This document shows positions 1 to 64,000 of a stretch of 64,000 bases of DNA, piece after piece. Source of the stretch: Anaerolineae bacterium (lineage in GTDB: Bacteria; Chloroflexota; Anaerolineae; Aggregatilineales; Phototrophicaceae); NCBI GenBank assembly GCA_022841825.1, contig JALHQT010000001.1:1240001-1304000 (forward strand), given 5' to 3'. The translations under genes and the position numbers were made by a program. How positions within the stretch are numbered: the first letter of the stretch is position 1; every line of letters begins with the position of its first letter. The notes below the pieces were generated by a model. It searched no databases. It was not told the DNA's origin and was given only the letters and a program-made list of their open reading frames with translations.

Positions 1-104
1 TAGAAGATGCGAATGTTGCGATTCATGGTTGCCTACCACCAGAGGCTGTGCGTTAGTATATGCCGCAGCACAACTTGACTACATCCGACCAAAGGCTGAC
101 GACC

Positions 105-860
105 ATGCCCCCCATCCGCGTTCTGCTCGCTGGCGAATCATGGGTCTCCAACAGCACCCACTACAAAGGCTTTGACTTCTTTTCCAGCACCGTCTACGAG
201 ACGGGCATCGCCTTTCTCGAAAAAGCGCTGCCGCCCGACGAGATCGCGCTCACGCATCTGCCAGGGCATCTCGCGGCGGCACAATTCCCGCTCACGCTGG
301 ACGAACTGGCGGCATACGATGTCGTCATTCTGAGCGACCTGGGTGCCAACACGCTGCTGCTCCACCCCGAAACCTGGCTGCGCGGGCAGGCGATGCCCAA
401 CCGCCTCAAGCTCCTCAAGACCTGGGTCGAAGGCGGCGGCGGGCTGGCGATGTGCGGCGGCTACATGTCATTCGCGGGCATGAGCGCCGCGGCGAAGTAC
501 TACCGCAGCCCGATTGAAGATGCCCTGCCCGTGACGATCTTCCCCTTCGACGACCGCGTGGAGGTTCCCGAAGGCGCGCAGCCCGTCGTAGTCGATACGG
601 CGCATCCACTGGTCGCGGGTATCAACGGCGAGTTTCCCGCGCTGCTCGGCTACAACGAACTCACGCTCAAGCCGGACGCGCATCTCGTCGCGCGCGTCGG
701 CGATCACCCGCTGCTGGCGACGCGAGAGGTCGGCGCGGGGCGCACGTTGATCTGGTCGTCGGACATCGGTCCGCACTGGTGCCCGCCGCCCTTCCTGAGC
801 TGGGATGGCTATGGTGTCCTCTGGCGCAATATCATGCGCTGGCTGGCAAAAGCGATCTAA
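105..860 (+). CDS. Glutamine amidotransferase-like protein (DUF1355 type)
   Basis: A 251-residue protein with the fold of class I glutamine amidotransferase-like proteins. The opening segment (IRVLLAGESWVSNSTHYKG), the acidic stretch around AAYDVVILSDLG and the GGGLAMCGGYMSF elbow, which carries a cysteine where GATases place their nucleophile, match the family of uncharacterised cytoplasmic GATase-like proteins (PF07090). The substrate is unknown. The ATG at 105 is preferred because AAAGG lies 9 bases upstream and the conserved part begins just after it; an in-frame ATG at 60 would add 15 poorly conserved residues. It stands alone upstream of a repeat-rich gap. Confidence 0.75.
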   Translation: MPPIRVLLAGESWVSNSTHYKGFDFFSSTVYETGIAFLEKALPPDEIALTHLPGHLAAAQFPLTLDELAAYDVVILSDLGANTLLLHPETWLRGQAMPNRLKLLKTWVEGGGGLAMCGGYMSFAGMSAAAKYYRSPIEDALPVTIFPFDDRVEVPEGAQPVVVDTAHPLVAGINGEFPALLGYNELTLKPDAHLVARVGDHPLLATREVGAGRTLIWSSDIGPHWCPPPFLSWDGYGVLWRNIMRWLAKAI

Positions 861-946
861 ATCCGCCTGCACACTCGCCCTCGCAGACGTGTACGACCGA
901 GTCGACTTTGAGCCAGACTGAGAAGCGGCGGCTCGATCTGTCTATT

Positions 947-1083
947 CTCCGCGTCCTTTGCGTCTTGGCGGTTCAATCCATAACAACCGCTAAGGTGCCA
1001 TGAACGCCAGGCATATATCGCACGGTGTAAGAGCGGTACATCGGCAGTTTGCGGTTGTCTTTGCTTCCACTTGGCGGTTAAAT
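947..1083. repeat. Dispersed inverted-repeat family (AACCGC..ACGCAAAGG type), three half-elements
   Basis: Three related half-elements fill most of the 263-base gap. 947-977 and 1057-1083 read (reverse strand) as ATTGAACCGCCAAGACGCAA and ATTTAACCGCCAAGTGGAAG. The middle one, 985-1011, faces the other way (AACCGCTAAGGTGCC). Similar sequences recur at 18887-18956, 35496-35530 and, more distantly, 60561-60647. No protein gene is seen in this gap. Confidence 0.6.
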
Positions 1084-1123
1084 AGCCCATTATTCGCATT
1101 CGCATGAAGGTGATACCTGAATC

Positions 1124-2320
1124 ATGATCGACCAAAGCAAGATTGACGCCATCCAGGCGCGCGTCGCTGCCCAGCGCCCCGCCATCATCAACTTCCTCAA
1201 GGAACTCTGCGCCATCCCCAGCTACGACAGCCAAATCCGCAAGGTCTGCGAACGCACCGAAGCGGAAATGCAGAAGCTCGGCTTTGACGAGGTGTTCTTC
1301 GACAGGATGGGCAATATCGTCGGGCGCATCGGCGATGGACCCAAAAAGCTGCTCTACGACAGCCATCTCGATACCGTCGGCGTCGGCGACCTCGACGCCT
1401 GGGAGTGGGACCCGTTCACGGGCAAGGAGGAGAACGGCGTCTTCTTCGCGCGCGGCGCGTGCGACGAGAAGAACAGCACCCCCGGCATGATCTACGGGCT
1501 GGCGATGGCGCGCGACCTCGGCTTACTCGATGGCTACACCGCTTACTACTTTGGCAACATGGAAGAATGGTGCGATGGCATCGCGCCGCACGCGCTGGTC
1601 GAGGCGGAGGGCATCCGCCCCGATTTGGTCGTGATCGGCGAGCCGACCAAGATGCAGGTCTATCGCGGGCACAAGGGGCGCGTCGAGATGCAGGTGGTCG
1701 CCAAGGGCAAGAGCGCCCACGCCGCCAGCAACTTCCTGGGCGATAACGCCATCTACAAGCTGCTGCCCATCATCGACGCCATCAGCAAGCTCGAACCGCA
1801 ACTCGGCGACGACCCCTTCCTCGGTCACGGGCGCATCACCGTCTCCGACATGCACGTCAAGACACCGAGCATCAACGCCGTGCCCGACGAGGCGCTGATC
1901 TACATCGACCGCCGCATCACGTTCGGCGAGGAGCCGCAGGTGGAGCTTGCACGGATCCAGAAGCTGATCGGCGACCGAACGGACATCCAGGCGTCGATCC
2001 TGTTTTACGACGATCCGAGCTACACGGGCTTCGTCTTCCCGGTCGACAAGATCTTCCCGGCGTGGGCGCTGCCGGAGGATCACCCGTTTGTGCAGGCGGG
2101 GGTGCAGGCAGGCGCGAAGCTGTGGGGCGCGCCGATCCCGACAGGCAAATGGGACTTCAGCACCAACGGCATCTACTGGATGGGCAAAGCGGGCATCCCG
2201 TCGATTGGCTTTGGTCCTGGCGACGAAATCCATGCCCACACCACCATCGACCAGGTCAAGCTCGATGATGTCGTCCGAGCGACCGAGTGGTACGCGCTGC
2301 TGCCGGGGATGATCGACTAA
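1124..2320 (+). CDS. M20 family metallo-hydrolase, YgeY-like
   Basis: A 398-residue zinc-dependent hydrolase of the M20 (ArgE/DapE/ACY1) family. Metal ligands appear in the usual order: H81 and D83 in YDSHLDTVG, the bridging Asp in RGACDEKNS, the Glu pair in NMEEWCDG, the Glu in VIGEPTKMQ, and a late His in GDEIHAHTTID. The dimerisation domain lies between. Length and motifs are closest to the YgeY branch, named for its genomic link with selenium metabolism in enterobacteria. No selenium genes are near, so the physiological substrate (a carbamoyl or acyl amino compound) is open. Its stop lies 6 bases before a REP element. Confidence 0.85.
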   Translation: MIDQSKIDAIQARVAAQRPAIINFLKELCAIPSYDSQIRKVCERTEAEMQKLGFDEVFFDRMGNIVGRIGDGPKKLLYDSHLDTVGVGDLDAWEWDPFTGKEENGVFFARGACDEKNSTPGMIYGLAMARDLGLLDGYTAYYFGNMEEWCDGIAPHALVEAEGIRPDLVVIGEPTKMQVYRGHKGRVEMQVVAKGKSAHAASNFLGDNAIYKLLPIIDAISKLEPQLGDDPFLGHGRITVSDMHVKTPSINAVPDEALIYIDRRITFGEEPQVELARIQKLIGDRTDIQASILFYDDPSYTGFVFPVDKIFPAWALPEDHPFVQAGVQAGAKLWGAPIPTGKWDFSTNGIYWMGKAGIPSIGFGPGDEIHAHTTIDQVKLDDVVRATEWYALLPGMID

Positions 2321-2326
2321 TGGGGT

Positions 2327-2351
2327 CGGACGCCTCGGCGGGCGTCCCTAC
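2327..2351 (-). repeat. REP element, GTAG-headed 25-bp palindrome
   Basis: On the minus strand it reads GTAGGGACGCC, loop, GGCGTCCG. It sits between two convergent genes, and its GTAG head provides the TAG stop codon of the downstream NYN gene (2348-2350). Confidence 0.8.
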
Positions 2352-2839
2352 GATCCATTGTCTTTTTTGCCGCCGAACACCTTCAGCCACTCCTCGACCT
2401 CTTGCGGCGAGACGTAGACATCCGACGCCTCGCCGCCTGCGCGCTTCGCCACCTGCTTGCGCTGCGTGGTGTCGTTCAGCAGCGGCGCAAAGTCGCGGCT
2501 GCGTACCGTCTTCATCCCGCGCGCCTTCGCCGCGTCCAGCACCGCGTGATCGTTGCTGACGACGGTCCACTGCGCCGTGTCTTTCGCCTTCGCGATTCGC
2601 CCTTTCATGATGCTGTCCGCATCACCTGGGTTGGACGCGAACACCACCTCGACCGAGTGGGTGGACATCTTCGACTTGCCGCCCGGCAGCCCATGATCGA
2701 AGACGACGACCACCTTCTTGCCCGTGCGCGCCACGAAGCCAATCAGCTTCAAGACCAGCTTCGCCTCATCATCGGGATCGGTCAGCGACAGGTCGGGGAG
2801 CTGTCCGATCAGGTTGTGTCCATCGATCAGATACGGCAT
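2348..2839 (-). CDS. NYN domain protein (YacP-like predicted RNase)
   Basis: A 163-residue single-domain protein of the NYN/PIN superfamily. The first strand (YLIDGHNLIG) carries the first catalytic Asp, followed by VVVVFDHG, an acidic GDADSIMKG motif and VSNDHAVLDAA: the four acidic positions expected of a metal-dependent ribonuclease. YacP-type proteins of this size (Rae1 in Bacillus) act on RNA or on ribosome-bound mRNA. Whether this one does so is inferred from family alone. The reading frame ends in a REP element that contributes the stop codon, so the last residues may differ from those of relatives. Confidence 0.8.
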   Translation of the reverse strand: MPYLIDGHNLIGQLPDLSLTDPDDEAKLVLKLIGFVARTGKKVVVVFDHGLPGGKSKMSTHSVEVVFASNPGDADSIMKGRIAKAKDTAQWTVVSNDHAVLDAAKARGMKTVRSRDFAPLLNDTTQRKQVAKRAGGEASDVYVSPQEVEEWLKVFGGKKDNGS

Positions 2840-2928
2840 GGATCATCCAGGGTCGTTTATGCATCTGGCGGGCAGGAGCGGCTAAGATGTTCATTGTACT
2901 GGAGCGAGCCATAAAGTCGAAAGGAATC

Positions 2929-3007
2929 TGTGATGAGTAATGAGTGATGAAGCTTACCGCTCGTCCACCACATTCTACTCATACCTCATCACACATAACC
3001 CATCACT
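2929..3007. repeat. Inverted-repeat element (TGATGAGTAATGAG family)
   Basis: Left arm at 2929-2950 contains TGATGAGTAATGAGTGATGA. The right arm at 2976-3007 is its imperfect complement (ACTCATACCTCATCACACAT). The element ends directly at the ATG of the next gene, which has no Shine-Dalgarno sequence. Related pairs lie at 18060-18139 and 33944-34014. Confidence 0.6.
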
Positions 3008-5095
3008 ATGAAAAACCTCAGCCCTGCATTGCGCGCCGCCATCATCCTGTCGCTGGTCATCGCGCTGCTCGTCGCCTACTACGCCATCCACAAGCCGCTG
3101 ACGCCGGAGTCGCTGGCGAGTGCTGGCGCAAGCCTCGGTGCGCTCGCCGAGTCAGGCATCGACTCGGCGCTGATGGCAGCCCATCTGTTCGGCGCGCTGC
3201 TGGACATCGCAACCGTCCTTACGCTGCTGGCGGTCTGCGGGGGCATCGGACGCTTCATCCTTCGGCGCGGCTGGGCGGGCGTCACTCTGACCGCTACGGA
3301 GCTGGGCGACGCGGCGCTGGCGGCGCTGCTCGGCGCAGGGGTCGTCAGCGCGCTCACTCTCGGCGCGGCGCTGGCAGGCTGGATCCATCCGCTTGTGCTG
3401 TGGGCAGGACTACTCGTCATCGGCGCCTTGACCTGGCGCGATGCACTCGCCTGGGCGCGGGCGATGGCGACATTGTGGCGAACTACATTTGGGGGCAGTG
3501 CAAGCGGACGCCAGGAACTGCGTCCCTATATACTCCTCATCGCGTTCTTCCTTGGCACGTCGTTCCTGCTCGCGCTCGCCCCACCCTTCTCGTGGGACTC
3601 GATGGTCTATCACCTCGTCGGACCCCAGCGCTACCTGGACAGCGGGCAGATGATCGCCTACAGCGACAACTTCTATCTCGGCTTTCCAAAAAGCATGGAA
3701 ATGCTGTTCGTCGTCACCATAAGCGCGTTCGGACGAGACATACCGCCCGCGCTGGTACATTGGGGCTTTGGCATCTTCGCCCTCATCCTGACTGCCGCCT
3801 GCATCGACAAAACCATCGGCAGGCGCGGCGCGCTCACCGCCGTGCTGCTCCTCCTCGGATCGTTTAATCTGTGGGAGTTGTTCGGCTGGGGCTACGTCGA
3901 TCTGGCGATCATGGCGTACAGCGCGGCGTGCTTCGCGCTCATCCTGCGCTGGCGCGAAACGCGCGTGCAGCGCCTGCTCCTGCTGGTCGGCGCGTTGATC
4001 GGTATTGCGACCGGAATCAAATTCACGTCTGCCTTTCTCGTCGCCGCCATCGGCGTCTATGTCCTCGTCACCGAACCGCGCCGCGTCATCCGCAATGGGC
4101 TGATCATCAGCGTAGCCGCGCTTCTGTGCGCCGCGCCCTGGCTGCTGCGCGCCTGGGCACTCTATGGCAACCCGTTTTTCCCACTGTTGGGCTTCGGGCT
4201 AAACTGGGATGCTGCGCGCTACGATGCCTTTACACGTGAAGGCTTCGGCATGTTGACCGAGCCAACCGCCTGGCAGCTCGTCTTCCTGCCGCTCACGGCG
4301 ACGATCTTCGGCTACAACCTGGGACCGGACACCTCATTCACGCTCGGACCTTTTCTGCTGCCACTCGGTCTTGTGCTGCCGCTCGTCTGGCGCTGGCTGA
4401 ACGACGCACAGCGTATCGCGGCGCGTGCTCTGATCATCCTGGCGCTGCCTATCGTCGCGCTCTGGACGTACCTTGCAGCGACCAGCAACACCGGCGAACA
4501 AACCCGCCTCGCCATCGCACTGCTGCCGCTCGGCGCGCTACTGGGCGCGCTTGCCCTGCACGCAGTAGGCAAGATGCCGCGCAAGCCGCTCGATCTCGGC
4601 TTTATCCTGCGCGGCGCGTTGATCGTCACCACCCTGCTCTCCGCCACCGAGATGCTGACCGAAACGCTCGACCGTCGCCCACTCAATTACCTGCTTGGCT
4701 CGGTTGAGACCGACGATTTCCTCGCCCACAACCTGGGCGTGTGGGACGGCGCAATGTCGCGGCTGGCGGAACTACCGGAAGGGTCAAGCGTCCGGATGAT
4801 GTGGGAACTCCGCAACTATCACTGCCCGGCACATGTGACCTGCATCCCAGACATCATGCTCGACGCCTGGATGTATCCGCTCAGGCGCGGATCAACGCCG
4901 GACGAGGTCTTCGCCGGCTGGCGGGCGCAGGGAGATGATTATGTCCTGCTCTACCACCTGGGGTATGACTTCTTCACGAACGACGACATCTATTCACGGA
5001 CGGAGAATCTCTTGTTCCCAGCAGCTCTGGAAGCGCACATGACTCCCGTCTGGACAGACCAGATGGGAACCTACACGCTCTATACGTGGAAATAG
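3008..5095 (+). CDS. GT-C fold membrane glycosyltransferase
   Basis: A 695-residue protein with about 12 hydrophobic segments and a soluble C-terminal part. After two N-terminal membrane regions comes the loop PPFSWDSMVYHLVGPQRYLDSG, which places an acidic residue and a WD motif in the first large external loop, as in ArnT/PMT-like GT-C enzymes that use lipid-linked sugar donors. The C-terminal domain (from about 570) is hydrophilic and has Cys residues (HCPAHVTC). Acceptor and donor are not deducible. It begins directly after an inverted repeat and ends 27 bases from the convergent isomerase gene. Confidence 0.75.
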   Translation: MKNLSPALRAAIILSLVIALLVAYYAIHKPLTPESLASAGASLGALAESGIDSALMAAHLFGALLDIATVLTLLAVCGGIGRFILRRGWAGVTLTATELGDAALAALLGAGVVSALTLGAALAGWIHPLVLWAGLLVIGALTWRDALAWARAMATLWRTTFGGSASGRQELRPYILLIAFFLGTSFLLALAPPFSWDSMVYHLVGPQRYLDSGQMIAYSDNFYLGFPKSMEMLFVVTISAFGRDIPPALVHWGFGIFALILTAACIDKTIGRRGALTAVLLLLGSFNLWELFGWGYVDLAIMAYSAACFALILRWRETRVQRLLLLVGALIGIATGIKFTSAFLVAAIGVYVLVTEPRRVIRNGLIISVAALLCAAPWLLRAWALYGNPFFPLLGFGLNWDAARYDAFTREGFGMLTEPTAWQLVFLPLTATIFGYNLGPDTSFTLGPFLLPLGLVLPLVWRWLNDAQRIAARALIILALPIVALWTYLAATSNTGEQTRLAIALLPLGALLGALALHAVGKMPRKPLDLGFILRGALIVTTLLSATEMLTETLDRRPLNYLLGSVETDDFLAHNLGVWDGAMSRLAELPEGSSVRMMWELRNYHCPAHVTCIPDIMLDAWMYPLRRGSTPDEVFAGWRAQGDDYVLLYHLGYDFFTNDDIYSRTENLLFPAALEAHMTPVWTDQMGTYTLYTWK

Positions 5096-5122
5096 CAGGC
5101 GGAAGCTGCCGGCGCTTGTCCC

Positions 5123-5920
5123 CTACTCGTTCAGCAGCGCCCGCGCCCGCTGCCCTGCCCACAGGCAGACTTCCCACAAATCGGCGACCGGGACATTGGT
5201 GTGCGGCAGGGTATGCAGATAGGTAGGGGGACCATACTCTGGTGTAAACGTGATCACCGCGTCGCCTGCGCGCTGGCGAACCTGACGTATCTGCTGCCAC
5301 TGACGCTCGTGCCACGCAAGCTCGCTGCTGTATTCCTGCGCAGATGGGTCGGGCACCTGCGGACCCTCAGCATATCCGACGCGCCCATGAATGTGGGCGG
5401 CGTGCTGGTTTGCCAACGCCAGCGCTTCCGCCTGGTCATCGGGGAGCCGTTCGCATACATTCACCCAATGACTGTAGTCCGCCGTGATCTTTAAGCCATC
5501 GAATGCGCGCAGATACGCGGCGGTGTCCCAGGGTGTAAACAAAAGGCACCCGCGATGCGTTTCATGCATGACGGGGGTGCCGAGTTGAGCTTCGACACGC
5601 AGCGCCGCCTCGAAAAAGCGGTTGCCCTCGTCGCGAGTCATCGCATCCCGCCCGCCCTGGACATTGATCTTGAGCGGCGCAAACGACGCAAGAAAAGCGA
5701 GTTCGTCGCCGAGCGTAGTCGTATCTTCGATCCGTCCGGCGGTGATGACCTGGAGTGAGTAGGCTTCCAGAAGGGCGCGCAGTTCGTCTGCATTCACTCC
5801 AACGTAGCGGGGCCACAGCTCGATCCCGTCATAACCTGCCGCCGCAATGCGCGCCAGTTGTTCGGGAAGCGACCCAGTCATGCCCCACAATGCCCGAAAA
5901 ATGAGCGGTTTCATATCCAT
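5123..5920 (-). CDS. Sugar phosphate isomerase/epimerase (xylose isomerase-like TIM barrel)
   Basis: A 265-residue TIM-barrel protein of the AP endonuclease 2 family. The N-terminus (GYDGIELWP) is the usual first barrel motif. Candidate metal ligands are the Glu of VMHETHRG, the Asp of ITADYSHW, the His of HIHGRVGY and the Glu of TFTPEYGP. Members isomerise or epimerise sugars, inosose or related polyols. The specific substrate is unknown. It lies 19 bases after the thioredoxin-like gene on the same strand, so they may be co-transcribed without an obvious functional link. Confidence 0.8.
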   Translation of the reverse strand: MDMKPLIFRALWGMTGSLPEQLARIAAAGYDGIELWPRYVGVNADELRALLEAYSLQVITAGRIEDTTTLGDELAFLASFAPLKINVQGGRDAMTRDEGNRFFEAALRVEAQLGTPVMHETHRGCLLFTPWDTAAYLRAFDGLKITADYSHWVNVCERLPDDQAEALALANQHAAHIHGRVGYAEGPQVPDPSAQEYSSELAWHERQWQQIRQVRQRAGDAVITFTPEYGPPTYLHTLPHTNVPVADLWEVCLWAGQRARALLNE

Positions 5921-5939
5921 CCCCAGGGGTACGCGATGC

Positions 5940-6746
5940 CTAACTCCCCGACAATTCGCTTTCGATCACATTGACAAACGCATCCAGCGGCTGCGCACCG
6001 ATCAGCGGTCGCCCGTTGATGAAGAACGTCGGCGTTCCAGTCACACCCAAGGCTTCGCCCGCCTGGTAATCCGCCAGGATTTCATCACGATGCTGCTGGT
6101 TGTCATAGCATGTCGTGAACTGCGCGACATCGAGGTCGAGTTGGGTCGCCTTGGCAATGAAGCCGTCGCGCGTCAGGTTCGCCTGATCAGCAAAGACGAG
6201 ATCGTGGAAATTCCAGAACTGCCCCTGGTCATCCGCGCACTCTCCCGCGATTGACGCCTCAAACGAGCCTTGCCCCAGAATTGGATAATCGCGCCAGACG
6301 AAGCGCACGCGCCCCTCGTAGCGTTCGAGCAGCGGCGCAATGGTCTCATCCTGGAAGCGCTTGCAGAAGCTGCACCGAAAGTCGCCAAACTCGATGATCG
6401 TAACGACTGCCTGATCCGGACCTATGGCAGGGTTGCCCCCATCATCAATCTGATAGATCTGTCCGGGATCGAGCTGGGGTTGAGTATCGGCGACACCCGC
6501 CGATCCCAGCGCATCCAGCACTCTATCCGCCACCTGATTCGCCAGATCGCGGTTTTCGGCGCGGTTCGCCTGCGCGACACGGTCGTAACCCACCACACCG
6601 ACCAACAGCCCCAACGCGAACATCGTGATGCCGATGATGACGTAATTGAGCGTCGCCCGCGAGACGGTTGCGACCGGCTCTGTCGATGTCACTGGCTGTT
6701 CCGGCGCGAGCACGTCTTCGTTCTTTGACTTTTCTTCGTTATCCAC
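5940..6746 (-). CDS. Membrane-anchored DsbA-like thiol:disulfide protein
   Basis: A 268-residue protein with a short acidic cytoplasmic tail, one membrane segment (about 33-55) and an extracytoplasmic thioredoxin fold. The active site is C-S-F-C in GDFRCSFCKRF, and the cis-proline loop is TGTPTFFING; both are intact. It is of the DsbA/BdbD type that oxidises or isomerises disulfides in exported proteins. The start is GTG at 6744-6746 with AAGGA 7 bases upstream. No DsbB or VKOR partner is adjacent. Confidence 0.88.
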   Translation of the reverse strand: MDNEEKSKNEDVLAPEQPVTSTEPVATVSRATLNYVIIGITMFALGLLVGVVGYDRVAQANRAENRDLANQVADRVLDALGSAGVADTQPQLDPGQIYQIDDGGNPAIGPDQAVVTIIEFGDFRCSFCKRFQDETIAPLLERYEGRVRFVWRDYPILGQGSFEASIAGECADDQGQFWNFHDLVFADQANLTRDGFIAKATQLDLDVAQFTTCYDNQQHRDEILADYQAGEALGVTGTPTFFINGRPLIGAQPLDAFVNVIESELSGS

Positions 6747-6816
6747 GAGCCGTCCTTAACACACGAAAACTCATCCTGATGATCATAGCATACCGACGCG
6801 CCGAGAAGTCTGGAGT

Positions 6817-9800
6817 CTACCGGAGTGCCACCGTCCAGCTTCGCACATACACGATCACGCCGCCATCCTTAACATACAGAACGGGCAGCATCCCCTGTGG
6901 CGCGTTCAACTCCAGCGGTAGACCGACCGGTTCGCCGTTGATGTATGTCGTAACGATGCCGCTGTCAGGGTTGCGATCCAGGCGTATGCGCACACGCACC
7001 TCGCCCAGCGACCGCTGTGAGATGACTGTATTCGCGCCGTCCAGTATTTGTCCGATATTGACGACACCCAGATCGACCAGATTGAGCTGCAAACCCGCAG
7101 CCTCTGTCGGATTTCCGGCGTTTTCCAGAAGCGCGCCAAAAAACACCGCGTCTTCAAGCAGCAGCGCCGGGTTATACGTCACCAACTGCAGCTCGACCTC
7201 CATGCTGATGAGGCGCGCAGGTGCGTTATTCCCGTAAGCATCATTCAGTACATCCGCCGACATCGGAATGCGGATGACCTCCCCACCGGTTGCGGTACCG
7301 TTGCCCAACCGCCATGAAACACCATCTTCCGCGCGCCCAAACTGCTCGACCGTCCAGGTCGGCGCATCGAGCAGTGGCAGCAGAGCGAGCACGCTTTGAA
7401 CCCCCCGCACCCCTTCCGGCGGCAGCGGTGTGCTCGAGGGAGTCGGTGTCGCAGTCGGCGGGCGGGTCGGTGTCGCGGTTGAGGTCGGCGGTATCGGGCT
7501 GAGAGAGGGCGTCATCGTGATCGTCGGCGGGTCAGTTGGGCGCGCAGGCAGCGTATTCAGGACCGAACCTACGGTTGGGGTGACTGTTGCCGTCGCCGGC
7601 AACGGTGTGGTCGCAGAGGTGATGCTTGCGTTATCGGGCGATGGGCTTGCCTCATCGGCACCAGGCGACGGCGGCAAAGTAGCATCACCAGAGCTTCCCG
7701 CACCGTTGCTCACGATAAAAATCGCCGCGATGATCGCCGAAATCGCCAGCAGCCCAATTACGATGAGCGGCAGGCGGCTGCGCCTCCCCGTGCGCGGCGC
7801 AACCGCGACCTCGTCCTCTTCGACGACCTTGCGCCGCAGCGACAGCGGTGCATGTTCATCCCCCTCCGTCACATGCGGGGTCGGCTCGTTGGTCGGCGGC
7901 GCGGGAAACTCCGGGGCGGATTCAACCAGCGTGTACCAATGGCGAAACAGCGCATACGCGGGATGGCGGTCGATAAACAGAACACGGAAGAGATCGTTGA
8001 AACGACTCAGCTTGGCGCTGCGACGGACTGAACGATCATTGTATGCAGCGACGAACTGTTCATAGGTATCTCGCCATTGCCGAAGCGTGTTTGCGTAATC
8101 CGCGCCGAGCAGGCGTTCCGTCGTGTTCACCATCGTGCGCAGTGTGAGGCGCAGCACCTCGTCGGACGGCTCCGGTCGCGCCTCAACACCACCCTGGAAC
8201 TTGCGCATCAATGTGTGCAGCTCTGCCGCGCCGTTCAACAGCGCCATCAGCCAGGCGCGGTAGTTCGTAAGCGTGATCGCGGCTGCGCTTTCCACCTCGT
8301 CAATCGCCTTGATGGAATTATCGAGCTTGTTACCCGCCGCGCGGAATTCGCCATCTGACCAATCGCGCGTCGCGGCTTCAAGTTCGCGCAGGCTGAAGAC
8401 CGCCGCCGTCAGCAAACGCGCCTGGCGGTTTTCCTCAAGCTGTTTGCGAGTCACTTCGAGCGTGCCGAGATGAGATGGAGACTGGATACCGTTGAGCAGC
8501 GCGGCTGCCTCGGTCAGGTCACGGCGGCGCTCGGTGAATTCGTCCAACGCGCGCATGAGCGGGTGACGTGCCGAATCAGGCAGGGTACGCAGCGCCGCGT
8601 CCCGCCAGAACGATGCCGTGTCCAGCGAGTCGCCGTGTGCATCCAGTGCAGCCTGGAGAATGTATGCGAAGTACAACAGGCGCACAGGAGCCGTACTGCT
8701 CCGACCAAAACTCTCGATCAGCCCCTTGCCCATCGCACGAAGGTACATTTCACGATTCGGCATCTGAGTACTGAACTGCTGGCGCAGTGCCCGCTCCTCG
8801 GCGGTGAACTGAGACTCTATCGCGCTGAGTGCTGCCTCACAGCGTCGCGCCTCGTTAATGCCGCTTCGCTCCACCCAAACTCGTGCCGCTTCCGCCAGGT
8901 CGCGCAGGCGTCTCGCGGCTGTTTGCTCGATATCCTGCCGCGCCGCATCGTACGCCTGCCCAGCTAAACGCTCCGCCTCTGGCAACCGCCCGCGATCAAA
9001 ATGCTCCCAGCCATCTGCCAGAGCGCGCCCAAATGCACCATGCAGAGCGAACCGTTCGACATATCCCGCCCCCTGAACGACGCTGCGAAGCTGATTCAGC
9101 CAGCCCGCCAGAGTAGGCGACAGCGTGCTGATCGCTTCAATGAAGTCCGTCAGCGCGCTGATGGAAGTCGATTTGCCACCCATCACCGCTGCATCCGCAT
9201 ACAGCGCCCAATGTTGGACAGCCTGCTCTAGCCTGCCGATCATGCCGACGAGCATCTCATCAAACAACCGCTCGCTGAACGGCTTCAGATCGCGCGCCGC
9301 GCTGGCAAGCCAATCGGCGAGGTCACTGCCATCGGCTGCCGGGATGTAGGTCTGGTAGCCCTGGAGAAGTTCATACAAGCCATCCAGCACTTTCTGGATC
9401 AGCTCCCATGCGGGATTGCCAGGATCGACAGCGCGACTGCTTTCCAACGCCGCGCGCGCATCGCTTGGGCTGACGACCGCCTGACGCCCAATCACATGCA
9501 TGTTGTCCGCCAGTGTCATCACGGCGTCCGCACAGCGTTCCAACAAACCGCCAGGCAGGCGGCGATACTGCGTCTCGGTGATGGTGCCGCTTTCCAGGAC
9601 CGTTCCCAGCGTCGCCAGTTGATCGACAATCTGGCGATAGCCATCGCGCAGCGACACCAGGTTAACCGTTGAGGGCGAAGGCGTCTTCTTGCCCCGTTTC
9701 TTTCCGCCAGCCGACGGGTCTGGCAGCGAGTCGAGCTGCGCCATAATCTGAGAAAGCAGATCCTGCGCATCGGCGATCCCCTTCGCCTTGCCCTCACTCG

Positions 9801-11139
9801 CCATGTCCGCGAGCGCAACCTGCAAGCGGTAGAGATTGGGGCGCAGGACAACCACATCCGGCACATGCGCTGCGATACGTTCCGTCATCAGCCAGCCGAG
9901 TGCACGCACTCGTTCGTCGGCAGAATCCTGAGACAACAGCGCATGCGCCGCGCCCAGATAATCTGCCTCGAAAATCAAAGCAATGGCGTCGATCATCGCC
10001 AACGGCGTTGGGTGCAGCGCCTGCGCTTCTAACATGCGCGCCCACTCGCGCAAGATCTTGATTTGACCAGCGGTTTCGCCCCGGGTGCGCCCCCTCAGTT
10101 CGTCGAGCAGGGCTGCTGCGCGTCCCCAACTCCCGCTCTCCAGGTAAATACGTACCGCGTCCAGGTCACCCGCGACTTCGAGATCGCTCAAGCGATCATC
10201 AATAGAGGCGAAGACCGCTCGCGCCTCCGGATTGCCAGGGTCCATCACCAATGCCGGTTCGAGCATGTGGATTAAGGCGTTAAGTTCGTCCTTGCTGCGG
10301 TTGCTCTCCAGGCGCTCGCGAACCCGTGCGACCAGCGTATCGCGCTCCCGCTGGAGTGGCGCGCGATACTCAGCGAGATCGGCGCGCAGGTCGGCGATGC
10401 TGCGGTAGCGCAGTCGCGCATTGGCATGGGCTGCGCGGCTGATAATCGCCTGTAAGCGCTGCGAAACGCGCCCGGCATCGTCGCCGAAATCAAGCAGATA
10501 GTCCTCGCCAGCGTCGCGCGGCATGTCCGCCCGCCCGCCGCCCGTGACGATGAAGTAGAGCAGTTCACCCGTCTGGTAGATGTCACTCTGGCGGCTGATT
10601 CCCTGCGGAGTACTTTCGTCGCCTTCAAGGAAAATCGAATTGCCCCAATCAATTACTTTGAGGAGATAGTGCGCACGATCCCAGAATAAATGTTTGGCAT
10701 CAACATCGTTATAGACAATATCGCGTGCGTGCGCCGCCATCAGCAGATCGAGCAGTGTGTCTACGATGACCAGCATTTCGAGTTCCGGCATCCGGTCGCC
10801 ACGCTGCGCCAGCTCCAGCACCATGTCGGCGACCAGCACACCCTGAGCGCGCTCGACGACAATGTACTGATGCGCCACGCCGCTGACAAAGAACTGCCCG
10901 CCACCGAGCAGTGCCGCCAGGGCAGGATGTCCCTGCAACCGCTGCAATGCTTTTCGCTCGTTGACGATGCTGACTTCCTGCCCATTGCGAATGGGCGGTG
11001 CGTCATGCGGCGCTGGGCGTTTGACGACGACCTCGCGATCATTCGCCTGCGTATCAACGGCGCGCAGCGTTTCACCGCTTCGACCACGCGGGTAGATATA
11101 ATCGTAACGGTAGCGATTATCGAACAGACTATCCGCCAT
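6817..11139 (-). CDS. Giant membrane protein with N-terminal atypical kinase domain and C-terminal lectin-like domain
   Basis: 1440 residues. Residues 10-270 are a protein kinase-like fold: VVVK with K40, the helix-C Glu61, catalytic Asp145 and a DWG motif at 164-166. The catalytic loop reads N-D-V-D-A-K-H, so the usual HRD Lys and Asn are replaced by Asp147 and His150. A long helical region (about 280-1100) follows, then one membrane helix (about 1122-1143), a Pro/Thr/Ser-rich linker and a beta-rich C-terminal domain (about 1250-1440) resembling concanavalin/LamG folds (VRIRLDRNPDSG, TTYINGEPVG). It probably senses an external ligand and acts inside the cell. Kinase activity is uncertain. 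Start: ATG with AGAGG upstream. Confidence 0.75.
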   Translation of the reverse strand: MADSLFDNRYRYDYIYPRGRSGETLRAVDTQANDREVVVKRPAPHDAPPIRNGQEVSIVNERKALQRLQGHPALAALLGGGQFFVSGVAHQYIVVERAQGVLVADMVLELAQRGDRMPELEMLVIVDTLLDLLMAAHARDIVYNDVDAKHLFWDRAHYLLKVIDWGNSIFLEGDESTPQGISRQSDIYQTGELLYFIVTGGGRADMPRDAGEDYLLDFGDDAGRVSQRLQAIISRAAHANARLRYRSIADLRADLAEYRAPLQRERDTLVARVRERLESNRSKDELNALIHMLEPALVMDPGNPEARAVFASIDDRLSDLEVAGDLDAVRIYLESGSWGRAAALLDELRGRTRGETAGQIKILREWARMLEAQALHPTPLAMIDAIALIFEADYLGAAHALLSQDSADERVRALGWLMTERIAAHVPDVVVLRPNLYRLQVALADMASEGKAKGIADAQDLLSQIMAQLDSLPDPSAGGKKRGKKTPSPSTVNLVSLRDGYRQIVDQLATLGTVLESGTITETQYRRLPGGLLERCADAVMTLADNMHVIGRQAVVSPSDARAALESSRAVDPGNPAWELIQKVLDGLYELLQGYQTYIPAADGSDLADWLASAARDLKPFSERLFDEMLVGMIGRLEQAVQHWALYADAAVMGGKSTSISALTDFIEAISTLSPTLAGWLNQLRSVVQGAGYVERFALHGAFGRALADGWEHFDRGRLPEAERLAGQAYDAARQDIEQTAARRLRDLAEAARVWVERSGINEARRCEAALSAIESQFTAEERALRQQFSTQMPNREMYLRAMGKGLIESFGRSSTAPVRLLYFAYILQAALDAHGDSLDTASFWRDAALRTLPDSARHPLMRALDEFTERRRDLTEAAALLNGIQSPSHLGTLEVTRKQLEENRQARLLTAAVFSLRELEAATRDWSDGEFRAAGNKLDNSIKAIDEVESAAAITLTNYRAWLMALLNGAAELHTLMRKFQGGVEARPEPSDEVLRLTLRTMVNTTERLLGADYANTLRQWRDTYEQFVAAYNDRSVRRSAKLSRFNDLFRVLFIDRHPAYALFRHWYTLVESAPEFPAPPTNEPTPHVTEGDEHAPLSLRRKVVEEDEVAVAPRTGRRSRLPLIVIGLLAISAIIAAIFIVSNGAGSSGDATLPPSPGADEASPSPDNASITSATTPLPATATVTPTVGSVLNTLPARPTDPPTITMTPSLSPIPPTSTATPTRPPTATPTPSSTPLPPEGVRGVQSVLALLPLLDAPTWTVEQFGRAEDGVSWRLGNGTATGGEVIRIPMSADVLNDAYGNNAPARLISMEVELQLVTYNPALLLEDAVFFGALLENAGNPTEAAGLQLNLVDLGVVNIGQILDGANTVISQRSLGEVRVRIRLDRNPDSGIVTTYINGEPVGLPLELNAPQGMLPVLYVKDGGVIVYVRSWTVALR

Positions 11140-11164
11140 ACACTTTTACCTCTGGATTACGGCA

Positions 11165-11193
11165 ATTGTACGGCGCGCAGGCGCTTGTGGCAA
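11165..11193 (-). promoter_or_regulatory. Sigma70-type promoter for the kinase-like gene
   Basis: On the minus strand TTGCCA and TACAAT are separated by exactly 17 bases, 25 bases upstream of the ATG of the kinase-like gene, in the divergent region shared with dtd. Prediction from sequence only. Confidence 0.5.
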
Positions 11194-11248
11194 AGGGCAT
11201 GGCATGACACACTCTGTGCGACGGTGAAACCAGCAGGGAATACAGACA

Positions 11249-11701
11249 GTGAAAGTAGTTCTACAACGTGTCGTGCGTGGGCAAGTCAGCGTTGATGAAG
11301 AAGTCGTCGGCGCAATTGAGCGGGGATTCGTCGCCCTGGTTGGGGTCACCCACGACGACACCCAGACACATGCCGCGTTACTGGCACGGAAGACCGCCAA
11401 CCTGCGTGTATTCGAGGACGAGGCGGGCAAGATGAATCGGTCCATGCTGGATGTTGGTGCAGGCATCCTCGTCATCTCGCAGTTTACGCTCTATGCCGAC
11501 GCCCGTAAGGGTCGCCGCCCCTCATTCATCGATGCCGCCGCCCCGGAGATCGCGTCTCCTCTGGTTGATCACTTCGCAGAATGCATGAAAGCGGAGGGTG
11601 TCCGTGTCGTCGAGCGCGGCGTGTTTGGCGCAAATATGCGGGTCGAAATTCACAACGACGGACCCGTAACAATCGTGCTCGACTCGCGCGATTTTGCCTA
11701 G
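11249..11701 (+). CDS. dtd: D-aminoacyl-tRNA deacylase
   Basis: A 150-residue protein, the standard length of DTD. It hydrolyses D-amino acids (and glycine mischarged on tRNA-Ala) from tRNA. The two family signatures are present: SQFTLYADARKGRRPSF near residue 77 and the cross-subunit N-x-G-P-V-T motif in MRVEIHNDGPVTI near the C-terminus. GTG start with AGGGA upstream. It opens a plus-strand run with a small membrane protein and an MFS transporter, although the functional link is not evident. Confidence 0.95.
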   Translation: MKVVLQRVVRGQVSVDEEVVGAIERGFVALVGVTHDDTQTHAALLARKTANLRVFEDEAGKMNRSMLDVGAGILVISQFTLYADARKGRRPSFIDAAAPEIASPLVDHFAECMKAEGVRVVERGVFGANMRVEIHNDGPVTIVLDSRDFA

Positions 11702-11750
11702 TCCATAGTACAATGTACGGTAAGTTCGACTCACATGGGGAGAAAAAGGG

Positions 11751-11984
11751 ATGGCGCGTTCGCAGCAGCACGACGATTTGGACGCCCTGCGGCGGTTTGA
11801 CGAAGACGACAGCTTCGACTTCGACAATACGCCCGAAATCGATTTTGACGGTGCGCAGCAGCGCGAAAAACGCTTCCTCGGCATGACCGCGATTGAGCGC
11901 ATGTTCCTGGCGATTTTCCTTTTTCTGAACGTTATCATCATTGGATTGGCGCTGCTTCTGGCTACCAACCGTATCAGCTTCTAG
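11751..11984 (+). CDS. Small single-pass membrane protein
   Basis: 77 residues: an acidic N-terminal half (DDLDALRRFDEDDSFDFD) followed by one membrane helix (about 52-73) ending in a short TNRISF tail. A strong ribosome-binding site (GGGAGAAAAAGGG) precedes the ATG, and the next gene begins 12 bases after its stop, which supports a real co-expressed gene. I do not recognise the family. Its tight linkage to the MFS gene makes an accessory subunit or modulator possible, but that is inference. Confidence 0.7.
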   Translation: MARSQQHDDLDALRRFDEDDSFDFDNTPEIDFDGAQQREKRFLGMTAIERMFLAIFLFLNVIIIGLALLLATNRISF

Positions 11985-11996
11985 CAGCGCGCGTCG

Positions 11997-13298
11997 ATGA
12001 AATACGTCGCGCTCCTGCGCCGCAACCCACAGTTTGCCCGCCTGTGGGCTGCAATGTTGATCAGTTTTGTCGGCGATTGGTTCAACACCATTGCATTAGC
12101 GGCAATTGTTTCGCGCTTCACCAACGGTTCCGGGCTGGCGATCAGCCTCTTCCTGCTGGCGCGGTTTCTGCCACCCCTCCTCGTCACGCCGTTGGCGGGC
12201 GCGCTCGCAGATCGCTTTGACCGCAAGCGCCTGCTCATCATAAGTGACCTGCTGCGTGCGGTCATCGTCCTTTGTCTCCTGTTTGTGCAGTCAGCCGACC
12301 AACTATGGCTGCTCTACCTGCTCACGATGCTCCAATTCGCCCTCGGCTCAATCTTCGAGCCAGCACGTTCAGCGCTGACCCCCGCAACCGTTCAAAAGGA
12401 AGACCTCGTTCAGGCGAATGTCCTTGGCAGCGTCACCTGGTCAGTCGCGCTGTGGTTGGGCGCGCTCAGTGGAGGCTTGGTCGCAGGCGCATTCGGGATA
12501 GCAACGGCACTGCTCGTTGATGCATCTTCGTTCCTGATCTCAGGGCTAATGATCCTCACGATCCGCCCGGTGTACGACGCCACAACCGCCGACCCACAGG
12601 GGTTTCGCCTGCGAGACATCAGCGATGGGATACGCTACGCGCGGCAGCATCCGGACGTGGGTTCAACGCTTTTGGTCAAGTTTGGTGGGAGCATCGGCAA
12701 CGTGGACAGCCTGATGATCATTTACGCGACCATTCTGTTCCCCTTATTCATTACAGGGGTTGTCGAGTCCAACGATCAGGCGGGGGCACTATCCCTCGGA
12801 ATCATCTATACTGGATTTGGGATTGGAGCGGTCATCGGGCTGCTCGTCATTGACCGCTTCAACGATGGCAGCATCCAGCGGATGCGTCGGCTAATCGTAC
12901 TGGGATTCGCGCTGATCACGGTGGGCTGGTTTCTGTTTGGGCTCGCCGGGTCGATCTGGCTCGCGGCATTCGCCATGGTCATCAAGGCGATGGGCAGCAA
13001 CACCTACTGGACATACAGCAGTGTCATCCTGCAAAAGACCGTAGAAGATCGCTATCTGGGGCGCATGTTCTCGCTGGATTACGCCGGGTTCCAGCTCTCG
13101 ACGGTCCTGAGTACCATTGTGACGGGTTTCGTCATTGAAACGGTGGGCAACACGCAAGCGCCAACCGTTGTGCTGGTAACAGGAGGCATCAGCCTGATCC
13201 CCCTGTTGACATGGGCGGCGATCACACGTTGGTTGGAGCGGCGAGCGGCAGCAGGAACAGAACACGCACCCGCCGTCATCCACGCTCCAGGCGATTAG
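11997..13298 (+). CDS. MFS transporter, EntS/MFS_3 type exporter
   Basis: 433 residues with 12 predicted membrane helices. The start (RNPQFARLWAAMLISFVGDWFN) and motif A between helices 2 and 3 (GALADRFDRKRLL) are typical of the MFS_3 branch, which includes EntS-like enterobactin exporters and macrolide efflux proteins. The substrate cannot be read from sequence. It is the last gene of the dtd run. secA begins 115 bases later with its own promoter. Confidence 0.85.
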   Translation: MKYVALLRRNPQFARLWAAMLISFVGDWFNTIALAAIVSRFTNGSGLAISLFLLARFLPPLLVTPLAGALADRFDRKRLLIISDLLRAVIVLCLLFVQSADQLWLLYLLTMLQFALGSIFEPARSALTPATVQKEDLVQANVLGSVTWSVALWLGALSGGLVAGAFGIATALLVDASSFLISGLMILTIRPVYDATTADPQGFRLRDISDGIRYARQHPDVGSTLLVKFGGSIGNVDSLMIIYATILFPLFITGVVESNDQAGALSLGIIYTGFGIGAVIGLLVIDRFNDGSIQRMRRLIVLGFALITVGWFLFGLAGSIWLAAFAMVIKAMGSNTYWTYSSVILQKTVEDRYLGRMFSLDYAGFQLSTVLSTIVTGFVIETVGNTQAPTVVLVTGGISLIPLLTWAAITRWLERRAAAGTEHAPAVIHAPGD

Positions 13299-13342
13299 GC
13301 GCGGCGTCGGGCTGTTCTCCAACATTTCGCATACACGGCATA

Positions 13343-13351
13343 TGCTATAAT
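13343..13351 (+). promoter_or_regulatory. Extended -10 promoter of secA
   Basis: TGC directly followed by a perfect TATAAT (13346-13351), 62 bases before the secA ATG. No good -35 is seen at 16-18 bases, as is usual for extended -10 promoters. Confidence 0.5.
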
Positions 13352-13413
13352 CTCGCTCCGTATGACCACGCATTGTCTCGTCCTGCTCAGTCCTGGACGT
13401 TAATCGAGGCACT

Positions 13414-16188
13414 ATGTTCAAGAATCTCCTCAGCAAAGTCGTTGGCAATCCAGTAGACCGCGCCCTCCAGCGCTATCGCACCGTCGTCGAAAAGATCAAC
13501 AGCTATGAGAACGCGCTGAAGGCGCTCAGTGACGACCAGCTCCGCGCCAAAACGACTGAGTTCCGCGACCGTCTCGAAAAGGGTGAAACCCTCGACGATC
13601 TTCTGCCAGAAGCGTTCGCGGTCGTCCGCGAAGCCTCACTCCGCTCGACCGGCTTGCGCCATTACGACGTGCAGATGATTGCCGGCATGGTGCTGCACGA
13701 AGGCAAGATCGCGGAGGCAAAGACAGGCGAAGGCAAGACATTGGTCGCCACGCTGCCGATGTACCTGAACGCGCTCGAAGGCAAAGGCGTCCATCTCGTC
13801 ACGCCCAATGACTACCTGAGCAAGGTCGGCGCGCAGACGATGGGACCCATCTATTACTTCCTCGGCTTGTCCTCTGGCGTCATCCAGAATACCGCAGGCG
13901 ATCCTGACAGCGGTTCGTTCATCTTCGACCCCACGTTCCCTTCCGACGACGCACGCTTCCAGAACCTGCGTCCCGCCAAGCGCCGCGAGGTTTACGCCTG
14001 CGATATCACCTATGGGACGAATAACGAGTTCGGCTTTGACTACCTGCGCGACAACATGGTCGTCGAAGCAGCGCAGTTAGTACAGCGTCCGCTCAACTTC
14101 GCAATCGTCGATGAAGTCGATAACATCCTGATCGATGAGGCGCGTACCCCGCTCATCATCAGCGGTCAGGCGGATGAGCCTTCAAATTACTACAAGGTCT
14201 TCGCCCAGATTGTGCGCACGCTCAAAGAGAGCAGCCCGGAAAGTGTCGAAGCGGAAGAACCCGATGGCGATTATGTCCTGGACATCAAAGACCGCATCGC
14301 CTTCCTGACGGATAAGGGCGTTGAGCGCGTACAGCGCGCCGTCGGCATTGACCACATCTACAGCCCTGACCACTCTGACATGATCCCGTACCTCGATAAC
14401 TCACTGCGCGCGCACGCTCTGTACCAGAACGACAAGGAATACGTCGTTCAGGACGGGCAGATCATCATCGTGGATGAGTTTACCGGTCGCATGATGTACG
14501 GTCGCCGTTTCTCCGAAGGCTTGCATCAGGCGATTGAGGCGAAAGAGGGTGTCCAGATTCGCCGCGAAAACCTGACGATGGCGACCATCACGTTCCAGAA
14601 CTTCTTCCGCATGTACAAAAAGCTCGGCGGCATGACCGGTACTGCCATGACCGAGCAGGAAGAGTTCGAGAAGATCTACAATCTCGAAGTGGTCGCCATC
14701 CCCACCCACCGCGACATGATCCGTCTGGACTACGAAGACCAGATTTTCGCTACTGAAGCCGCCAAGTTCAAAGCAGTGGTCGAAGAAATCAAGGAACGGC
14801 AGAGCAAGGGTCAGCCAATCCTGGTCGGCACGGTCGCCATCGAGACCAGTGAACGCCTGAGCAAGCTGCTTCAGCGTTCAGGCGTCAAGCATCAGGTGCT
14901 CAATGCCAAGCAGCACGAGCGCGAAGCGGAGATCATCACGCAGGCGGGTCGCCCCGGCACCGTCACCATCGCCACCAACATGGCGGGGCGCGGCGTTGAT
15001 ATTCTGCTGGGCGGTAACCCCGATGGTCTGGCGCGTGACCTGCTGCGTCAGCAAGGGATCGAAATCACCCATGCAACACCAGAGCAGTGGACTGAAGCGC
15101 TTCAGAAAGCGCGTGAGCAGTGCGAACGCGATAAGGCGCTGGTCATTGCGCAGGGTGGATTGTGTGTCATCGGCACCGAACGCCATGAGGCGCGGCGTAT
15201 CGATAACCAGCTTCGCGGGCGTTCCGGTCGTCAAGGTGATCCGGGTGAAACACGCTTCTTCCTCAGCCTGGAAGACGACCTGATGAAGCGCTTTGGTGGT
15301 GACCGCGTCAAGAACTTCATGACATGGGCAAAAATCCCGGAAGACGAACCTATTGAGCACAACCTCGTCAGCAAATCGATCGCCCAGGCGCAGGTGCGTG
15401 TCGAGGGCTATCATTTCGACATGCGCAAGCGTATTCTCGAATACGACGACGTGGTCAACAAACAGCGTGAAGTCATTTACGCCCAACGCCGGGAACTGCT
15501 CGACCGCACCGACTTGCGGCAAGACTACCTGACGATTCTCAAGGGGCAGATTGACGAAGCCCTTGACGAACACTGCCCCGACGACCTCGCAAGTGAGCAC
15601 TGGGACTACGAAGCCCTCTACCGAGCGCTGCTCGCCATCTACCCGGTTCCTGCCAGCATCACAGCGGAGATCATGGAGGGAAAGTCCCTCGACGAACTGG
15701 AACAGCTGATCCTCGATGGTGTCGAAGAGGCGTATGATAAAAAGAAGCAGGAGATGGGCGACGACATCATGCTGCGTGCAGAGCGCCTGGTCATGCTGAA
15801 CGCCATCGACTCCTACTGGCGCCGGCATCTGACCGACCTCGACATCGTGCGGGAAGGCATCGGCTTGCAGGCGATTGCCCAGAAGGACCCGCTCGTTCAG
15901 TACAAGATCGAGGCATTTGACATGTTCGGTGCGATGCAGGACTCTGTAGGCAAACAGGCTGCACGAGACATCTTCCGAGTACAGGTCAACCAACCGGCGA
16001 TCCAGCCCATTCGCCGCGCCATGCCCCAGGCAGTGCAGGCAATGCGCGCCGGAGCGGCGGTCACTGCAAAAGCACAGCCAACGCGAAACGCAAACAAGAG
16101 CATTGGTCGAAACGACCCCTGCTGGTGTGGCAGCGGAAAGAAATACAAGAATTGCCATATGCGCCAGGATCAACTGGTGAGTAGCTAG
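13414..16188 (+). CDS. secA: Preprotein translocase ATPase SecA
   Basis: 924 residues covering the full SecA architecture. It drives export of unfolded preproteins through SecYEG. Walker A is AKTGEGKTLVA; the DEAD-like Walker B region is VDEVDNILIDEARTPLIISG, with Asn where most SecAs have Ser; the second helicase half has NMAGRGVDILLGGNP and LRGRSGRQGDPG. The C-terminus ends in the SEC-C zinc motif (CWCGSGKKYKNCH), which binds SecB or ribosomes in other species. The next gene starts on the very next base after the stop, so secA appears to lead a five-gene operon. Confidence 0.98.
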   Translation: MFKNLLSKVVGNPVDRALQRYRTVVEKINSYENALKALSDDQLRAKTTEFRDRLEKGETLDDLLPEAFAVVREASLRSTGLRHYDVQMIAGMVLHEGKIAEAKTGEGKTLVATLPMYLNALEGKGVHLVTPNDYLSKVGAQTMGPIYYFLGLSSGVIQNTAGDPDSGSFIFDPTFPSDDARFQNLRPAKRREVYACDITYGTNNEFGFDYLRDNMVVEAAQLVQRPLNFAIVDEVDNILIDEARTPLIISGQADEPSNYYKVFAQIVRTLKESSPESVEAEEPDGDYVLDIKDRIAFLTDKGVERVQRAVGIDHIYSPDHSDMIPYLDNSLRAHALYQNDKEYVVQDGQIIIVDEFTGRMMYGRRFSEGLHQAIEAKEGVQIRRENLTMATITFQNFFRMYKKLGGMTGTAMTEQEEFEKIYNLEVVAIPTHRDMIRLDYEDQIFATEAAKFKAVVEEIKERQSKGQPILVGTVAIETSERLSKLLQRSGVKHQVLNAKQHEREAEIITQAGRPGTVTIATNMAGRGVDILLGGNPDGLARDLLRQQGIEITHATPEQWTEALQKAREQCERDKALVIAQGGLCVIGTERHEARRIDNQLRGRSGRQGDPGETRFFLSLEDDLMKRFGGDRVKNFMTWAKIPEDEPIEHNLVSKSIAQAQVRVEGYHFDMRKRILEYDDVVNKQREVIYAQRRELLDRTDLRQDYLTILKGQIDEALDEHCPDDLASEHWDYEALYRALLAIYPVPASITAEIMEGKSLDELEQLILDGVEEAYDKKKQEMGDDIMLRAERLVMLNAIDSYWRRHLTDLDIVREGIGLQAIAQKDPLVQYKIEAFDMFGAMQDSVGKQAARDIFRVQVNQPAIQPIRRAMPQAVQAMRAGAAVTAKAQPTRNANKSIGRNDPCWCGSGKKYKNCHMRQDQLVSS

Positions 16189-16545
16189 GTGGAAGATAGT
16201 CCCATGCCATCTGATACGGAATTCACACGCTTGCAAGGAAAACTCCGTTCGCTGGTCGAATGGGATGTCTTACAGTTTTTCCACCACAACCCACACACCG
16301 TCGAGGGCGCGCAGACCGTTGCAAACACACTGGGTCGGGACACGGACACCGTCAACACCGCGCTCAATGCGATGAAAGGTGTGGGGCTGCTGCAGGCAGT
16401 GGAGGCGCAAACACAACCTATGTACCGCCTGACGCAGGATGACACCCTGCGGGAAGAGATTGAACAGTTCATGCGCGCCTGCGATAATCCGGCTTTCCGC
16501 CGCCAGGTGATAGAACGCATCGTGACACGCGGAACGCAGCGGTGA
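16189..16545 (+). CDS. Small winged-helix-like protein
   Basis: 118 residues from a GTG that abuts the secA stop codon (or 113 from an ATG at 16204). The middle (WDVLQFFHHNP...QTVANTLGRDTDTVNTALNAMKGVGLLQ) has the helix-turn-helix pattern and wing of small winged-helix domains: one helix set by TVANTLGRD and a recognition-like helix DTVNTALNAM. No metal or ligand motif is seen. A transcriptional or protein-interaction role is possible; I do not recognise a named family. Translational coupling to secA is likely. Confidence 0.65.
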   Translation: MEDSPMPSDTEFTRLQGKLRSLVEWDVLQFFHHNPHTVEGAQTVANTLGRDTDTVNTALNAMKGVGLLQAVEAQTQPMYRLTQDDTLREEIEQFMRACDNPAFRRQVIERIVTRGTQR

Positions 16546-16551
16546 CTGTCT

Positions 16552-16854
16552 GTGGCAACCGACGCCCTCAGCCAACTCCTGCTATTGCTCACGTCATTTG
16601 CATTGGCAGCACTGCTGTGGTTGATGCTGCTGATCGCGCGTTTCTATCACAAGTTCACGGGTGAGGTCACACATCATCGATGGTTCCTCATCCCCATCGT
16701 TGCCTTCAGCCTCGGCGCGATTCGTTACAGCAGCGTTGATCGGATCGGGGGCGATCCGCTGGCAGATCTGTTGACTGCCAGCGCCGGACTCATGCTTGCG
16801 GCACTCAGCGTCCGCCTGTTTCGCCGGATGACACACCACAGGGATACCGCGTGA
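16552..16854 (+). CDS. Small 3-TM membrane protein A
   Basis: 100 residues with three hydrophobic helices (about 6-27, 42-58 and 68-88). GTG start 6 bases after the previous stop. Between helices 1 and 2 it carries ARFYHKFTGEVTHHRWF, which lines up with ARMYETTRGTPAYRWF in the following gene. The two are therefore a paralogous tandem pair. No known family recognised. Position downstream of secA suggests a membrane partner of the export machinery or of the metallo-hydrolase, but nothing in the sequence proves it. Confidence 0.65.
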   Translation: MATDALSQLLLLLTSFALAALLWLMLLIARFYHKFTGEVTHHRWFLIPIVAFSLGAIRYSSVDRIGGDPLADLLTASAGLMLAALSVRLFRRMTHHRDTA

Positions 16855-17171
16855 CGACAGAAGTGGTGACCCATTTGTTGTCGGCGCTGGGACCGGGCGG
16901 CATCGCCTGTGCCATGCTTGTACTGGCACGCCTGAGCGCCCGGATGTACGAGACAACGCGCGGAACACCGGCTTATCGCTGGTTTTATGTCGCCGCTCTC
17001 CTGCTGACCATCAGCGCCGCCGCGCGCGTCTTTGGGGTCATCGCGCGCACACCGCTGCAAGACTCCTGGTTATGGGTCATCTTGTACGATGGGCTGCCAG
17101 CCATCGCCGTCATGGTCGGCTTGAGCGCGGCATGGCATATTTGGGCATGGCTCCTGGCAGAACGAGACTAA
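16851..17171 (+). CDS. Small 3-TM membrane protein B, paralogue of the preceding gene
   Basis: 106 residues with three hydrophobic segments (about 5-24, 42-61 and 74-98). GTG start overlapping the TGA of the previous gene by four bases, which points to coupled translation of the pair. Shares topology and an R-x-Y-x-x-T...RWF loop motif with its neighbour; the pair may form a heteromeric membrane complex. Function unknown. Confidence 0.65.
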   Translation: MTTEVVTHLLSALGPGGIACAMLVLARLSARMYETTRGTPAYRWFYVAALLLTISAAARVFGVIARTPLQDSWLWVILYDGLPAIAVMVGLSAAWHIWAWLLAERD

Positions 17172-17187
17172 CAAAGGCAGGCTGCAA

Positions 17188-18051
17188 ATGATGCAAATCG
17201 GGGACATTAAGGTCTATCTTCTCAACGACTGCACGGTGATGGTCGATCCAGGCGGCGCGTTTGGGCTGGTACCCCGTGTACTCTGGAGTACGCTCCTGCC
17301 GCCGGATGACAATCACCTCGTCCCGATGACGCAGACATGCGTCCTTCTGCGCCTGCCAGGTGGCATGAATGTCCTTTGCGATACGGGCTACGGCAGCAAG
17401 GTGCCAGAGAAGATGCAAAAAGCACTCCACCTCGCCCACCCCAACGGCACACTGATCGACGGGCTGGCACGGCTGGGGCTGCATCCGGCAGACATCCATC
17501 TTGTCGTCAATACTCACCTGCACAACGACCACTGCGGCGGCAATACCTATCGCGACGACGCAGGCGCTATCCTGCCGACCTTTCCCAACGCCCGCCATGT
17601 CGTGCAGCGGCGTGAATACGAGGATGCCACGCATCCCAATGAGCGCACGCGGGCGACGTACCTGGCAGAAAACTATCAGCCCCTGGTCGAAAATGGGCAG
17701 ATGCACCTCCTGGATGGCAACACTGATCTCGCGCCCGGCGTCAGCGGCGTCGTCACGCCAGGGCACACACCGGGACATATGAGCGTGCTGATCGAATCGC
17801 AGGGTCAGTACGGCTTCTTTGTCGTCGATCTCGCCAGCTATGCAATTCACTTCGAGCGTCTCGGCTGGATGACCGGCTACGATGTCGAGCCGCTGGTCAC
17901 GCTCGAAAGCAAGCGAAAGTGGCAGGCATGGGCACTTGAGACCCAGGCGACTCTTATCTTCTGCCACGACTCGCAGCGCCATGCCGGGCGTTATGTCCAG
18001 GGTGATGACGGCAAGGCGAAAGTCGTCAGTTTGGACGAGCCGTTTGTTTGA
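17188..18051 (+). CDS. MBL-fold metallo-hydrolase
   Basis: 287 residues. The zinc-binding signature H-x-H-x-D-H is present in VNTHLHNDHCGGN, with the further ligands in TPGHTPGHMSVL and the late His in IFCHDSQRH. The layout, with an extended N-terminal region before the signature, resembles lactonase-like MBL enzymes (AHL lactonase relatives). Natural substrate unknown. It starts 16 bases after the second 3-TM gene and is the last gene of the run headed by secA. A repeat element follows its stop. Confidence 0.85.
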   Translation: MMQIGDIKVYLLNDCTVMVDPGGAFGLVPRVLWSTLLPPDDNHLVPMTQTCVLLRLPGGMNVLCDTGYGSKVPEKMQKALHLAHPNGTLIDGLARLGLHPADIHLVVNTHLHNDHCGGNTYRDDAGAILPTFPNARHVVQRREYEDATHPNERTRATYLAENYQPLVENGQMHLLDGNTDLAPGVSGVVTPGHTPGHMSVLIESQGQYGFFVVDLASYAIHFERLGWMTGYDVEPLVTLESKRKWQAWALETQATLIFCHDSQRHAGRYVQGDDGKAKVVSLDEPFV

Positions 18052-18059
18052 AGTGAAAA

Positions 18060-18139
18060 GCGATGAGGAATACATGATGAGTAAACACTGCTGCAAGATC
18101 CGCGTATCTCACTCCTCAATACACATCCCTCATTACGAC
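18060..18139. repeat. Inverted-repeat element (GATGAGGAATACATGATGAG family)
   Basis: Left arm 18060-18084 and right arm 18107-18139 (CTCCTCAATACACATCCCTC) pair imperfectly. Same family as 2929-3007 and 33944-34014. As at the first site, it ends a few bases before the ATG of a GT-C glycosyltransferase gene. Confidence 0.55.
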
Positions 18140-18143
18140 TAGA

Positions 18144-19508
18144 ATGCGCGGCTTGCGACTCCCCGCCTGGGTTGACGCAGTCTTTCTGCTCATTCTAGGC
18201 TGCTACACATTCGCCGGAATGCCGTTCACCCCCTTTCACGGCGACGAAGCGATGCAGATCTACGCGGCGAGCGATTACTTCACGCTCCTCAGCGCTCCCG
18301 AACGACTCATGAGTTCGCCGCCATACAGGGTGGACAGCGACGAACATCTGCGTATCCTCAATGGATCGATCAACCGATATGCGGTTGGAAGTGTGTTGCA
18401 GCTTGCAGGCTACACACGCGATGATTTGCCGCCGCGTCCCGGCTGGCAGTGGGCGTTCAGCTATGACGACAATGCCGCACAGGGCTATCTCCCCTCAGAA
18501 CCTCTGCTCAACATCGCGCGTGTACCCTCGACTGCACTTCACATTGCCAGCATCGTCATGATATTCATCCTGGCGCGTGCGGTCGGCGGGCGATCTGTTG
18601 CCTACGCCGCTGCGCTCATCTTCGCGCTGCATCCGGCGCTGCTGCTCAACGGGAGACGCGCCTTACAGGAAAGCGCGATGCTCTGCTTCGGGCTGCTGGC
18701 GCTGTGGTGCGCGGCAAGAATTACAGCGCGATTCGACGCACGCCTGTCCATACGCACTGCATTACGCTGGGCGCTGCTCGCCCTGGCGTGCGGGCTGACG
18801 CTGGCGAGCAAACACAGCGGCATCGTCTTTGTCGCGGCGGCGCTGGGATGGGTGTTCGTGGGCGGCATGATCAGTATTCAGAAGGCAACCGCGGAGACGC
18901 CGAGGGTGCAGAGCATACACCTGCTCTCTGTGCGCCTCTGCGCTTCCATCGCCGTTGTGCTGGCGTTGGCGCTTAGCGTTTTCATTGCCCTCTCGCCCGC
19001 GCTGTGGAATGATCCGCTCGCTCGCCTCGGCGATCTGATCGCCGTCAGGTCTGAACTGCTGGAGAGCCAGGTCAGAGCGGCGGGGGAAGCATCGTCGATG
19101 ACATCTCGCGTCTCCGCCCTGGTCACGCAGCCATTCCTCACGCCCGTGCAGTTCTACGAAGCCCCTACGTTCGACGTCGAGCCGATTCACCAAAGCATTG
19201 CCGCCTACCTGAACACGCGCTTCGCCGGAGTCCACGATGCACCGATTCTCGGTGCGGCACTCACGCTGCTCGCAATGCTGGGTATCATTGTGCCTATTAT
19301 GCGTCCCAGCTTGAGCGTTCTCTCACCTGCACATCGCTGGGGGCTGCTGCTCACGCTCGGCATCATCGGCACCAGCTTGCTCGCCAATCCACTGCCCTGG
19401 CAGCGTTATTACCTGCCCCTGACGACCCTTATGTGCCTGTACGCGGCACTGGGACTGCAAACGTTCATGCGCGCGCTGGGCGCTTTCGCGCCACAATTTA
19501 GAGCGTAG
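18144..19508 (+). CDS. GT39-like (phospholipid carrier-dependent) glycosyltransferase
   Basis: 454 residues with about ten membrane helices. The first external loop starts FTPFHGDEAMQIYAASDY, where H-G-D-E supplies the acidic pair typical of GT39/ArnT-like enzymes. It probably transfers a sugar from a polyprenyl carrier at the outer face of the membrane. At 18887-18956 an inverted repeat of a dispersed family lies in frame in the coding sequence and encodes an extra loop (KATAETPRVQSIHLLSVRLC) between two helices. The lipoprotein gene follows 23 bases later. Confidence 0.75.
   Translation: MRGLRLPAWVDAVFLLILGCYTFAGMPFTPFHGDEAMQIYAASDYFTLLSAPERLMSSPPYRVDSDEHLRILNGSINRYAVGSVLQLAGYTRDDLPPRPGWQWAFSYDDNAAQGYLPSEPLLNIARVPSTALHIASIVMIFILARAVGGRSVAYAAALIFALHPALLLNGRRALQESAMLCFGLLALWCAARITARFDARLSIRTALRWALLALACGLTLASKHSGIVFVAAALGWVFVGGMISIQKATAETPRVQSIHLLSVRLCASIAVVLALALSVFIALSPALWNDPLARLGDLIAVRSELLESQVRAAGEASSMTSRVSALVTQPFLTPVQFYEAPTFDVEPIHQSIAAYLNTRFAGVHDAPILGAALTLLAMLGIIVPIMRPSLSVLSPAHRWGLLLTLGIIGTSLLANPLPWQRYYLPLTTLMCLYAALGLQTFMRALGAFAPQFRA
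18887..18956. repeat. Dispersed inverted repeat inside a coding sequence
   Basis: Left arm AACCGCGGAGACGCCGAGG (from 18887) and right arm, whose complement reads AACGGCGATGGAAGCGCAGA (ending 18956). Same AACCGC...GACGC family as 947-1083 and 35496-35530. It lies in frame within the glycosyltransferase gene. Confidence 0.55.
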
Positions 19509-19531
19509 CGTTATCCCGGAGGATTTTCACG

Positions 19532-20164
19532 ATGAAACGACTCATCGTCCTGCTCATGTCCGCAGCGCTTGCACTGGCTGCCTGCGCCACGCCCGCAACC
19601 CCTGCGGCGACAACCAGCCCCGCGCCCGCAAGCGACATCGCCACGCCAGACCCGGCACTACCCACCAGCGATGCGACGCTGATCATCCCAACACCGCAGG
19701 AAGCAGGGCTGGCTGCCACGCTCGTACTCGGCGACCCGGTCACGCTCATCGCCCCCGGTTCGGTGACGCTGCCGGAAGCGACCGAACCCGTTGATCCCAA
19801 CCAGCCACCACCCCGCTTCCAGACACTGACGTTCACGATGGCATCCGGCGTTGACGGCGACCTCCTCATGATCGAGCTTAACATCGACGGGAGTCTCAGT
19901 CGCAATGGTGTCGTCAGCGCGCTTCCGGCGTCGGAAGTCGAAGCCGTCCACGCCGCCATGAGCACCCTGCGGCTTTATGATGCTGTCACATCGTTCACAG
20001 GTCCCGCGCGAACGGGCGATGCAAACAACTACGGCTTAACGCTCATGATCAACAATGGCAGCGAGCGCTTCATCCCGGCGATGGAGGCGTATACGCCCCC
20101 GCAGTACCTGCGCTTCTTCAACGCGCTCGCACAATTGGGGTTGCAGCCATTCCCGGTGTTCTGA
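19532..20164 (+). CDS. Putative lipoprotein of unknown function
   Basis: 210 residues. The N-terminus is a lipoprotein signal with lipobox LALAAC (Cys18), followed by a Thr/Ala/Pro-rich linker (about 20-50) and a folded domain of about 150 residues with no motif I recognise (TFTMASGVDGDLLMIELNIDG, PPQYLRFFNALAQLGLQPFP). A textbook GGAGG stands 8 bases before the ATG. Likely anchored on the outer face of the cytoplasmic membrane. Confidence 0.75.
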   Translation: MKRLIVLLMSAALALAACATPATPAATTSPAPASDIATPDPALPTSDATLIIPTPQEAGLAATLVLGDPVTLIAPGSVTLPEATEPVDPNQPPPRFQTLTFTMASGVDGDLLMIELNIDGSLSRNGVVSALPASEVEAVHAAMSTLRLYDAVTSFTGPARTGDANNYGLTLMINNGSERFIPAMEAYTPPQYLRFFNALAQLGLQPFPVF

Positions 20165-20182
20165 TCGATACCCGGTTCTCCA

Positions 20183-20211
20183 TTGACGCTGCCATAGGCG
20201 ACCAGTAGAAT
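20183..20211 (+). promoter_or_regulatory. Sigma70-type promoter of the L25 gene
   Basis: TTGACG and TAGAAT with exactly 17 bases between them, 47 bases upstream of the GTG start of the L25 gene. Confidence 0.6.
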
Positions 20212-20258
20212 GAAACCCCTACCGTTCGTTCTTATGGCGTCTGGAAGGGCTTTTTATC

Positions 20259-20912
20259 GTGGCGCAAACTTATGCAATTGAAGCGCAAGCGCGCACCGTC
20301 ATCGGCAAGAAGGTGGGCAAGCTACGCCGCGATGGGTTCGTCCCGGCGGTGATTTACGGCGTGAAGATTCAGCCGGTGCATATCCAGGTTCCAGTTCGCG
20401 CCCTGCAAGCGACTCTGACGAAGGCGGGTGGCACTCACCTGATCGACATCTCGGTTGGCGGCACGCCCTACAGCGTCCTGGCGCGCGTCGTCCAACGCGA
20501 CATCATTAAGGGCGACATCCTGCATGTCGATTTCATGGCAGTCGATGCCAGCACCACCATAACGGCACAAATTCCTGTCCATTACATCAACGAAGCCCCG
20601 GCGGAACGCCTCGGTCAGGGCATCCTGCTCCAGGGCTTGTCAAAGGTCACCATCGAAGCGCTGCCGAAGGACCTGATCGACCGCATCGATGTCGATCTCA
20701 GCAACCTCAAGCAGATCGGCGACACGATTTATGTACGCGACCTAAAGCTGGCGGACTCAGTGAAGATCGTCGACGACGGTGACGACATGATCGCCAAGAT
20801 TATCGTGACGGCAGCGGGCGAAAGCGAGCTGGCCGCGGAAGAAGCGGTCACGAGCAGCGAGCCGGAAGTCATCGGCAAGGGCAAGAAGGACGAAGAAGAG
20901 ATCGAAGACTAA
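20259..20912 (+). CDS. rplY: Ribosomal protein bL25, CTC/TL5 long form
   Basis: 217 residues: an N-terminal L25 domain (about 1-93, starting AIEAQARTVIGKKVGKLRRDG) that binds 5S rRNA, and a C-terminal beta domain (about 95-185) as in Thermus TL5 and Bacillus Ctc, then an acidic tail (KGKKDEEEIED). GTG start with GGAAGGG upstream. It has its own promoter and a strong terminator just after the stop, so it is probably transcribed alone. Confidence 0.93.
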   Translation: MAQTYAIEAQARTVIGKKVGKLRRDGFVPAVIYGVKIQPVHIQVPVRALQATLTKAGGTHLIDISVGGTPYSVLARVVQRDIIKGDILHVDFMAVDASTTITAQIPVHYINEAPAERLGQGILLQGLSKVTIEALPKDLIDRIDVDLSNLKQIGDTIYVRDLKLADSVKIVDDGDDMIAKIIVTAAGESELAAEEAVTSSEPEVIGKGKKDEEEIED

Positions 20913-20934
20913 CGATCTCATCGATTTGCCTGTT

Positions 20935-20968
20935 GAAGAGACGCCGCTTGTGGCGTCTCTTTTCATTT
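20935..20968 (+). terminator. Rho-independent terminator after L25
   Basis: Nine-base stem AGAGACGCC/GGCGTCTCT (20937-20945 and 20952-20960) with a six-base loop, followed by TTTCATTT. It lies 24 bases after the stop codon. Confidence 0.85.
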
Positions 20969-21593
20969 AGCCCCGCAGCAGCATCCGCAGTCCCCGCAGC
21001 GCCAGAAGCAGCGCGCCAACCCCAGTGCCGCCAACAGGAAGCCACGCATTCGATGCGGCGACATCAGCAGGCTGCCCGTCACCAACGCCCATTTGCACAA
21101 GCTCGTTCTGTGTGCGGCGGTCGTAACGCATCACCCCAGAGTGTGGATAGAGATAGCGCAGCGCGTACAGGGGTGACTCCCCCGTCGTGAAGAAGAGAAA
21201 GTGGTCGCCCGCCTCAGCACTGTTCAGGCAGTCACTGCCATAGCCAAAACCCATCACCGCCACCTCGCCGATGCCGCCACCCCGGAAATAGCGATCCACC
21301 TCGACCAGCGCGTAATAGGGCATTGCCGCGACCAGATACTCCGCGCGGAAGAAACGTCCGTATCGGCTGCCCAGCAAATCATGTTCCACGAGCAGATCGA
21401 AACTCGGCAAGCCCCTGTGAGAGACAACCCGCCCGCCTGTCCGAACAACCCGCCCGCTAAAAACCACGTCGGCAGCCGCCCAACGCTCTGCCAGCGTCGG
21501 CGGGGGTCCGGGCGGTGGCGAGCAGGCGTAGGCATGGGATACAGGGAGGATGAGAATTAAGGCGAGGAGACCCGTGAGGAAGTAACGAGACAT
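20967..21593 (-). CDS. Secreted or membrane-anchored protein, function unknown
   Basis: 208 residues from the ATG at 21591-21593. Signal peptide-like N-terminus (YFLTGLLALILILPVSHAYA) followed by a mature start ACSPPPGPP and AADVVFSGRVV, a pattern seen in short Cys-led exported proteins whose first domain resembles tissue-inhibitor/NTR-like folds. The C-terminus (GGTGVGALLLALRGLRMLLRG) looks like a membrane anchor followed by Arg. The stop overlaps the L25 terminator region. Upstream in-frame codons exist but run through a heptamer repeat. Confidence 0.6.
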   Translation of the reverse strand: MSRYFLTGLLALILILPVSHAYACSPPPGPPPTLAERWAAADVVFSGRVVRTGGRVVSHRGLPSFDLLVEHDLLGSRYGRFFRAEYLVAAMPYYALVEVDRYFRGGGIGEVAVMGFGYGSDCLNSAEAGDHFLFFTTGESPLYALRYLYPHSGVMRYDRRTQNELVQMGVGDGQPADVAASNAWLPVGGTGVGALLLALRGLRMLLRG

Positions 21594-21615
21594 CAGGAAT
21601 AGGTGACGAAAACGT

Positions 21616-21643
21616 GTGCGTCGTGCGTGGTGCGCCGTGCGCA
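21616..21643. repeat. Heptamer tandem repeat (GTGCGNN x4)
   Basis: Four consecutive 7-base units GTGCGTC, GTGCGTG, GTGCGCC, GTGCGCA. The same heptamer family occurs inverted at 45777-45804. Confidence 0.6.
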
Positions 21644-21696
21644 CAAACACCAGCCCCGCACAAAGATTCATGACCTATTCCTCGATTTTATACTCG

Positions 21697-24168
<2,472 letters not shown>

Positions 24169-24331
24169 AGGCAAAACGCGCGTCACGGGGCAAACAGAAG
24201 TGCGCGCCAGGCTCCTTTCATCGCTCGGTGTATCTGGGCATGTGACGTGGATTGGGTCGAATTCTGATGCTCAAAAAACATGCCTGCATGAGTATTATTC
24301 TACCACAGATGGGACATTTGAGCGAATGAAG

Positions 24332-25984
24332 CTACCCCCGCAGGCTGCGCTTCATCGCCTTCAGCCGCCGCATCACGTCGTTGCCGCCGCGCCCGAAATA
24401 GTCGTAGAGCGTTTTGTAGTCCTCATAGAGCGCACGGTATGCCACCTGATTCGCCGGGATGGGCGAGACAACCTCGGCATCCTCCAGCTTGCCCATCGCC
24501 GCCGATGCCGCGTGTACGTCGGGATACACGCCCGCCGCGACCGCGCCGTAGATCGCCGCGCCCAAGCCGCTGGCATAGGGTCGCCGCGCCAGCACAAAGT
24601 CGCGCCCGGTCACGTCAGCGTAGATCTGCCGCAGCAGCGCGTTCTTCTCCGGCAAGCCGCCCGCCGCGACCAGCTCGCGCACATGCAGCCCCTGCGCCTC
24701 GAACGCCTCGATGATCACCAGCGTACCGAACGCCGTCGCCTCGATCATCGCGCGGTAAATGTCCGGCGCGCGCGTGCCGAGCGTCATGCCGACAATCATC
24801 CCGCTCATGTCGGCGTCCTGGAGCGTCGAGCGGTTGCCGTTCCACCAGTCGAGCGCGATCAAGCCGTGTTCGCCGACCGATTGCTTCGCCGCCTCGCGTT
24901 CGAGATAGGCATGAAGGTTGATGCCCGCAGCCTTCGCCGCCTCGTGATATTCCGTCGGCACGGCATGATCGACGAACCAAGCGAAGATGTCGCCGCCGCC
25001 CGTCTGCCCCGCCTCGTAGCCGACCATGCCGCTAACCAGCCCGCCATCGACCACGCCCGCCAAGCCTGCCACGTCCATCAGCTTCGGCTCGCTCATCAGA
25101 TGGCAGATCGACGTACCCATGATCATCGTCATGACGCCGGGCGCGGTCGCGTTGATCCCCGGCACTGCCGCGTGCGCATCACCCACGCTGACGGCGACCG
25201 CGATCCCCTCGCGTAAGCCGAGCGCCTCCGCCCATTGCGCCGTCAGCCCGCCCGCTCGCGCGCCAAGCTGATCGACGCGCGCGGGAACCTTGGACGGCAC
25301 AATGTCGGCGAATTCGGGATCGAGCGCGGCGAAGAAGTCGCGACTGGGGTACGCGCCGTTCTGCCAGTACGCCTTATAGCCCGCCATGCAGGCGTTGCGC
25401 GTCTCGACGCCCGTGAGCTGCCAGACGAGCCAATCGCCACTCTCGATCAGTCGGTTGGCGGCGCGGTAGACCTCCGGCGCTTCTTGGAGGATTTGCAGCG
25501 CCTTGGGGAAGAACCACTCGGACGACGACTTGCCGCTGTAGCGGCTCATCCATGCCTCGCCGCGCTGGGCGGCAAGCGCGTCGATCTGCGCCGCCTGCGG
25601 CACGGAGCCATGATGCTTCCACAGCTTGACCCAGGCGTGCGGATTGGCAGCGAACTGCGGCAGCGTCCGCAGCGGCGTGCCATCGACGGTGGTGGGCAGC
25701 AGCGTACAGGTCGTGAAGTCGATGCCGATGCCGACGACCTGCGCCGGGTCGATGCCCGCCTCGCGCAGCACAGCGGGGACGGTCGTGCGCACGACCTCCA
25801 GGTAATCGAGCGGGTCTTGCAGCGCCCAATCCGGCGGCAGCGGCTTCTCGCTCCCCGGCAGCCGCTCGTCGATCACGCCATGCGGGTACGCCAGCACCTT
25901 GGTCGCCAGAATACGCCCATCGCGCGCATCGACCAGCAGCGCGCGCCCGCTCTCTGTCCCAAAATCTATGCCGAGGGTATACAT
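24332..25984 (-). CDS. araB: L-ribulokinase (FGGY family carbohydrate kinase)
   Basis: 550 residues, close to AraB length (E. coli 566). The phosphate-1 motif is LGIDFGTESGRALLVD, and IDFTTCTLLPTTVDGTPL and the helix KLWKHHGSVPQA match ribulokinases. It phosphorylates L-ribulose to L-ribulose 5-phosphate in arabinose use. The start at 25984 is set by AAGGA 7 bases upstream and by homology; upstream codons of the same frame are noise. No araA or araD is near, so related pentitol or ribulose substrates remain possible. Confidence 0.9.
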   Translation of the reverse strand: MYTLGIDFGTESGRALLVDARDGRILATKVLAYPHGVIDERLPGSEKPLPPDWALQDPLDYLEVVRTTVPAVLREAGIDPAQVVGIGIDFTTCTLLPTTVDGTPLRTLPQFAANPHAWVKLWKHHGSVPQAAQIDALAAQRGEAWMSRYSGKSSSEWFFPKALQILQEAPEVYRAANRLIESGDWLVWQLTGVETRNACMAGYKAYWQNGAYPSRDFFAALDPEFADIVPSKVPARVDQLGARAGGLTAQWAEALGLREGIAVAVSVGDAHAAVPGINATAPGVMTMIMGTSICHLMSEPKLMDVAGLAGVVDGGLVSGMVGYEAGQTGGGDIFAWFVDHAVPTEYHEAAKAAGINLHAYLEREAAKQSVGEHGLIALDWWNGNRSTLQDADMSGMIVGMTLGTRAPDIYRAMIEATAFGTLVIIEAFEAQGLHVRELVAAGGLPEKNALLRQIYADVTGRDFVLARRPYASGLGAAIYGAVAAGVYPDVHAASAAMGKLEDAEVVSPIPANQVAYRALYEDYKTLYDYFGRGGNDVMRRLKAMKRSLRG

Positions 25985-26293
25985 AAGGAGTTCCTTGAGG
26001 GATTTATCAAAAAATGCAATAGGCGTGATTTTAGCGCGGAAGGCGGATTTTTCAGCATGGGTCGAGCAGTCAGCGCGTGACGTTCGCGCCGATGGAGTGG
26101 CGGATGCGGCTGCCCGCGCCTGTACACTCAACTTTCCGAACGGTCAGAGGTACTGAATTGTAGAACGGTTTCAATGGGACGACGACCTATGTTGCGGTCG
26201 CCCGTGTGTGAGCGCCCGGTGTTGTAGTATACCTGCAGGTGTCGAGGTCGGGTTGCAGGTCATCGACGGTCTTGTACAAGGTTAGCCGCAGCC
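25985..26293. other. 309-base gap between mreC and ribulokinase
   Basis: No credible gene and no member of the repeat families seen elsewhere. It holds the ribulokinase leader (SD at its left end) and presumably its promoter; no convincing -35/-10 pair or terminator hairpin was found. No mreD-like reading frame is present after mreC. Confidence 0.5.
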
Positions 26294-27148
26294 CTACGGC
26301 GCGTCCTCGAATACCGACGTGTCAATCGGCTGGAAGTTGGTGATGACCAGCACCAGTTCGAGCGTGTCGAAGTTGACCAGACTGCGAACCTGCGCCGTGC
26401 GGAACAACTCCTCGTCCCGCACTGCCGTCACCTGCCCGATCAGCAGATCTGCCGGAAAGTTGCCGCCTAAGCCTGAAGTCACCACCACGTCGCCCGGCAC
26501 GACTCCCGCGCCCAACTGGATGAAGTTCATCTCCAGCGGACCGCTGATGTCTCCCTCGACCGTCCCCTCCGCCCGCGACGACTGAATGCGCGCGCTCACA
26601 AAGCTGTTGGGCGATGTGATCAGCAGCACCTGCGCGGCGTCCGCGCTCACACGAACGACCCGCCCGATCAGCGACCCCTGCCCCGCCACCACCGGCATCC
26701 CGGACGCGATGCCCTCGCGCGCGCCGCGATTGATCAGGATCGTGCTGCTGCGCAGAAGGTTGCTGCTGTCGCCGCCGATCACATCCGCCGCCACCACCTG
26801 CTGATCGACCGCCGCGCTGGCGTAATCAAACAGCTCCGCGAGCCGCTCGTAATCCGCCTGGATTTCGCGCGCCTCGACCAGCTCCGGCTGCAAACGCGCC
26901 AGCGCCTCTTCGAGATCGGCATTGCGCTGGCGCAGTTGGTTGAGTTCCGCGAAGTCGCTGACGCCACCCGTAATGGTCAGAGCGAGACGATTGAGGATGC
27001 CGGAAAAGGCGTTGAGCGGCGAAGCGGCGAGGTTTTCGATGGGCGTCAGCAGCCCAAGCAGGCTGAGGGCAAACAGGATGAAACAGGCACCGAGCGTCAG
27101 CACAAACAACGCGCTCCGGCTGCGCCCGCCGCGTCTGGAGGCACTCAT
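26294..27148 (-). CDS. mreC: Rod shape-determining protein MreC
   Basis: 284 residues: short basic cytoplasmic tail, one membrane helix (about 13-34), a coiled coil (about 65-105, AELNQLRQRNADLEEALARLQ) and the periplasmic beta-barrel domain (VVAADVIGGDSSNLLRSSTILINRGAREGI...GMPVVAGQGSLIGRV). Scaffold of the elongasome between MreB and cell wall synthases. It starts 3 bases after the mreB stop. mreD, which usually follows, is missing here. Confidence 0.93.
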   Translation of the reverse strand: MSASRRGGRSRSALFVLTLGACFILFALSLLGLLTPIENLAASPLNAFSGILNRLALTITGGVSDFAELNQLRQRNADLEEALARLQPELVEAREIQADYERLAELFDYASAAVDQQVVAADVIGGDSSNLLRSSTILINRGAREGIASGMPVVAGQGSLIGRVVRVSADAAQVLLITSPNSFVSARIQSSRAEGTVEGDISGPLEMNFIQLGAGVVPGDVVVTSGLGGNFPADLLIGQVTAVRDEELFRTAQVRSLVNFDTLELVLVITNFQPIDTSVFEDAP

Positions 27149-27151
27149 GGG

Positions 27152-28213
27152 CTAATGCCTTGTGCTTCCGCGCTCCAAGCCAACCAGCAGCCGGCGGAGG
27201 TTGTTGTAGTCTTCCAGCACACGCCCGGCACCGCGCGCCACGCAGGTCATCGGGTCATCGGCGACATAGGTGCGAATTTTGACCTCATCGGTCAGCCGTT
27301 CCGCCAAACCCTTCAACTGGCCCCCGCCGCCTGCCAGGCAGATTCCGCTCTCCATCAGGTCGGCGACCAGCTCCGGCGGAGTATCATCCAGCGCATCCTT
27401 CACCGTATCAATGATGATGCCGACCGACCCAGAGACCGCTTCACGGATTTCAATCGAGCTGACTTCGACCGTGTGCGGCAGCCCGGTCACCAGGTTCATC
27501 CCTTTCACCAACGCGGTGCGTTCCTGCGGCAGGGGATACGCCGAGCCGATTTCGACTTTAACGCGCTCCGCCGTCGGCTCCCCGATCAGCAGATTGTGCT
27601 TGGCGCGCATGTACTGCACCACGTCTTCGTCCAGCTCGTCGCCTGCCACACGGATCGAGCGGCTGATGACGATGCCACCGAGCGAGAAGATGGCGACCTC
27701 CGTCGTGCCGCCCCCAATGTCGATGATCATGCTGCCGCGCGTTTCCTGCACGGGCAGCCCCGCACCGATAGCCGCCGCAACCGGTTCCTCAATCAGATAG
27801 ACTTCGCGCGCGCCTGCGCCAATCGTCGCTTCATAGACCGCGCGCTTTTCGACTTCCGTCACGCCGCTGGGGATGCCGACGACGACGCGCGGGCGAGGAA
27901 TCGGCACCCAGGTTTGTTCATGCGCCTTATTGATCAGGTAGTTGAGCATCGCCGCCGTGATGTCGAATTCGCTGATGACGCCATCGCGCAGCGGGCGGAC
28001 GATCATGATGTTCTTGGGGTTCTTGTTCCACATTTCTTTGGCGCGCGCCCCAACTTCAATCGGGCGGCGCGTCTTCTTCTCGATGGCGACAAACGACGGC
28101 TCGTTGATCACGATCCCCTTTCCGCGTACACTCACCAGTGTGTTCGCGGTGCCGAGGTCAATGCCAATGTCGAGCGAAAATAAGCCAAAAAAGTAATCGA
28201 GTGGGCTTAGCAC
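27152..28213 (-). CDS. mreB: Cell shape-determining actin homologue MreB
   Basis: 353 residues. Phosphate-1 loop DIGIDLGTANTLVSVRGKG, phosphate-2 loop MIIDIGGGTTEVAIFSLGG and the adenosine motif GICLAGGGGQLKGL are all intact, as in filament-forming MreB. The N-terminus (LSPLDYFFGLFSLD) carries the membrane-binding hydrophobic stretch. Start GTG at 28211-28213 with GGGGA upstream. First gene of a two-gene mreBC transcription unit with an extended -10 promoter. Confidence 0.96.
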   Translation of the reverse strand: MLSPLDYFFGLFSLDIGIDLGTANTLVSVRGKGIVINEPSFVAIEKKTRRPIEVGARAKEMWNKNPKNIMIVRPLRDGVISEFDITAAMLNYLINKAHEQTWVPIPRPRVVVGIPSGVTEVEKRAVYEATIGAGAREVYLIEEPVAAAIGAGLPVQETRGSMIIDIGGGTTEVAIFSLGGIVISRSIRVAGDELDEDVVQYMRAKHNLLIGEPTAERVKVEIGSAYPLPQERTALVKGMNLVTGLPHTVEVSSIEIREAVSGSVGIIIDTVKDALDDTPPELVADLMESGICLAGGGGQLKGLAERLTDEVKIRTYVADDPMTCVARGAGRVLEDYNNLRRLLVGLERGSTRH

Positions 28214-28248
28214 AGAGTGTCGTCCCCGTCGGAAGAAAGCAAGGGTGG

Positions 28249-28257
28249 ATTATAGCA
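28249..28257 (-). promoter_or_regulatory. Extended -10 promoter of mreBC
   Basis: On the minus strand TGC is followed by perfect TATAAT, about 36 bases upstream of the mreB GTG start. No good -35 was seen. Confidence 0.5.
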
Positions 28258-28301
28258 CACGCGCAGACTGTCCCACACAAGCCTAACGAGCACCTTAAGC
28301 G

Positions 28302-29825
28302 ATGAGACTGCATCCCCTCGAACGCCGCGTCCTCCGGACGATCCAGCAGCACGCTCTCATTCCACCCGGCAGCACCGTCCTCGTCGCCGTCTCCGGCGGG
28401 GTCGATTCGATGGCGCTCATGCACATTCTGCACGCCCTCACGCCCAAGCTTGGCTGTACGCTGCACATCGCCACGCTGGATCACATGCTGCGCGGCGACG
28501 AGAGCGCGGCGGACGCGCAGTTCGTCGCCGACGAAGCCACGAAGATGGGGCTGGCGTGTACGATCGGACAGGAGAATGTACGCGCCCTCATGAAAGAACG
28601 TCAGGCGCTGTCCCGTAACGTTGAGGGAGCGGCGAGAACAGTTCGTTACGAATTCTTGGCGACAGTCGCCCACGAGATAGGATCGCAGCATATCGCTACG
28701 GGGCATCATGCGGACGACCAGGCGGAGACGGTGCTCATGAGGCTCGCTCGCGGAACAGCGGTGCGGGGGCTGGGGGGGATGCGGCTGGATAGTCCATATC
28801 CGCTGCGACAGCACAAAACGCTGCGGCTCATTCGCCCGTTATTCAACTGCCTGCGCGCCAGCCTCGAAAACCACGTCACAAAAATGGGTATCGAGACGCG
28901 ACATGATAGGACAAACGACGATGACTACTACTTCAGGAACCGTCTGAGGTCATTCCTGAAAAGCCCTGCTGACTATCTGTCGCTGCATCTCGTTCAGCTC
29001 AGTGAGTTGGCACGGATTGACGAGGACTACTTTGATCGCGTGCTCGCGGATGACGCAAATCGCGCTTACACGTGGGATGGCGAGCGAGTCATCTTCAATC
29101 GCGCGCACTTCCGCAGCCTGCACCCGGCATTGCAGCTTCGCACCATCGCCAATGCCTTTCGGTATCTGGAAGCGGGCTTCTCCTATGTCACACGAGAGCT
29201 GGGGTATACCCACGTTCGCAACTGCCAAAGCGCAATCGTCGAGGGCAAAGTCGGCAAGACAGTACAGTTCCCAAGCTACTGGGCGTTAGTTGTGGAGAGA
29301 GAAATCGCAGTTCTGGAAAGGTGGGATGGAAACAAGCACGCCCGCTACAGAGTGCGTCGAGACACGCAGCCGCACCCCTATGCACTTCTCGCTCAAAATA
29401 TTGCGTTTCCGCTCGCGATCCCCGGCGACTCACAACCCCCAGATACCCATTGGCATCTCGAAACCAGTATCGATGACCCCGTAGGGACGAGGCGTGCCTC
29501 GTCCGCCAGTGCCTCGTCCGCCGTTGCCTCGTCCGCCGTTGCCTTGCTCATTGTCCCCCGCACGGCTGCGCTCGCCCTGCGCGGTCGGCGCAACGGCGAC
29601 CGCTTCGCCCCGCCCGGTCTCGGCGGGCACACACAGAAGATCAAGCAGTGGATGATCGACCGCAAAATCCCCGCCACCATCCGCGACCGCATCCCCCTGG
29701 TCGATGTCGAGGGTCAGGTCGCGGCGATCTTCTGGGAGGACAGGTGGACGGTCGCCGACTCCTTCCGCGCGAACCGCGACCCGAATGACGCCGAACAGCG
29801 CATCTTCATTAGTCTGCTCGTATAA
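28302..29825 (+). CDS. tilS: tRNA(Ile)-lysidine synthase
   Basis: 507 residues. The N-terminal PP-loop is SGGVDSMALMH (about residues 30-40), the ATP-binding motif of the enzyme that converts C34 of tRNA-Ile(CAU) to lysidine, an essential step for AUA decoding. The C-terminal TilS domain (LRGRRNGDRFAPPGL...KIKQWMIDRKIPATIRDRIPLV) is complete. Between the two, at 29481-29540, a REP element and a 15-base tandem triplication encode a low-complexity insert (ASSAS, ASSAV, ASSAV) in the linker. The frame stays open, so the gene is probably functional. Confidence 0.93.
   Translation: MRLHPLERRVLRTIQQHALIPPGSTVLVAVSGGVDSMALMHILHALTPKLGCTLHIATLDHMLRGDESAADAQFVADEATKMGLACTIGQENVRALMKERQALSRNVEGAARTVRYEFLATVAHEIGSQHIATGHHADDQAETVLMRLARGTAVRGLGGMRLDSPYPLRQHKTLRLIRPLFNCLRASLENHVTKMGIETRHDRTNDDDYYFRNRLRSFLKSPADYLSLHLVQLSELARIDEDYFDRVLADDANRAYTWDGERVIFNRAHFRSLHPALQLRTIANAFRYLEAGFSYVTRELGYTHVRNCQSAIVEGKVGKTVQFPSYWALVVEREIAVLERWDGNKHARYRVRRDTQPHPYALLAQNIAFPLAIPGDSQPPDTHWHLETSIDDPVGTRRASSASASSAVASSAVALLIVPRTAALALRGRRNGDRFAPPGLGGHTQKIKQWMIDRKIPATIRDRIPLVDVEGQVAAIFWEDRWTVADSFRANRDPNDAEQRIFISLLV
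29481..29505 (+). repeat. REP element inside tilS
   Basis: GTAGGGACGAGGC then GTGCCTCGTCCG: the same 25-base layout as the other copies, with the stem changed to GACGAGG/CCTCGTC. Confidence 0.8.
29496..29540 (+). repeat. 15-base tandem repeat in tilS, three copies
   Basis: Units of GCCTCGTCCGCC plus AGT, GTT, GTT. The unit starts in the right half of the REP element, so the tandem array looks like an amplification of half the REP. It is in frame (five codons per unit). Confidence 0.75.
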
Positions 29826-29874
29826 CATTTCCGCAACAATGCTCATGACAATGAAATGATCGTGCTATGTCCAG

Positions 29875-29903
29875 TTGCAATGCGTAATGTTTTTCTATAT
29901 GCT
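29875..29903 (+). promoter_or_regulatory. Possible promoter for the response regulator
   Basis: TTGCAA and TATGCT separated by 17 bases, 136 bases upstream of the response regulator start, in an AT-rich 214-base gap. Weak -10 match. Confidence 0.3.
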
Positions 29904-30039
29904 TAAGAAAGACGAGAGAAACAGTCAACGCTTGGGTAGTATAGTTTACGGATCAGTTTACTTTTCAAACCTCTATCAGTGAAGTACGGCGACGTTACAA
30001 AGCAGTGGTAGGGATCGTAAAGGAATGACAGGGTGAAGC

Positions 30040-30894
30040 ATGGATAATCTAAATGAGATGACACATGTGCTGGTCGTTGATGACGAGACAGCGATCCGCT
30101 ATTCCGTTAGCAAGACACTTCAGCGTGTCGGCTACCAGGTGCAGGAAGCCGCGAGCGGTGAAGACGCGCTCGATATGATGAATCGCCAGACCTTCGATGT
30201 CGTGCTCACAGACATCCGAATGCCCGGGCTGGATGGCGTCGAACTGGTGCGCCGCATCAAGGACATTGACGCCGATACCATCGTCGTCCTCATGACCGCC
30301 TACCCCAGCCTGGGGACTGCCGTCGAAGCGCTGCGCCTTGGCGCGCATGACTACCTGATCAAGCCCAGCAACAGCCAGGACATCCGTCAGTGTGTCGCAC
30401 GCGGAGTCGAACGCGCACGAAACCTCAAGCGCCGTCGCACGCTGCTGGACGCCATCCGCAGCAATCTTAGCGAACTCAGCCGCAGCGATACCGAAGTCAC
30501 CAAGCTCATGGCGATTCCAGGCACTCGTGATGACGAGAAGCTGGCGATGGCAGACAACGGCGCAGAATCGACCGTCAACACCGTCATGAACCTGGGACCC
30601 CTGACGATCTATCCAGGGCGCTATCAGATCTCGGTCAATGACCAGAATATCGATCTGACCCCAACGGAGTTTGACCTCCTGCTCTATCTGGCTGCCCATC
30701 GGGGTCGCGTCGTAAGCTGCCATGAGCTGGTGCGGGAAGTACGCGGCTACGCGGTGGACGAAGCCGAAGCCCGCGAAGTCATCCGCCCACACGTCAGTAA
30801 CCTCCGCCGCAAGCTCAAATTGAGCGGGCAAGACGAAGACCTGATCGTGAATGTACGTGGCATCGGCTACCGCCTGAGCGAGCAGATCGACTAA
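30040..30894 (+). CDS. Orphan response regulator with OmpR-type DNA-binding domain
   Basis: 284 residues. Receiver domain 8-125 with acidic pair Asp14/Asp15, phospho-acceptor Asp58 (VLTDIRMPG), the conserved Thr in VVLMTAYPS and Lys in YLIKPSN. The receiver resembles the NtrC group, yet the output domain (about 190-280) is an OmpR winged helix (LTPTEFDLLLYLAAHRGRVVSCHELVREV...VSNLRRKL, GIGYRL). A linker of about 60 residues, longer than in typical OmpR regulators, separates them. No histidine kinase gene is adjacent. The GH3 gene follows after 33 bases. Confidence 0.9.
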   Translation: MDNLNEMTHVLVVDDETAIRYSVSKTLQRVGYQVQEAASGEDALDMMNRQTFDVVLTDIRMPGLDGVELVRRIKDIDADTIVVLMTAYPSLGTAVEALRLGAHDYLIKPSNSQDIRQCVARGVERARNLKRRRTLLDAIRSNLSELSRSDTEVTKLMAIPGTRDDEKLAMADNGAESTVNTVMNLGPLTIYPGRYQISVNDQNIDLTPTEFDLLLYLAAHRGRVVSCHELVREVRGYAVDEAEAREVIRPHVSNLRRKLKLSGQDEDLIVNVRGIGYRLSEQID

Positions 30895-30927
30895 CCAGAC
30901 ACTTCAGAGAGCCAATCCACCCTGACG

Positions 30928-32646
30928 ATGAATCCATCTCAACGGACGGCATTCTTGCCGTCCTTGCGCAAGTGGTGTGTAGGGACGCCATTCTTGGCGT
31001 CCGTTTTGTTATTCCTTAGCATGACTGCATTACATCCTGCTGCTGCTCAGGAGGCAATGCGCGAACAGCTCGCAGGCATGACGCTGAATCAGAAGGTCGC
31101 GCAGATGTTCATGGTCACGCTGCATGGCAGTGTCCTGACGGAAGAAGGCGCAGCCTTCCTGCGTGATGTCCAGCCCGGTGCAGTGGTACTATTTGCCGCC
31201 AACCTCGGCAGCCCAGCTCAGGTCACGACACTCACGAATGGCTATCAACAAACGATCCTCGACGCGGGGGGGCAGCCGCTGCTGGTCGCGGTCGATCAGG
31301 AGGGCGGCGTCGTCGCGCGCTTGACGAACGGCTTCACCGTCTTTCCCGCCCCGGTGCTGATCACAGCCGCTGGTACTGAGATGGCGCGGCAGGTCGGCGC
31401 AATGACCGCGCAGCAACTGCGTGCGGTCGGCATTAACATGAATCTCGCCCCCGTTGCAGATCTCGAAACTTTCCGTGACAACCCGATTATCTATCGGCGC
31501 GCTTTCAGCAATGACCCGCAGATCGCGGCAGAAACGCTCATGTCGTACATCATCGGCACGCAGCTTGAAGGGGTTCTGGCGACCGCCAAGCATTTTCCCG
31601 GTCATGGAGAAACGCGCCAGGATAGTCATGCCGTCCTGCAAACACTTGACCTCGACCGCGCTCGCCTCGACGCCGTCGAACTCGCACCGTTCCGCGCCGC
31701 TGTGGACGCGCGGGTCGCGGCGATCATGGTCGCGCACATTCACTACAGCGCTCTCCAGCCAGACAATCGCCTGCCTGCTTCGCTCGATAGCAGCGTGGTA
31801 ACGACGCTCCTGCGCGAGGAAATGGGCTTCAATGGGATCATCATGACCGACGCCCTCGACATGAACGCGGTCGATACCGAGTTCGATTTCCGCGAGGCAG
31901 CGGTGCGCGCCGTCGAAGCTGGCATCGACATGATCGCGCTGGGACCGAGCTTTGGACCCATCACGCAGTTGAGCGCAATTGACGCAGTGGTCGAAGCAGT
32001 GCGCAGCGGACGCGTGACAGAAAGCCAGATCGACGACTCAGTCACCCGCATCTTGCAGACGAAGGAAACCTACGGTGCCTTCCGCTGGCATCCGCTCGAC
32101 CCCATGACCGCCGAAGCGCGAGTCGATGTCGAAGCGGGCAGCGCGCTGCTGGAAGAGCTTTTCCTGAGGGGCACAACCATTGCGTACGATCGCGAAAACT
32201 TGATCCCGATCCGCGCCGAGGCGCGCGTCGCCATCATCTTCCTGGCGACACGCTACCAGATCGTCGATGAGTGCGGACGCTATCGAAACGACATTCAGTG
32301 GGTCGGCGTCGGCGACGCACCGTCGCAGGAGGAGATCGGCTGGGCAGTGGCGGCAGCAGACCGTGCCGACACCGTCATCGTCTTCACGCAGGATGCCATC
32401 ACCAACCCCAGCCAGCAGGCGCTCGTAAACGCCCTGCCACCAGAAAAGACGGTCGCGGTCGCGCTCTGGTCACCTTACGACTGGCTGGCATTCCCAAATA
32501 TCGCGGCTTACGCCACGACGTACAGTCCGCTCCGCCCGGCAGTCCCGGCGGTTTGCGCGGTGCTTTTTGGCGCGGCTCCTGCCAACGGTCGCCTCGCCAT
32601 TACGTTGAGCGATGCGCTGCCCGCTGGCAGCCGCGACTCGTCATGA
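30928..32646 (+). CDS. Secreted glycoside hydrolase family 3 enzyme
   Basis: 572 residues. GH3 N-terminal domain with the NagZ-type motif KHFPGHGETRQDSH (His-Asp acid/base dyad) and the nucleophile region GIIMTDALDM. A short C-terminal domain follows (about 430-570). It likely removes N-acetylglucosamine or glucose from peptidoglycan or polysaccharides outside the membrane. The N-terminus acts as a signal peptide (WCVGTPFLASVLLFLSM..AAAQ) and is encoded by an inverted pair of REP elements (30943-31003). A start at the ATG of 31021 would exclude them. Its stop overlaps the convergent LysM gene by 6 bases. Confidence 0.85.
   Translation: MNPSQRTAFLPSLRKWCVGTPFLASVLLFLSMTALHPAAAQEAMREQLAGMTLNQKVAQMFMVTLHGSVLTEEGAAFLRDVQPGAVVLFAANLGSPAQVTTLTNGYQQTILDAGGQPLLVAVDQEGGVVARLTNGFTVFPAPVLITAAGTEMARQVGAMTAQQLRAVGINMNLAPVADLETFRDNPIIYRRAFSNDPQIAAETLMSYIIGTQLEGVLATAKHFPGHGETRQDSHAVLQTLDLDRARLDAVELAPFRAAVDARVAAIMVAHIHYSALQPDNRLPASLDSSVVTTLLREEMGFNGIIMTDALDMNAVDTEFDFREAAVRAVEAGIDMIALGPSFGPITQLSAIDAVVEAVRSGRVTESQIDDSVTRILQTKETYGAFRWHPLDPMTAEARVDVEAGSALLEELFLRGTTIAYDRENLIPIRAEARVAIIFLATRYQIVDECGRYRNDIQWVGVGDAPSQEEIGWAVAAADRADTVIVFTQDAITNPSQQALVNALPPEKTVAVALWSPYDWLAFPNIAAYATTYSPLRPAVPAVCAVLFGAAPANGRLAITLSDALPAGSRDSS
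30943..31003. repeat. Inverted REP pair (REPIN-like) in the signal-peptide region
   Basis: Reverse copy 30943-30967 (CGGACGGC..GCCGTCC, head decayed to TTGC) and forward copy 30979-31003 (GTAGGGACGCC..GGCGTCCG), 11 bases apart with heads facing each other. The two copies have different but self-complementary stems. Confidence 0.75.
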
Positions 32647-33798
32647 GCAGGACGCCGTATACTGCCACGACGGATAACCCACTGAGGTCGTATAGCGAAC
32701 GACGCGACCATCCGGAATTGCGAAACATGTGCCAATGGACCCACCCGCGCTGCTGGTGCGGAAGCTGGCGTTAAAGCCAGTTTCTCCCGCGGTCGCCCAC
32801 CCCAGCGCGCTGCGAATATCCCAGTAATTGCCCCAGACTTTGCCAAAGGCATTGATCGGGCGAACGCGACCCAATGGCGTCGGCTCTAATACGGGATTGT
32901 CCGGCAGCCCGCCATACTGCGTCACGGGTACCAGGCGATAGACACCGTTGTTGAAGAATGCAACGACGTTCCCCGTGTTTGCCTCCCAGATGAAAAAGCC
33001 ATTCTCATACGGCTGGTAGGCGGCGTACGTAGTCGTCACGATGGGCGATGGCGGCGGGATAGGCGTGGGTGTGGGCATGGGCGGCGGAGGCAGCACGCCG
33101 ACCCCGTTCAGCGCCCAGGTGCGACCGCTGCTGACCAGGATGCGGTTGCCGTTCGGCAGCGAGAAATCAAACATACTGCTTGTGTAGCGCGTGATGGTCG
33201 AGACGTAACCGAGTTCGCCTCCCGTTGCCCACCCGAGGGCATTGCGCACATCCGCAAAGTTGCCCCAGACCTTGCCAAAGCCGAACAATGGGCGCACCAA
33301 ACCGAACGGCGGCATATCCGGGATTGGATTATCGGGCAGACCACTGTAACTGCGCGCGGAAAAGTCGCGCAGCGTGCCGTTCGTCGTGCCGAAGTAAGCA
33401 GTAATGCCGCTGTTATCGGCACGCCAAAGCATGAATCCACGTTCAAACGTCTGGATGTTTAGCCTGAGCTGATATGTGCCGGTTGGAGCGGGAAACGGCG
33501 GCGCGGTCGGAGGAATCGCGACACCTGTAGGCACGCGAAGCTGCTGCCCGGTATAGATGCGATTGACATTCGGCAGGCAGTTGAATGCCGCGAGAGTCGC
33601 CGCCGTCGTATTGTAACGACGGGCGATCCGTGCCAGCGTGTCGCCGCGCTGAACGACATACACTGGCAGATCAGTTCGTATGGCACACTGCGCGGAAACC
33701 GTCGGCGACGATGCCGCGCTGCCCAGCACTACGAGCAGGATGAGCAGAAAGAGCCACACCAACGGGCGCATACTGCTGTGAATTCGTGAGCGAAACAT
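32641..33798 (-). CDS. Secreted LysM protein with two tandem ~95-residue modules
   Basis: 385 residues from the ATG at 33796-33798, chosen for AAGGGG upstream and the signal peptide that follows. One LysM domain after the signal (YVVQRGDTLARIARRYNTTAATLAAFNCL...IYTGQQLRVP) for binding peptidoglycan. Two homologous modules follow, each with the pattern F-E-x-G-F-x-x-W ... GLPDNP ... P-x-G-x-x-RP-x-x-x-FGKVWGN ... R-x-ALGWAT-x-GE-x-G; a Pro-rich linker (PPPPMPTPTPIPP) separates them. Function of the module is unknown, likely carbohydrate or wall binding. Confidence 0.8.
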   Translation of the reverse strand: MFRSRIHSSMRPLVWLFLLILLVVLGSAASSPTVSAQCAIRTDLPVYVVQRGDTLARIARRYNTTAATLAAFNCLPNVNRIYTGQQLRVPTGVAIPPTAPPFPAPTGTYQLRLNIQTFERGFMLWRADNSGITAYFGTTNGTLRDFSARSYSGLPDNPIPDMPPFGLVRPLFGFGKVWGNFADVRNALGWATGGELGYVSTITRYTSSMFDFSLPNGNRILVSSGRTWALNGVGVLPPPPMPTPTPIPPPSPIVTTTYAAYQPYENGFFIWEANTGNVVAFFNNGVYRLVPVTQYGGLPDNPVLEPTPLGRVRPINAFGKVWGNYWDIRSALGWATAGETGFNASFRTSSAGGSIGTCFAIPDGRVVRYTTSVGYPSWQYTASCS

Positions 33799-33943
33799 AA
33801 TCACCACCCCTTGAGGATGTTTCAGGATCGTTCCATCTTCACCTCCATCGTAATCCTGTTCGAATCGCGCAAATGGGCGGAAAAGCAACGCTTCACCCAC
33901 GCAGCCATATTCCTGAACGTCGCGCCCGCTTCGGCGAGTTGGA

Positions 33944-34014
33944 GACGTGACGAGTCACTGAGCTGAGCCTGGCTACACTCGTCGCTCATTACCCGTCACC
34001 GATCATCGCTAATG
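33944..34014. repeat. Inverted-repeat element (GTGACGAGTCACTGAG family)
   Basis: Left arm 33944-33962 and right arm 33976-34014 (CACTCGTCGCTCATTACCC) pair imperfectly. Related to 2929-3007 and 18060-18139. Its right end contains the TAG stop codon of the mutase gene. Confidence 0.5.
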
Positions 34015-35451
34015 CCCAACCGCCCCAGCGCCCATCGCCTTGAATTTCTCTAGCTGCTCGATGAACCGCGTCTGGTCGATCTCCGGATGATGATCCATCA
34101 GGGCTTTGAAGTGCTGCATATTCTGAACCACGCCCGCCGAGGTGTGCGCCTCGAAACGCAGCGTGATGGCGGGCTGCGTGTTGCTGGCACGCACCAATCC
34201 CCATCCATCCTCGAATGTCGCACGCACGCCATCCAGCGTGAAGACCTCGTAGTGTTTCGCGAGTTCCCCGCTGATCTCGTCGATGATGGCGAACTTGATG
34301 TTGTCGGGCGCACTCAGGATGATCTCCGGCGTGGCGACCAACTTCGGAATGTCCTCGAACAGCTCGGAAATCGACTTACCGCTGCGCGCGATAATCTCCA
34401 GCGTCCGCAGCGCAACCAGCGGCGCGTCGTCAAAGCCATAGTATTCTTCGCCCATGAAGAGATGACCACTGACTTCCCCACCCAGAGGGGCACCGATTTC
34501 ATGCATCTTGAGCTTCATCAGGCTGTGCCCGGTCTTCCACATGACCGGCTCGCCGCCATTCTGGCGGATGTACTCCGGCAGCGCCTGCGACGCCTTGACA
34601 TCGAACACCACCTTCGCGCCCTTGTGGCGGGTTAGGAGGTCTTTCGCAAGCAGCGCCAGCAAGCGGTCGGCAGCGATGTGATGCCCGTGATTGTCGATGA
34701 ACCCACAGCGGTCACTGTCGCCATCGAACGCCAGTCCCAGGTCTGCGCCGAGTTCAACCACACGCTTTTCCAGATCGACGGTCATGTCCGGGTCTTCCGG
34801 GTTAGGAAGGTGATTGGGGTAGGTGCCGTCGCTCTCGCAGTACAGACATTCCACTTCTAAGCCGAGCGCGGTCAACACCGGCGGCACATAGGTCCCGGAA
34901 AGCCCATTGCCTGCGTCGAGGACAACTTTGAGCGGACGTTCCATGGTGACCATGCTCTGGATCTTCGCCATGTGCTTGCTCGTCATGCCGAAGTCTTGAT
35001 CGGCGGCACCCTGCCCAACGGCAAAGCCATCCGACTGGATGATCTTGAGCAAGTCCTGGATCTGCTGGTCCGCCAACGCTAAGGGACCATACGCCATCTT
35101 GATGCCGTTATAGCGTGTGTCGAGGTGGCTGCCCGTGATCTGCACACCGCCCGCCTTGCCCGCGTAGCTCGCGCTGGCGAAGTAGACAGTCGGCGTCAGC
35201 ACCTGACCGATGTCGGTAACTGCCATACCGGTTGAAAGCAGACCCTCGATCAGCGATGCCTGTAACCCTTCGGACGAGGCGCGGTTATCGCGCCCGACAA
35301 AGACACGTTCTATCCCAAAAGTCCTGGGGAGATAAGTTCCAAGCGCCTTGCCTACCAGAAGGGCAACGCTCGGCGTCAGTTGCGGCGGGTCGCCAACGAC
35401 CGTGCCGCGAATATCATATTTTCGGAAGATGGACGTAATGATGTCTGCCAT
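34009..35451 (-). CDS. Phosphomannomutase/phosphoglucomutase family protein
   Basis: 480 residues with the four-domain alpha-D-phosphohexomutase layout. Substrate start FRKYDIRG, metal loop FDGDSDRCG, sugar-specificity loop GGEVSGH, and the phosphate-binding Arg/Ser region of domain 4 (RASNTQPAITLRFEA). The phosphoserine loop reads ITGSHLDTRYNGIK: the Ser and His of TGSHNP are kept but the following Asn-Pro is replaced. Expected to interconvert hexose 1- and 6-phosphates for nucleotide-sugar supply, which fits the glycosyltransferases in the window. The stop codon lies in a repeat. Confidence 0.87.
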   Translation of the reverse strand: MADIITSIFRKYDIRGTVVGDPPQLTPSVALLVGKALGTYLPRTFGIERVFVGRDNRASSEGLQASLIEGLLSTGMAVTDIGQVLTPTVYFASASYAGKAGGVQITGSHLDTRYNGIKMAYGPLALADQQIQDLLKIIQSDGFAVGQGAADQDFGMTSKHMAKIQSMVTMERPLKVVLDAGNGLSGTYVPPVLTALGLEVECLYCESDGTYPNHLPNPEDPDMTVDLEKRVVELGADLGLAFDGDSDRCGFIDNHGHHIAADRLLALLAKDLLTRHKGAKVVFDVKASQALPEYIRQNGGEPVMWKTGHSLMKLKMHEIGAPLGGEVSGHLFMGEEYYGFDDAPLVALRTLEIIARSGKSISELFEDIPKLVATPEIILSAPDNIKFAIIDEISGELAKHYEVFTLDGVRATFEDGWGLVRASNTQPAITLRFEAHTSAGVVQNMQHFKALMDHHPEIDQTRFIEQLEKFKAMGAGAVGH

Positions 35452-35495
35452 ATGCGTATTGCTCCCCGGCGGTGTATGCCTTCTCCATCTAGAGA

Positions 35496-35530
35496 ATTGA
35501 ACCGCAAAGGTGCAAAGAACGCAACGCGAG
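35496..35530. repeat. Half-element of the AACCGC/GACGC dispersed family
   Basis: ATTGAACCGCAAAGGTGCAA followed by AGAACGCAACGCGAG, matching the complement of the sequence at 947-977. A second arm is not evident. Confidence 0.5.
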
Positions 35531-35551
35531 TTTCATTGAGCGCGAAGGAGA

Positions 35552-36142
35552 TCAGAGAATCAGGCTCTCATCGACCGCCCGTCCGCTGCTGGCGAAGTAG
35601 TTCGGCGCAGCATGGCGGTAGAGGTCGCGGCACGCCTCGCGCAATGTGGGTCCCTGACCACTGATCTGCACCGTATCTTGCTTTGCGACCAACCGAGCCT
35701 TTACGCGCTGGGATGGGCTATCCACCGCCTGATAGACAAAAACCAACGCCCAGCCCGCCTGGAAGACCGACGCGGTCACCTCCAGCAGGCTCTCAACCGC
35801 ACGGCTTGTGTCCGAGTCCAGCCACTGGTTTTCGGCATAAAACGCAGGCTGACGAACACGGTCTTCCGCCACCGTGTAAACAGGGTGAACGCTTTCAAGC
35901 TGCACCCACAAATCACGCAGGACGTGTGGCAGCGTGTCGCGCTCGACGGACTGCGTCGTAATGCCCGTCCAACCAATCGATGCGTACCAGCCGACCGCGC
36001 CTTCGCGCGGCTGCGCGCGCATCATCAACAAGGCATCCCCCGCGATGTCGCTCGTTATGTAGCCAACTGTCGCCTGCCATGCCAGCAGCCCATTCGACGG
36101 ACGCTGAGGCAGGCGTCGGACTTCAATCGTTTTGTCGTTCAT
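35552..36142 (-). CDS. Conserved-looking protein of unknown function
   Basis: 196 residues, soluble, no signal peptide or membrane helix. It seems to contain two halves of similar build (VGWYASIGWTGITTQSVERDTLPHVLRDLWVQLESVH and ALVFVYQAVDSPSQRVKARLVAKQDTVQISG...LREACRDLYRHA), each a beta-sheet followed by a helix with L-R-D-L/C-R-D-L. No known family recognised. Its ATG overlaps the stop of the esterase gene by 4 bases, so the two are translated together. Confidence 0.65.
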   Translation of the reverse strand: MNDKTIEVRRLPQRPSNGLLAWQATVGYITSDIAGDALLMMRAQPREGAVGWYASIGWTGITTQSVERDTLPHVLRDLWVQLESVHPVYTVAEDRVRQPAFYAENQWLDSDTSRAVESLLEVTASVFQAGWALVFVYQAVDSPSQRVKARLVAKQDTVQISGQGPTLREACRDLYRHAAPNYFASSGRAVDESLIL

Positions 36143-37326
36143 CGATAAAATGCCCAGGCAAGGAACCGATCAATATCATATTGTACGCTCTGGCTCGCTA
36201 AGCCAGGCATAAAGGCATCAAAGCCATGTCGAGACCAGGGAAACCGAAGCACCACGGTCGGCGTGTTGGTCGCACTCAGTTTATTATGCAGCAGTTCTGA
36301 ATGCCCTGGCATGACGAGATCATCACGGTATCCCTGCGCCAGCAGCGTGGGAGGAAGATCATTGCGCGTGTATTCAAGCACGCTGGCTTCCGCGTAGCCT
36401 GTGGGCTGCTGCTGCGGCGTCCCTTGGAGAAAGCGCGCAATGTCGGATTCCTCAGGCGCGTACCACAAGCGCAGGTCGGTCGGCGGATAAATGCCGACGA
36501 CCGCGCAGACCTCCGTACCCTCTGCACCCGCCTCATGCGCGCGATACGCCGTGAGCAGCGCCAGATGCCCACCTGCGCTGCGTCCCAGGAACGCGACTCG
36601 GTTTGCATCCACCCGATAGGCAGGGGCGTAGCGCTTGACCCAGCGCACCGCCGCGCGAAGGTCTTCGAGCGGCGCGGGGTATGCAGCCTCATCGGACAGC
36701 CGATACTGAATGTCGAAGACGACATAGCCCTGACTGGCGAGGTATTGATTGTGGGCGGTGAATACTTCCCCTTTATCACCATAGCGCCAGGCTCCGCCAT
36801 GGACCACGATCACAGCCGGATACAAATCGCCCTGGGCAGGCGGTACCTGCGGCTTGTAGGCGTCCAGCAGCAGTGGGCGCTGTGGCGTGGCATGGTAGAC
36901 AATATCGCGCTCAACCGTGTAGGCATCCTTGAGCGGGCTTGCGCTGATGAAACTCGTCTCAAATGACCAGCGCCGCTGGCGCATCCGAGCACGCTGCGCA
37001 GGCGGGACACGGCGCAGGTAGTCTTCACCCAGCGCGCGCCGCATTGACATCTCGTTCAGCCGCTTTGCCTGGCGCGTCTGCCAAAAAGGGACGAGTGACC
37101 AGATCAGTCCGAATACACCCAGAACGATGCCCCATCGTGACCGCTGCCGACCTGCTGCACCAGTCCCCACTGCTGCGACTCCAAACAGTCCGGGAATCCA
37201 GGAGAACTCCCCCAGCAGCATCTGGATGACCCAGATCGAGTTGTCGTAAGTCAGCGTCGGCAGCGCGACAAGCAGCCCGAAGACAGATGAAACAATTCCC
37301 AGCACAGTCGAAATGATCTGGCGCAT
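36139..37326 (-). CDS. Membrane-anchored alpha/beta hydrolase (BD-FAE/HSL-like esterase)
   Basis: 395 residues from the ATG at 37324-37326 (GGGGAG upstream). Three hydrophobic segments occupy residues 1-75, then a soluble hydrolase: oxyanion motif VVHGGAWRYGDKGE, nucleophile elbow GRSAGGHLAL, a late Asp in GYRDDLVMPGHS and the catalytic His in SRHGFDAF. These four features give a complete catalytic set for a carboxylesterase acting near the membrane. Substrate unknown. Confidence 0.83.
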   Translation of the reverse strand: MRQIISTVLGIVSSVFGLLVALPTLTYDNSIWVIQMLLGEFSWIPGLFGVAAVGTGAAGRQRSRWGIVLGVFGLIWSLVPFWQTRQAKRLNEMSMRRALGEDYLRRVPPAQRARMRQRRWSFETSFISASPLKDAYTVERDIVYHATPQRPLLLDAYKPQVPPAQGDLYPAVIVVHGGAWRYGDKGEVFTAHNQYLASQGYVVFDIQYRLSDEAAYPAPLEDLRAAVRWVKRYAPAYRVDANRVAFLGRSAGGHLALLTAYRAHEAGAEGTEVCAVVGIYPPTDLRLWYAPEESDIARFLQGTPQQQPTGYAEASVLEYTRNDLPPTLLAQGYRDDLVMPGHSELLHNKLSATNTPTVVLRFPWSRHGFDAFMPGLASQSVQYDIDRFLAWAFYR

Positions 37327-37399
37327 AATCTCCCCATCGATAACGACAGCAGAGGCGCGTGGTGAGTCAGGACACACTGCGCACCGCTCAATCCGCGTG

Positions 37400-39643
37400 C
37401 TAAACCTTCAGCTTCGTGCCATCCGCCGTCTCCGCGGTGAACGCCAGCACGGTCTTGTCCTTCGAGACATCCACGACAATCGACGTGCCTGAGGGCGGGT
37501 TAGCGCGCAGCAGGAAATCGGCGAGCGGCTCGCGCACCGAGCGGCGGATGATGCGCCGCAGCGGACGCGCACCGTACTGCGGCTCGTCGTTCTGTGCCAG
37601 CATCCACTCCTCGGACGCGGGCGTGAAGGCGATCTTGAGACCCTTCTCTGCCGCCATCTTACTTTCTTTCTTGAGTTGGAGCTTGAGGATATTGCCCAGA
37701 TCTTCCGGCGAAAGCGCGTTGAACATGATCACTTCGTCGAGGCGATTCAGAAATTCCGGTCGGAACCATGTCCGTACTTCTTCCATCGCCAGATCACGGA
37801 TTTCGTCGGTGATGACCGGCACTGCGAGGTCTTCTGAGCCGAGGTTGCTGGTCAGGATGATCAGCGTCTCGCTGAAACTCACTGTATTGCCACGTCCATC
37901 GGTCAAACGCCCTTCTTCGATCACCTGGAGCAGGATGTCCATGATACGCGGATGCGCCTTCTCGACCTCATCGAACAGCACCAGGATGTACGGCTGCTGC
38001 TTGACGCGCTCGGTCAACTGACCACCCGCTTCGCTGTCCACATACCCACTGGGCGAGCCGACCAGACGGTTGATGCTGCTCTCGTCCTTAAACTCGGACA
38101 TATCAAGCGGCATCATGGCATCTTCGCTGCCAAACATGAATTCCGCCAGCGCCTTGCCCAGTTCCGTCTTGCCAACACCTGTCGGTCCCAGGAAGAGAAA
38201 CGCGCCAATCGGGCGCTTGGGGTCCTTGAGACCCACGCGCGCTGTCTTGATGGCGCGGCTGACCGCCAGCACCGCCGCATCCTGCCCAACCACGCGCTCT
38301 TTGATGTGCTCGACCATACTGGCGTAGCGCAGACGCTCGTCCTCGCCCAGCTTGCTCACCGGGACACCCGTCATCTGCGAAGCGGCAAGCGTGATGTCCT
38401 CGGCGTCCAACGACGACGGATCGTTCATTTCTGTCCGATATGGGATCTGCTGCTGACGCGACATGCTCACCAGCGCCGCCGAGCGATGCAGGAGCTGTTC
38501 GGCGCTGCGCGGCAGCGGCATCGCGCCCAGATAGCGCTTTGCCAGCCGCACGGTGGTCGCCACTGCCTCGTCCGTGATGGTGAGGCTGTAGTCAGCGGCG
38601 ATGTGTGGGCGGATAACCTTGAGAATTTCCAGCGTTTCCGCCTCGCTCGGCTCCGGCACGCGCAGCACCTGCGCATTCTCCATGATCGCGCTGATCCCTA
38701 CCAGGCGATTCTGGAGTTCCTGCTCGCTGCTTGTGCCGATGATCACCGGGTCGTTTTCCAGAAACGCCTTCTGAATGAGCGGCGTTGCCTTGGCAAATTC
38801 CGCCTTGATAGGACCGCCGAAGAAACGGTGAATCAGGGGGACAAAGAAGACCCCGCCGCGCGCCTGGTTCAAGCCTGCGCGCACAGCCTTCTGATCGCTG
38901 TCGAGCAGCGCGCTCTCATCCACCTGCACCAGGCTCTTAAGTCCGTTCGGTCCTTTGCCCTCGCTCATCAGGAGCGCAAGGCTGTAGGCGAGCGTACGCT
39001 TGCCCACGCCGTCCGGACCCACCAGAAGGATATGTCGGTTGACGGACTGCGAGAGAATGTTAATCATGTCTCGTAATAGGTTCTCGCGGAAGTAGACGGC
39101 TTTGAACTTGCCGCTCTTGGCGCTGGCGACGAAATCGCGCAGTGTCGCGTCCGCCCGCGTGATCACCTTGCTGTTGTCGGAAAGTAAATCCTGAATCGCT
39201 TTGGGCGTGATGCCGACTTCACGTAAGATCCCGCTCGTGCTCATGCTCGTTTCCGCCAACACCTGCAAGAGGTGGTCACTGTCCACGCGCATCTCGTTTC
39301 CAGCCTGAGCGACGGTTAGTGCTTCGTCGATCAGGATGATCGTCTGGCGCGACATCGGCACCATGCGGTTGTTGTAGGCGGGAAAGTCCAGGCTGCCATC
39401 CTGGTCACGGCGCTGCTCAACCGCCAGATGCACCTTGCGGTCAAGGCGATCCATGTCCACGCCTCTGTCGGTCTTGAAGAGGTTGAGCAAGCGTGCCGAC
39501 GCGGTGTCTTTGCGACGCAGCAGCGCCAACAAGACCAGTTCCGGCATCAGCATAGGTTTGCGGTAATTGTCTTTCAGCGTGACTGCGTCATTCAGGATCG
39601 CATCCACGTCCTTGGAGATCAGGTCGGGGTTAAGCGTACCCAT
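37400..39643 (-). CDS. Clp/Hsp100-like ATPase with degenerate first ATPase domain
   Basis: 747 residues: Clp N-domain-like region (1-150), first AAA+ domain (about 185-400) and second AAA+ domain (about 450-690). D2 is canonical: GPTGVGKTELGKALAE, VLFDEVEKAHP, LTSNLGS sensor, PEFLNRLDE arginine-finger region. D1 has a Walker A at 209-217 (GPDGVGKRT), but its Walker B reads FFVPLIHRFFGG where ClpC/ClpB have F-I-D-E-I-H, so the Asp-Glu pair is absent. The aromatic pore loop is also gone. No full M domain. It may use D2 alone to remodel a client; ClpP partnership is unclear. Confidence 0.82.
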   Translation of the reverse strand: MGTLNPDLISKDVDAILNDAVTLKDNYRKPMLMPELVLLALLRRKDTASARLLNLFKTDRGVDMDRLDRKVHLAVEQRRDQDGSLDFPAYNNRMVPMSRQTIILIDEALTVAQAGNEMRVDSDHLLQVLAETSMSTSGILREVGITPKAIQDLLSDNSKVITRADATLRDFVASAKSGKFKAVYFRENLLRDMINILSQSVNRHILLVGPDGVGKRTLAYSLALLMSEGKGPNGLKSLVQVDESALLDSDQKAVRAGLNQARGGVFFVPLIHRFFGGPIKAEFAKATPLIQKAFLENDPVIIGTSSEQELQNRLVGISAIMENAQVLRVPEPSEAETLEILKVIRPHIAADYSLTITDEAVATTVRLAKRYLGAMPLPRSAEQLLHRSAALVSMSRQQQIPYRTEMNDPSSLDAEDITLAASQMTGVPVSKLGEDERLRYASMVEHIKERVVGQDAAVLAVSRAIKTARVGLKDPKRPIGAFLFLGPTGVGKTELGKALAEFMFGSEDAMMPLDMSEFKDESSINRLVGSPSGYVDSEAGGQLTERVKQQPYILVLFDEVEKAHPRIMDILLQVIEEGRLTDGRGNTVSFSETLIILTSNLGSEDLAVPVITDEIRDLAMEEVRTWFRPEFLNRLDEVIMFNALSPEDLGNILKLQLKKESKMAAEKGLKIAFTPASEEWMLAQNDEPQYGARPLRRIIRRSVREPLADFLLRANPPSGTSIVVDVSKDKTVLAFTAETADGTKLKV

Positions 39644-39722
39644 GTGTCGTTGGGACCCTGTTTAGAAAGAGTAGACAGATGTTAGGGTAGCCCAAAACCC
39701 CTATGGGAGCAAGCCACAGCCG

Positions 39723-41351
39723 CTAACGGCGCTGCGTCGGCGGAGACGGCACGAACATCACCACCTCAGAGACCTCGTCACACGCCCCAGCTTGGTCGGC
39801 GATGACGCGACGCACTTCGTAATGACGCCCATCGCCAAAGAAGCTCTCCATGATTTCCGAGTTATCCAGTGCTTGTCGAACGATGGTCAAACCCTGCTGA
39901 TAAGCGTCAAAAGCCACCTGTGGCGTCGATAGGACGTAATCGACGTTGCACCAGTCCCCTTCGATAATGCTGTTAATAGCGGGGTCGCCATCAACCTTCC
40001 AGTAGTAGTGCGCGTTCTCGAAATCGCCATAGAAATCGAGGAAGGCGTAGTTGTCGATCAGGATAAAGGCGTCGCGCGGCAAGTTTTCGCGGATGTAGAC
40101 GACAGCCGCCTCCTGCGCCGTCGTCTGGTCGTTGATGTACACAATGGTGCTGCTATAGACAGGTACGAACGGCAGCATCGCCAGCACGCCAAGACTGTAG
40201 CCTAGCACCGGGCGCAAACGCGGCAGCGGCAGGACTTGTAGCGCAATCGTGCTGAGCTTGGCGAGGTAGTAGACAGCGAAGCCAATACAAAGTGCGAAGA
40301 GCGGGATCATCGGGATCACGTAGAAGTCAATCACAATACCGCCGCGAATGTAGAGCAAGGAGTAAGCGAGCGCCATCAACGCAAGTGGACGCAGTGGCTT
40401 CTCGCGAATGGCAAGCAGTGTGATGACGCCCATACAGATGATTCCACCCATGATCATGTAAGGGTCTGCTGGCCAATCCTGCCCCGCAGTCAGCCCACGA
40501 AACGTGATCATGAACGAACTGCCGGGGTCGAGGAAGTAGCCACCCGGACGCCCCAACTGAAAGCTCAGCGTCCCCAGCAAGCTCACATGCGGTGAGCTTC
40601 CCCCCAATGCCGAGCCAAATGGGAATAGCTCGCTGTTCAGCAGCGCGTACAATGGATAGCTGATGCCAATCAGAAAGCAGATGCCCAGCCATGTGATCAG
40701 CGCGAACCAACGATTGTGGCGCTCGGTATTCATCCACAAAATAATCAGCATAGCAGGCGTGAAGAAGACGCCCGTCTCTTTCGACATAAACGCCATGCTG
40801 AAGGCAACCGCGCTTCCAACGACGTGAAGCAGCGTGCGCCTCTCGCCCATAATCAGGTAGAGGGCGACAAGGTTCCACAGGATTTGCATGTTATCGAGCA
40901 AGACACGCCGCTGATACGTGAGCGCGACGGGCGAGAGCGTGAAGATCAAGACGGCAATGATCGCAGGGAACTCGCTGCGCGTCATCTTGCGTGCAATCGC
41001 GTAGACCAGCGCTGTCGAAATCAGATGCAGCACCAGCATGAAGACGCGCCCCGATTCAATTGAGAACGCCGCATCCCGACCAACAAACGGCTCGACGATC
41101 TTGCCCCAAAAGCCGATCTGTATCCAACCGACAGGCGCGTGGTCATACCAGTAGGTGTAATGCGCAAGCTTGCCCGTCGTCATGACTGCATGCGCCTGCG
41201 ACATGTACGTACCTTCATCGTTCTCGAAGTAGGGCCAATGGAACATGTTTGACCCATGCGTGACTGCCGATACCGTCAGCAGGAGCATCAGGATGATAAT
41301 GGTCTGCCGCGCCTGAAGGAGCGGTTGCGGGTTGACTTTCAAAATATGCAT
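39723..41351 (-). CDS. GT39-like membrane glycosyltransferase
   Basis: 542 residues with about 11 membrane helices. The first external loop contains PYFENDEGTYMSQAHAV, with the Asp-Glu pair of GT39/ArnT-like enzymes, and later YDHAPVGW. The C-terminal soluble part (about 420-540) has LPRDAFILIDNYAFLDFYG. It follows the FHA-glycosyltransferase gene by 4 bases on the same strand. The natural reading is a two-step route: the upstream enzyme makes a polyprenyl-phosphate sugar inside, this one uses it outside. That pathway is inferred. Confidence 0.78.
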   Translation of the reverse strand: MHILKVNPQPLLQARQTIIILMLLLTVSAVTHGSNMFHWPYFENDEGTYMSQAHAVMTTGKLAHYTYWYDHAPVGWIQIGFWGKIVEPFVGRDAAFSIESGRVFMLVLHLISTALVYAIARKMTRSEFPAIIAVLIFTLSPVALTYQRRVLLDNMQILWNLVALYLIMGERRTLLHVVGSAVAFSMAFMSKETGVFFTPAMLIILWMNTERHNRWFALITWLGICFLIGISYPLYALLNSELFPFGSALGGSSPHVSLLGTLSFQLGRPGGYFLDPGSSFMITFRGLTAGQDWPADPYMIMGGIICMGVITLLAIREKPLRPLALMALAYSLLYIRGGIVIDFYVIPMIPLFALCIGFAVYYLAKLSTIALQVLPLPRLRPVLGYSLGVLAMLPFVPVYSSTIVYINDQTTAQEAAVVYIRENLPRDAFILIDNYAFLDFYGDFENAHYYWKVDGDPAINSIIEGDWCNVDYVLSTPQVAFDAYQQGLTIVRQALDNSEIMESFFGDGRHYEVRRVIADQAGACDEVSEVVMFVPSPPTQRR

Positions 41352-41355
41352 GGTG

Positions 41356-44070
41356 TTACGCGCCCCCGTCTTCCAGAGATAAACTACGATGTGCGTTCAG
41401 ATGGCGTGTCTTTTCCCAATTGACGCGACCGAAAATCTGGCGCAAAACAGCGCGCGTGGCAGCGAAGGCGAGCAGCGCCTGATAGGGGTAGTACGCCGCA
41501 GCAAGCATGAGTGGATAACCGAACGGCAGCCGGATATTGTAGGCGCGAGCGAAGTCGTATAACCCGATCACCTGGACGAGGAACTGCATCAGAAGCAAGC
41601 CGAGCGGGATGAAGGTGAAGAGCGCCCACCCTACCGCGATCTTGGTCGTCAGTGCGACGGTGATGCTGAAAGGGAGCAAAACAATCAAAGTCGATTGGAA
41701 GATTGGCGTCAGCAGGATGTAGCAGGCAAGCACCTTCTGTCGCAGACGCGGCAAGTGCCGCCAATCGCCCTTCGCAAGAATTTGCAGGAAGCCCTGGTTC
41801 CAGCGCGTGCGCTGCTTGACGAAGCTGCTGACGCTATCCGGCGTCTCTTCGCGCGTCGTGTGTTCCTCATCGTAGATGACACGCAACCGTGCGCCCGCGT
41901 TGGTCAGGCGGATGCCCAGGTCGGCGTCTTCTGTCAGGCAGGTTTCATCCCAACCGCCAATGCGCTTGAGGAAATCGCGCTTGATGAAGACCGAGTTCCC
42001 ACCAAGCGGCGTCACCTGCCAGAGACGTGAGAAGAATAGTAACCCGCTTTTGAACCAGAAGAAGTATTCCAACACGTTCAGCGCCGAAAACCAGCGCGAG
42101 TGCAGATTGATGAGTTGCACACCTGACTGCACCACATCCACCTCGTCTCTCAGCATGACTGTGTTCACGACCTGATACAGGTCGCCATGGGGCTCATCTT
42201 CTGCGTCGAAGATGCAGACGACATCATTTTGTGCGAACTCCAACCCCTTGTTGAGTGCAGCAGGCTTGTTTATCGGCTCTCCGCCAAAGACGACCAGGCG
42301 CATGTTGTCGCGGTTCAGGTCTTGCAGCACTTCGGTCACGCGCTGGATGGTGTCGTGGTCGTCGCGGCGACACAAGACGAGCGTCTGCTTGAGGTGTGCC
42401 GGATAATCGATGGCATCTACCGCCAGGATGGTCTCGCGGATCACCTCTGCTTCGTGGCGTGCCGGAATCAGCGCGGTGAACGAAAAGGACGGCTCTGCGT
42501 AAGTGCGCGGCGACCGATTGCGTTCCGCCTCGCGCGGGTTGTTCCAACTATAGAGCATCCACACCAGTGTGAAGAGGCTTTGCACACCGAGGAGGGCAGA
42601 AAGCAGCACAACCGCTCTCGCCAGAATGTCACCGGAGTTTACAGTCATCGTGCCTTGCAGGAAGCCAACCACCAGCGAAACCAGCCACAGCACCAGCGCA
42701 GCTAAGACAACCCAGGGGATGACTCGCGCCGCCAGCGAGTGCGTCTGCACAGTATCGTCGATAGTCGGAAAGACCATAGAGCGCGCTTGAATACGAGCAG
42801 CATTGATGTGCGTTGCGCGCGCATGACGTTCGACTTCTGCCGTATCATCGTCTTCCAAGAAGACGCGGTATCCCCCAAGCAACGCCAGCAGTCGCATATT
42901 GACGACTTTGATCATCGCCTCGCCGAAGATGCGCATCGACATCTTAGACTTACCCGCGATGCGGTCTGGGAAGACGATGGGATATTCGCACAGGTGGAAG
43001 CCTGCGCGGTACGCGCGGTAGTGCAGTTCGACCTGGAAGCCAAAGCCGTTGGTCTGAATACTGCAGAGGTCAATGGACACCAGCACACTGACACGAAAGC
43101 ACTTGAAGCCAGACGTGACATCCTGTAGCTGCGTCCCCAGGATCATCTGTGTGTACAGGCTGCCACCCATGCTGATTGCCGCACGCACGGGCGACCAGTT
43201 CTCGGTGCCGCCACCTGGCACTTTGCGTGACCCAATCGCTACATCACAGACATTCTCCGTCATGTTGAGCAGGACGGGCAGGTAACGCGGCTGATGCGAG
43301 AAGTCAGCATCCATCTGGACAACATAGGCATAACCATGCTCGATGGCATACTCAAAGCCTGCGACGTAGGCACTGCCAATGCCGTGCTTGCCCGCCCGAC
43401 GCAGCACGCGCACGCGCTCTGATAGTTCGGTGCGCGCGCTCACGATGTCGCCAGTGCCATCAGGCGAGTTATCGTCAACCACCAGCACATCGAACTGGCG
43501 ACCTTGCGCCATGATTTCTTCGAGAAGGCGGTGGATGTTCTCCGCTTCGTTGTACGTCGGAATGACGACCAGGCAGTAGTTGAGCGACTTCGATTGTTCG
43601 CTGCCGCGCATGAGCGTGTGGAGCGTATCGTTTCGGACGTCGGCTTCTGGCGTGAACGCCGTCTGCAGAGCGAGCGGCTCGGCATCCATATGATCACTGT
43701 TGGGCATCCCATCGGGACGATGTGCCGAAGTATCGATGACGAGCTTGTATGCTTCAACGTCGTCAACACAGAGCGAGATTTGCGTCGTGCCGACTTTGAG
43801 TATTGCGCCCGTATGCAGTTCAGTGGGATGAACAGGTGCGAGCGCATCTTCGTCCACGCGCGTGCCGTTCGCACTGTGAAGGTCTGTGACCAACCAGCCG
43901 ACGCCGGGCTTGCGTTCGATCTTGAGATGCACGCGCGAGGCACAGCAGTCGTCAAGGACGACATCACAGTAGCGACTGCTGCGCCCGATGACGATACGAT
44001 CATCCTTGAGGGGTATGGTATACCCTGGTTGGTCGCTGGGTTGTACATGCAGATAATGACTAGAGTTCAC
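41356..44070 (-). CDS. FHA - GT2 (polyprenol-phosphate sugar synthase) - GT2 (cellulose synthase-like) fusion
   Basis: 904 residues in three parts. FHA phosphothreonine-binding domain 5-110 with IGRSSRYCD, SRVHLKI and SANGTRV. GT2 of the dolichyl/polyprenyl-phosphate mannosyltransferase type, 165-400 (VIPTYNEAENI, VVDDNSPDGT, VQMDADFSHQP). Two membrane helices (450-471, 483-508), then a second GT2 of the processive kind, 531-770, with FDAEDEP, TED at 713-715 and QRTRW at 753-757, and further membrane helices to about 870. The FHA suggests control by Thr phosphorylation. GTG start with GAGG upstream. The GT39-like gene follows. Confidence 0.88.
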   Translation of the reverse strand: MNSSHYLHVQPSDQPGYTIPLKDDRIVIGRSSRYCDVVLDDCCASRVHLKIERKPGVGWLVTDLHSANGTRVDEDALAPVHPTELHTGAILKVGTTQISLCVDDVEAYKLVIDTSAHRPDGMPNSDHMDAEPLALQTAFTPEADVRNDTLHTLMRGSEQSKSLNYCLVVIPTYNEAENIHRLLEEIMAQGRQFDVLVVDDNSPDGTGDIVSARTELSERVRVLRRAGKHGIGSAYVAGFEYAIEHGYAYVVQMDADFSHQPRYLPVLLNMTENVCDVAIGSRKVPGGGTENWSPVRAAISMGGSLYTQMILGTQLQDVTSGFKCFRVSVLVSIDLCSIQTNGFGFQVELHYRAYRAGFHLCEYPIVFPDRIAGKSKMSMRIFGEAMIKVVNMRLLALLGGYRVFLEDDDTAEVERHARATHINAARIQARSMVFPTIDDTVQTHSLAARVIPWVVLAALVLWLVSLVVGFLQGTMTVNSGDILARAVVLLSALLGVQSLFTLVWMLYSWNNPREAERNRSPRTYAEPSFSFTALIPARHEAEVIRETILAVDAIDYPAHLKQTLVLCRRDDHDTIQRVTEVLQDLNRDNMRLVVFGGEPINKPAALNKGLEFAQNDVVCIFDAEDEPHGDLYQVVNTVMLRDEVDVVQSGVQLINLHSRWFSALNVLEYFFWFKSGLLFFSRLWQVTPLGGNSVFIKRDFLKRIGGWDETCLTEDADLGIRLTNAGARLRVIYDEEHTTREETPDSVSSFVKQRTRWNQGFLQILAKGDWRHLPRLRQKVLACYILLTPIFQSTLIVLLPFSITVALTTKIAVGWALFTFIPLGLLLMQFLVQVIGLYDFARAYNIRLPFGYPLMLAAAYYPYQALLAFAATRAVLRQIFGRVNWEKTRHLNAHRSLSLEDGGA

Positions 44071-44173
44071 GTATCGCTGACCTCGCCAATTAAACCAACT
44101 GATGAAGGTGGAGTGTTAAAAAGGCGTAATTGTCGAAGCCATTTAGAGCAGCACAATTAAGATGCCCAAAAAC

Positions 44174-44195
44174 GCGAAGTCGCGAAGACTTTCGC
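44174..44195 (-). other. Hairpin with T-run in the leader of the FHA-glycosyltransferase gene
   Basis: GCGAAGTC (44174-44181) and GACTTTCGC (44187-44195) pair with one bulge. Read on the minus strand the hairpin is followed by GTTTTTGGG, about 100 bases before the start codon, like a terminator in an untranslated leader. Both flanking genes point away from it, so it ends no gene. Weak evidence for attenuation. Confidence 0.25.
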
Positions 44196-44352
44196 ATTTA
44201 TACTTTTTCGAGTGATAATTGAAGTTACTTACCTCAGTATTGCTCCATTATGCGACTAAACTGAGGGCATACGGAGCGCCAACCCGCTTGCTTCTAATCC
44301 CCCACTTGTCTAAGATCGGGTAGCCGACTGACCTAGCACGAAAGCGCAAGTT

Positions 44353-45054
44353 ATGCCCACGTTTGAAGAAATCTATGCCGAACACGGCGAAATGTACGAC
44401 CGCCTTGTCGAACGCGAGGACGTGCGCGGCAACCTCATCACGGCGATTCAGGAGGTATGCCCGCTCGACGGCGCGCAAGTGGTTGAACTTGGCGCGGGCA
44501 CCGGACGCGTGACCCGCCAACTCGTTCCCCTGATCAAATCTGTGCGCGCTTTCGACGCCTCGTCGCATATGCTGAGTGTGGCGAAGCGCCGACTGGAAGA
44601 AACGGGCTTCACCAACTGGTCGCTCGACGTTGCCGACAATCGCAGTCTCCCTGTGGAGGACGCCAGCGCGGATGTCAGCATCGCGGGATGGACGTTCGGA
44701 CATCAGACGGAATGGAATGCCGACCGCTGGAAAGACGAAATCGGCGCAGGTGTGGACGAGATGCTGCGCGTCCTGCGCCCCGGTGGCAGCGCCATCATCA
44801 TCGAAACGATGGGCACCGGCAGCCGCACCCCTGCCCCGCCCAACGCGCAGCTCGCCGCCTACTACGCCTGGCTGGAGAGCGAACGGGGCTTTTCCTACAA
44901 GTGGATTCGCACCGACTATCACTTCGAGTCGGTTGACGAAGGGATCGAGCTATTTCGCTTCTTCTTCGGGGACTCGCTGGCGGAACTGGTCGCCCACGAG
45001 AACAACGTTATCATCTCGGAGTGTACCGGCATCTGGTGGCAAAAGAAGCCATAA
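44353..45054 (+). CDS. Class I SAM-dependent methyltransferase
   Basis: 233 residues. SAM-binding motif I VVELGAGTGRVTRQL, a motif II-like Asp in VRAFDASSHML, and VLRPGGSAIIIE. The ending (FFFGDSLAELVAHENNVIISECTGIWW) is a pattern I associate with a small family of conserved methyltransferases, so the C-terminus appears authentic. Substrate unknown. The last 105 bases overlap, tail to tail, with the flippase gene. Confidence 0.83.
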   Translation: MPTFEEIYAEHGEMYDRLVEREDVRGNLITAIQEVCPLDGAQVVELGAGTGRVTRQLVPLIKSVRAFDASSHMLSVAKRRLEETGFTNWSLDVADNRSLPVEDASADVSIAGWTFGHQTEWNADRWKDEIGAGVDEMLRVLRPGGSAIIIETMGTGSRTPAPPNAQLAAYYAWLESERGFSYKWIRTDYHFESVDEGIELFRFFFGDSLAELVAHENNVIISECTGIWWQKKP

Positions 45055-46347
45055 GGCAATCAAGGCGAAGGCTTCCGCGCCGAGTACCGCCCACGCTGCG
45101 CCCAACGCACCCATCTGCGGGATGAGCCACAGGCTGAGCGCGAGCTGAACGCCGATTACGCCAAGATTGACACGGTTGACAAACGCTTCGCGCCGCTGGG
45201 CATAGCGATACAGCGTCAGCGTGCCGCGCAGCAGGCTGAAGACGAAGGCGGCGCTCAGGATGACGAGCGCTGGCACAGCAATAGCAAACGTCTCGCCATA
45301 GACGAGTATGAGTAGTTCGCGCGCGAGCAGGCTTAACCCTATCGCCGCCACAATCCCATACGCCAACATCCCTAGCAGCGCCCGCCGGAATGTCTGCCAC
45401 ATGTGCCTTGGATCATCGGCAAGCGCGCCCAACTGAGGGAATAGTGCGCCGTAGAAGGCGTTGGGCAGCAGGCGCGCCGCCTCGACAAAGCGATTGGCAC
45501 CTGCATACAGCCCCGCCGACGCGACGCCGCTCATCGCTTCAAGCAGTACAGCACTCATGCGCATCTGCACCGCCGCGAACAACGCCGCCAGCCCAAAGTT
45601 CCACGACTCGCGCAGGATCGCCCACGTTGATCGTGGAAAGCCGACCGCCCGCACATAGAAGCGCGCGCGGTATATCCCCCAGCACGCCGCAAGCTGCCCC
45701 ACAGACGTGATCGTGTTTATTAGCAGAACATCGACGACCAGTGGCGGCGTCATCGCACTACCGGCAGCAGCTTGTTCGCACCACGCACCACGCACTTCGC
45801 ACCAGCCGATAGCCGCGCTGCTCAAAACAAGGAGCGTTAGTCCCACCTGAGCGACCAACATCCCGATATTCAGCCAGGGGATCGGGTACATCGCCCCACG
45901 CGCGCGAAACACCGCGCTGTACGTACTGAACAGCGGCTGAATCATGACCAACGGTGCGGAAACCTGAATGCCGCGCACGACGACGCCATCGCTGGTCAGC
46001 AGGGGCGCAGCGACGACCAGCGACACCATCAGCGGCACGCCCATCAGCAGGCGCACCCGCACCGCCGCCGCCACCAGATCGCCCTGCACATCACTGTAGG
46101 GATGCCGTTCCTGGCGTCCGCCTCCGCCCGCAGCGTTCCCCGCGACTTCCCGCGTGATGAGCGTGCCGATGCCGAACTCGACCAGCAGAGACAGCGGCAT
46201 CACCCACGCCAGCGCCACCGCGTAAGCGCCCAAACCCGTTTCGCCCAACGCGCGCGCGATGAGCGCGGCGAGCAAAAACGAGAGCAGCGCAGTCCCGATA
46301 TTGCTGATAGCGAGCGTGAATGCTTGCGTGCGCAGCGAACCTGTCAT
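44950..46347 (-). CDS. Flippase of the polysaccharide export (MOP) superfamily
   Basis: 465 residues from the ATG at 46345-46347, one base after the stop of the methyltransferase gene upstream. 12-14 membrane helices; typical start MTGSLRTQAFTLAISNIGTAL and LIARALGETGLGAYAVALAW of Wzx/Oat-type transporters that flip lipid-linked glycans. Two dispersed repeats lie in frame: a REP at 46096-46120 and heptamers at 45777-45804 (EVRGAWCEQ). The final ~35 residues read the antisense of the neighbouring methyltransferase and are probably a read-through tail. Confidence 0.8.
   Translation of the reverse strand: MTGSLRTQAFTLAISNIGTALLSFLLAALIARALGETGLGAYAVALAWVMPLSLLVEFGIGTLITREVAGNAAGGGGRQERHPYSDVQGDLVAAAVRVRLLMGVPLMVSLVVAAPLLTSDGVVVRGIQVSAPLVMIQPLFSTYSAVFRARGAMYPIPWLNIGMLVAQVGLTLLVLSSAAIGWCEVRGAWCEQAAAGSAMTPPLVVDVLLINTITSVGQLAACWGIYRARFYVRAVGFPRSTWAILRESWNFGLAALFAAVQMRMSAVLLEAMSGVASAGLYAGANRFVEAARLLPNAFYGALFPQLGALADDPRHMWQTFRRALLGMLAYGIVAAIGLSLLARELLILVYGETFAIAVPALVILSAAFVFSLLRGTLTLYRYAQRREAFVNRVNLGVIGVQLALSLWLIPQMGALGAAWAVLGAEAFALIALWLLLPPDAGTLRDDNVVLVGDQFRQRVPEEEAK
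45777..45804. repeat. Heptamer tandem repeat (CGCACCA x4) inside the flippase gene
   Basis: CGCACCA, CGCACCA, CGCACTT, CGCACCA; on the minus strand GTGCGTG-type units as at 21616-21643. Confidence 0.6.
46096..46120 (+). repeat. REP element inside the flippase gene
   Basis: GTAGGGATGCC..GGCGTCCG, 25 bases, with one mismatched stem pair (GATGCC against GGCGTC). In frame in the antisense flippase gene (GGGGRQERHPYSD). Confidence 0.7.
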
Positions 46348-46348
46348 G

Positions 46349-47182
46349 TCAGACACGCCGGAACTCGATCCAGTAGTGATCGGCGAGGTTTGCCAGCAGC
46401 GGCAGCTTCCCCACCCCATTGTCCAGCCGCATGAGCGTCCGCAGCAACCGCGGGCGCTTCTCGATCACGCCGTAGATATCGCTCGGCGGCAGCAGCAAGC
46501 CGAGCGGCTCGACATGGACCCGCCGGAACCAGGGCGCGAAATCGTGCGTCATTCTCTGTACCGTCGGATAACGAACTGTAGTGACGCCATTCATGGCGTC
46601 CGTTGCTGCCTCGCCAACCGCGCTTTTGCCTTGTTCTAGACCGAACGCCGCCCCACCCCGACGCCAGCGCCGCGTCGCCACGCCCCACTCGCCATGCAGC
46701 CCATGCCACGCCGTCTCCCACAGACAGGCAGGCGGCATCACCGCAAACGCCGCATAACCACCCGGCGGGATCACCTGCGCCAGCCACGCCGCCTGCGGAC
46801 GCCAATCATCCAGGCAGTTCAACACGCCGAAGTTCGCGAACACAAGATTGAAATACTGAGTACTGAGTACTGAGTACTGAACACTCTGAACTCGCCGCAA
46901 ATCCAAGCGCTCGACGCGCGCGTTCGGATAGTCCGCCAGCTTTGCGCGTGCGACCGCCAGCATCGCATCACTCGCATCTGTCGCCAGCACCTGCACGCCG
47001 CGCTGCGCCAGATGCAGGGCGTCCTCACCTGTCCCGCAGCCGAGTTCAAGCACAGAGTCGCCGGCGACGCACAGCCGATCCAGTCGCGCATGGACGCGCG
47101 CACGCAAATGCCTCGCAATCGGCGACTGCGTGAAATCGGCGTCGTAGGTGGGAGCAAGGGTGTCAAACACATTCATGCCCAT
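46349..47182 (-). CDS. Class I SAM-dependent methyltransferase with repeat insertions
   Basis: 277 residues. Motif I VLELGCGTGEDALHLAQRG and VLATDASDAMLAVARAKL identify a methyltransferase with 1-aminocyclopropane-like BioC/UbiE layout. Two insertions are visible: a heptamer array (46854-46881) giving RRVQSVQYSVLSTQYFN just before the conserved NLVFANFG, and a REP (46578-46602) giving DAMNGVTT further on. Both keep the frame. It heads a unit with the flippase (1 base apart), which suggests modification of an exported glycan or lipid. Confidence 0.8.
   Translation of the reverse strand: MGMNVFDTLAPTYDADFTQSPIARHLRARVHARLDRLCVAGDSVLELGCGTGEDALHLAQRGVQVLATDASDAMLAVARAKLADYPNARVERLDLRRVQSVQYSVLSTQYFNLVFANFGVLNCLDDWRPQAAWLAQVIPPGGYAAFAVMPPACLWETAWHGLHGEWGVATRRWRRGGAAFGLEQGKSAVGEAATDAMNGVTTVRYPTVQRMTHDFAPWFRRVHVEPLGLLLPPSDIYGVIEKRPRLLRTLMRLDNGVGKLPLLANLADHYWIEFRRV
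46578..46602 (+). repeat. REP element inside a methyltransferase gene
   Basis: GTAGTGACGCC, ATTCAT, GGCGTCCG: consensus copy with one change (G to T) next to the head. Confidence 0.8.
46854..46881. repeat. Heptamer tandem repeat (TACTGAG x4) inside a methyltransferase gene
   Basis: Three perfect TACTGAG units and a fourth TACTGAA, in the coding strand of the minus gene as QYSVLSTQY. Resembles the heptanucleotide STRR sequences known from cyanobacteria. Confidence 0.7.
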
Positions 47183-47265
47183 GACTCTACATCTTTTGGC
47201 GGAGATTGCTTGACTCTCACGCGACGTCAGGGTTTATGATGCGCGCATATCGAGAGGACAAGGTC

Positions 47266-48069
47266 GTGTACACCGTCAGGCAGCTCGCGGAGCTGGCGAG
47301 CGTCACCGTGCGGACGCTGCATCATTACGACGAAATCGGACTGCTCAAGCCATCGCAGGTTGGTGCAAACAGCTACCGCTACTACGATGAGGACGCCCTG
47401 CTGCGCTTGCAGCAAATCCTATTCTACCGCGAGCTGGGGCTGGAGCTGATTCAGATCAAGGACATCCTCGACAGCCCTGATTTCGACTATATCGATGCGC
47501 TTGCAGCGCATCGAGAGGCTTTGCTGGCGCGCGCCGAGCGGCTTGATACGCTGATCGAGACGGTGGACAACACGATACGCCATCTGAAGGGGGAGTTTAT
47601 GATGAGCAACCGCAAGATCTTCCAGGGCTTAACGCCTGAGCAGGAAGTAGACTACACCCGGCGCGCCCGACTGCAATATGACCGCCAGATCATGGCGGAG
47701 TCTGGGCGCAAGTGGAAGAGCTACAGCGCAGCGCAAAAGCAGGCGATCTTCGACGAAGGCAACGCCATCTACGATGATCTGGCAGACGCACTCGAAGCCG
47801 GGACGCCCGCGACCGACGAGCGCGTCCAGGCAATCTTCGTCCGCTGGCACAACCATATACACTACTTCTACGAGCCGACGCTCGAGATTCTGCGCGGTTT
47901 AGGCGAGCTTTATCGCACCGATCCAGGATTCATCGCCAACTTCGAGAAGCTGCACACCGATCTGCCTGAGTTCCTACACGAAGGCATCGAGCAGTACGTG
48001 GATGACCTGGAGACGGCGGAACTGGAGCGGATGCTGGCAGAGGACGAGAAGAAGCGCGACGAACGATAA
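47266..48069 (+). CDS. MerR family regulator with TipAS ligand-binding domain
   Basis: 267 residues from a GTG at 47266 with AGAGG 8 bases upstream, which matches the usual family start (YTVRQLAELASVTVRTLHHYDEIGLLKPS). MerR winged helix 1-75, dimer helix to about 110, then a TipAS-type helical domain (about 125-265: FQGLTPEQEVDYTRRARLQYD...RWHNHIHYFYEPTLEILRGLGELYRTDPGF). TipAL binds thiopeptides and activates efflux genes; its ligand here is unknown. Earlier in-frame starts (TTG 47206, ATG 47236/47239) cannot be excluded. Confidence 0.88.
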   Translation: MYTVRQLAELASVTVRTLHHYDEIGLLKPSQVGANSYRYYDEDALLRLQQILFYRELGLELIQIKDILDSPDFDYIDALAAHREALLARAERLDTLIETVDNTIRHLKGEFMMSNRKIFQGLTPEQEVDYTRRARLQYDRQIMAESGRKWKSYSAAQKQAIFDEGNAIYDDLADALEAGTPATDERVQAIFVRWHNHIHYFYEPTLEILRGLGELYRTDPGFIANFEKLHTDLPEFLHEGIEQYVDDLETAELERMLAEDEKKRDER

Positions 48070-48091
48070 TCACCTTGTCCCGCCCTGTTGC

Positions 48092-49525
48092 CTATTCGAT
48101 GATAGCGACATTCGGCGCAAGTGCGGTCGCCTTCTTTTGCCTCTGTCCCTGTGTCAGCGCCATGCCTGCGCGCCCGATGGCAATGTTCGCCAGCAGTTTC
48201 GCGCGGCGCAGGGGCGAAGCGCCGCCGTGCAAGCGCGCGCGATTGAGCGCCACCTCGCTCACCATCCAGCGCGTAGCGAAGCTGTAGAAGCGCCGCGTGT
48301 AGCGCCCCGCCACCTGCAAATCGCGGTCGCTCCGCGTGTCGAAGGCACGCTCGCTGAAGATGTCCGCCTCGACCTTCGCATAGTACGGCGTGCCTTTGAT
48401 GGGATAAGCGACCGTCGTCAGGAAGACATCCGGGTCGCACTTTTTGAGATGCTCGACGGTCGCCGTGATGTCCTCCACCTCCTCGCCGTCATAGCCAAGC
48501 ATGATGAACATGCCCGCCTGAATGCCATGCCGCTTGAGCAGATGCGTCTTTTCGCGCACATCGTCCACCTGCACCTTACGCTGCATCGCGTCCAGCACGC
48601 GCTGCGACCCGCTCTCGCTGCCATTCCACAAACGGAAGCAGCCCATCTCCGCCAGCGTCGTCACGACCTGCTCATTCAGGCGATCGGCGCGGCTGATACA
48701 CTCGAACGGGATGCGTACACCGCGCGCCTTGAGGGCATCGGCGTAGGCGTACAACCAGCGAGAGTTAATGGCGAACACGTCGTCGGCATACCAGATCAGA
48801 TCGGGGTTGTAGCGTTCCTTGATCCACAAGAGTTCGTCCGCCGCGTCTTCTGGCGTGCGGCGGCGATGCGTGTTGCCATAGACCGAGTGCGAACACCAGG
48901 TGCAGGTGTACGGACAGCCGCGCGCATGAATAGCGCTGACTGAGCTTTGTCCGTGATGCGTCTTCCAAACCTGCATGTACTGCGCGATGTCGATCGCCTC
49001 GCGGTCGGGGTGCGGGTTGGCGCTCAGGTCGGGCATCAGCGGGCGCGGCGCGGTCTCGACCAACCGCCCGTCGCCGTCGAGGTAGGCGATCCCGGTGATG
49101 CTTTCGAGGTTCGCCATGCCATGACGTGCAAGGTGCGGAAGCAGTTCCGCCAATGCCAGCTCACCCTCGCCGCGCACGACAAGATCCGCGCCGCGTTCCA
49201 GGTAATCGCCTGCGTAATACGGCGGCTCGGGACCACCGAGGATGACGCGCGCGCCTGCAGCCTTCGCCAGCGCGATCATCTTGAGCGCGTTGAACTTCGT
49301 CATCAGATTGACGTATAAGCCGACGACCGACGGACGCTCGCGCTGTACCAATTCCGCAAAGTCGTCCAGGCTTGCAAACGTCGAGTCGAAGACGCCGACG
49401 CTGAAGCCTTCGCGTTTGAGATAGGACGACAGATAGAGGATGCCCAACGGTGCGTAGGGCTTCATCACCTGCTGTTCGTGCGGATCGTCATAGAGATAGT
49501 AGGCGTGGGCAAGGAGTATATCCAT
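48092..49525 (-). CDS. B12-binding domain radical SAM protein (copy 1)
   Basis: 477 residues: N-terminal cobalamin-binding-like Rossmann domain (1-150, PLGILYLSSYLKREGFSVGVFD) and a radical SAM barrel with the cluster motif C-x3-C-x2-C in RGCPYTCTWCSH, followed by FAINSRW and SGSQRVLDAMQRK. Class B radical SAM enzymes of this type methylate or rearrange unactivated carbons. C-terminal region (ATRWMVSEVALNRARLHGG) is basic. It follows the 73-residue gene after 1 base. A similar protein lies at 56726-58201. Confidence 0.88.
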   Translation of the reverse strand: MDILLAHAYYLYDDPHEQQVMKPYAPLGILYLSSYLKREGFSVGVFDSTFASLDDFAELVQRERPSVVGLYVNLMTKFNALKMIALAKAAGARVILGGPEPPYYAGDYLERGADLVVRGEGELALAELLPHLARHGMANLESITGIAYLDGDGRLVETAPRPLMPDLSANPHPDREAIDIAQYMQVWKTHHGQSSVSAIHARGCPYTCTWCSHSVYGNTHRRRTPEDAADELLWIKERYNPDLIWYADDVFAINSRWLYAYADALKARGVRIPFECISRADRLNEQVVTTLAEMGCFRLWNGSESGSQRVLDAMQRKVQVDDVREKTHLLKRHGIQAGMFIMLGYDGEEVEDITATVEHLKKCDPDVFLTTVAYPIKGTPYYAKVEADIFSERAFDTRSDRDLQVAGRYTRRFYSFATRWMVSEVALNRARLHGGASPLRRAKLLANIAIGRAGMALTQGQRQKKATALAPNVAIIE

Positions 49526-49526
49526 C

Positions 49527-49748
49527 TCAGGTCAGTTCATAGCCCGTCGTCCGCTTTATGTAGTCGAGCACATCCTGGTATGCGCCAGGATCGGTACTCA
49601 GCAGGATCGAATGTGCCTCGCCTTCCGCCAGCACTTCGACATACGACTCATTGCCGCTGTCGTAATGCCGAAACCGTGCGGCGCGTTCGAGATTGAAGAT
49701 GATGGTGACATTCTCGCTGTTTTTGTAGCTTATCCAGTGTGTGGTCAT
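49527..49748 (-). CDS. Small protein upstream of a radical SAM gene
   Basis: 73 residues (MTTHWISYKNSENVTIIFNLER...TDPGAYQDVLDYIKRTTGYELT). The ATG at 49746-49748 is preferred because a perfect AGGAGG lies 6 bases upstream; a GTG two codons earlier would overlap that site. Predicted beta-strands followed by a C-terminal helix; not a recognised family. One base separates it from the radical SAM gene, so it may be a partner or substrate of that enzyme. That link is a hypothesis from position only. Confidence 0.7.
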   Translation of the reverse strand: MTTHWISYKNSENVTIIFNLERAARFRHYDSGNESYVEVLAEGEAHSILLSTDPGAYQDVLDYIKRTTGYELT

Positions 49749-49798
49749 CGGCACCTCCTGAGATGTTGCGCCTATTCTAACGCAGCCTGTCTCAACAC

Positions 49799-49833
49799 AA
49801 AAAACAGGGCGAACACTCGTCCGCCCTGTTTCC
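49799..49833 (-). terminator. Rho-independent terminator after the neprosin-like gene
   Basis: On the minus strand AAACAGGGCG (complement of 49822-49831) pairs with CGCCCTGTTT (complement of 49802-49811), with six Ts at 49799-49804. It lies 10 bases after the stop and isolates the next gene's transcript. Confidence 0.85.
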
Positions 49834-49842
49834 TGTCAACCG

Positions 49843-51225
49843 CTAATCACAGGCATCCCCTCCAGGACCGCCGAAGTAGAAGTAGGTTCCCCAACTGCCG
49901 CCTCGGCTCGCCGGGGTGATGTCGATGGTGTAGCAGCGTGGATTGGGTTCAATCTCGAACAAGTCTACCCATACCCCCACACCGCCGTCCTCATCGCGCG
50001 GAATGTAGAAGATCGTGTTCTGGAAGGCGGCACGCTGCCAGCCCTGATCGCTGAATGCGCCGCTGCCCATCTGCGGCATGTTGCCCGATCCCGTCACTTC
50101 GCCTCCGTACGTTACCTCGGATGCCGAGCGTGAGAGTGCCCCGCCGTCGAAGACTGAACCCGGATAGTAACCGACGGCTTCGTACGCACCGGGTCCGCGC
50201 AGGAACAGCCACCAGTTGCCGCGGAACAGCTTCCACTGCATCTCAAAACCCCACTGCGTTCCGCCGGTGCTGCTGTAGGCGCTCCAGGAACCACCGATGA
50301 ACCAGTTGCGGTTGGTCTGAACGAACGCCGCGCAGTCCAGGTTGTAACACTTCTTCTTCTGGTAGTTATCGGCAGTGTAGAAGATGAACAGGCGCGCATT
50401 GTTGTCGCCGTATTTCTGGTTGTAAACCTGCCAGCCGCCCTCGACGGTTTGCTGGGCATCGCCTTCGCCACCCGCGTACCACTGCTGGGAGAGCGAAAAG
50501 TCGCTGTTCGAGGGGACGTTCGGATTCCACAGGTTCAGCCAGGAGTTACCACCAAAATTGGTGACGTTTTGCCGCGACGCCGCATACATATGATCCGAGT
50601 TGTCGCCCTCCGGGAGCTGCTCACCCTGCGGATACTCGCCGCGCCCATCCGCGCCTTTGCCAAAGAAGGCGTCGAGCGTTTCAAAGCGCGTCATCACGTC
50701 CAGCGTCAGCCGCGCCATCGGAATCGTGCCTTCCTCGCAGCTTACGGGATTGCCGAACGCATCCACCAACCCCAACCGGAGCGGAGAATCGACAGCATCG
50801 CCCGTGCCGGGTGTTTCGCCCTCGCCGCGCTCGTCGCTCTGATCGCTGACCGTCGGTGCGTCCAGGATTGGCTGAATGTCCTGCAAGCGCACAGAAGGCT
50901 GCGACTCGACCGTGATGCAATCAACGTATTGATCGTCATAGACAAAGCTGCTGACTTGTTCGACGCCGTCGTACATCGTGATGACGTGCTGGCGCATCTC
51001 TTCGAAGGCATCCGCATCGCGCACAGCCGCGCCCTCACGCTGCGCATATTCGTCGAATGCTGCGTCCCGTACACCTTGCAGGAAGATGTCGAAGGAGATA
51101 AAGCCGTCCGTCGACGGTTCAGGCGTAGGGGTCGGTGTGTCGGTCGGCGGCACAGGGGTGGGCGTGGGCGAACAGCCCACGATCAGCAGCAGAATTGCGA
51201 TGACCCAATAGTGAGAATGGCGCAT
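49843..51225 (-). CDS. Neprosin family (glutamic) prolyl endopeptidase, lipoprotein
   Basis: 460 residues from the ATG at 51223-51225. Lipoprotein signal with LIVGC, then a Pro/Thr linker and a propeptide-like domain (about 40-190: DAFEEMRQHVITMYDGVEQV, DCITVESQPSVRL, EEGTIPMARLT). The catalytic neprosin domain (about 210-460) is clear: TVEGGWQVY, YTADNYQKKKCYN, GNWWLFLRG, GYYPGSVF, GGEVTG and the YFYFGGPGG end. The catalytic glutamate pair corresponds to E262 (TVEGG) and E376 (GGEV), 114 residues apart, near the 109 of plant neprosin. It probably cleaves after proline on the cell surface. Confidence 0.85.
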   Translation of the reverse strand: MRHSHYWVIAILLLIVGCSPTPTPVPPTDTPTPTPEPSTDGFISFDIFLQGVRDAAFDEYAQREGAAVRDADAFEEMRQHVITMYDGVEQVSSFVYDDQYVDCITVESQPSVRLQDIQPILDAPTVSDQSDERGEGETPGTGDAVDSPLRLGLVDAFGNPVSCEEGTIPMARLTLDVMTRFETLDAFFGKGADGRGEYPQGEQLPEGDNSDHMYAASRQNVTNFGGNSWLNLWNPNVPSNSDFSLSQQWYAGGEGDAQQTVEGGWQVYNQKYGDNNARLFIFYTADNYQKKKCYNLDCAAFVQTNRNWFIGGSWSAYSSTGGTQWGFEMQWKLFRGNWWLFLRGPGAYEAVGYYPGSVFDGGALSRSASEVTYGGEVTGSGNMPQMGSGAFSDQGWQRAAFQNTIFYIPRDEDGGVGVWVDLFEIEPNPRCYTIDITPASRGGSWGTYFYFGGPGGDACD

Positions 51226-51257
51226 TTGGTTCTTGCCCTTCAGCATGCAAGAGGACA

Positions 51258-51599
51258 TCACAGCCTGGGATAGCTGGAAGGGCGCTTACCCAGGAAATCC
51301 TCCAACGTTTGGAAGCGCGTCATCTCCTCCAGAGTGATGCGCCGAATGGGAATGCTGCCTTCAGGACAGCCCGACTCATCCGATGCATCCACGCGCGCTT
51401 CTAAAGAGATCATGCAGTCGAACACGTCATTCTCTACAAGCAGGCTGCGAACTGCCCGCAGCCCGGCATAGCGCGCCAGAATATGCGCGCGCATTGCCTC
51501 GAACGCCGCCGCATCCTTGACGCACGCATCCGCCTTCCCTACGTAGTCGAGGTAACGAGCGCTGCGAGTATGGGTCAGGAAAGTCGCGAAGTCATCCAT
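51258..51599 (-). CDS. Free-standing copy of the neprosin propeptide-like domain
   Basis: 113 residues with no signal peptide and no catalytic domain. It aligns with residues about 45-190 of the neighbouring neprosin-like protein: DAAAFEAMRAHILARYAGL against DADAFEEMRQHVITMYDGV, DCMISLEAR against DCITVESQP, CPEGSIPIRRITLEEMTRFQTLEDFLGK against CEEGTIPMARLTLDVMTRFETLDAFFGK. It is therefore a separate gene, perhaps a trans-acting inhibitor or chaperone of the peptidase. It lies 6 bases after the methyltransferase stop and 32 before the peptidase start. Confidence 0.75.
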   Translation of the reverse strand: MDDFATFLTHTRSARYLDYVGKADACVKDAAAFEAMRAHILARYAGLRAVRSLLVENDVFDCMISLEARVDASDESGCPEGSIPIRRITLEEMTRFQTLEDFLGKRPSSYPRL

Positions 51600-51605
51600 T
51601 CGCGA

Positions 51606-52235
51606 TTACCTACCCATTCGCCCGGCGTACAGATTGGGCAGTTTCGCCAGGCGCTCGGTCTCGCGCGGCAGGACTTGCTCGCGAATCGCCTGCGCAACAG
51701 GTGGATGGGCGGAGTCGTGCATCATGACGACCGCGTCCGCTGCCAGCTTGGGCAGATAAAGCCGCAGATCTGCGCTCACGCCCTCGTAGCTGTGATCGCC
51801 GTCCACGAACAGCAGATCGATGGGCTGCTTGATCTCGCCGACAACCTCTGTTGACCAGCCGCGCTGCACCACGATCCGCTCGTAGAATGGAGCAACGTTG
51901 TGGGAGAACTCCGCAAACGTGTCAGCACCCAGGCTGGACACGACATTTTCCGCCATAAAAGTGTCGATGCAGTGAATCGCAGCGGATTGCCCGGCGCTCC
52001 CCGCCGCCAGCAGATAAGCGCTCGCGCCCTTAAAGCTGCCAATCTCGACAATGCATCCGCGTTCTGGCGTCAGACCCGCCAGGCGATACAGCGTCTGCTT
52101 TTCGTGCGTCGTCAACAGCGCGGGGATGCGATCCGCGGCTCTCGGATAGCCATGCCCGGTGAGCTTCTCAAGATAGTGACGCCCGAACATCCTCGCCATG
52201 ACCCAACGACGCGCCCAGCCCTGCTCCTCGATCAT
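51606..52235 (-). CDS. Class I SAM-dependent methyltransferase (Methyltransf_24 type)
   Basis: 209 residues from the ATG at 52233-52235, chosen for AAGGAG 6 bases upstream. Motif I CIVEIGSFKGASAYLLAA, acidic IHCIDTF, and DLLFVDGDHSYEGVSADLRLYLPKL with MMHDSAHPPVAQAI identify the family common in O-methyltransferases of polysaccharide and secondary metabolite clusters. The substrate is not deducible. First gene of the unit that includes the propeptide-like gene and the neprosin-like peptidase. Confidence 0.82.
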   Translation of the reverse strand: MIEEQGWARRWVMARMFGRHYLEKLTGHGYPRAADRIPALLTTHEKQTLYRLAGLTPERGCIVEIGSFKGASAYLLAAGSAGQSAAIHCIDTFMAENVVSSLGADTFAEFSHNVAPFYERIVVQRGWSTEVVGEIKQPIDLLFVDGDHSYEGVSADLRLYLPKLAADAVVMMHDSAHPPVAQAIREQVLPRETERLAKLPNLYAGRMGR

Positions 52236-52260
52236 GTCGTTCTCCTTCGCACCGCGCACA

Positions 52261-54261
52261 TCACGAAGGTTTCTGCGGCAGTGCAGCGATAATGGCGTCA
52301 ATCTGCGCTTCGAGTTCGGCGATTTTCGCCTTTAGCGCAGTCTCTTCCGCGTTCAGCGCATCCAGCCGATCCTGCAATGCCTCGAACTGCGCCAACACGC
52401 GCTGCCGCAGCGCCGCCTCCTGCCCGCTCGGCTGAAGTGTCGTCAGGTTGGCGCGCAGTTGTTCTTGCCCACCGTATGCTGATTCACGATCCTTCACTAT
52501 CTGGCGAATGCGTTCATACGCCTCGCGCAGAGTCCCCAATTTGGCAATAAGCTTACGCAAGCTAGCATAAGTTGCTTCGTCCAACCACCGATTTTGCAGA
52601 TATGTGCGAAGGGCTTCGTACCTGATATCGCGAATGTCTAGCTTTTGCTCAATCAGATTACGCCGTTTACGAGTAAAGCTCGCCTGACCTTTCGCCTTGA
52701 CACTCACTAGCCAGCGAGGCTGCGTCAAAGATGGGAAATCGGGAGTGAGTGTATCGAATATCTCGGCACCTGCCGGAAGCGGCGGCGTTTCAATTGTGAC
52801 GACCTGAGATTGCGTGGTTCGGTTCTCAATATGGTATGTGACTTCGGCGACAACATACCTTTCTTCGATCAGAAATTGACCTTTGAACTGAATTCCAGCA
52901 ACAACCGTGTAGCCCTTTCTCTCTTCCGTGATCTTGATCCCCAACTCCACCGCGTAGGGCACGTAGATCTCGCCTGTATCGCGCGTGAATGGCACGACCG
53001 CATCGCCTTTGTAATCGCTGTCCTCGACAAGTGTGACGGGTCCGCGTTCCAGCGTCAGCCCGGTCGTATTGGTAAAGCGCAGCGCCGCCACCGGATGATC
53101 GGGCAGCTTATCGCGGTTGTAGAGCAGCTCGCGCGTGTAGGCAACTTCAGCGCTGAGGATCGGCACCAGCGCCGACTCGCCGCGTTTGACCGAGACCGGC
53201 GCAGCGACCGTGTACTGGAAGAACTCGCCCGCGTCTTTGGTCGCCGCATTCGCAGAGACGCTCGCCTTTGCGCTTGCCATCGTGATACCGCGCGCACGTT
53301 CTTCAGGCACAGAGTCTGCCGAGAGCATTCTCGCAGACGCAACTCGCCCTGTGCGCTTCGCAAGAACAGGTTCTGCACGTTCAAACTCGGGTTCGTCCAT
53401 CAGGAAGTCGCCTTCATATTCGATGGGTCCCGGCGCGACGCGTGCTTCGTCGCGCACGGTCGGGCGCTGCGGGATGGTCGAGCTGTAGAGATCGTAGATG
53501 AACGAGATCGGCTGTCCGGCGACCAGTGAGACGCGGACATTCTCCAGGTCTTCTTCCAGGCGATTGTCGAACAACCCCCAGCCTTGCAGAAGCGCCTTGC
53601 CCGTCTCGCGCTTTTCGTCGCTCTCGGCGACGATGCGGTAGCTGACACGCCAGGTCGGGCTGGGCGCGACATAGTAGACGGCGAGATCGTGCTCGCCTGC
53701 GCTCAGGCGGACGTGCACGCTGCGCCGCGCGTCATCACCGACGGCGGTATCGAGGAAGTAGGTCAGGTCATGCTTCGCCTGCGGATCGAGGATACGCACG
53801 CCGCGCACGGCATCCAACCGGACAACGCGCACCTGCCCGCTTTCGTCCAGCAGTGTGATGAACGTCAGCGCGCGCACATCCGCCTCGGAGCTGTACGACT
53901 CCGGTTGCTCCATGCCGATGACGCGCCCGGCGACCGTCTCCAGCGAACCTGGCGCGACTTCATGCGTCAGTTCGGCGCTGCGCCCGCGCAGATCCGAAAT
54001 CAACCCACGCAGGCTTGCCTCCGACGACAGGCGGATCGATGAGCTGGCGAGCCGTGCCTGCATATCCATCGGCGTCGGGTAATGGATGCCCAACACCTGA
54101 CCACCTGCTTTGTCGAAGACGGCGAGGCTCTTGAGCACATCGTTGATCTCGTCCCCGCGGAAGGTCAGCGTCAGCGCCTCGCCACTTAATGCGCCGCCCC
54201 GGACGAAGAAGCCGACGCCATGTTTGTACAGCACCATCTCGCGCACAGGAAGATTCGACAT
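52261..54261 (-). CDS. DUF4139 domain protein
   Basis: 666 residues from the ATG at 54259-54261. Family features: N-terminal LPVREMVLYKHGVGFF, long beta-rich region, YYVAPSPTWRVSYRIV, DUF4139 core, and a C-terminal coiled coil (about 560-660; DRLDALNAEETALKAKIAELEAQIDAI). No signal peptide, so it is likely cytoplasmic. Function of the family is unknown. The divergent region to tryptophan dioxygenase contains an inverted REP pair. Confidence 0.8.
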   Translation of the reverse strand: MSNLPVREMVLYKHGVGFFVRGGALSGEALTLTFRGDEINDVLKSLAVFDKAGGQVLGIHYPTPMDMQARLASSSIRLSSEASLRGLISDLRGRSAELTHEVAPGSLETVAGRVIGMEQPESYSSEADVRALTFITLLDESGQVRVVRLDAVRGVRILDPQAKHDLTYFLDTAVGDDARRSVHVRLSAGEHDLAVYYVAPSPTWRVSYRIVAESDEKRETGKALLQGWGLFDNRLEEDLENVRVSLVAGQPISFIYDLYSSTIPQRPTVRDEARVAPGPIEYEGDFLMDEPEFERAEPVLAKRTGRVASARMLSADSVPEERARGITMASAKASVSANAATKDAGEFFQYTVAAPVSVKRGESALVPILSAEVAYTRELLYNRDKLPDHPVAALRFTNTTGLTLERGPVTLVEDSDYKGDAVVPFTRDTGEIYVPYAVELGIKITEERKGYTVVAGIQFKGQFLIEERYVVAEVTYHIENRTTQSQVVTIETPPLPAGAEIFDTLTPDFPSLTQPRWLVSVKAKGQASFTRKRRNLIEQKLDIRDIRYEALRTYLQNRWLDEATYASLRKLIAKLGTLREAYERIRQIVKDRESAYGGQEQLRANLTTLQPSGQEAALRQRVLAQFEALQDRLDALNAEETALKAKIAELEAQIDAIIAALPQKPS

Positions 54262-54327
54262 AAGGTCGGAACTCACATTTGTAAACGTCGAGGCTATTGT
54301 ATCGTGATACACTCAAAATCAATCGTG

Positions 54328-54394
54328 CGGGCGAGGCGTGCCTCGCCCCTACAAGGATGATGTTTTTTCGTAGGGGCGACGCGTGCGTCGTCCG
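54328..54394. repeat. Inverted REP pair in a divergent intergenic region
   Basis: Reverse copy 54328-54352 (stem GGCGAGG/CCTCGCC) and forward copy 54370-54394 (stem GGCGACG/CGTCGTC), 17 bases apart with heads facing. The forward copy ends 17 bases before the tryptophan dioxygenase ATG. Confidence 0.8.
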
Positions 54395-54411
54395 CTTGGG
54401 GGTCAAACGAA

Positions 54412-55236
54412 ATGACCGATATGCACAACGGCGCGCAGCTCGACTTTGACGGCGAGATGTCGTATGGCGACTATCTGGGACTCGATACGCTGCTCGACGC
54501 CCAACATCCCCTTTCGCCCGATCACAACGAGATGCTCTTCATCATCCAGCATCAGACGAGCGAGCTGTGGATGAAGCTGATGCTGCACGAGTTGTACGCC
54601 GCTCGCGCACACATCGCGCAGGATGATCTGTCGCCTGCCTTCAAGATGATGGCGCGCGTCGCCCGCATCATGGCGCAGCTCGTCCACAGTTGGGATGTGC
54701 TTGCGACGCTGACGCCAAGCGAATACAGCGCCATCCGTCCTTATCTCAAGCAGTCCTCCGGCTTCCAATCGCACCAGTATCGCCTGATCGAGTTCGCGCT
54801 TGGCAACAAGAGCACGGTCATGATGCGCCCGCACCGCCATAAGACGGCGATCCATGCCGAGCTGGAACACGAGCTGCACACGCCCTCGCTGTACGACGAG
54901 GCAGTCTGTGCGCTGGCACGGCACGGATTTGAGATCGCGCCCGACGTGCTCGAGCGCGACTGGTCACAGCCTCGTCCGTATTCGGCGGATGTCGAGGCGG
55001 CTTGGCTGGCGGTCTACCAGCAGCCGAACGAGCAGTGGGAATTGTATGAACTGGCGGAAAAGCTGGTCGATCTGGAGGACAGCTTTCGGCAGTGGCGCTT
55101 CCGCCATCTGACGACCGTCGAGCGCATCATCGGCTTCAAGCGCGGCACAGGCGGCACCAGCGGCGCGGGCTATCTGAAGGGCGTGATGGATATCCAGCTC
55201 TTCCCGGAGTTGTGGCGCGTGCGGACGAGTCTTTAA
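54412..55236 (+). CDS. kynA: Tryptophan 2,3-dioxygenase
   Basis: 274 residues, near the usual length of bacterial TDO (about 280). Heme enzyme that opens the indole ring of tryptophan to N-formylkynurenine, the first step of the kynurenine route. Motifs: [30 protein letters not shown] (start of the heme pocket), [16 protein letters not shown] with the substrate-binding Arg, and the loop [14 protein letters not shown] that closes over the substrate. No other kynurenine genes are adjacent. Confidence 0.95.
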
Positions 55237-55274
55237 TTCGACGGTCATCTTACCCGGACGTCATACATGGTATC

Positions 55275-55483
55275 CCATATGCAGCAAGTTAAGCGGTGCT
55301 TGTCGCATTGCGTCCGCCCGCAGTTGAAAACTGTGGGCTAAGGGTCTCTACAAAAGCCCGTAAACGGGCTGGCGCGAGCCGACACAGCCCGTTTACGGGC
55401 TTACCAATTCATACCAGTCTCAGGTTTTGAACCTGAGGCGTCGCGGCAGGGCGCGTTGGCAGTCTTTAACTTGCTGCATATGG
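55275..55483. mobile_element. MITE-like element: 18-bp perfect terminal inverted repeats and four internal hairpins
   Basis: Ends are CCATATGCAGCAAGTTAA (55275-55292) and its exact complement TTAACTTGCTGCATATGG (55466-55483). Inside are four palindromes: 55316-55338 (GCCCGCAGTT/AACTGTGGGC), 55355-55370 (AGCCCGTAAACGGGCT), 55386-55401 (AGCCCGTTTACGGGCT) and 55419-55437 (CTCAGGTT/AACCTGAG). No reading frame and no clear target-site duplication. It fills the gap between tryptophan dioxygenase and PemK. Confidence 0.7.
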
Positions 55484-55503
55484 ACGTGTGCGCGCTGTTT
55501 TTA

Positions 55504-55881
55504 TCAACTACCCCGCATAACCGACCGCCCCACAAACCGCTGCCCCGCCTCAATCTGCGCGACGCGCTCCGCCGACAGCGTGCCGATGTATTCGCCGAGC
55601 TGCGCCGCCTCGAGCGTTGCCACCTTCGACACCTCGATCACGCTCTGCCGGGGCAGGTTGCCCTCGCCCGCTTCGAGCAGGATGTTGCCAGGGATGCTGA
55701 CGCGCTTGAGGTTCGAGGTGAGCGCGCAGACGGTCACCATGTCCGCGCGACCGTCGGCGGGCACATCCGCTTCGATGACGACATAGGGATGCGGGATGCG
55801 CGCCGCTTCGCCCTCTTCGCTCGCCAGTTGTATCCAGAAGATGTCGCCCTTGCGAATGACGCGCTCAGACTGCTCGCTCAT
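55504..55881 (-). CDS. PemK/MazF family protein
   Basis: 125 residues with the SH3-like barrel of PemK/MazF mRNA endoribonuclease toxins: KGDIFWIQL at the start, RIPHPYVVIEADVP, and VTVCALTSNLKR, which corresponds to the strand with the catalytic Thr/Ser in MazF, then IPGNILLEAGEGNLPRQSVIEVSKVATLE. It overlaps the upstream HEAT-repeat gene by 4 bases. No MazE-, PemI- or ribbon-helix-helix-type antitoxin is encoded next to it. It may be a toxin or a domesticated member. Confidence 0.82.
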   Translation of the reverse strand: MSEQSERVIRKGDIFWIQLASEEGEAARIPHPYVVIEADVPADGRADMVTVCALTSNLKRVSIPGNILLEAGEGNLPRQSVIEVSKVATLEAAQLGEYIGTLSAERVAQIEAGQRFVGRSVMRGS

Positions 55882-56585
55882 CGCGACAGCCTGCTCGCCA
55901 TCTCCTTCGCCATCGCACGCACGGGCTGCTGCGGATCGTCGAGCAGCGTCTCCATGACAGGCAGCGCGCGGCGGTCGCCGATGCTGCCGAGTGCTTGGAG
56001 GATCGCGACGCGCACCTGCCAGTCGTCCGCCGCCAGCGCCGCGATCAGCGGTTCGAGCGCCCGTGCATCGCCAAGCTCGCCGAGCAAACTTGCGGCAAGT
56101 TCACGCGCCTGCGCAGACTCGAACTTCAGCGCGTTGATCAACGGCGCGAGCGCCGCTCCGCCGAATCGCTCCACAACTTCGCGCGCGGTATTCGCCACCT
56201 CCGGCACGCGATCGCTCAGACGAGTCACCAGCGCATCAACCGCTCGCGCGTCGCCGATCTGCCCCAGCACGTAAACCGCCTTCATACGCACCTTCGCCTC
56301 AGCATCCTCGGTCGCCGCGATCAGCGCGGGCACAGCACGCCTGTCCCCGATCTTTCCGAGGGCATGGACGATGTTGTGCCGGGCGCGCGCATCGCTGTGC
56401 GCGATTGCCTCCAGCAGCGCCGTCACCGCCGCGCCACCGTGCTTCACCACCACCCATGTCGCATCCTCGACGACATTCAGATCGTCGTCTGTGCAGAGGA
56501 CACCAACCAGCGTGGCAATCGACTCTGCGTCGTCAAACGCGCCCGGCACAAGCTGCATGATGGCTTCGCTGCGCTGATTCCTCAT
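55878..56585 (-). CDS. HEAT-repeat protein upstream of PemK
   Basis: 235 residues made almost entirely of PBS-lyase-type HEAT repeats: about six copies of the pattern ALG-x-IGD-x-RA-x-P-x-L, for example VHALGKIGDRRAVPALIAA, VLGQIGDARAVDALV, LLGELGDARALEPLI and ALGSIGDRRALPVM. No catalytic motif. A superhelical binding scaffold. It ends in the start of the PemK gene, so the pair is co-translated, which raises the possibility that it acts as the toxin's binding partner. Confidence 0.82.
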   Translation of the reverse strand: MRNQRSEAIMQLVPGAFDDAESIATLVGVLCTDDDLNVVEDATWVVVKHGGAAVTALLEAIAHSDARARHNIVHALGKIGDRRAVPALIAATEDAEAKVRMKAVYVLGQIGDARAVDALVTRLSDRVPEVANTAREVVERFGGAALAPLINALKFESAQARELAASLLGELGDARALEPLIAALAADDWQVRVAILQALGSIGDRRALPVMETLLDDPQQPVRAMAKEMASRLSR

Positions 56586-56639
56586 CTTATTCTTCGTGTA
56601 CCTTTGTGACGTCGTGTTTGTAATCAGAATTTCTGGCAG

Positions 56640-56701
56640 CGGACGCCATTTATGGCGTCCCTACAGTCAGGCTACCGTAGGGATGGCGTTCTTGCCATCC
56701 G
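56640..56701. repeat. Inverted REP pair in an intergenic region
   Basis: Reverse copy 56640-56664 (stem GGACGCC/GGCGTCC) and forward copy 56677-56701 (stem GATGGC/GCCATC), 12 bases apart with heads facing, between the HEAT gene start and the radical SAM stop. Confidence 0.85.
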
Positions 56702-56725
56702 TCTTAAGGCGGACATCGCCCGGCG

Positions 56726-58201
56726 CTATGCCTTCGCCAGCCTGTCCAGTTCCGCGCGCGCGCGTCCCATTGTCAGCGTGTGGTAGAGCGCCGCAGCCGT
56801 CTGCCGGATCAGCGCAGGGCGCAGTTGGCGTGGGTCGCGTAGCGCCGCCCGCAGCGCCGCCGCCGTCTTGCGCGCGCGGTACTCCTTATGGACGACCGTG
56901 TGAAGCTGGCGATAGAACGGCGTCCCGAACGGACCCTGATAGAGCATGGCAAGGTCGGCGCTGTCGATCCAGTTCGCGCGCTCGCCCAGCTCATGTTTGA
57001 CATTCTCGTAGAATTTCGTCCCCGGCAGCGGATAGCTGACGCTGATGCCGATGTCGTCCGGCATCAGGTCGCGCACCATCTTCAACGTCAGTTCAATGTC
57101 CTCGCGTGTCTCGCCAGGATAGCCGAATTGCAGGAAGAAGGCGACCTTGACCCCATGGGCATGAAGCTGCCGCGTCGCTTCGTAGATCTGCTCGACGCGC
57201 GTCCCCTTTTCCATCGCATCTAGGATCTTCTGCGAGCCACTCTCCGCGCCCACCCAGACAATCTTCGCGCCCGCCCGCGCCAACGCCGGGATCGTCCGCC
57301 CGCGCAGGAGCAGATCGACACGGTTGAGCGACTTGAACGGGATGCGCACACTCGCTTCGTCCAGCAAATCGGCGAAGCGCTCGATCCACCTGTCCTGGAT
57401 GCCCATGATGTCGTCCATGAACCAGATGTGATCTGGTGCGAAGTGCTCCTCCAGCCAAATCATCTCCGCGACCACGTTCTCCGCGCTGCGCACGTTATAG
57501 CGCTGCCCCCAGATCGGCTTGGCGCACCAGTTGCAATGGAATGGGCAGCCGCGCGTCGTCACCAGGTTCATCGAGTAGTAGCCGTGATGCTCGCGCCAGA
57601 TGCGCGCGTATTTGTCGCGATCCACCAGGTCCCACGCCGGGAACGGCAGGCTGTCGAGAGCGGCGATGACCGGGCGCGGCAGCGTCCGTACGATGTCTTT
57701 CGCCTCGTTCAGATATGCAATTCCGGCGACATTTTGTAGGGGCAAGGCGTGCCCTGTCCCCACAGACTCCAATACATGAATCACCTCTGGCAGCGCGGCA
57801 TCGCCTTCCCCGATGATGGCGACCTCCGCGCCCGCGCGCAGATACGCTTCGGGATGATCGGTCGCGTCCGAGCCGCAGACGACGACAGTGCAGCCGCGCG
57901 CCGTTGCCGCCCCGATCATCGCCAGCGCCGCCTCGCGCATCCGAAGCAGGCTCATCTTGCTCAGGTAGTTGAAGCTGTCCTCATAGATGACCGCGTAGCG
58001 CGGCTTGTGCTGGTCGAGCGCCGCCTCCCACTCATGCGTCCCTTCGGCGAGCATGGCGTCGAACAGCGCCACGCGATACCCCGCCCCCCGCATGACCGAA
58101 GCGGCATAAAGCGTACCGAGCGGCGGATAGGGCTGCATCGCCTCATACAGCTTAGGATCGAAGCGCAGGTAGTAGGATTGCCCCAGCAGGATGTCGGTCA
58201 T
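56726..58201 (-). CDS. B12-binding domain radical SAM protein (copy 2)
   Basis: 491 residues from the ATG at 58199-58201, where the family start (DILLGQSYYLRFDPKLYEAMQPYPPLGTLYAASVM) begins. N-terminal cobalamin-binding-like domain, then a radical SAM barrel with C-x3-C-x2-C in TTRGCPFHCNWCAK, and SGSQKILDAMEKG. Paralogue of the protein at 48092-49525 in domain order and many motifs. A REP at 57736-57760 is in frame (GTGHALPLQN) between the two domains. The substrate is unknown. Confidence 0.87.
   Translation of the reverse strand: MTDILLGQSYYLRFDPKLYEAMQPYPPLGTLYAASVMRGAGYRVALFDAMLAEGTHEWEAALDQHKPRYAVIYEDSFNYLSKMSLLRMREAALAMIGAATARGCTVVVCGSDATDHPEAYLRAGAEVAIIGEGDAALPEVIHVLESVGTGHALPLQNVAGIAYLNEAKDIVRTLPRPVIAALDSLPFPAWDLVDRDKYARIWREHHGYYSMNLVTTRGCPFHCNWCAKPIWGQRYNVRSAENVVAEMIWLEEHFAPDHIWFMDDIMGIQDRWIERFADLLDEASVRIPFKSLNRVDLLLRGRTIPALARAGAKIVWVGAESGSQKILDAMEKGTRVEQIYEATRQLHAHGVKVAFFLQFGYPGETREDIELTLKMVRDLMPDDIGISVSYPLPGTKFYENVKHELGERANWIDSADLAMLYQGPFGTPFYRQLHTVVHKEYRARKTAAALRAALRDPRQLRPALIRQTAAALYHTLTMGRARAELDRLAKA
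57736..57760 (+). repeat. REP element inside a radical SAM gene
   Basis: GTAGGGGCAAGGC..GCCCTGTCCC: diverged copy with paired stem GGGGCA/TGTCCC (with one wobble and one mismatch). In the plus orientation; gene is on the minus strand. Confidence 0.65.
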
Positions 58202-58341
58202 TAGGAACGGCTCGCACATGAAATACGTCAGGACTATTGAAGCGCAGCCCGCGCCGTTGCGCAAACCCAATGTAACACCTTGGCGCATTGTGGGTCTTTA
58301 TGATCGTGTCATGACACATCTATTGTTCAACCGGAGGGCGG

Positions 58342-58887
58342 ATGCAACCGATCCCTGACGAGAGCGCGCTGGTGCGCCGCGCCATGCGCGACCCGGCGCA
58401 GTTCGCGCCGCTGTATGAACGCTACTTCGAGCGCATGTATGCCTATTGTCGACGTCGGGTGGATAGTGTGCAGGAGGCGGAAGACCTATGCAGTCTGGTA
58501 TTTGCACGCGCGCTCGCCGGGCTGGCGGGCTATCGTGGGGGCAATGTGGCGGCGTGGCTGTTTAGGATTGCGCACAACACGGTCGCCAAGCATTACCGCG
58601 CACGTACACCACTTTCGCCGCTTGAAGACATCGCAGATCAAATGGAAAACGACGATACGGAAATCACCGACGACGCCGACCTGCACTTGGCGCTTGCGCA
58701 TCTGCTGGAGCAGCTCCCCGATGAACAGCGAGACGTGCTGACGCTCACGATTGATGCCGGGCTGACTTCGCAGGAGGTCGGCGTGATACTTGGCAAGAGC
58801 GCGGTAGCGGTGCGCGTGCAGCTCCACCGGACGATCCAGCGACTGCGCGAACAGTTTCGCCAGTTGAGCAAGGAGCAGACCTCATGA
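58342..58887 (+). CDS. ECF-type RNA polymerase sigma factor
   Basis: 181 residues. Region 2 (FAPLYERYFERMYAYCRRRVDS...AEDLCSLVFARAL, NVAAWLFRIAHNTVAKHYR) and region 4 (LEQLPDEQRDVLTLTIDAGLTSQEVGVILGKSAVAVRVQLHRTIQRLRE) are complete. AACCGGAGGGCGG precedes the ATG. It overlaps the next gene by 4 bases. That gene has a single membrane helix, so together they look like a sigma factor and its membrane regulator. Confidence 0.9.
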   Translation: MQPIPDESALVRRAMRDPAQFAPLYERYFERMYAYCRRRVDSVQEAEDLCSLVFARALAGLAGYRGGNVAAWLFRIAHNTVAKHYRARTPLSPLEDIADQMENDDTEITDDADLHLALAHLLEQLPDEQRDVLTLTIDAGLTSQEVGVILGKSAVAVRVQLHRTIQRLREQFRQLSKEQTS

Positions 58888-60554
58888 CGCCGCCTCACGA
58901 CTTGCTCGAGCAATACCTGCGCGCGCTGCGCCAGAACCCGAACGCGCAGCCGCCTCCCGAGCTGGCGCATGATCTGGCAGCCTTCGCGCGCCAGCTCGTT
59001 CACACATCCGCCCGCCCTCCCCAGGGCGCACGAAGCCGAGTCTGGCGGCGCGCACTGCTTGCCCAGCGCCAGAACGGCACGCCGCCCCAACCATCAAAGG
59101 AGTACACGATGACTACACACACGGCAACGACCACAAGACCGCGCACGGGCTACCTGCTCGTCGCCGCCGTCGGCATCCTGCTGATCGGCTTCGTCGCCCT
59201 GTTCGCCAACAACCTGCGCAGACCAATGAGCGAAATCCCGCTCAACGCCGCGCAAAGTGGCGCGACCGCTACCATGACACCTACAGTCACCGCATCCGCC
59301 ACACACACAACCACGCCTACGGTTACAGCGTCCGCGACCTTTTCCCCAACGCCCCTCCCCATCAACACACCGACTCACGCACCCTTCGACGCCAGCAATA
59401 TGGCGACCATGGTCTCGCCGGACATAGTGACTCAACCCCTCATCCTGCCGCCAACTGCCGTCCCCATCATGGCGATCACGCCTGCCGAATTCATCGACAT
59501 CACACCCTATGCCTTCGGAGCGCCTGACAACCAGGGGCAGTACTCTAGCGCGATCACTTCGCAGACGGCTGCCATCGCCTATCGCTTCACCGCCGACCGC
59601 GATGGCATGGTCTTCGCGGAACTCAAATCGAGCGACATGACGTTGGTGGGCATGAGCTTCGCCGTAACAAGCGCCGATAACAGCGGAGGGAGTGGCGGCG
59701 GCGGCGGTGGCAGCATGGGCGGGTCGAGTATCCTGCTCGTCCAGGGACAGACGCTCACCTTCGGCGTCAGAGCGGGCGACCAGGTGGAGATCATCGTCGG
59801 CAGCAACTTCGGTTACACCGATATTGCGCTCCCCTACACACTGCGCGTTATCCTGAACGATGTCATCGACCTGGGCGCGAAACCATTCGAAGGCGTCAGT
59901 GAAAACCAGTTGAATGGCTTCAGCAACCCGCTTGCGGTCTATCGATTTGAAGCGGAAGCGGGCGAAATCGTGACCATCCGCGCGACGGGTGTTGACGAGT
60001 TTGATACGAGCCTTGACCTGCTCGACTCGACCATGATCCCACTGCCAGACTTCAGCCGCACCAGCGATCAGGACAGCGGACCCGGCTATGACGCCGAGAT
60101 CTACCGCTATGCGCTGCCGTACTCAGGTGTCTACCATGTCATGGTGCGTCCAGGCAGCCAGGGTTATGGGGGTTTCCGCCTGGAGATCAGCGCGTTGGAG
60201 CGCCCGTCGCTCGATGATGGCACGCAGACGATACGCCTCAACACGCCGCGCCCGACGGAACTCAGCTTCATCGGGCGCGCAGGGGAAACGGTCACGATCA
60301 ATCTGCGGCTGCCGCAGGATGCGCGCGATTACACGGTCGATACTGCCAGCCTGGTCGTCCGGCAAGGCGATTTCGCTATTGCCGTCTACGAGTTACAGGC
60401 GGCGATGCCCATCCCTGAGTCTGGTGTTTTTCTCTCTGGAACCGTCACGCTCACTGCCGACACGGTGTACATCGTGCGCGTCAGCGCCCACGGCGTCCTG
60501 AGCGCGCCGAGCGACCAGGCGTTCAAACTGGAAGTCAGTCTGGCGCGCAATTGA
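58884..60554 (+). CDS. Membrane protein linked to the sigma factor, with secreted beta-rich domains
   Basis: 556 residues: cytoplasmic 1-85 (DLLEQYLRALRQNP...ALLAQRQNGTP), one membrane helix (about 92-110), a Thr/Pro-rich linker (about 120-180), then extracellular beta domains with a Gly-rich loop (GGSGGGGGGSMGG). The two copies around YAFGAPDNQGQYSSAI and GAKPFEGVSENQLNGFSNPLAVYRFEAEAGEI resemble pre-peptidase C-terminal (PPC) domains. The N-terminal tail lacks a zinc-finger anti-sigma motif, but its position and the 4-base overlap favour a sigma regulator that senses the outside. This is inference. Confidence 0.72.
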   Translation: MTPPHDLLEQYLRALRQNPNAQPPPELAHDLAAFARQLVHTSARPPQGARSRVWRRALLAQRQNGTPPQPSKEYTMTTHTATTTRPRTGYLLVAAVGILLIGFVALFANNLRRPMSEIPLNAAQSGATATMTPTVTASATHTTTPTVTASATFSPTPLPINTPTHAPFDASNMATMVSPDIVTQPLILPPTAVPIMAITPAEFIDITPYAFGAPDNQGQYSSAITSQTAAIAYRFTADRDGMVFAELKSSDMTLVGMSFAVTSADNSGGSGGGGGGSMGGSSILLVQGQTLTFGVRAGDQVEIIVGSNFGYTDIALPYTLRVILNDVIDLGAKPFEGVSENQLNGFSNPLAVYRFEAEAGEIVTIRATGVDEFDTSLDLLDSTMIPLPDFSRTSDQDSGPGYDAEIYRYALPYSGVYHVMVRPGSQGYGGFRLEISALERPSLDDGTQTIRLNTPRPTELSFIGRAGETVTINLRLPQDARDYTVDTASLVVRQGDFAIAVYELQAAMPIPESGVFLSGTVTLTADTVYIVRVSAHGVLSAPSDQAFKLEVSLARN

Positions 60555-60560
60555 TTTTCA

Positions 60561-60647
60561 ACACGGAGGCACGGAGGAATACGAAGGAACACGAAGAAGG
60601 CAGATGAAAACTTCGTGAACCTCCGTGATCTTTGTGCCTCCGTATTT
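60561..60647. repeat. Inverted-repeat element (ACACGGAGGCACGGAGG family)
   Basis: Left arm 60561-60596 and right arm 60611-60647 are imperfect complements (GGAGGCACGG against CTTTGTGCCTCCG). It begins 7 bases after the previous stop codon. Similar GGAGGCACGG-type repeats are known from many bacterial genomes. Confidence 0.6.
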
Positions 60648-60672
60648 TGATTCGATTGTATTGCCAGGCAGG

Positions 60673-60981
60673 TTACAGGCTAGGCACTCCCTTGCCCCCG
60701 ACCGGTTCAAACTCGGTTCGGTCGGACATCCCGGCGATCAGCGGGCGCGCCTCTGTGATGAGCGTCCTGATCGCCTCATGCGACAGCGACGCCTGATGAT
60801 CTACCGCGCTTCGCCACACCTCCGTCACCCAAATCGCATCTGCGTCGTCGCTCGCCCGGCTGATGATATACGTGTAACAGCCCTCAAGCTTACTCAACAT
60901 CTCAGCGCCTCTCAGCAGCGCGGCGAGCAATGCCTCGCGCTGCCCAGGCTGCGCAGTGATTTTTCCATGCAGTCCGTACAT
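60673..60981 (-). CDS. Antibiotic biosynthesis monooxygenase-like (ABM) protein
   Basis: 102 residues, the typical length of a dimeric alpha-beta ABM domain. Sequence MYGLHGKITAQPGQREALLAALLRGAEMLSKLEGCYTYIIS...DADAIWVTEVWRSAVDHQASLSHEAI matches putative quinol monooxygenases (YgiN-like). Cofactor-free oxygenase or isomerase activity is inferred only from the family. Confidence 0.85.
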   Translation of the reverse strand: MYGLHGKITAQPGQREALLAALLRGAEMLSKLEGCYTYIISRASDDADAIWVTEVWRSAVDHQASLSHEAIRTLITEARPLIAGMSDRTEFEPVGGKGVPSL

Positions 60982-61007
60982 GTTTGTGTTCCTCTGCTGA
61001 TGCTCGA

Positions 61008-62198
61008 CTACATGCGCTTCATGTGCTGGCGCATGAAATCCGTGTCGAGTTCCAACCCCGGCTCACGCAGCGTGCAGCGCGCGATCTGCCTGGCGAGCGC
61101 GACATGAATGCGCTTGGGTACACCATCGAGCAGCGCTTGAATCGCTTGAATATGCGAAAACTTCGCCATCACATCAGGATCGCCAATCTGCGGCACGCCG
61201 CCGCGCACGACGAGGGCGAGATTGGCGCGAGAGGTCAATTGTTGTTCGCGACACGCCAGCCAATCTGCATAAGATCCAACGGTCAAGCCAATATGTGTTT
61301 TGTCGATACGTGCGGACGCCATGAATGACGTCCCTATGAAACCGTCCGTGGAGGGACGCCATTCATGGCGTCCGTTCTGGTCAAGCGACAAACCAATCCA
61401 TTCATCCAGCAAGTCGCCGTCCGCCGTCAGCCGCGAGTCGCTGCCCAAAAACAGTGTCCCCCCAGCATCGACCCAGGCATCGAGGTCAGGAACCGCCTCA
61501 AGCAGGTAGCGATTGGTCGTCGGGCAAACCACCAACCCGCGCACGATACCCGCAGCATCGGCGATGTCCTCGTCGGTCATCCCCACCCCATGCACGAGGA
61601 TGGTGTTCCTACCCACACAACCAAGCGCCTTCAAGCGACGGTACTCCCCAGCCGCGATCTCGTCGGTGCCTTCGGCAAGATGGATAAACCAGGGCACGTC
61701 GGGCGGCGTCGCGCGATACGAACGCACGATGTCATCGTCAGATGAGAAGTGCAGCGAATGCGCCCAACCGTATCTACGGAGCACGCGCACTGGGAAATCG
61801 CGCTTGAACAGGCACGTATGCGGCGGGTTGTGATGCGCCACCGTCAGCGCGCCGCACAGCAGATTCTTCAGCCCACCGATGAAACAGCGGTCATTCAGGG
61901 GGTAAGCACGCAGACTCTTGAACGGCTCCTCGTCCAGCCGCGCGCTGACATCCTCGCCCCATTGGTGCGCGTTGTCGTAACGGTCGCGGAACTTGGTGCG
62001 TGGAAAGTGATTGAGTTCGAGGTGATCATGGGCATTGACCAGTGCGGGAAAGATCGTATAACCCCCAAGTTCGACCGTCAGCGCGCCCCAGCCCGCCCGC
62101 GCTGTGACCCTGCCACGCACGCAGTGGAGATCGCGCTGGCGGACATCATCTCGCGCATCCCAAATGCGTGCGCCTCGGATCGTGGTCGCACGGCTCAT
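61008..62198 (-). CDS. Amidohydrolase family protein
   Basis: 396 residues with a metal-binding TIM barrel. Ligands: H-x-H in NAHDHLELNHF, His of WFIHLAEG, His of VHGVGMTDED and Asp of FLGSDSRLTADG. It resembles chlorohydrolase/cytosine deaminase-type members. A REP pair at 61313-61374 encodes an insert in frame (GRHEWRPSTDGFIGTSFMASARI) after SLDQN. Its ATG overlaps the Mut7-C stop by 4 bases, so the two are translationally coupled. Confidence 0.8.
   Translation of the reverse strand: MSRATTIRGARIWDARDDVRQRDLHCVRGRVTARAGWGALTVELGGYTIFPALVNAHDHLELNHFPRTKFRDRYDNAHQWGEDVSARLDEEPFKSLRAYPLNDRCFIGGLKNLLCGALTVAHHNPPHTCLFKRDFPVRVLRRYGWAHSLHFSSDDDIVRSYRATPPDVPWFIHLAEGTDEIAAGEYRRLKALGCVGRNTILVHGVGMTDEDIADAAGIVRGLVVCPTTNRYLLEAVPDLDAWVDAGGTLFLGSDSRLTADGDLLDEWIGLSLDQNGRHEWRPSTDGFIGTSFMASARIDKTHIGLTVGSYADWLACREQQLTSRANLALVVRGGVPQIGDPDVMAKFSHIQAIQALLDGVPKRIHVALARQIARCTLREPGLELDTDFMRQHMKRM
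61313..61374. repeat. Inverted REP pair inside the amidohydrolase gene
   Basis: Reverse copy 61313-61337 (CGGACGCC..ACGTCCCTAT, head changed to ATAG on the minus strand) and forward copy 61350-61374 (GGAGGGACGCC..GGCGTCCG; head GGAG instead of GTAG), 12 bases apart with heads facing. Confidence 0.75.
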
Positions 62199-62923
62199 CC
62201 GCCGCGCAGCCCGTCGACAAATCGCTCGATCTTCTCATGATGTGAGCCACGCCAGTAGACCTTGCCACAGGCGGTACAGCGGCGGAACTCGTCATAGTAG
62301 CGCAGCGTCTGCGCCGTCATTTGCGGTGCGATCTCGTCTTTGGCGACGGCTTCCAGCGCGCCGTTGCAATTCGTGCAGCGCAGCGCCTGCATCCCGTAAT
62401 GCAGGAGATCATACCGCTCGACGATCTCGGCAAGCTGCCTAAGCGGCGCGGTCTCCCGCACAAAGTAGCCAAAACGGACGATCTTGCGCTTGAGTAACCC
62501 AAGATCGCGCGTCAGCAGGATACGCTGGTCACGATAGGCGATGTCCGCCAGCAGTGGGTCGGCGAGATCGACCGAAGAATAGACCGTATCGAACCCCAGC
62601 ATACGCAGATATGCCGCCAGGCGCCCCAGATGCACATCCGCGACGAAGGTCGGGCGCAGCTCGGCAAAAGCAGCACGATAGAAGTCAATCGGCTGGCGAG
62701 GGGGGTAAATCTCGCAGATGTCGTCAGGCTGGGCGATATACGCCATGTCTACAGGCGCGCCGTTGACGACGACGCGCTCGATTTCCGGGTGTGGCACGCC
62801 GACCGACTCGAGGGTGTCCTTGATGGCAGGCGCGCCATCGACCGACTGCGCAAACGCCACAGCGCGCCGACTGCGCGGCAGGAAGTCATTCAGCCGCCCG
62901 TGAAAGCGCAGCGTGATATTCAT
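62195..62923 (-). CDS. Mut7-C RNase-like protein with N-terminal ubiquitin-like domain
   Basis: 242 residues. The N-terminal domain (about 1-85, RFHGRLNDFLPR...VVVNGAPVDMAYIAQPDDICEIYPP) matches the beta-grasp Ub-Mut7-C. The C-terminal part (about 90-235) is Mut7-C, a PIN-fold RNase: FVADVHLGRLAAYLRMLGFDT, DPLLADIAYRDQRILLTRDLGLL, and a four-Cys zinc site in CTNCNGAL and CTACGKVYWRG. Cellular role unknown. Confidence 0.88.
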   Translation of the reverse strand: MNITLRFHGRLNDFLPRSRRAVAFAQSVDGAPAIKDTLESVGVPHPEIERVVVNGAPVDMAYIAQPDDICEIYPPRQPIDFYRAAFAELRPTFVADVHLGRLAAYLRMLGFDTVYSSVDLADPLLADIAYRDQRILLTRDLGLLKRKIVRFGYFVRETAPLRQLAEIVERYDLLHYGMQALRCTNCNGALEAVAKDEIAPQMTAQTLRYYDEFRRCTACGKVYWRGSHHEKIERFVDGLRGG

Positions 62924-62929
62924 CTGGGG

Positions 62930-63235
62930 TCAGTCATACTTGGTGTTGAGCGTAGACGCATACTTGTTGACGGTCTCTTCGCCCAGCTTGCGCGTCAACT
63001 GCTCACGCAGCTTGGGGGTTTCTTCCGCCCACTTCGCCTGGAGCTGCTCTTTACTCGCTTTACCGCCGCTCCCTGCATCTGCCAGCATCCCCTTCTGCAT
63101 CCCTGCGACGCGCGTGATAATACGCTCCGCTTCCGCCCCGCATTCCGGGCAGACGGGCAATGGTGCATCGAAGCCATGCCGCGCCTCGAAAGAATGTCCA
63201 TTCGTGCAGCGATAGTCATACAGCGGCATAGCCAC
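62930..63235 (-). CDS. FmdB-type zinc ribbon protein
   Basis: 101 residues. N-terminal zinc ribbon with PLYDYRCTNGHSFEARHGF and CPECGAEAERII; the first knuckle is C-T-N-G-H rather than C-x2-C, as in most FmdB-like regulators. The C-terminal half is helical and charged. A start two codons later (ATG at 63229) is equally possible. It precedes the Mut7-C gene by 6 bases. Predicted regulator or nucleic-acid binder. Confidence 0.85.
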   Translation of the reverse strand: MAMPLYDYRCTNGHSFEARHGFDAPLPVCPECGAEAERIITRVAGMQKGMLADAGSGGKASKEQLQAKWAEETPKLREQLTRKLGEETVNKYASTLNTKYD

Positions 63236-63285
63236 GCACTCCCCTTATCCAGACGCCAACAAACGCAGTTTACCCTGAGACCATT

Positions 63286-64000
63286 TTACACCTGTGATCT
63301 CAGCGCCGCGAACGCCTCCTGCTCGACCGCCAGAATTCCGCGAATGTGTTCCGCCATTTCCTGGCGGAGCGTCTCTGACTCATCGTCGCTCAATGGGAAC
63401 TGCTGCGACGCCTGCACCTTGAGTTCGTTGAGCCGCGCTTCAACGGTATGGCGCTCCGCCCGGCTTTGCGCCGCACCTGTGTTGACGAACAGCTCGTACT
63501 CACGGCACAGCAGCTCGCGCGCCTCCTTCAGCATGGGTGCAGAGTCCGGCAGCACCGCGCGCGTAAGAGCGCCCCAGCGGCGCGCCGAATCGCGGAACAT
63601 GCCGCTGATTTCGCCCAAGCCGGGTTTGTTCATGAGAGCGGCTGCTTCATCCAGGAAATCCGCATAGATATGCCGCGCGCCACTGCCGCCCGTGTAAAAG
63701 ACCTCAATGTACTTATAGGTTGTGAGCAGTCCTTCCCACATCCGGCTGCCCGGCGCAAACATCTTCGCCCAGCTCCCCTTGCCCTTAGGGCTTGTCAGCA
63801 GACCGACCCACTTTTCATACGCCGCAAAACCCCAACTGCTTGCCGCGCCCACAGGCGGTTTTCCCGTGAAGATATCGATGCAAGCGCGGATGCCCGCCTC
63901 CACCGCCAGCGGGAGCCTGGACTCGTCCGGCGCGCCCAACGTCAGCATCCGATGGCGCGTCTTTGCGATGCGCACCCGCGCCCGCGCAAAAGTGTCCAGG
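63286..64000 (-). CDS. BtrH/DUF4872 family protein, partial (cut by window end)
   Basis: About 238 residues are visible and the frame is open at the right edge (last codons read LDTFARARVRIAKTR). Segments GSWAKMFAPGSRMWEGLLTTYKYIEVFYTGGSGARHIYADFLDEAA and MFRDSARRWGALTRAVLPDS match the DUF4872 region of butirosin BtrH-like proteins, whose N-terminal half has a cysteine transferase fold. Only the C-terminal part is present here. The internal GTG at 63975 is not the true start. Function unknown in this context. Confidence 0.7.
   Translation of the reverse strand, partial: LDTFARARVRIAKTRHRMLTLGAPDESRLPLAVEAGIRACIDIFTGKPPVGAASSWGFAAYEKWVGLLTSPKGKGSWAKMFAPGSRMWEGLLTTYKYIEVFYTGGSGARHIYADFLDEAAALMNKPGLGEISGMFRDSARRWGALTRAVLPDSAPMLKEARELLCREYELFVNTGAAQSRAERHTVEARLNELKVQASQQFPLSDDESETLRQEMAEHIRGILAVEQEAFAALRSQV

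Follow-up and report, generated by a model that had tools for sequence, protein, structure and literature searches.

A free-standing neprosin pro-domain gene next to a neprosin-family peptidase gene in Anaerolineae: a candidate trans-acting pro-domain

Two neighbouring genes on the minus strand of a 64,000-nucleotide stretch from an Anaerolineae bacterium (the window) encode a homologue of the glutamic peptidase neprosin and, separately, a second copy of its pro-domain. The initial annotation had located them at 49843-51225 and 51258-51599, and this two-gene arrangement is confirmed. Judged by its sequence, the small protein is a trimmed copy of the neprosin pro-domain and homologous to the pro-domain fused to the neighbouring peptidase (the cis pro-domain). 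Tentatively, and with a confidence that falls somewhat short of calling it probable, we propose that the small protein may act in trans as a pro-domain, binding the catalytic domain of its neighbour and blocking it before export.

The peptidase gene

The larger gene (49843-51225, minus strand) is an open reading frame for a neprosin-family glutamic peptidase of 460 aa. Pfam family Neprosin (PF03080) matches residues 241-454 with an E value of 1.9e-53 and 181.5 bits against a cut-off of 22, and HMMER comparison with plant neprosin in the PDB gives E values of 2.5e-37 (9qr8) and 4.8e-37 (7zu8), while the match to NCBIfam is at chance level (E 0.27). The N-terminus, MRHSHYWVIAILLLIVGC, by eye resembles a lipoprotein-type signal with the lipobox IVGC (residues 1-18), followed by a Pro/Thr-rich stalk (residues 19-40; signal and stalk together at 51106-51225). 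The cis pro-domain follows at residues 41-199 (50629-51105), as delimited by a profile match to 7zu8 and by a block in the AF2 model, and its alignment reveals a loop between the conserved cysteines (residues 104-162, 50740-50916), most of which the small protein lacks. Residues 206-460 (49846-50610) make up the catalytic domain according to PF03080 and an alignment to mature neprosin (7zvb).

Seven active-site residues of plant neprosin have been mutated in a published study (PMC9343461). HMMER alignments to 9qr8 and 7zu8, along which residue numbers were counted by hand, yield E262 as the counterpart of neprosin E188 (codon at 50440-50442), E376 for E297 (50098-50100), Q247 for Q173, W249 for W175, H212 for H134, Y214 for Y136 and Y288 for Y214. 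Six of these seven residues are invariant in eight bacterial proteins, the exception being Y214 of the window protein. Both catalytic glutamates are among the invariant ones (8/8 proteins), and the annotation of the gene product as a lipoprotein homologue that keeps both of them thus holds. The three bacterial relatives closest to the peptidase are 77, 81 and 58% identical to it, the other four 35-44%. Alternative in-frame starts of the gene are present at 51258 (ATG) and 51261 (GTG), the former overlapping the stop codon of the small gene in the sequence TGATG.

In the AF2 prediction, pLDDT values of the cis pro-domain are 84-95 for residues 41-120, 29-57 for residues 121-150 and 75-88 for residues 151-190. 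The model of the peptidase is poor in the catalytic domain (mean pLDDT 54.8 with eight sequences), too poor to carry a docking argument. The length of the Pro/Thr-rich stalk (51106-51171) varies widely among the three species that carry the gene pair, being shortest in the window and longest in Anaerolineae bacterium SJ143. A peptidase with post-proline specificity could conceivably cleave the stalk by which it is anchored and thereby leave the cell surface.

Anatomy of the free-standing pro-domain

The small gene (51258-51599, minus strand), identified as an open reading frame with BLASTP and Pfam matches, encodes 113 aa and is separated from the peptidase gene by a gap of 32 bases (51226-51257). 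Its product contains no catalytic domain. BLASTP aligns it with residues 45-190 of the peptidase at an E value of 6e-21, a similarity much too strong for chance, with 31% identity in 147 columns; these include 46 gap columns, nearly all of them between the two conserved cysteines. The match to Neprosin_AP (PF14365; E 1.1e-5, 26.3 bits) does not reach the curated cut-off of 39.2, and the same applies to the fused pro-domain of the peptidase itself (14.7 bits, E 0.044), to the two orthologues of the small protein (21.5 and 19.9 bits) and to a split pro-domain from a gammaproteobacterium described below (17.8 bits). NCBIfam gave no match for the small protein. The open frame spans 115 codons, only two of them ahead of the ATG, so that there is no room in frame for a signal peptide. 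In the three species the frames comprise 115, 123 and 128 codons, with 2, 7 and 12 codons open before the ATG, and by inspection none of the three proteins has a secretion signal; a signal peptide hidden farther upstream was rejected since the frames close within these distances. The initial description of the upstream gene as a propeptide-like part lacking a signal peptide therefore agrees with both the alignment and the frame.

AF2 predicts the small protein as a confident single domain (mean pLDDT 89.0, pTM 0.80) with helices at residues 4-13 and 30-43, strands at 47-55, 58-65 and 83-86 and helices at 90-93 and 99-103. The predicted elements of the cis pro-domain are helices at 45-54 and 71-85, strands at 90-96, 99-105 and 167-171 and helices at 175-178 and 184-188, i.e., the main helices and strands occur in the same order, with two extra short helices in the cis pro-domain (57-61 and, within the loop, 110-115). 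A Foldseek search with the model of the small protein returned a best E value of 1.6, which is not significant, and no neprosin chain among the best 50 of 287 matches; VIA-align reached Z values of at most 3.1, to chromodomains, which we take as chance. A profile of 12 bacterial pro-domains, including the three small proteins and the cis pro-domain of the window, matches the pro-domain of PDB 7zu8 with an E value of 1.2e-4 over a region comprising both cysteines and the strand that follows.

C62 and C78 of the small protein are invariant in all 12 alignment rows. When columns free of gaps in the nine other pro-domains are counted, which drops the N-terminal helix that is absent from two of them (L020 and L021), 20 columns are conserved in at least eight of the nine. 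Eleven of these are kept by all three small proteins, among them both cysteines and an invariant lysine (K105), and seven are deleted in all three together with the missing loop; one further column is kept in two of the three and another is changed from F to L or I. The motifs Gln-Pro and Asp-x-x-Gly-Asn are absent from the small proteins.

The C-termini read SSYPRL in the window and GSYPR in both relatives. These three ends and that of the split gammaproteobacterial pro-domain (SSFPNS) fall within one alignment column of each other and 1-2 residues beyond the counterpart of neprosin P121; the Tyr-Pro of the small proteins is aligned with neprosin F120-P121 via the EYP of the peptidase. In neprosin, the linker L113-P121 crosses the active-site cleft, the flexible stretch N122-N131 begins directly after P121, where the linker ends, and maturation cleavage occurs at P128-S129 (PMC9343461). 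The position of its end thus indicates that the free domain includes the cleft-crossing segment and terminates short of the cleavage site. The shared end point is modest evidence, as we estimate that two independent ends would come to lie within two residues of each other in a linker of about 30 residues by chance about once in six. We would guess that K105 is equivalent to neprosin K118, although the two are not aligned position for position. Plant neprosin combines a basic pro-domain (pI 9.5) with an acidic catalytic part (pI 4.3) (PMC9343461); such charge complementarity was looked for in the computed pI values of the window proteins and not found (small protein 5.35, cis pro-domain 4.05, catalytic domain 4.51).

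Conservation of the gene pair

Within the genus, a neprosin domain is encoded in 3 of 15 genomes, and the small gene is present in the same three (3/61 relatives searched). A sample of 98 genomes from the family, counted as species and not covering every species, contains three with a pro-domain match, each with both the fused and the free form, and all 95 genomes without a fused pro-domain are also without a free one; completeness is 90% or more and contamination 5% or less in 63 of the 98 genomes, including the three carriers. Loss of the small gene from relatives that keep the peptidase, named in the initial annotation as evidence against the proposal, is not seen in the family, where 3/3 peptidase genomes carry it. 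The three congeneric species may represent one inherited event. In a phylum-wide sample, 2 of 301 genomes encode a neprosin domain, that of the window and one other (G221). In the latter, the catalytic domain resides in a 395-codon frame (L014:1495-2679, minus strand) with a cytoplasmic-looking N-terminus (MSDQPRPNGAQ...) and no match to the pro-domain profile.

The relatives with the pair are Anaerolineae bacterium SJ143 (JADLAY010000006.1) and Anaerolineae bacterium CHL11 (JAHDWN010000033.1). The small proteins share 58, 65 and 76% identity in pairwise comparison; those of the two relatives are 58 and 65% identical to the window protein, compared with 70 and 75% for the cis pro-domains. The frame of the small gene is intact in all three species. 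Its dN/dS ratios are 0.153/0.90, 0.269/1.63 and 0.35/2.04, i.e., about 0.17 each, with dS near saturation in two of the three comparisons, and third codon positions carry 48/80, 62/111 and 65/127 of the differences. The small gene is under purifying selection; it is conserved and is not debris.

In all three species the small gene and the peptidase gene are adjacent, closely spaced and on the same strand. The gap of 32 bases in the window corresponds to 35 bases in both relatives when ATG starts are assumed, and to 17 bases in strain CHL11 with a GTG start. The surroundings differ. In strain CHL11 the pair is flanked by a DinB-like gene and a beta-lactamase-family gene (Pfam), relatives of which occupy the same places in strain SJ143 (76 and 69% identity), while a methyltransferase gene and a gene for 75 aa, followed by a radical SAM gene, flank the pair in the window. 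The best matches to the CHL11 flanking genes in the genome of the window reside on contigs C9 (53% identity) and C3 (68%), apart from the pair on contig C1. That the pair stayed together in different surroundings supports a functional link but does not prove it, because a move of the whole block without selection for linkage would give the same picture.

Origin and wider distribution

The cis pro-domains of the three species cluster together (95/98) with the small proteins outside, which means that the small genes did not arise from them by recent copying. In a tree without the three long rows L055, L020 and L021, grouping the small proteins with the genus's cis pro-domains was not rejected (p-AU 0.134), nor was grouping them with the split gammaproteobacterial pro-domain (p-AU 0.41) or with the cis pro-domains and L017 (p-AU 0.421).

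The split case is found in gammaproteobacterium OFTM154 (JAJFKX010000049.1, locus L018, positions 3893-5311). Here, a pro-domain of 196 aa is encoded by a gene of its own that ends with two stop codons, and the ATG of a separate gene for the catalytic domain (PF03080, E 1.2e-52) follows 12 bases past the second stop. Both genes have, by eye, a signal-peptide-like start. A sequencing error is an unlikely cause of the split since it would hardly have inserted a second signal peptide, and the arrangement suggests that evolution can dispense with the covalent link between the two domains. The genome of strain OFTM154 also encodes a second neprosin, which is fused (L035). The split locus resembles that of the window in that the pro-domain is encoded in a separate adjacent gene and ends at the same alignment position. 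However, the separate pro-domain of strain OFTM154 stands in place of the fused one, still has the loop and starts with a signal-peptide-like stretch, whereas that of the window is additional, trimmed and devoid of a signal peptide. On account of these anatomical differences the two loci are likely to be independent, a view that rests on anatomy and not on a tree.

A scan of 24 loci, with the window not counted and with place-repeats (L036, L037, L051-L054) and loci repeating the window, L015-L022 or their genomes left aside, comprised the two relatives with the extra domain, the split locus of strain OFTM154, 19 loci for a fused protein of pro-domain and catalytic domain with no second pro-domain in the DNA scanned (one of them near a contig end and with a partial pro-domain), one locus with a pro-domain only at a contig end and one with a catalytic domain lacking this pro-domain. 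Apart from the split in strain OFTM154, a separate small gene was not found outside the genus among the 24 loci. Conserved pairs, which the initial annotation suggested looking for in other bacteria, are present in 3/3 cases within the genus, but 19 of the 24 scanned loci are fused and have no separate pro-domain gene. Profile searches for the pro-domain matched at least 14 of 299, at least 11 of 250, 2 of 95 and at least 1 of 346 genomes. The sets of 299 and 250 genomes overlap, and in the sets of 299, 250 and 346 scoring was confined to the best 12, 15 and 10 candidates per genome, which weak pro-domains may have escaped. A short pro-domain in its own frame was found in none of the genomes searched by profile except for the split locus and the contig-cut locus L046.

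Among plasmid records, two matched the small protein and four the peptidase, and two of the plasmid copies are labelled 'neprosin family prolyl endopeptidase' by NCBI. A viral or phage origin was considered and dropped: the small protein had no match in phage records at an E value of 0.01, and pattern scans of viral contigs, each relying on a handful of short peptide motifs, hit 35 and 12 stretches, among which no relative was confirmed.

Possible function of the small protein

If the small protein acts on its neighbour, the following course of events is conceivable. The small gene would share an operon with the peptidase gene, and in the cytoplasm its product may dock beside the active-site cleft of peptidase that has folded before export, the segment from the invariant lysine to the C-terminus occupying the cleft in the manner of the neprosin linker. 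As its chain ends before the maturation site, the small protein should be uncleavable there and could keep the peptidase latent or help to hold it for export. Early-folded peptidase would then stay cleft-blocked until it is exported or degraded, and latency outside the cell would be left to the cis pro-domain. The small protein may in this way guard the cell against its own enzyme. The peptidase appears to be exported and the small protein not, from which it follows that the latter acts only before export or that the idea is wrong. Cytoplasmic blocking of early-folded chains is favoured by the exported nature of the target taken together with the precedents of SpeB-Spi and the staphopains, while the missing loop, the missing signal peptide and the like-charged partners weigh against the plant mechanism having simply been taken over.

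The initial interpretation as a free inhibitor is borne out in so far as the pro-domain is real, under selection and paired with the peptidase. Other observations count against a guard. The peptidase already has a complete cis pro-domain of its own, to which the small protein is an extra one. With the loop, the small protein has lost the counterpart of neprosin A60, a residue at the pro-domain interface whose exchange to arginine prevented recovery of folded protein (PMC9343461). The two cysteines of the small protein are probably reduced in the cytoplasm, and the gene is known from only three species of one genus, which perhaps count as a single event.

A serious rival, though one we think rather unlikely, is that the duplicated pro-domain has found a new partner in place of the catalytic domain, such as a regulator, the export machinery or the cis pro-domain, its pairing with the peptidase reflecting a common pathway. 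The lost loop, which carried 7 of the 20 conserved columns as well as the A60 counterpart, would fit such a change of role, as would the presumably cytoplasmic location of the small protein, the fact that latency is already served by the cis pro-domain and the faster change of the small proteins (identities to the window protein of 58 and 65%, as opposed to 70 and 75% among the cis pro-domains). Yet the lysine, the cysteines and the end of the cleft segment have been kept, suggesting a retained mode of binding to the catalytic domain, and the small gene is closely linked to the peptidase gene. Should the small protein leave the cell by a non-Sec route or upon lysis, it might inhibit the mature peptidase outside; its homology to the inhibitory domain of the zymogen is in line with this, and the separate pro-domain of strain OFTM154 does have a signal-peptide-like start. 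We consider such an extracellular inhibitor, which is the initial interpretation taken plainly, improbable, given that a signal peptide is absent in all three species, with only 2, 7 and 12 open codons upstream.

Many propeptides are folding helpers, and the small protein could likewise serve as a chaperone in trans for the catalytic domain without being an inhibitor. Pro-domain and catalytic domain are separate chains in strain OFTM154, and the A60R variant of neprosin, altered at the pro-domain interface, could not be isolated as folded protein (PMC9343461). The exported lipoprotein should, however, fold outside the cell, and the small protein is not expected to be there; moreover, the counterpart of A60 has gone with the loop, so that we give this reading even less weight than extracellular inhibition. 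Least of all do we believe in a functionless remnant of a decayed tandem peptidase copy. A truncated copy adjoining an intact gene in one genus only might look like one, but the gene is intact in three species at 58-76% amino-acid identity, its differences fall at third positions in the proportions given above, the protein is predicted to fold well and the 32 bases between the genes are free of catalytic-domain debris; gene debris was rejected on the basis of the dN/dS of about 0.17 and the three intact orthologues.

Returning to a trans-acting pro-domain that blocks the peptidase before export, and combining it with the split locus, it is conceivable, with more doubt than attaches to the blocking role itself, that bacterial neprosins have twice parted with a built-in safety catch, once as a secreted split zymogen in strain OFTM154 and once as an extra, cytoplasmic and uncleavable pro-domain in the window.

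Comparison with known systems

The Nepenthes neprosin zymogen (PDB 7zu8, 7zva, 9qr8) resembles the window peptidase in its catalytic domain, where both glutamates and the five other active-site residues recur, and in a homologous pro-domain with two cysteines. Its pro-domain is fused, basic and released in acid. In the window, by contrast, the enzyme is lipoprotein-like, and its zymogen is accompanied by a further pro-domain that is encoded separately, has been trimmed and is not basic. Spi is not known to have a secretion signal, and its inhibition of SpeB has reportedly been published, while for the window pair inhibition is a proposal. Cytoplasmic control of premature staphopain activation is said to have been described by Shaw et al. 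in 2005. In Streptococcus pyogenes, the gene for the propeptide-analogue inhibitor Spi lies beside the SpeB protease gene and is co-transcribed with it (PMC2873492). As in the window, a separate propeptide-homologous gene is adjacent to and on the same strand as the protease gene, but SpeB is a cysteine peptidase of family C10 and not a glutamic peptidase. The staphostatin gene is juxtaposed to that of a secreted staphopain; staphostatin is lipocalin-like and not propeptide-like (PMC2873492), and in this it differs from the small protein of the window. We propose that the window arrangement may be of the SpeB-Spi and staphopain-staphostatin kind in another catalytic class. The propeptide-like I29 inhibitors CTLA-2alpha, crammer and BCPI are also free-standing and inhibit in trans, the C-terminal region being essential in BCPI (PMC4089206); they are animal proteins directed against cysteine proteases, and their domain is different from that of the small protein. 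When the pro-domain alone or the neprosin domain alone of LOTR1 was produced from artificial constructs, the products were intracellular and did not complement (PMC8794472).

The principle is known from cysteine peptidases, and the window locus appears to be a variant of it in neprosins. That a free inhibitor would be new for neprosin though known in other families, as the initial annotation held, agrees with the literature searched, which offers SpeB-Spi as a precedent (PMC2873492); in the portions available to us, with subscription journals mostly and bioRxiv excluded, a free-standing neprosin pro-domain gene is not mentioned. If our proposal is correct, neprosin-type glutamic peptidases would have their first endogenous protein inhibitor, and glutamic peptidases as a whole their first cytoplasmic guard, both within that literature and to our knowledge. 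The small protein would then show what part of the pro-domain suffices for latency and by what means a bacterium restrains such a peptidase prior to export. Oral enzymes against gluten peptides are being developed from neprosin and an engineered form of it, and the neprosin inhibitors reported are weak and also inhibit aspartate peptidases (PMC9343461); a natural trimmed pro-domain without the maturation site could then serve as a template for a specific neprosin inhibitor. Neprosin orthologues have been stated to be restricted to plants (PMC9343461), a statement on which the bacterial relatives bear.

Other genes in the window

A tryptophan 2,3-dioxygenase family gene (54412-55236, plus strand; PF03301) adjoins a gene on the minus strand (52261-54312) for a protein of 683 aa that has no Pfam match above cut-off. 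A PemK/MazF-like toxin gene overlaps by four bases with a gene for a HEAT-repeat protein (Pfam; 55504-56585, minus strand), and the latter sits where the antitoxin of such a toxin might be expected.
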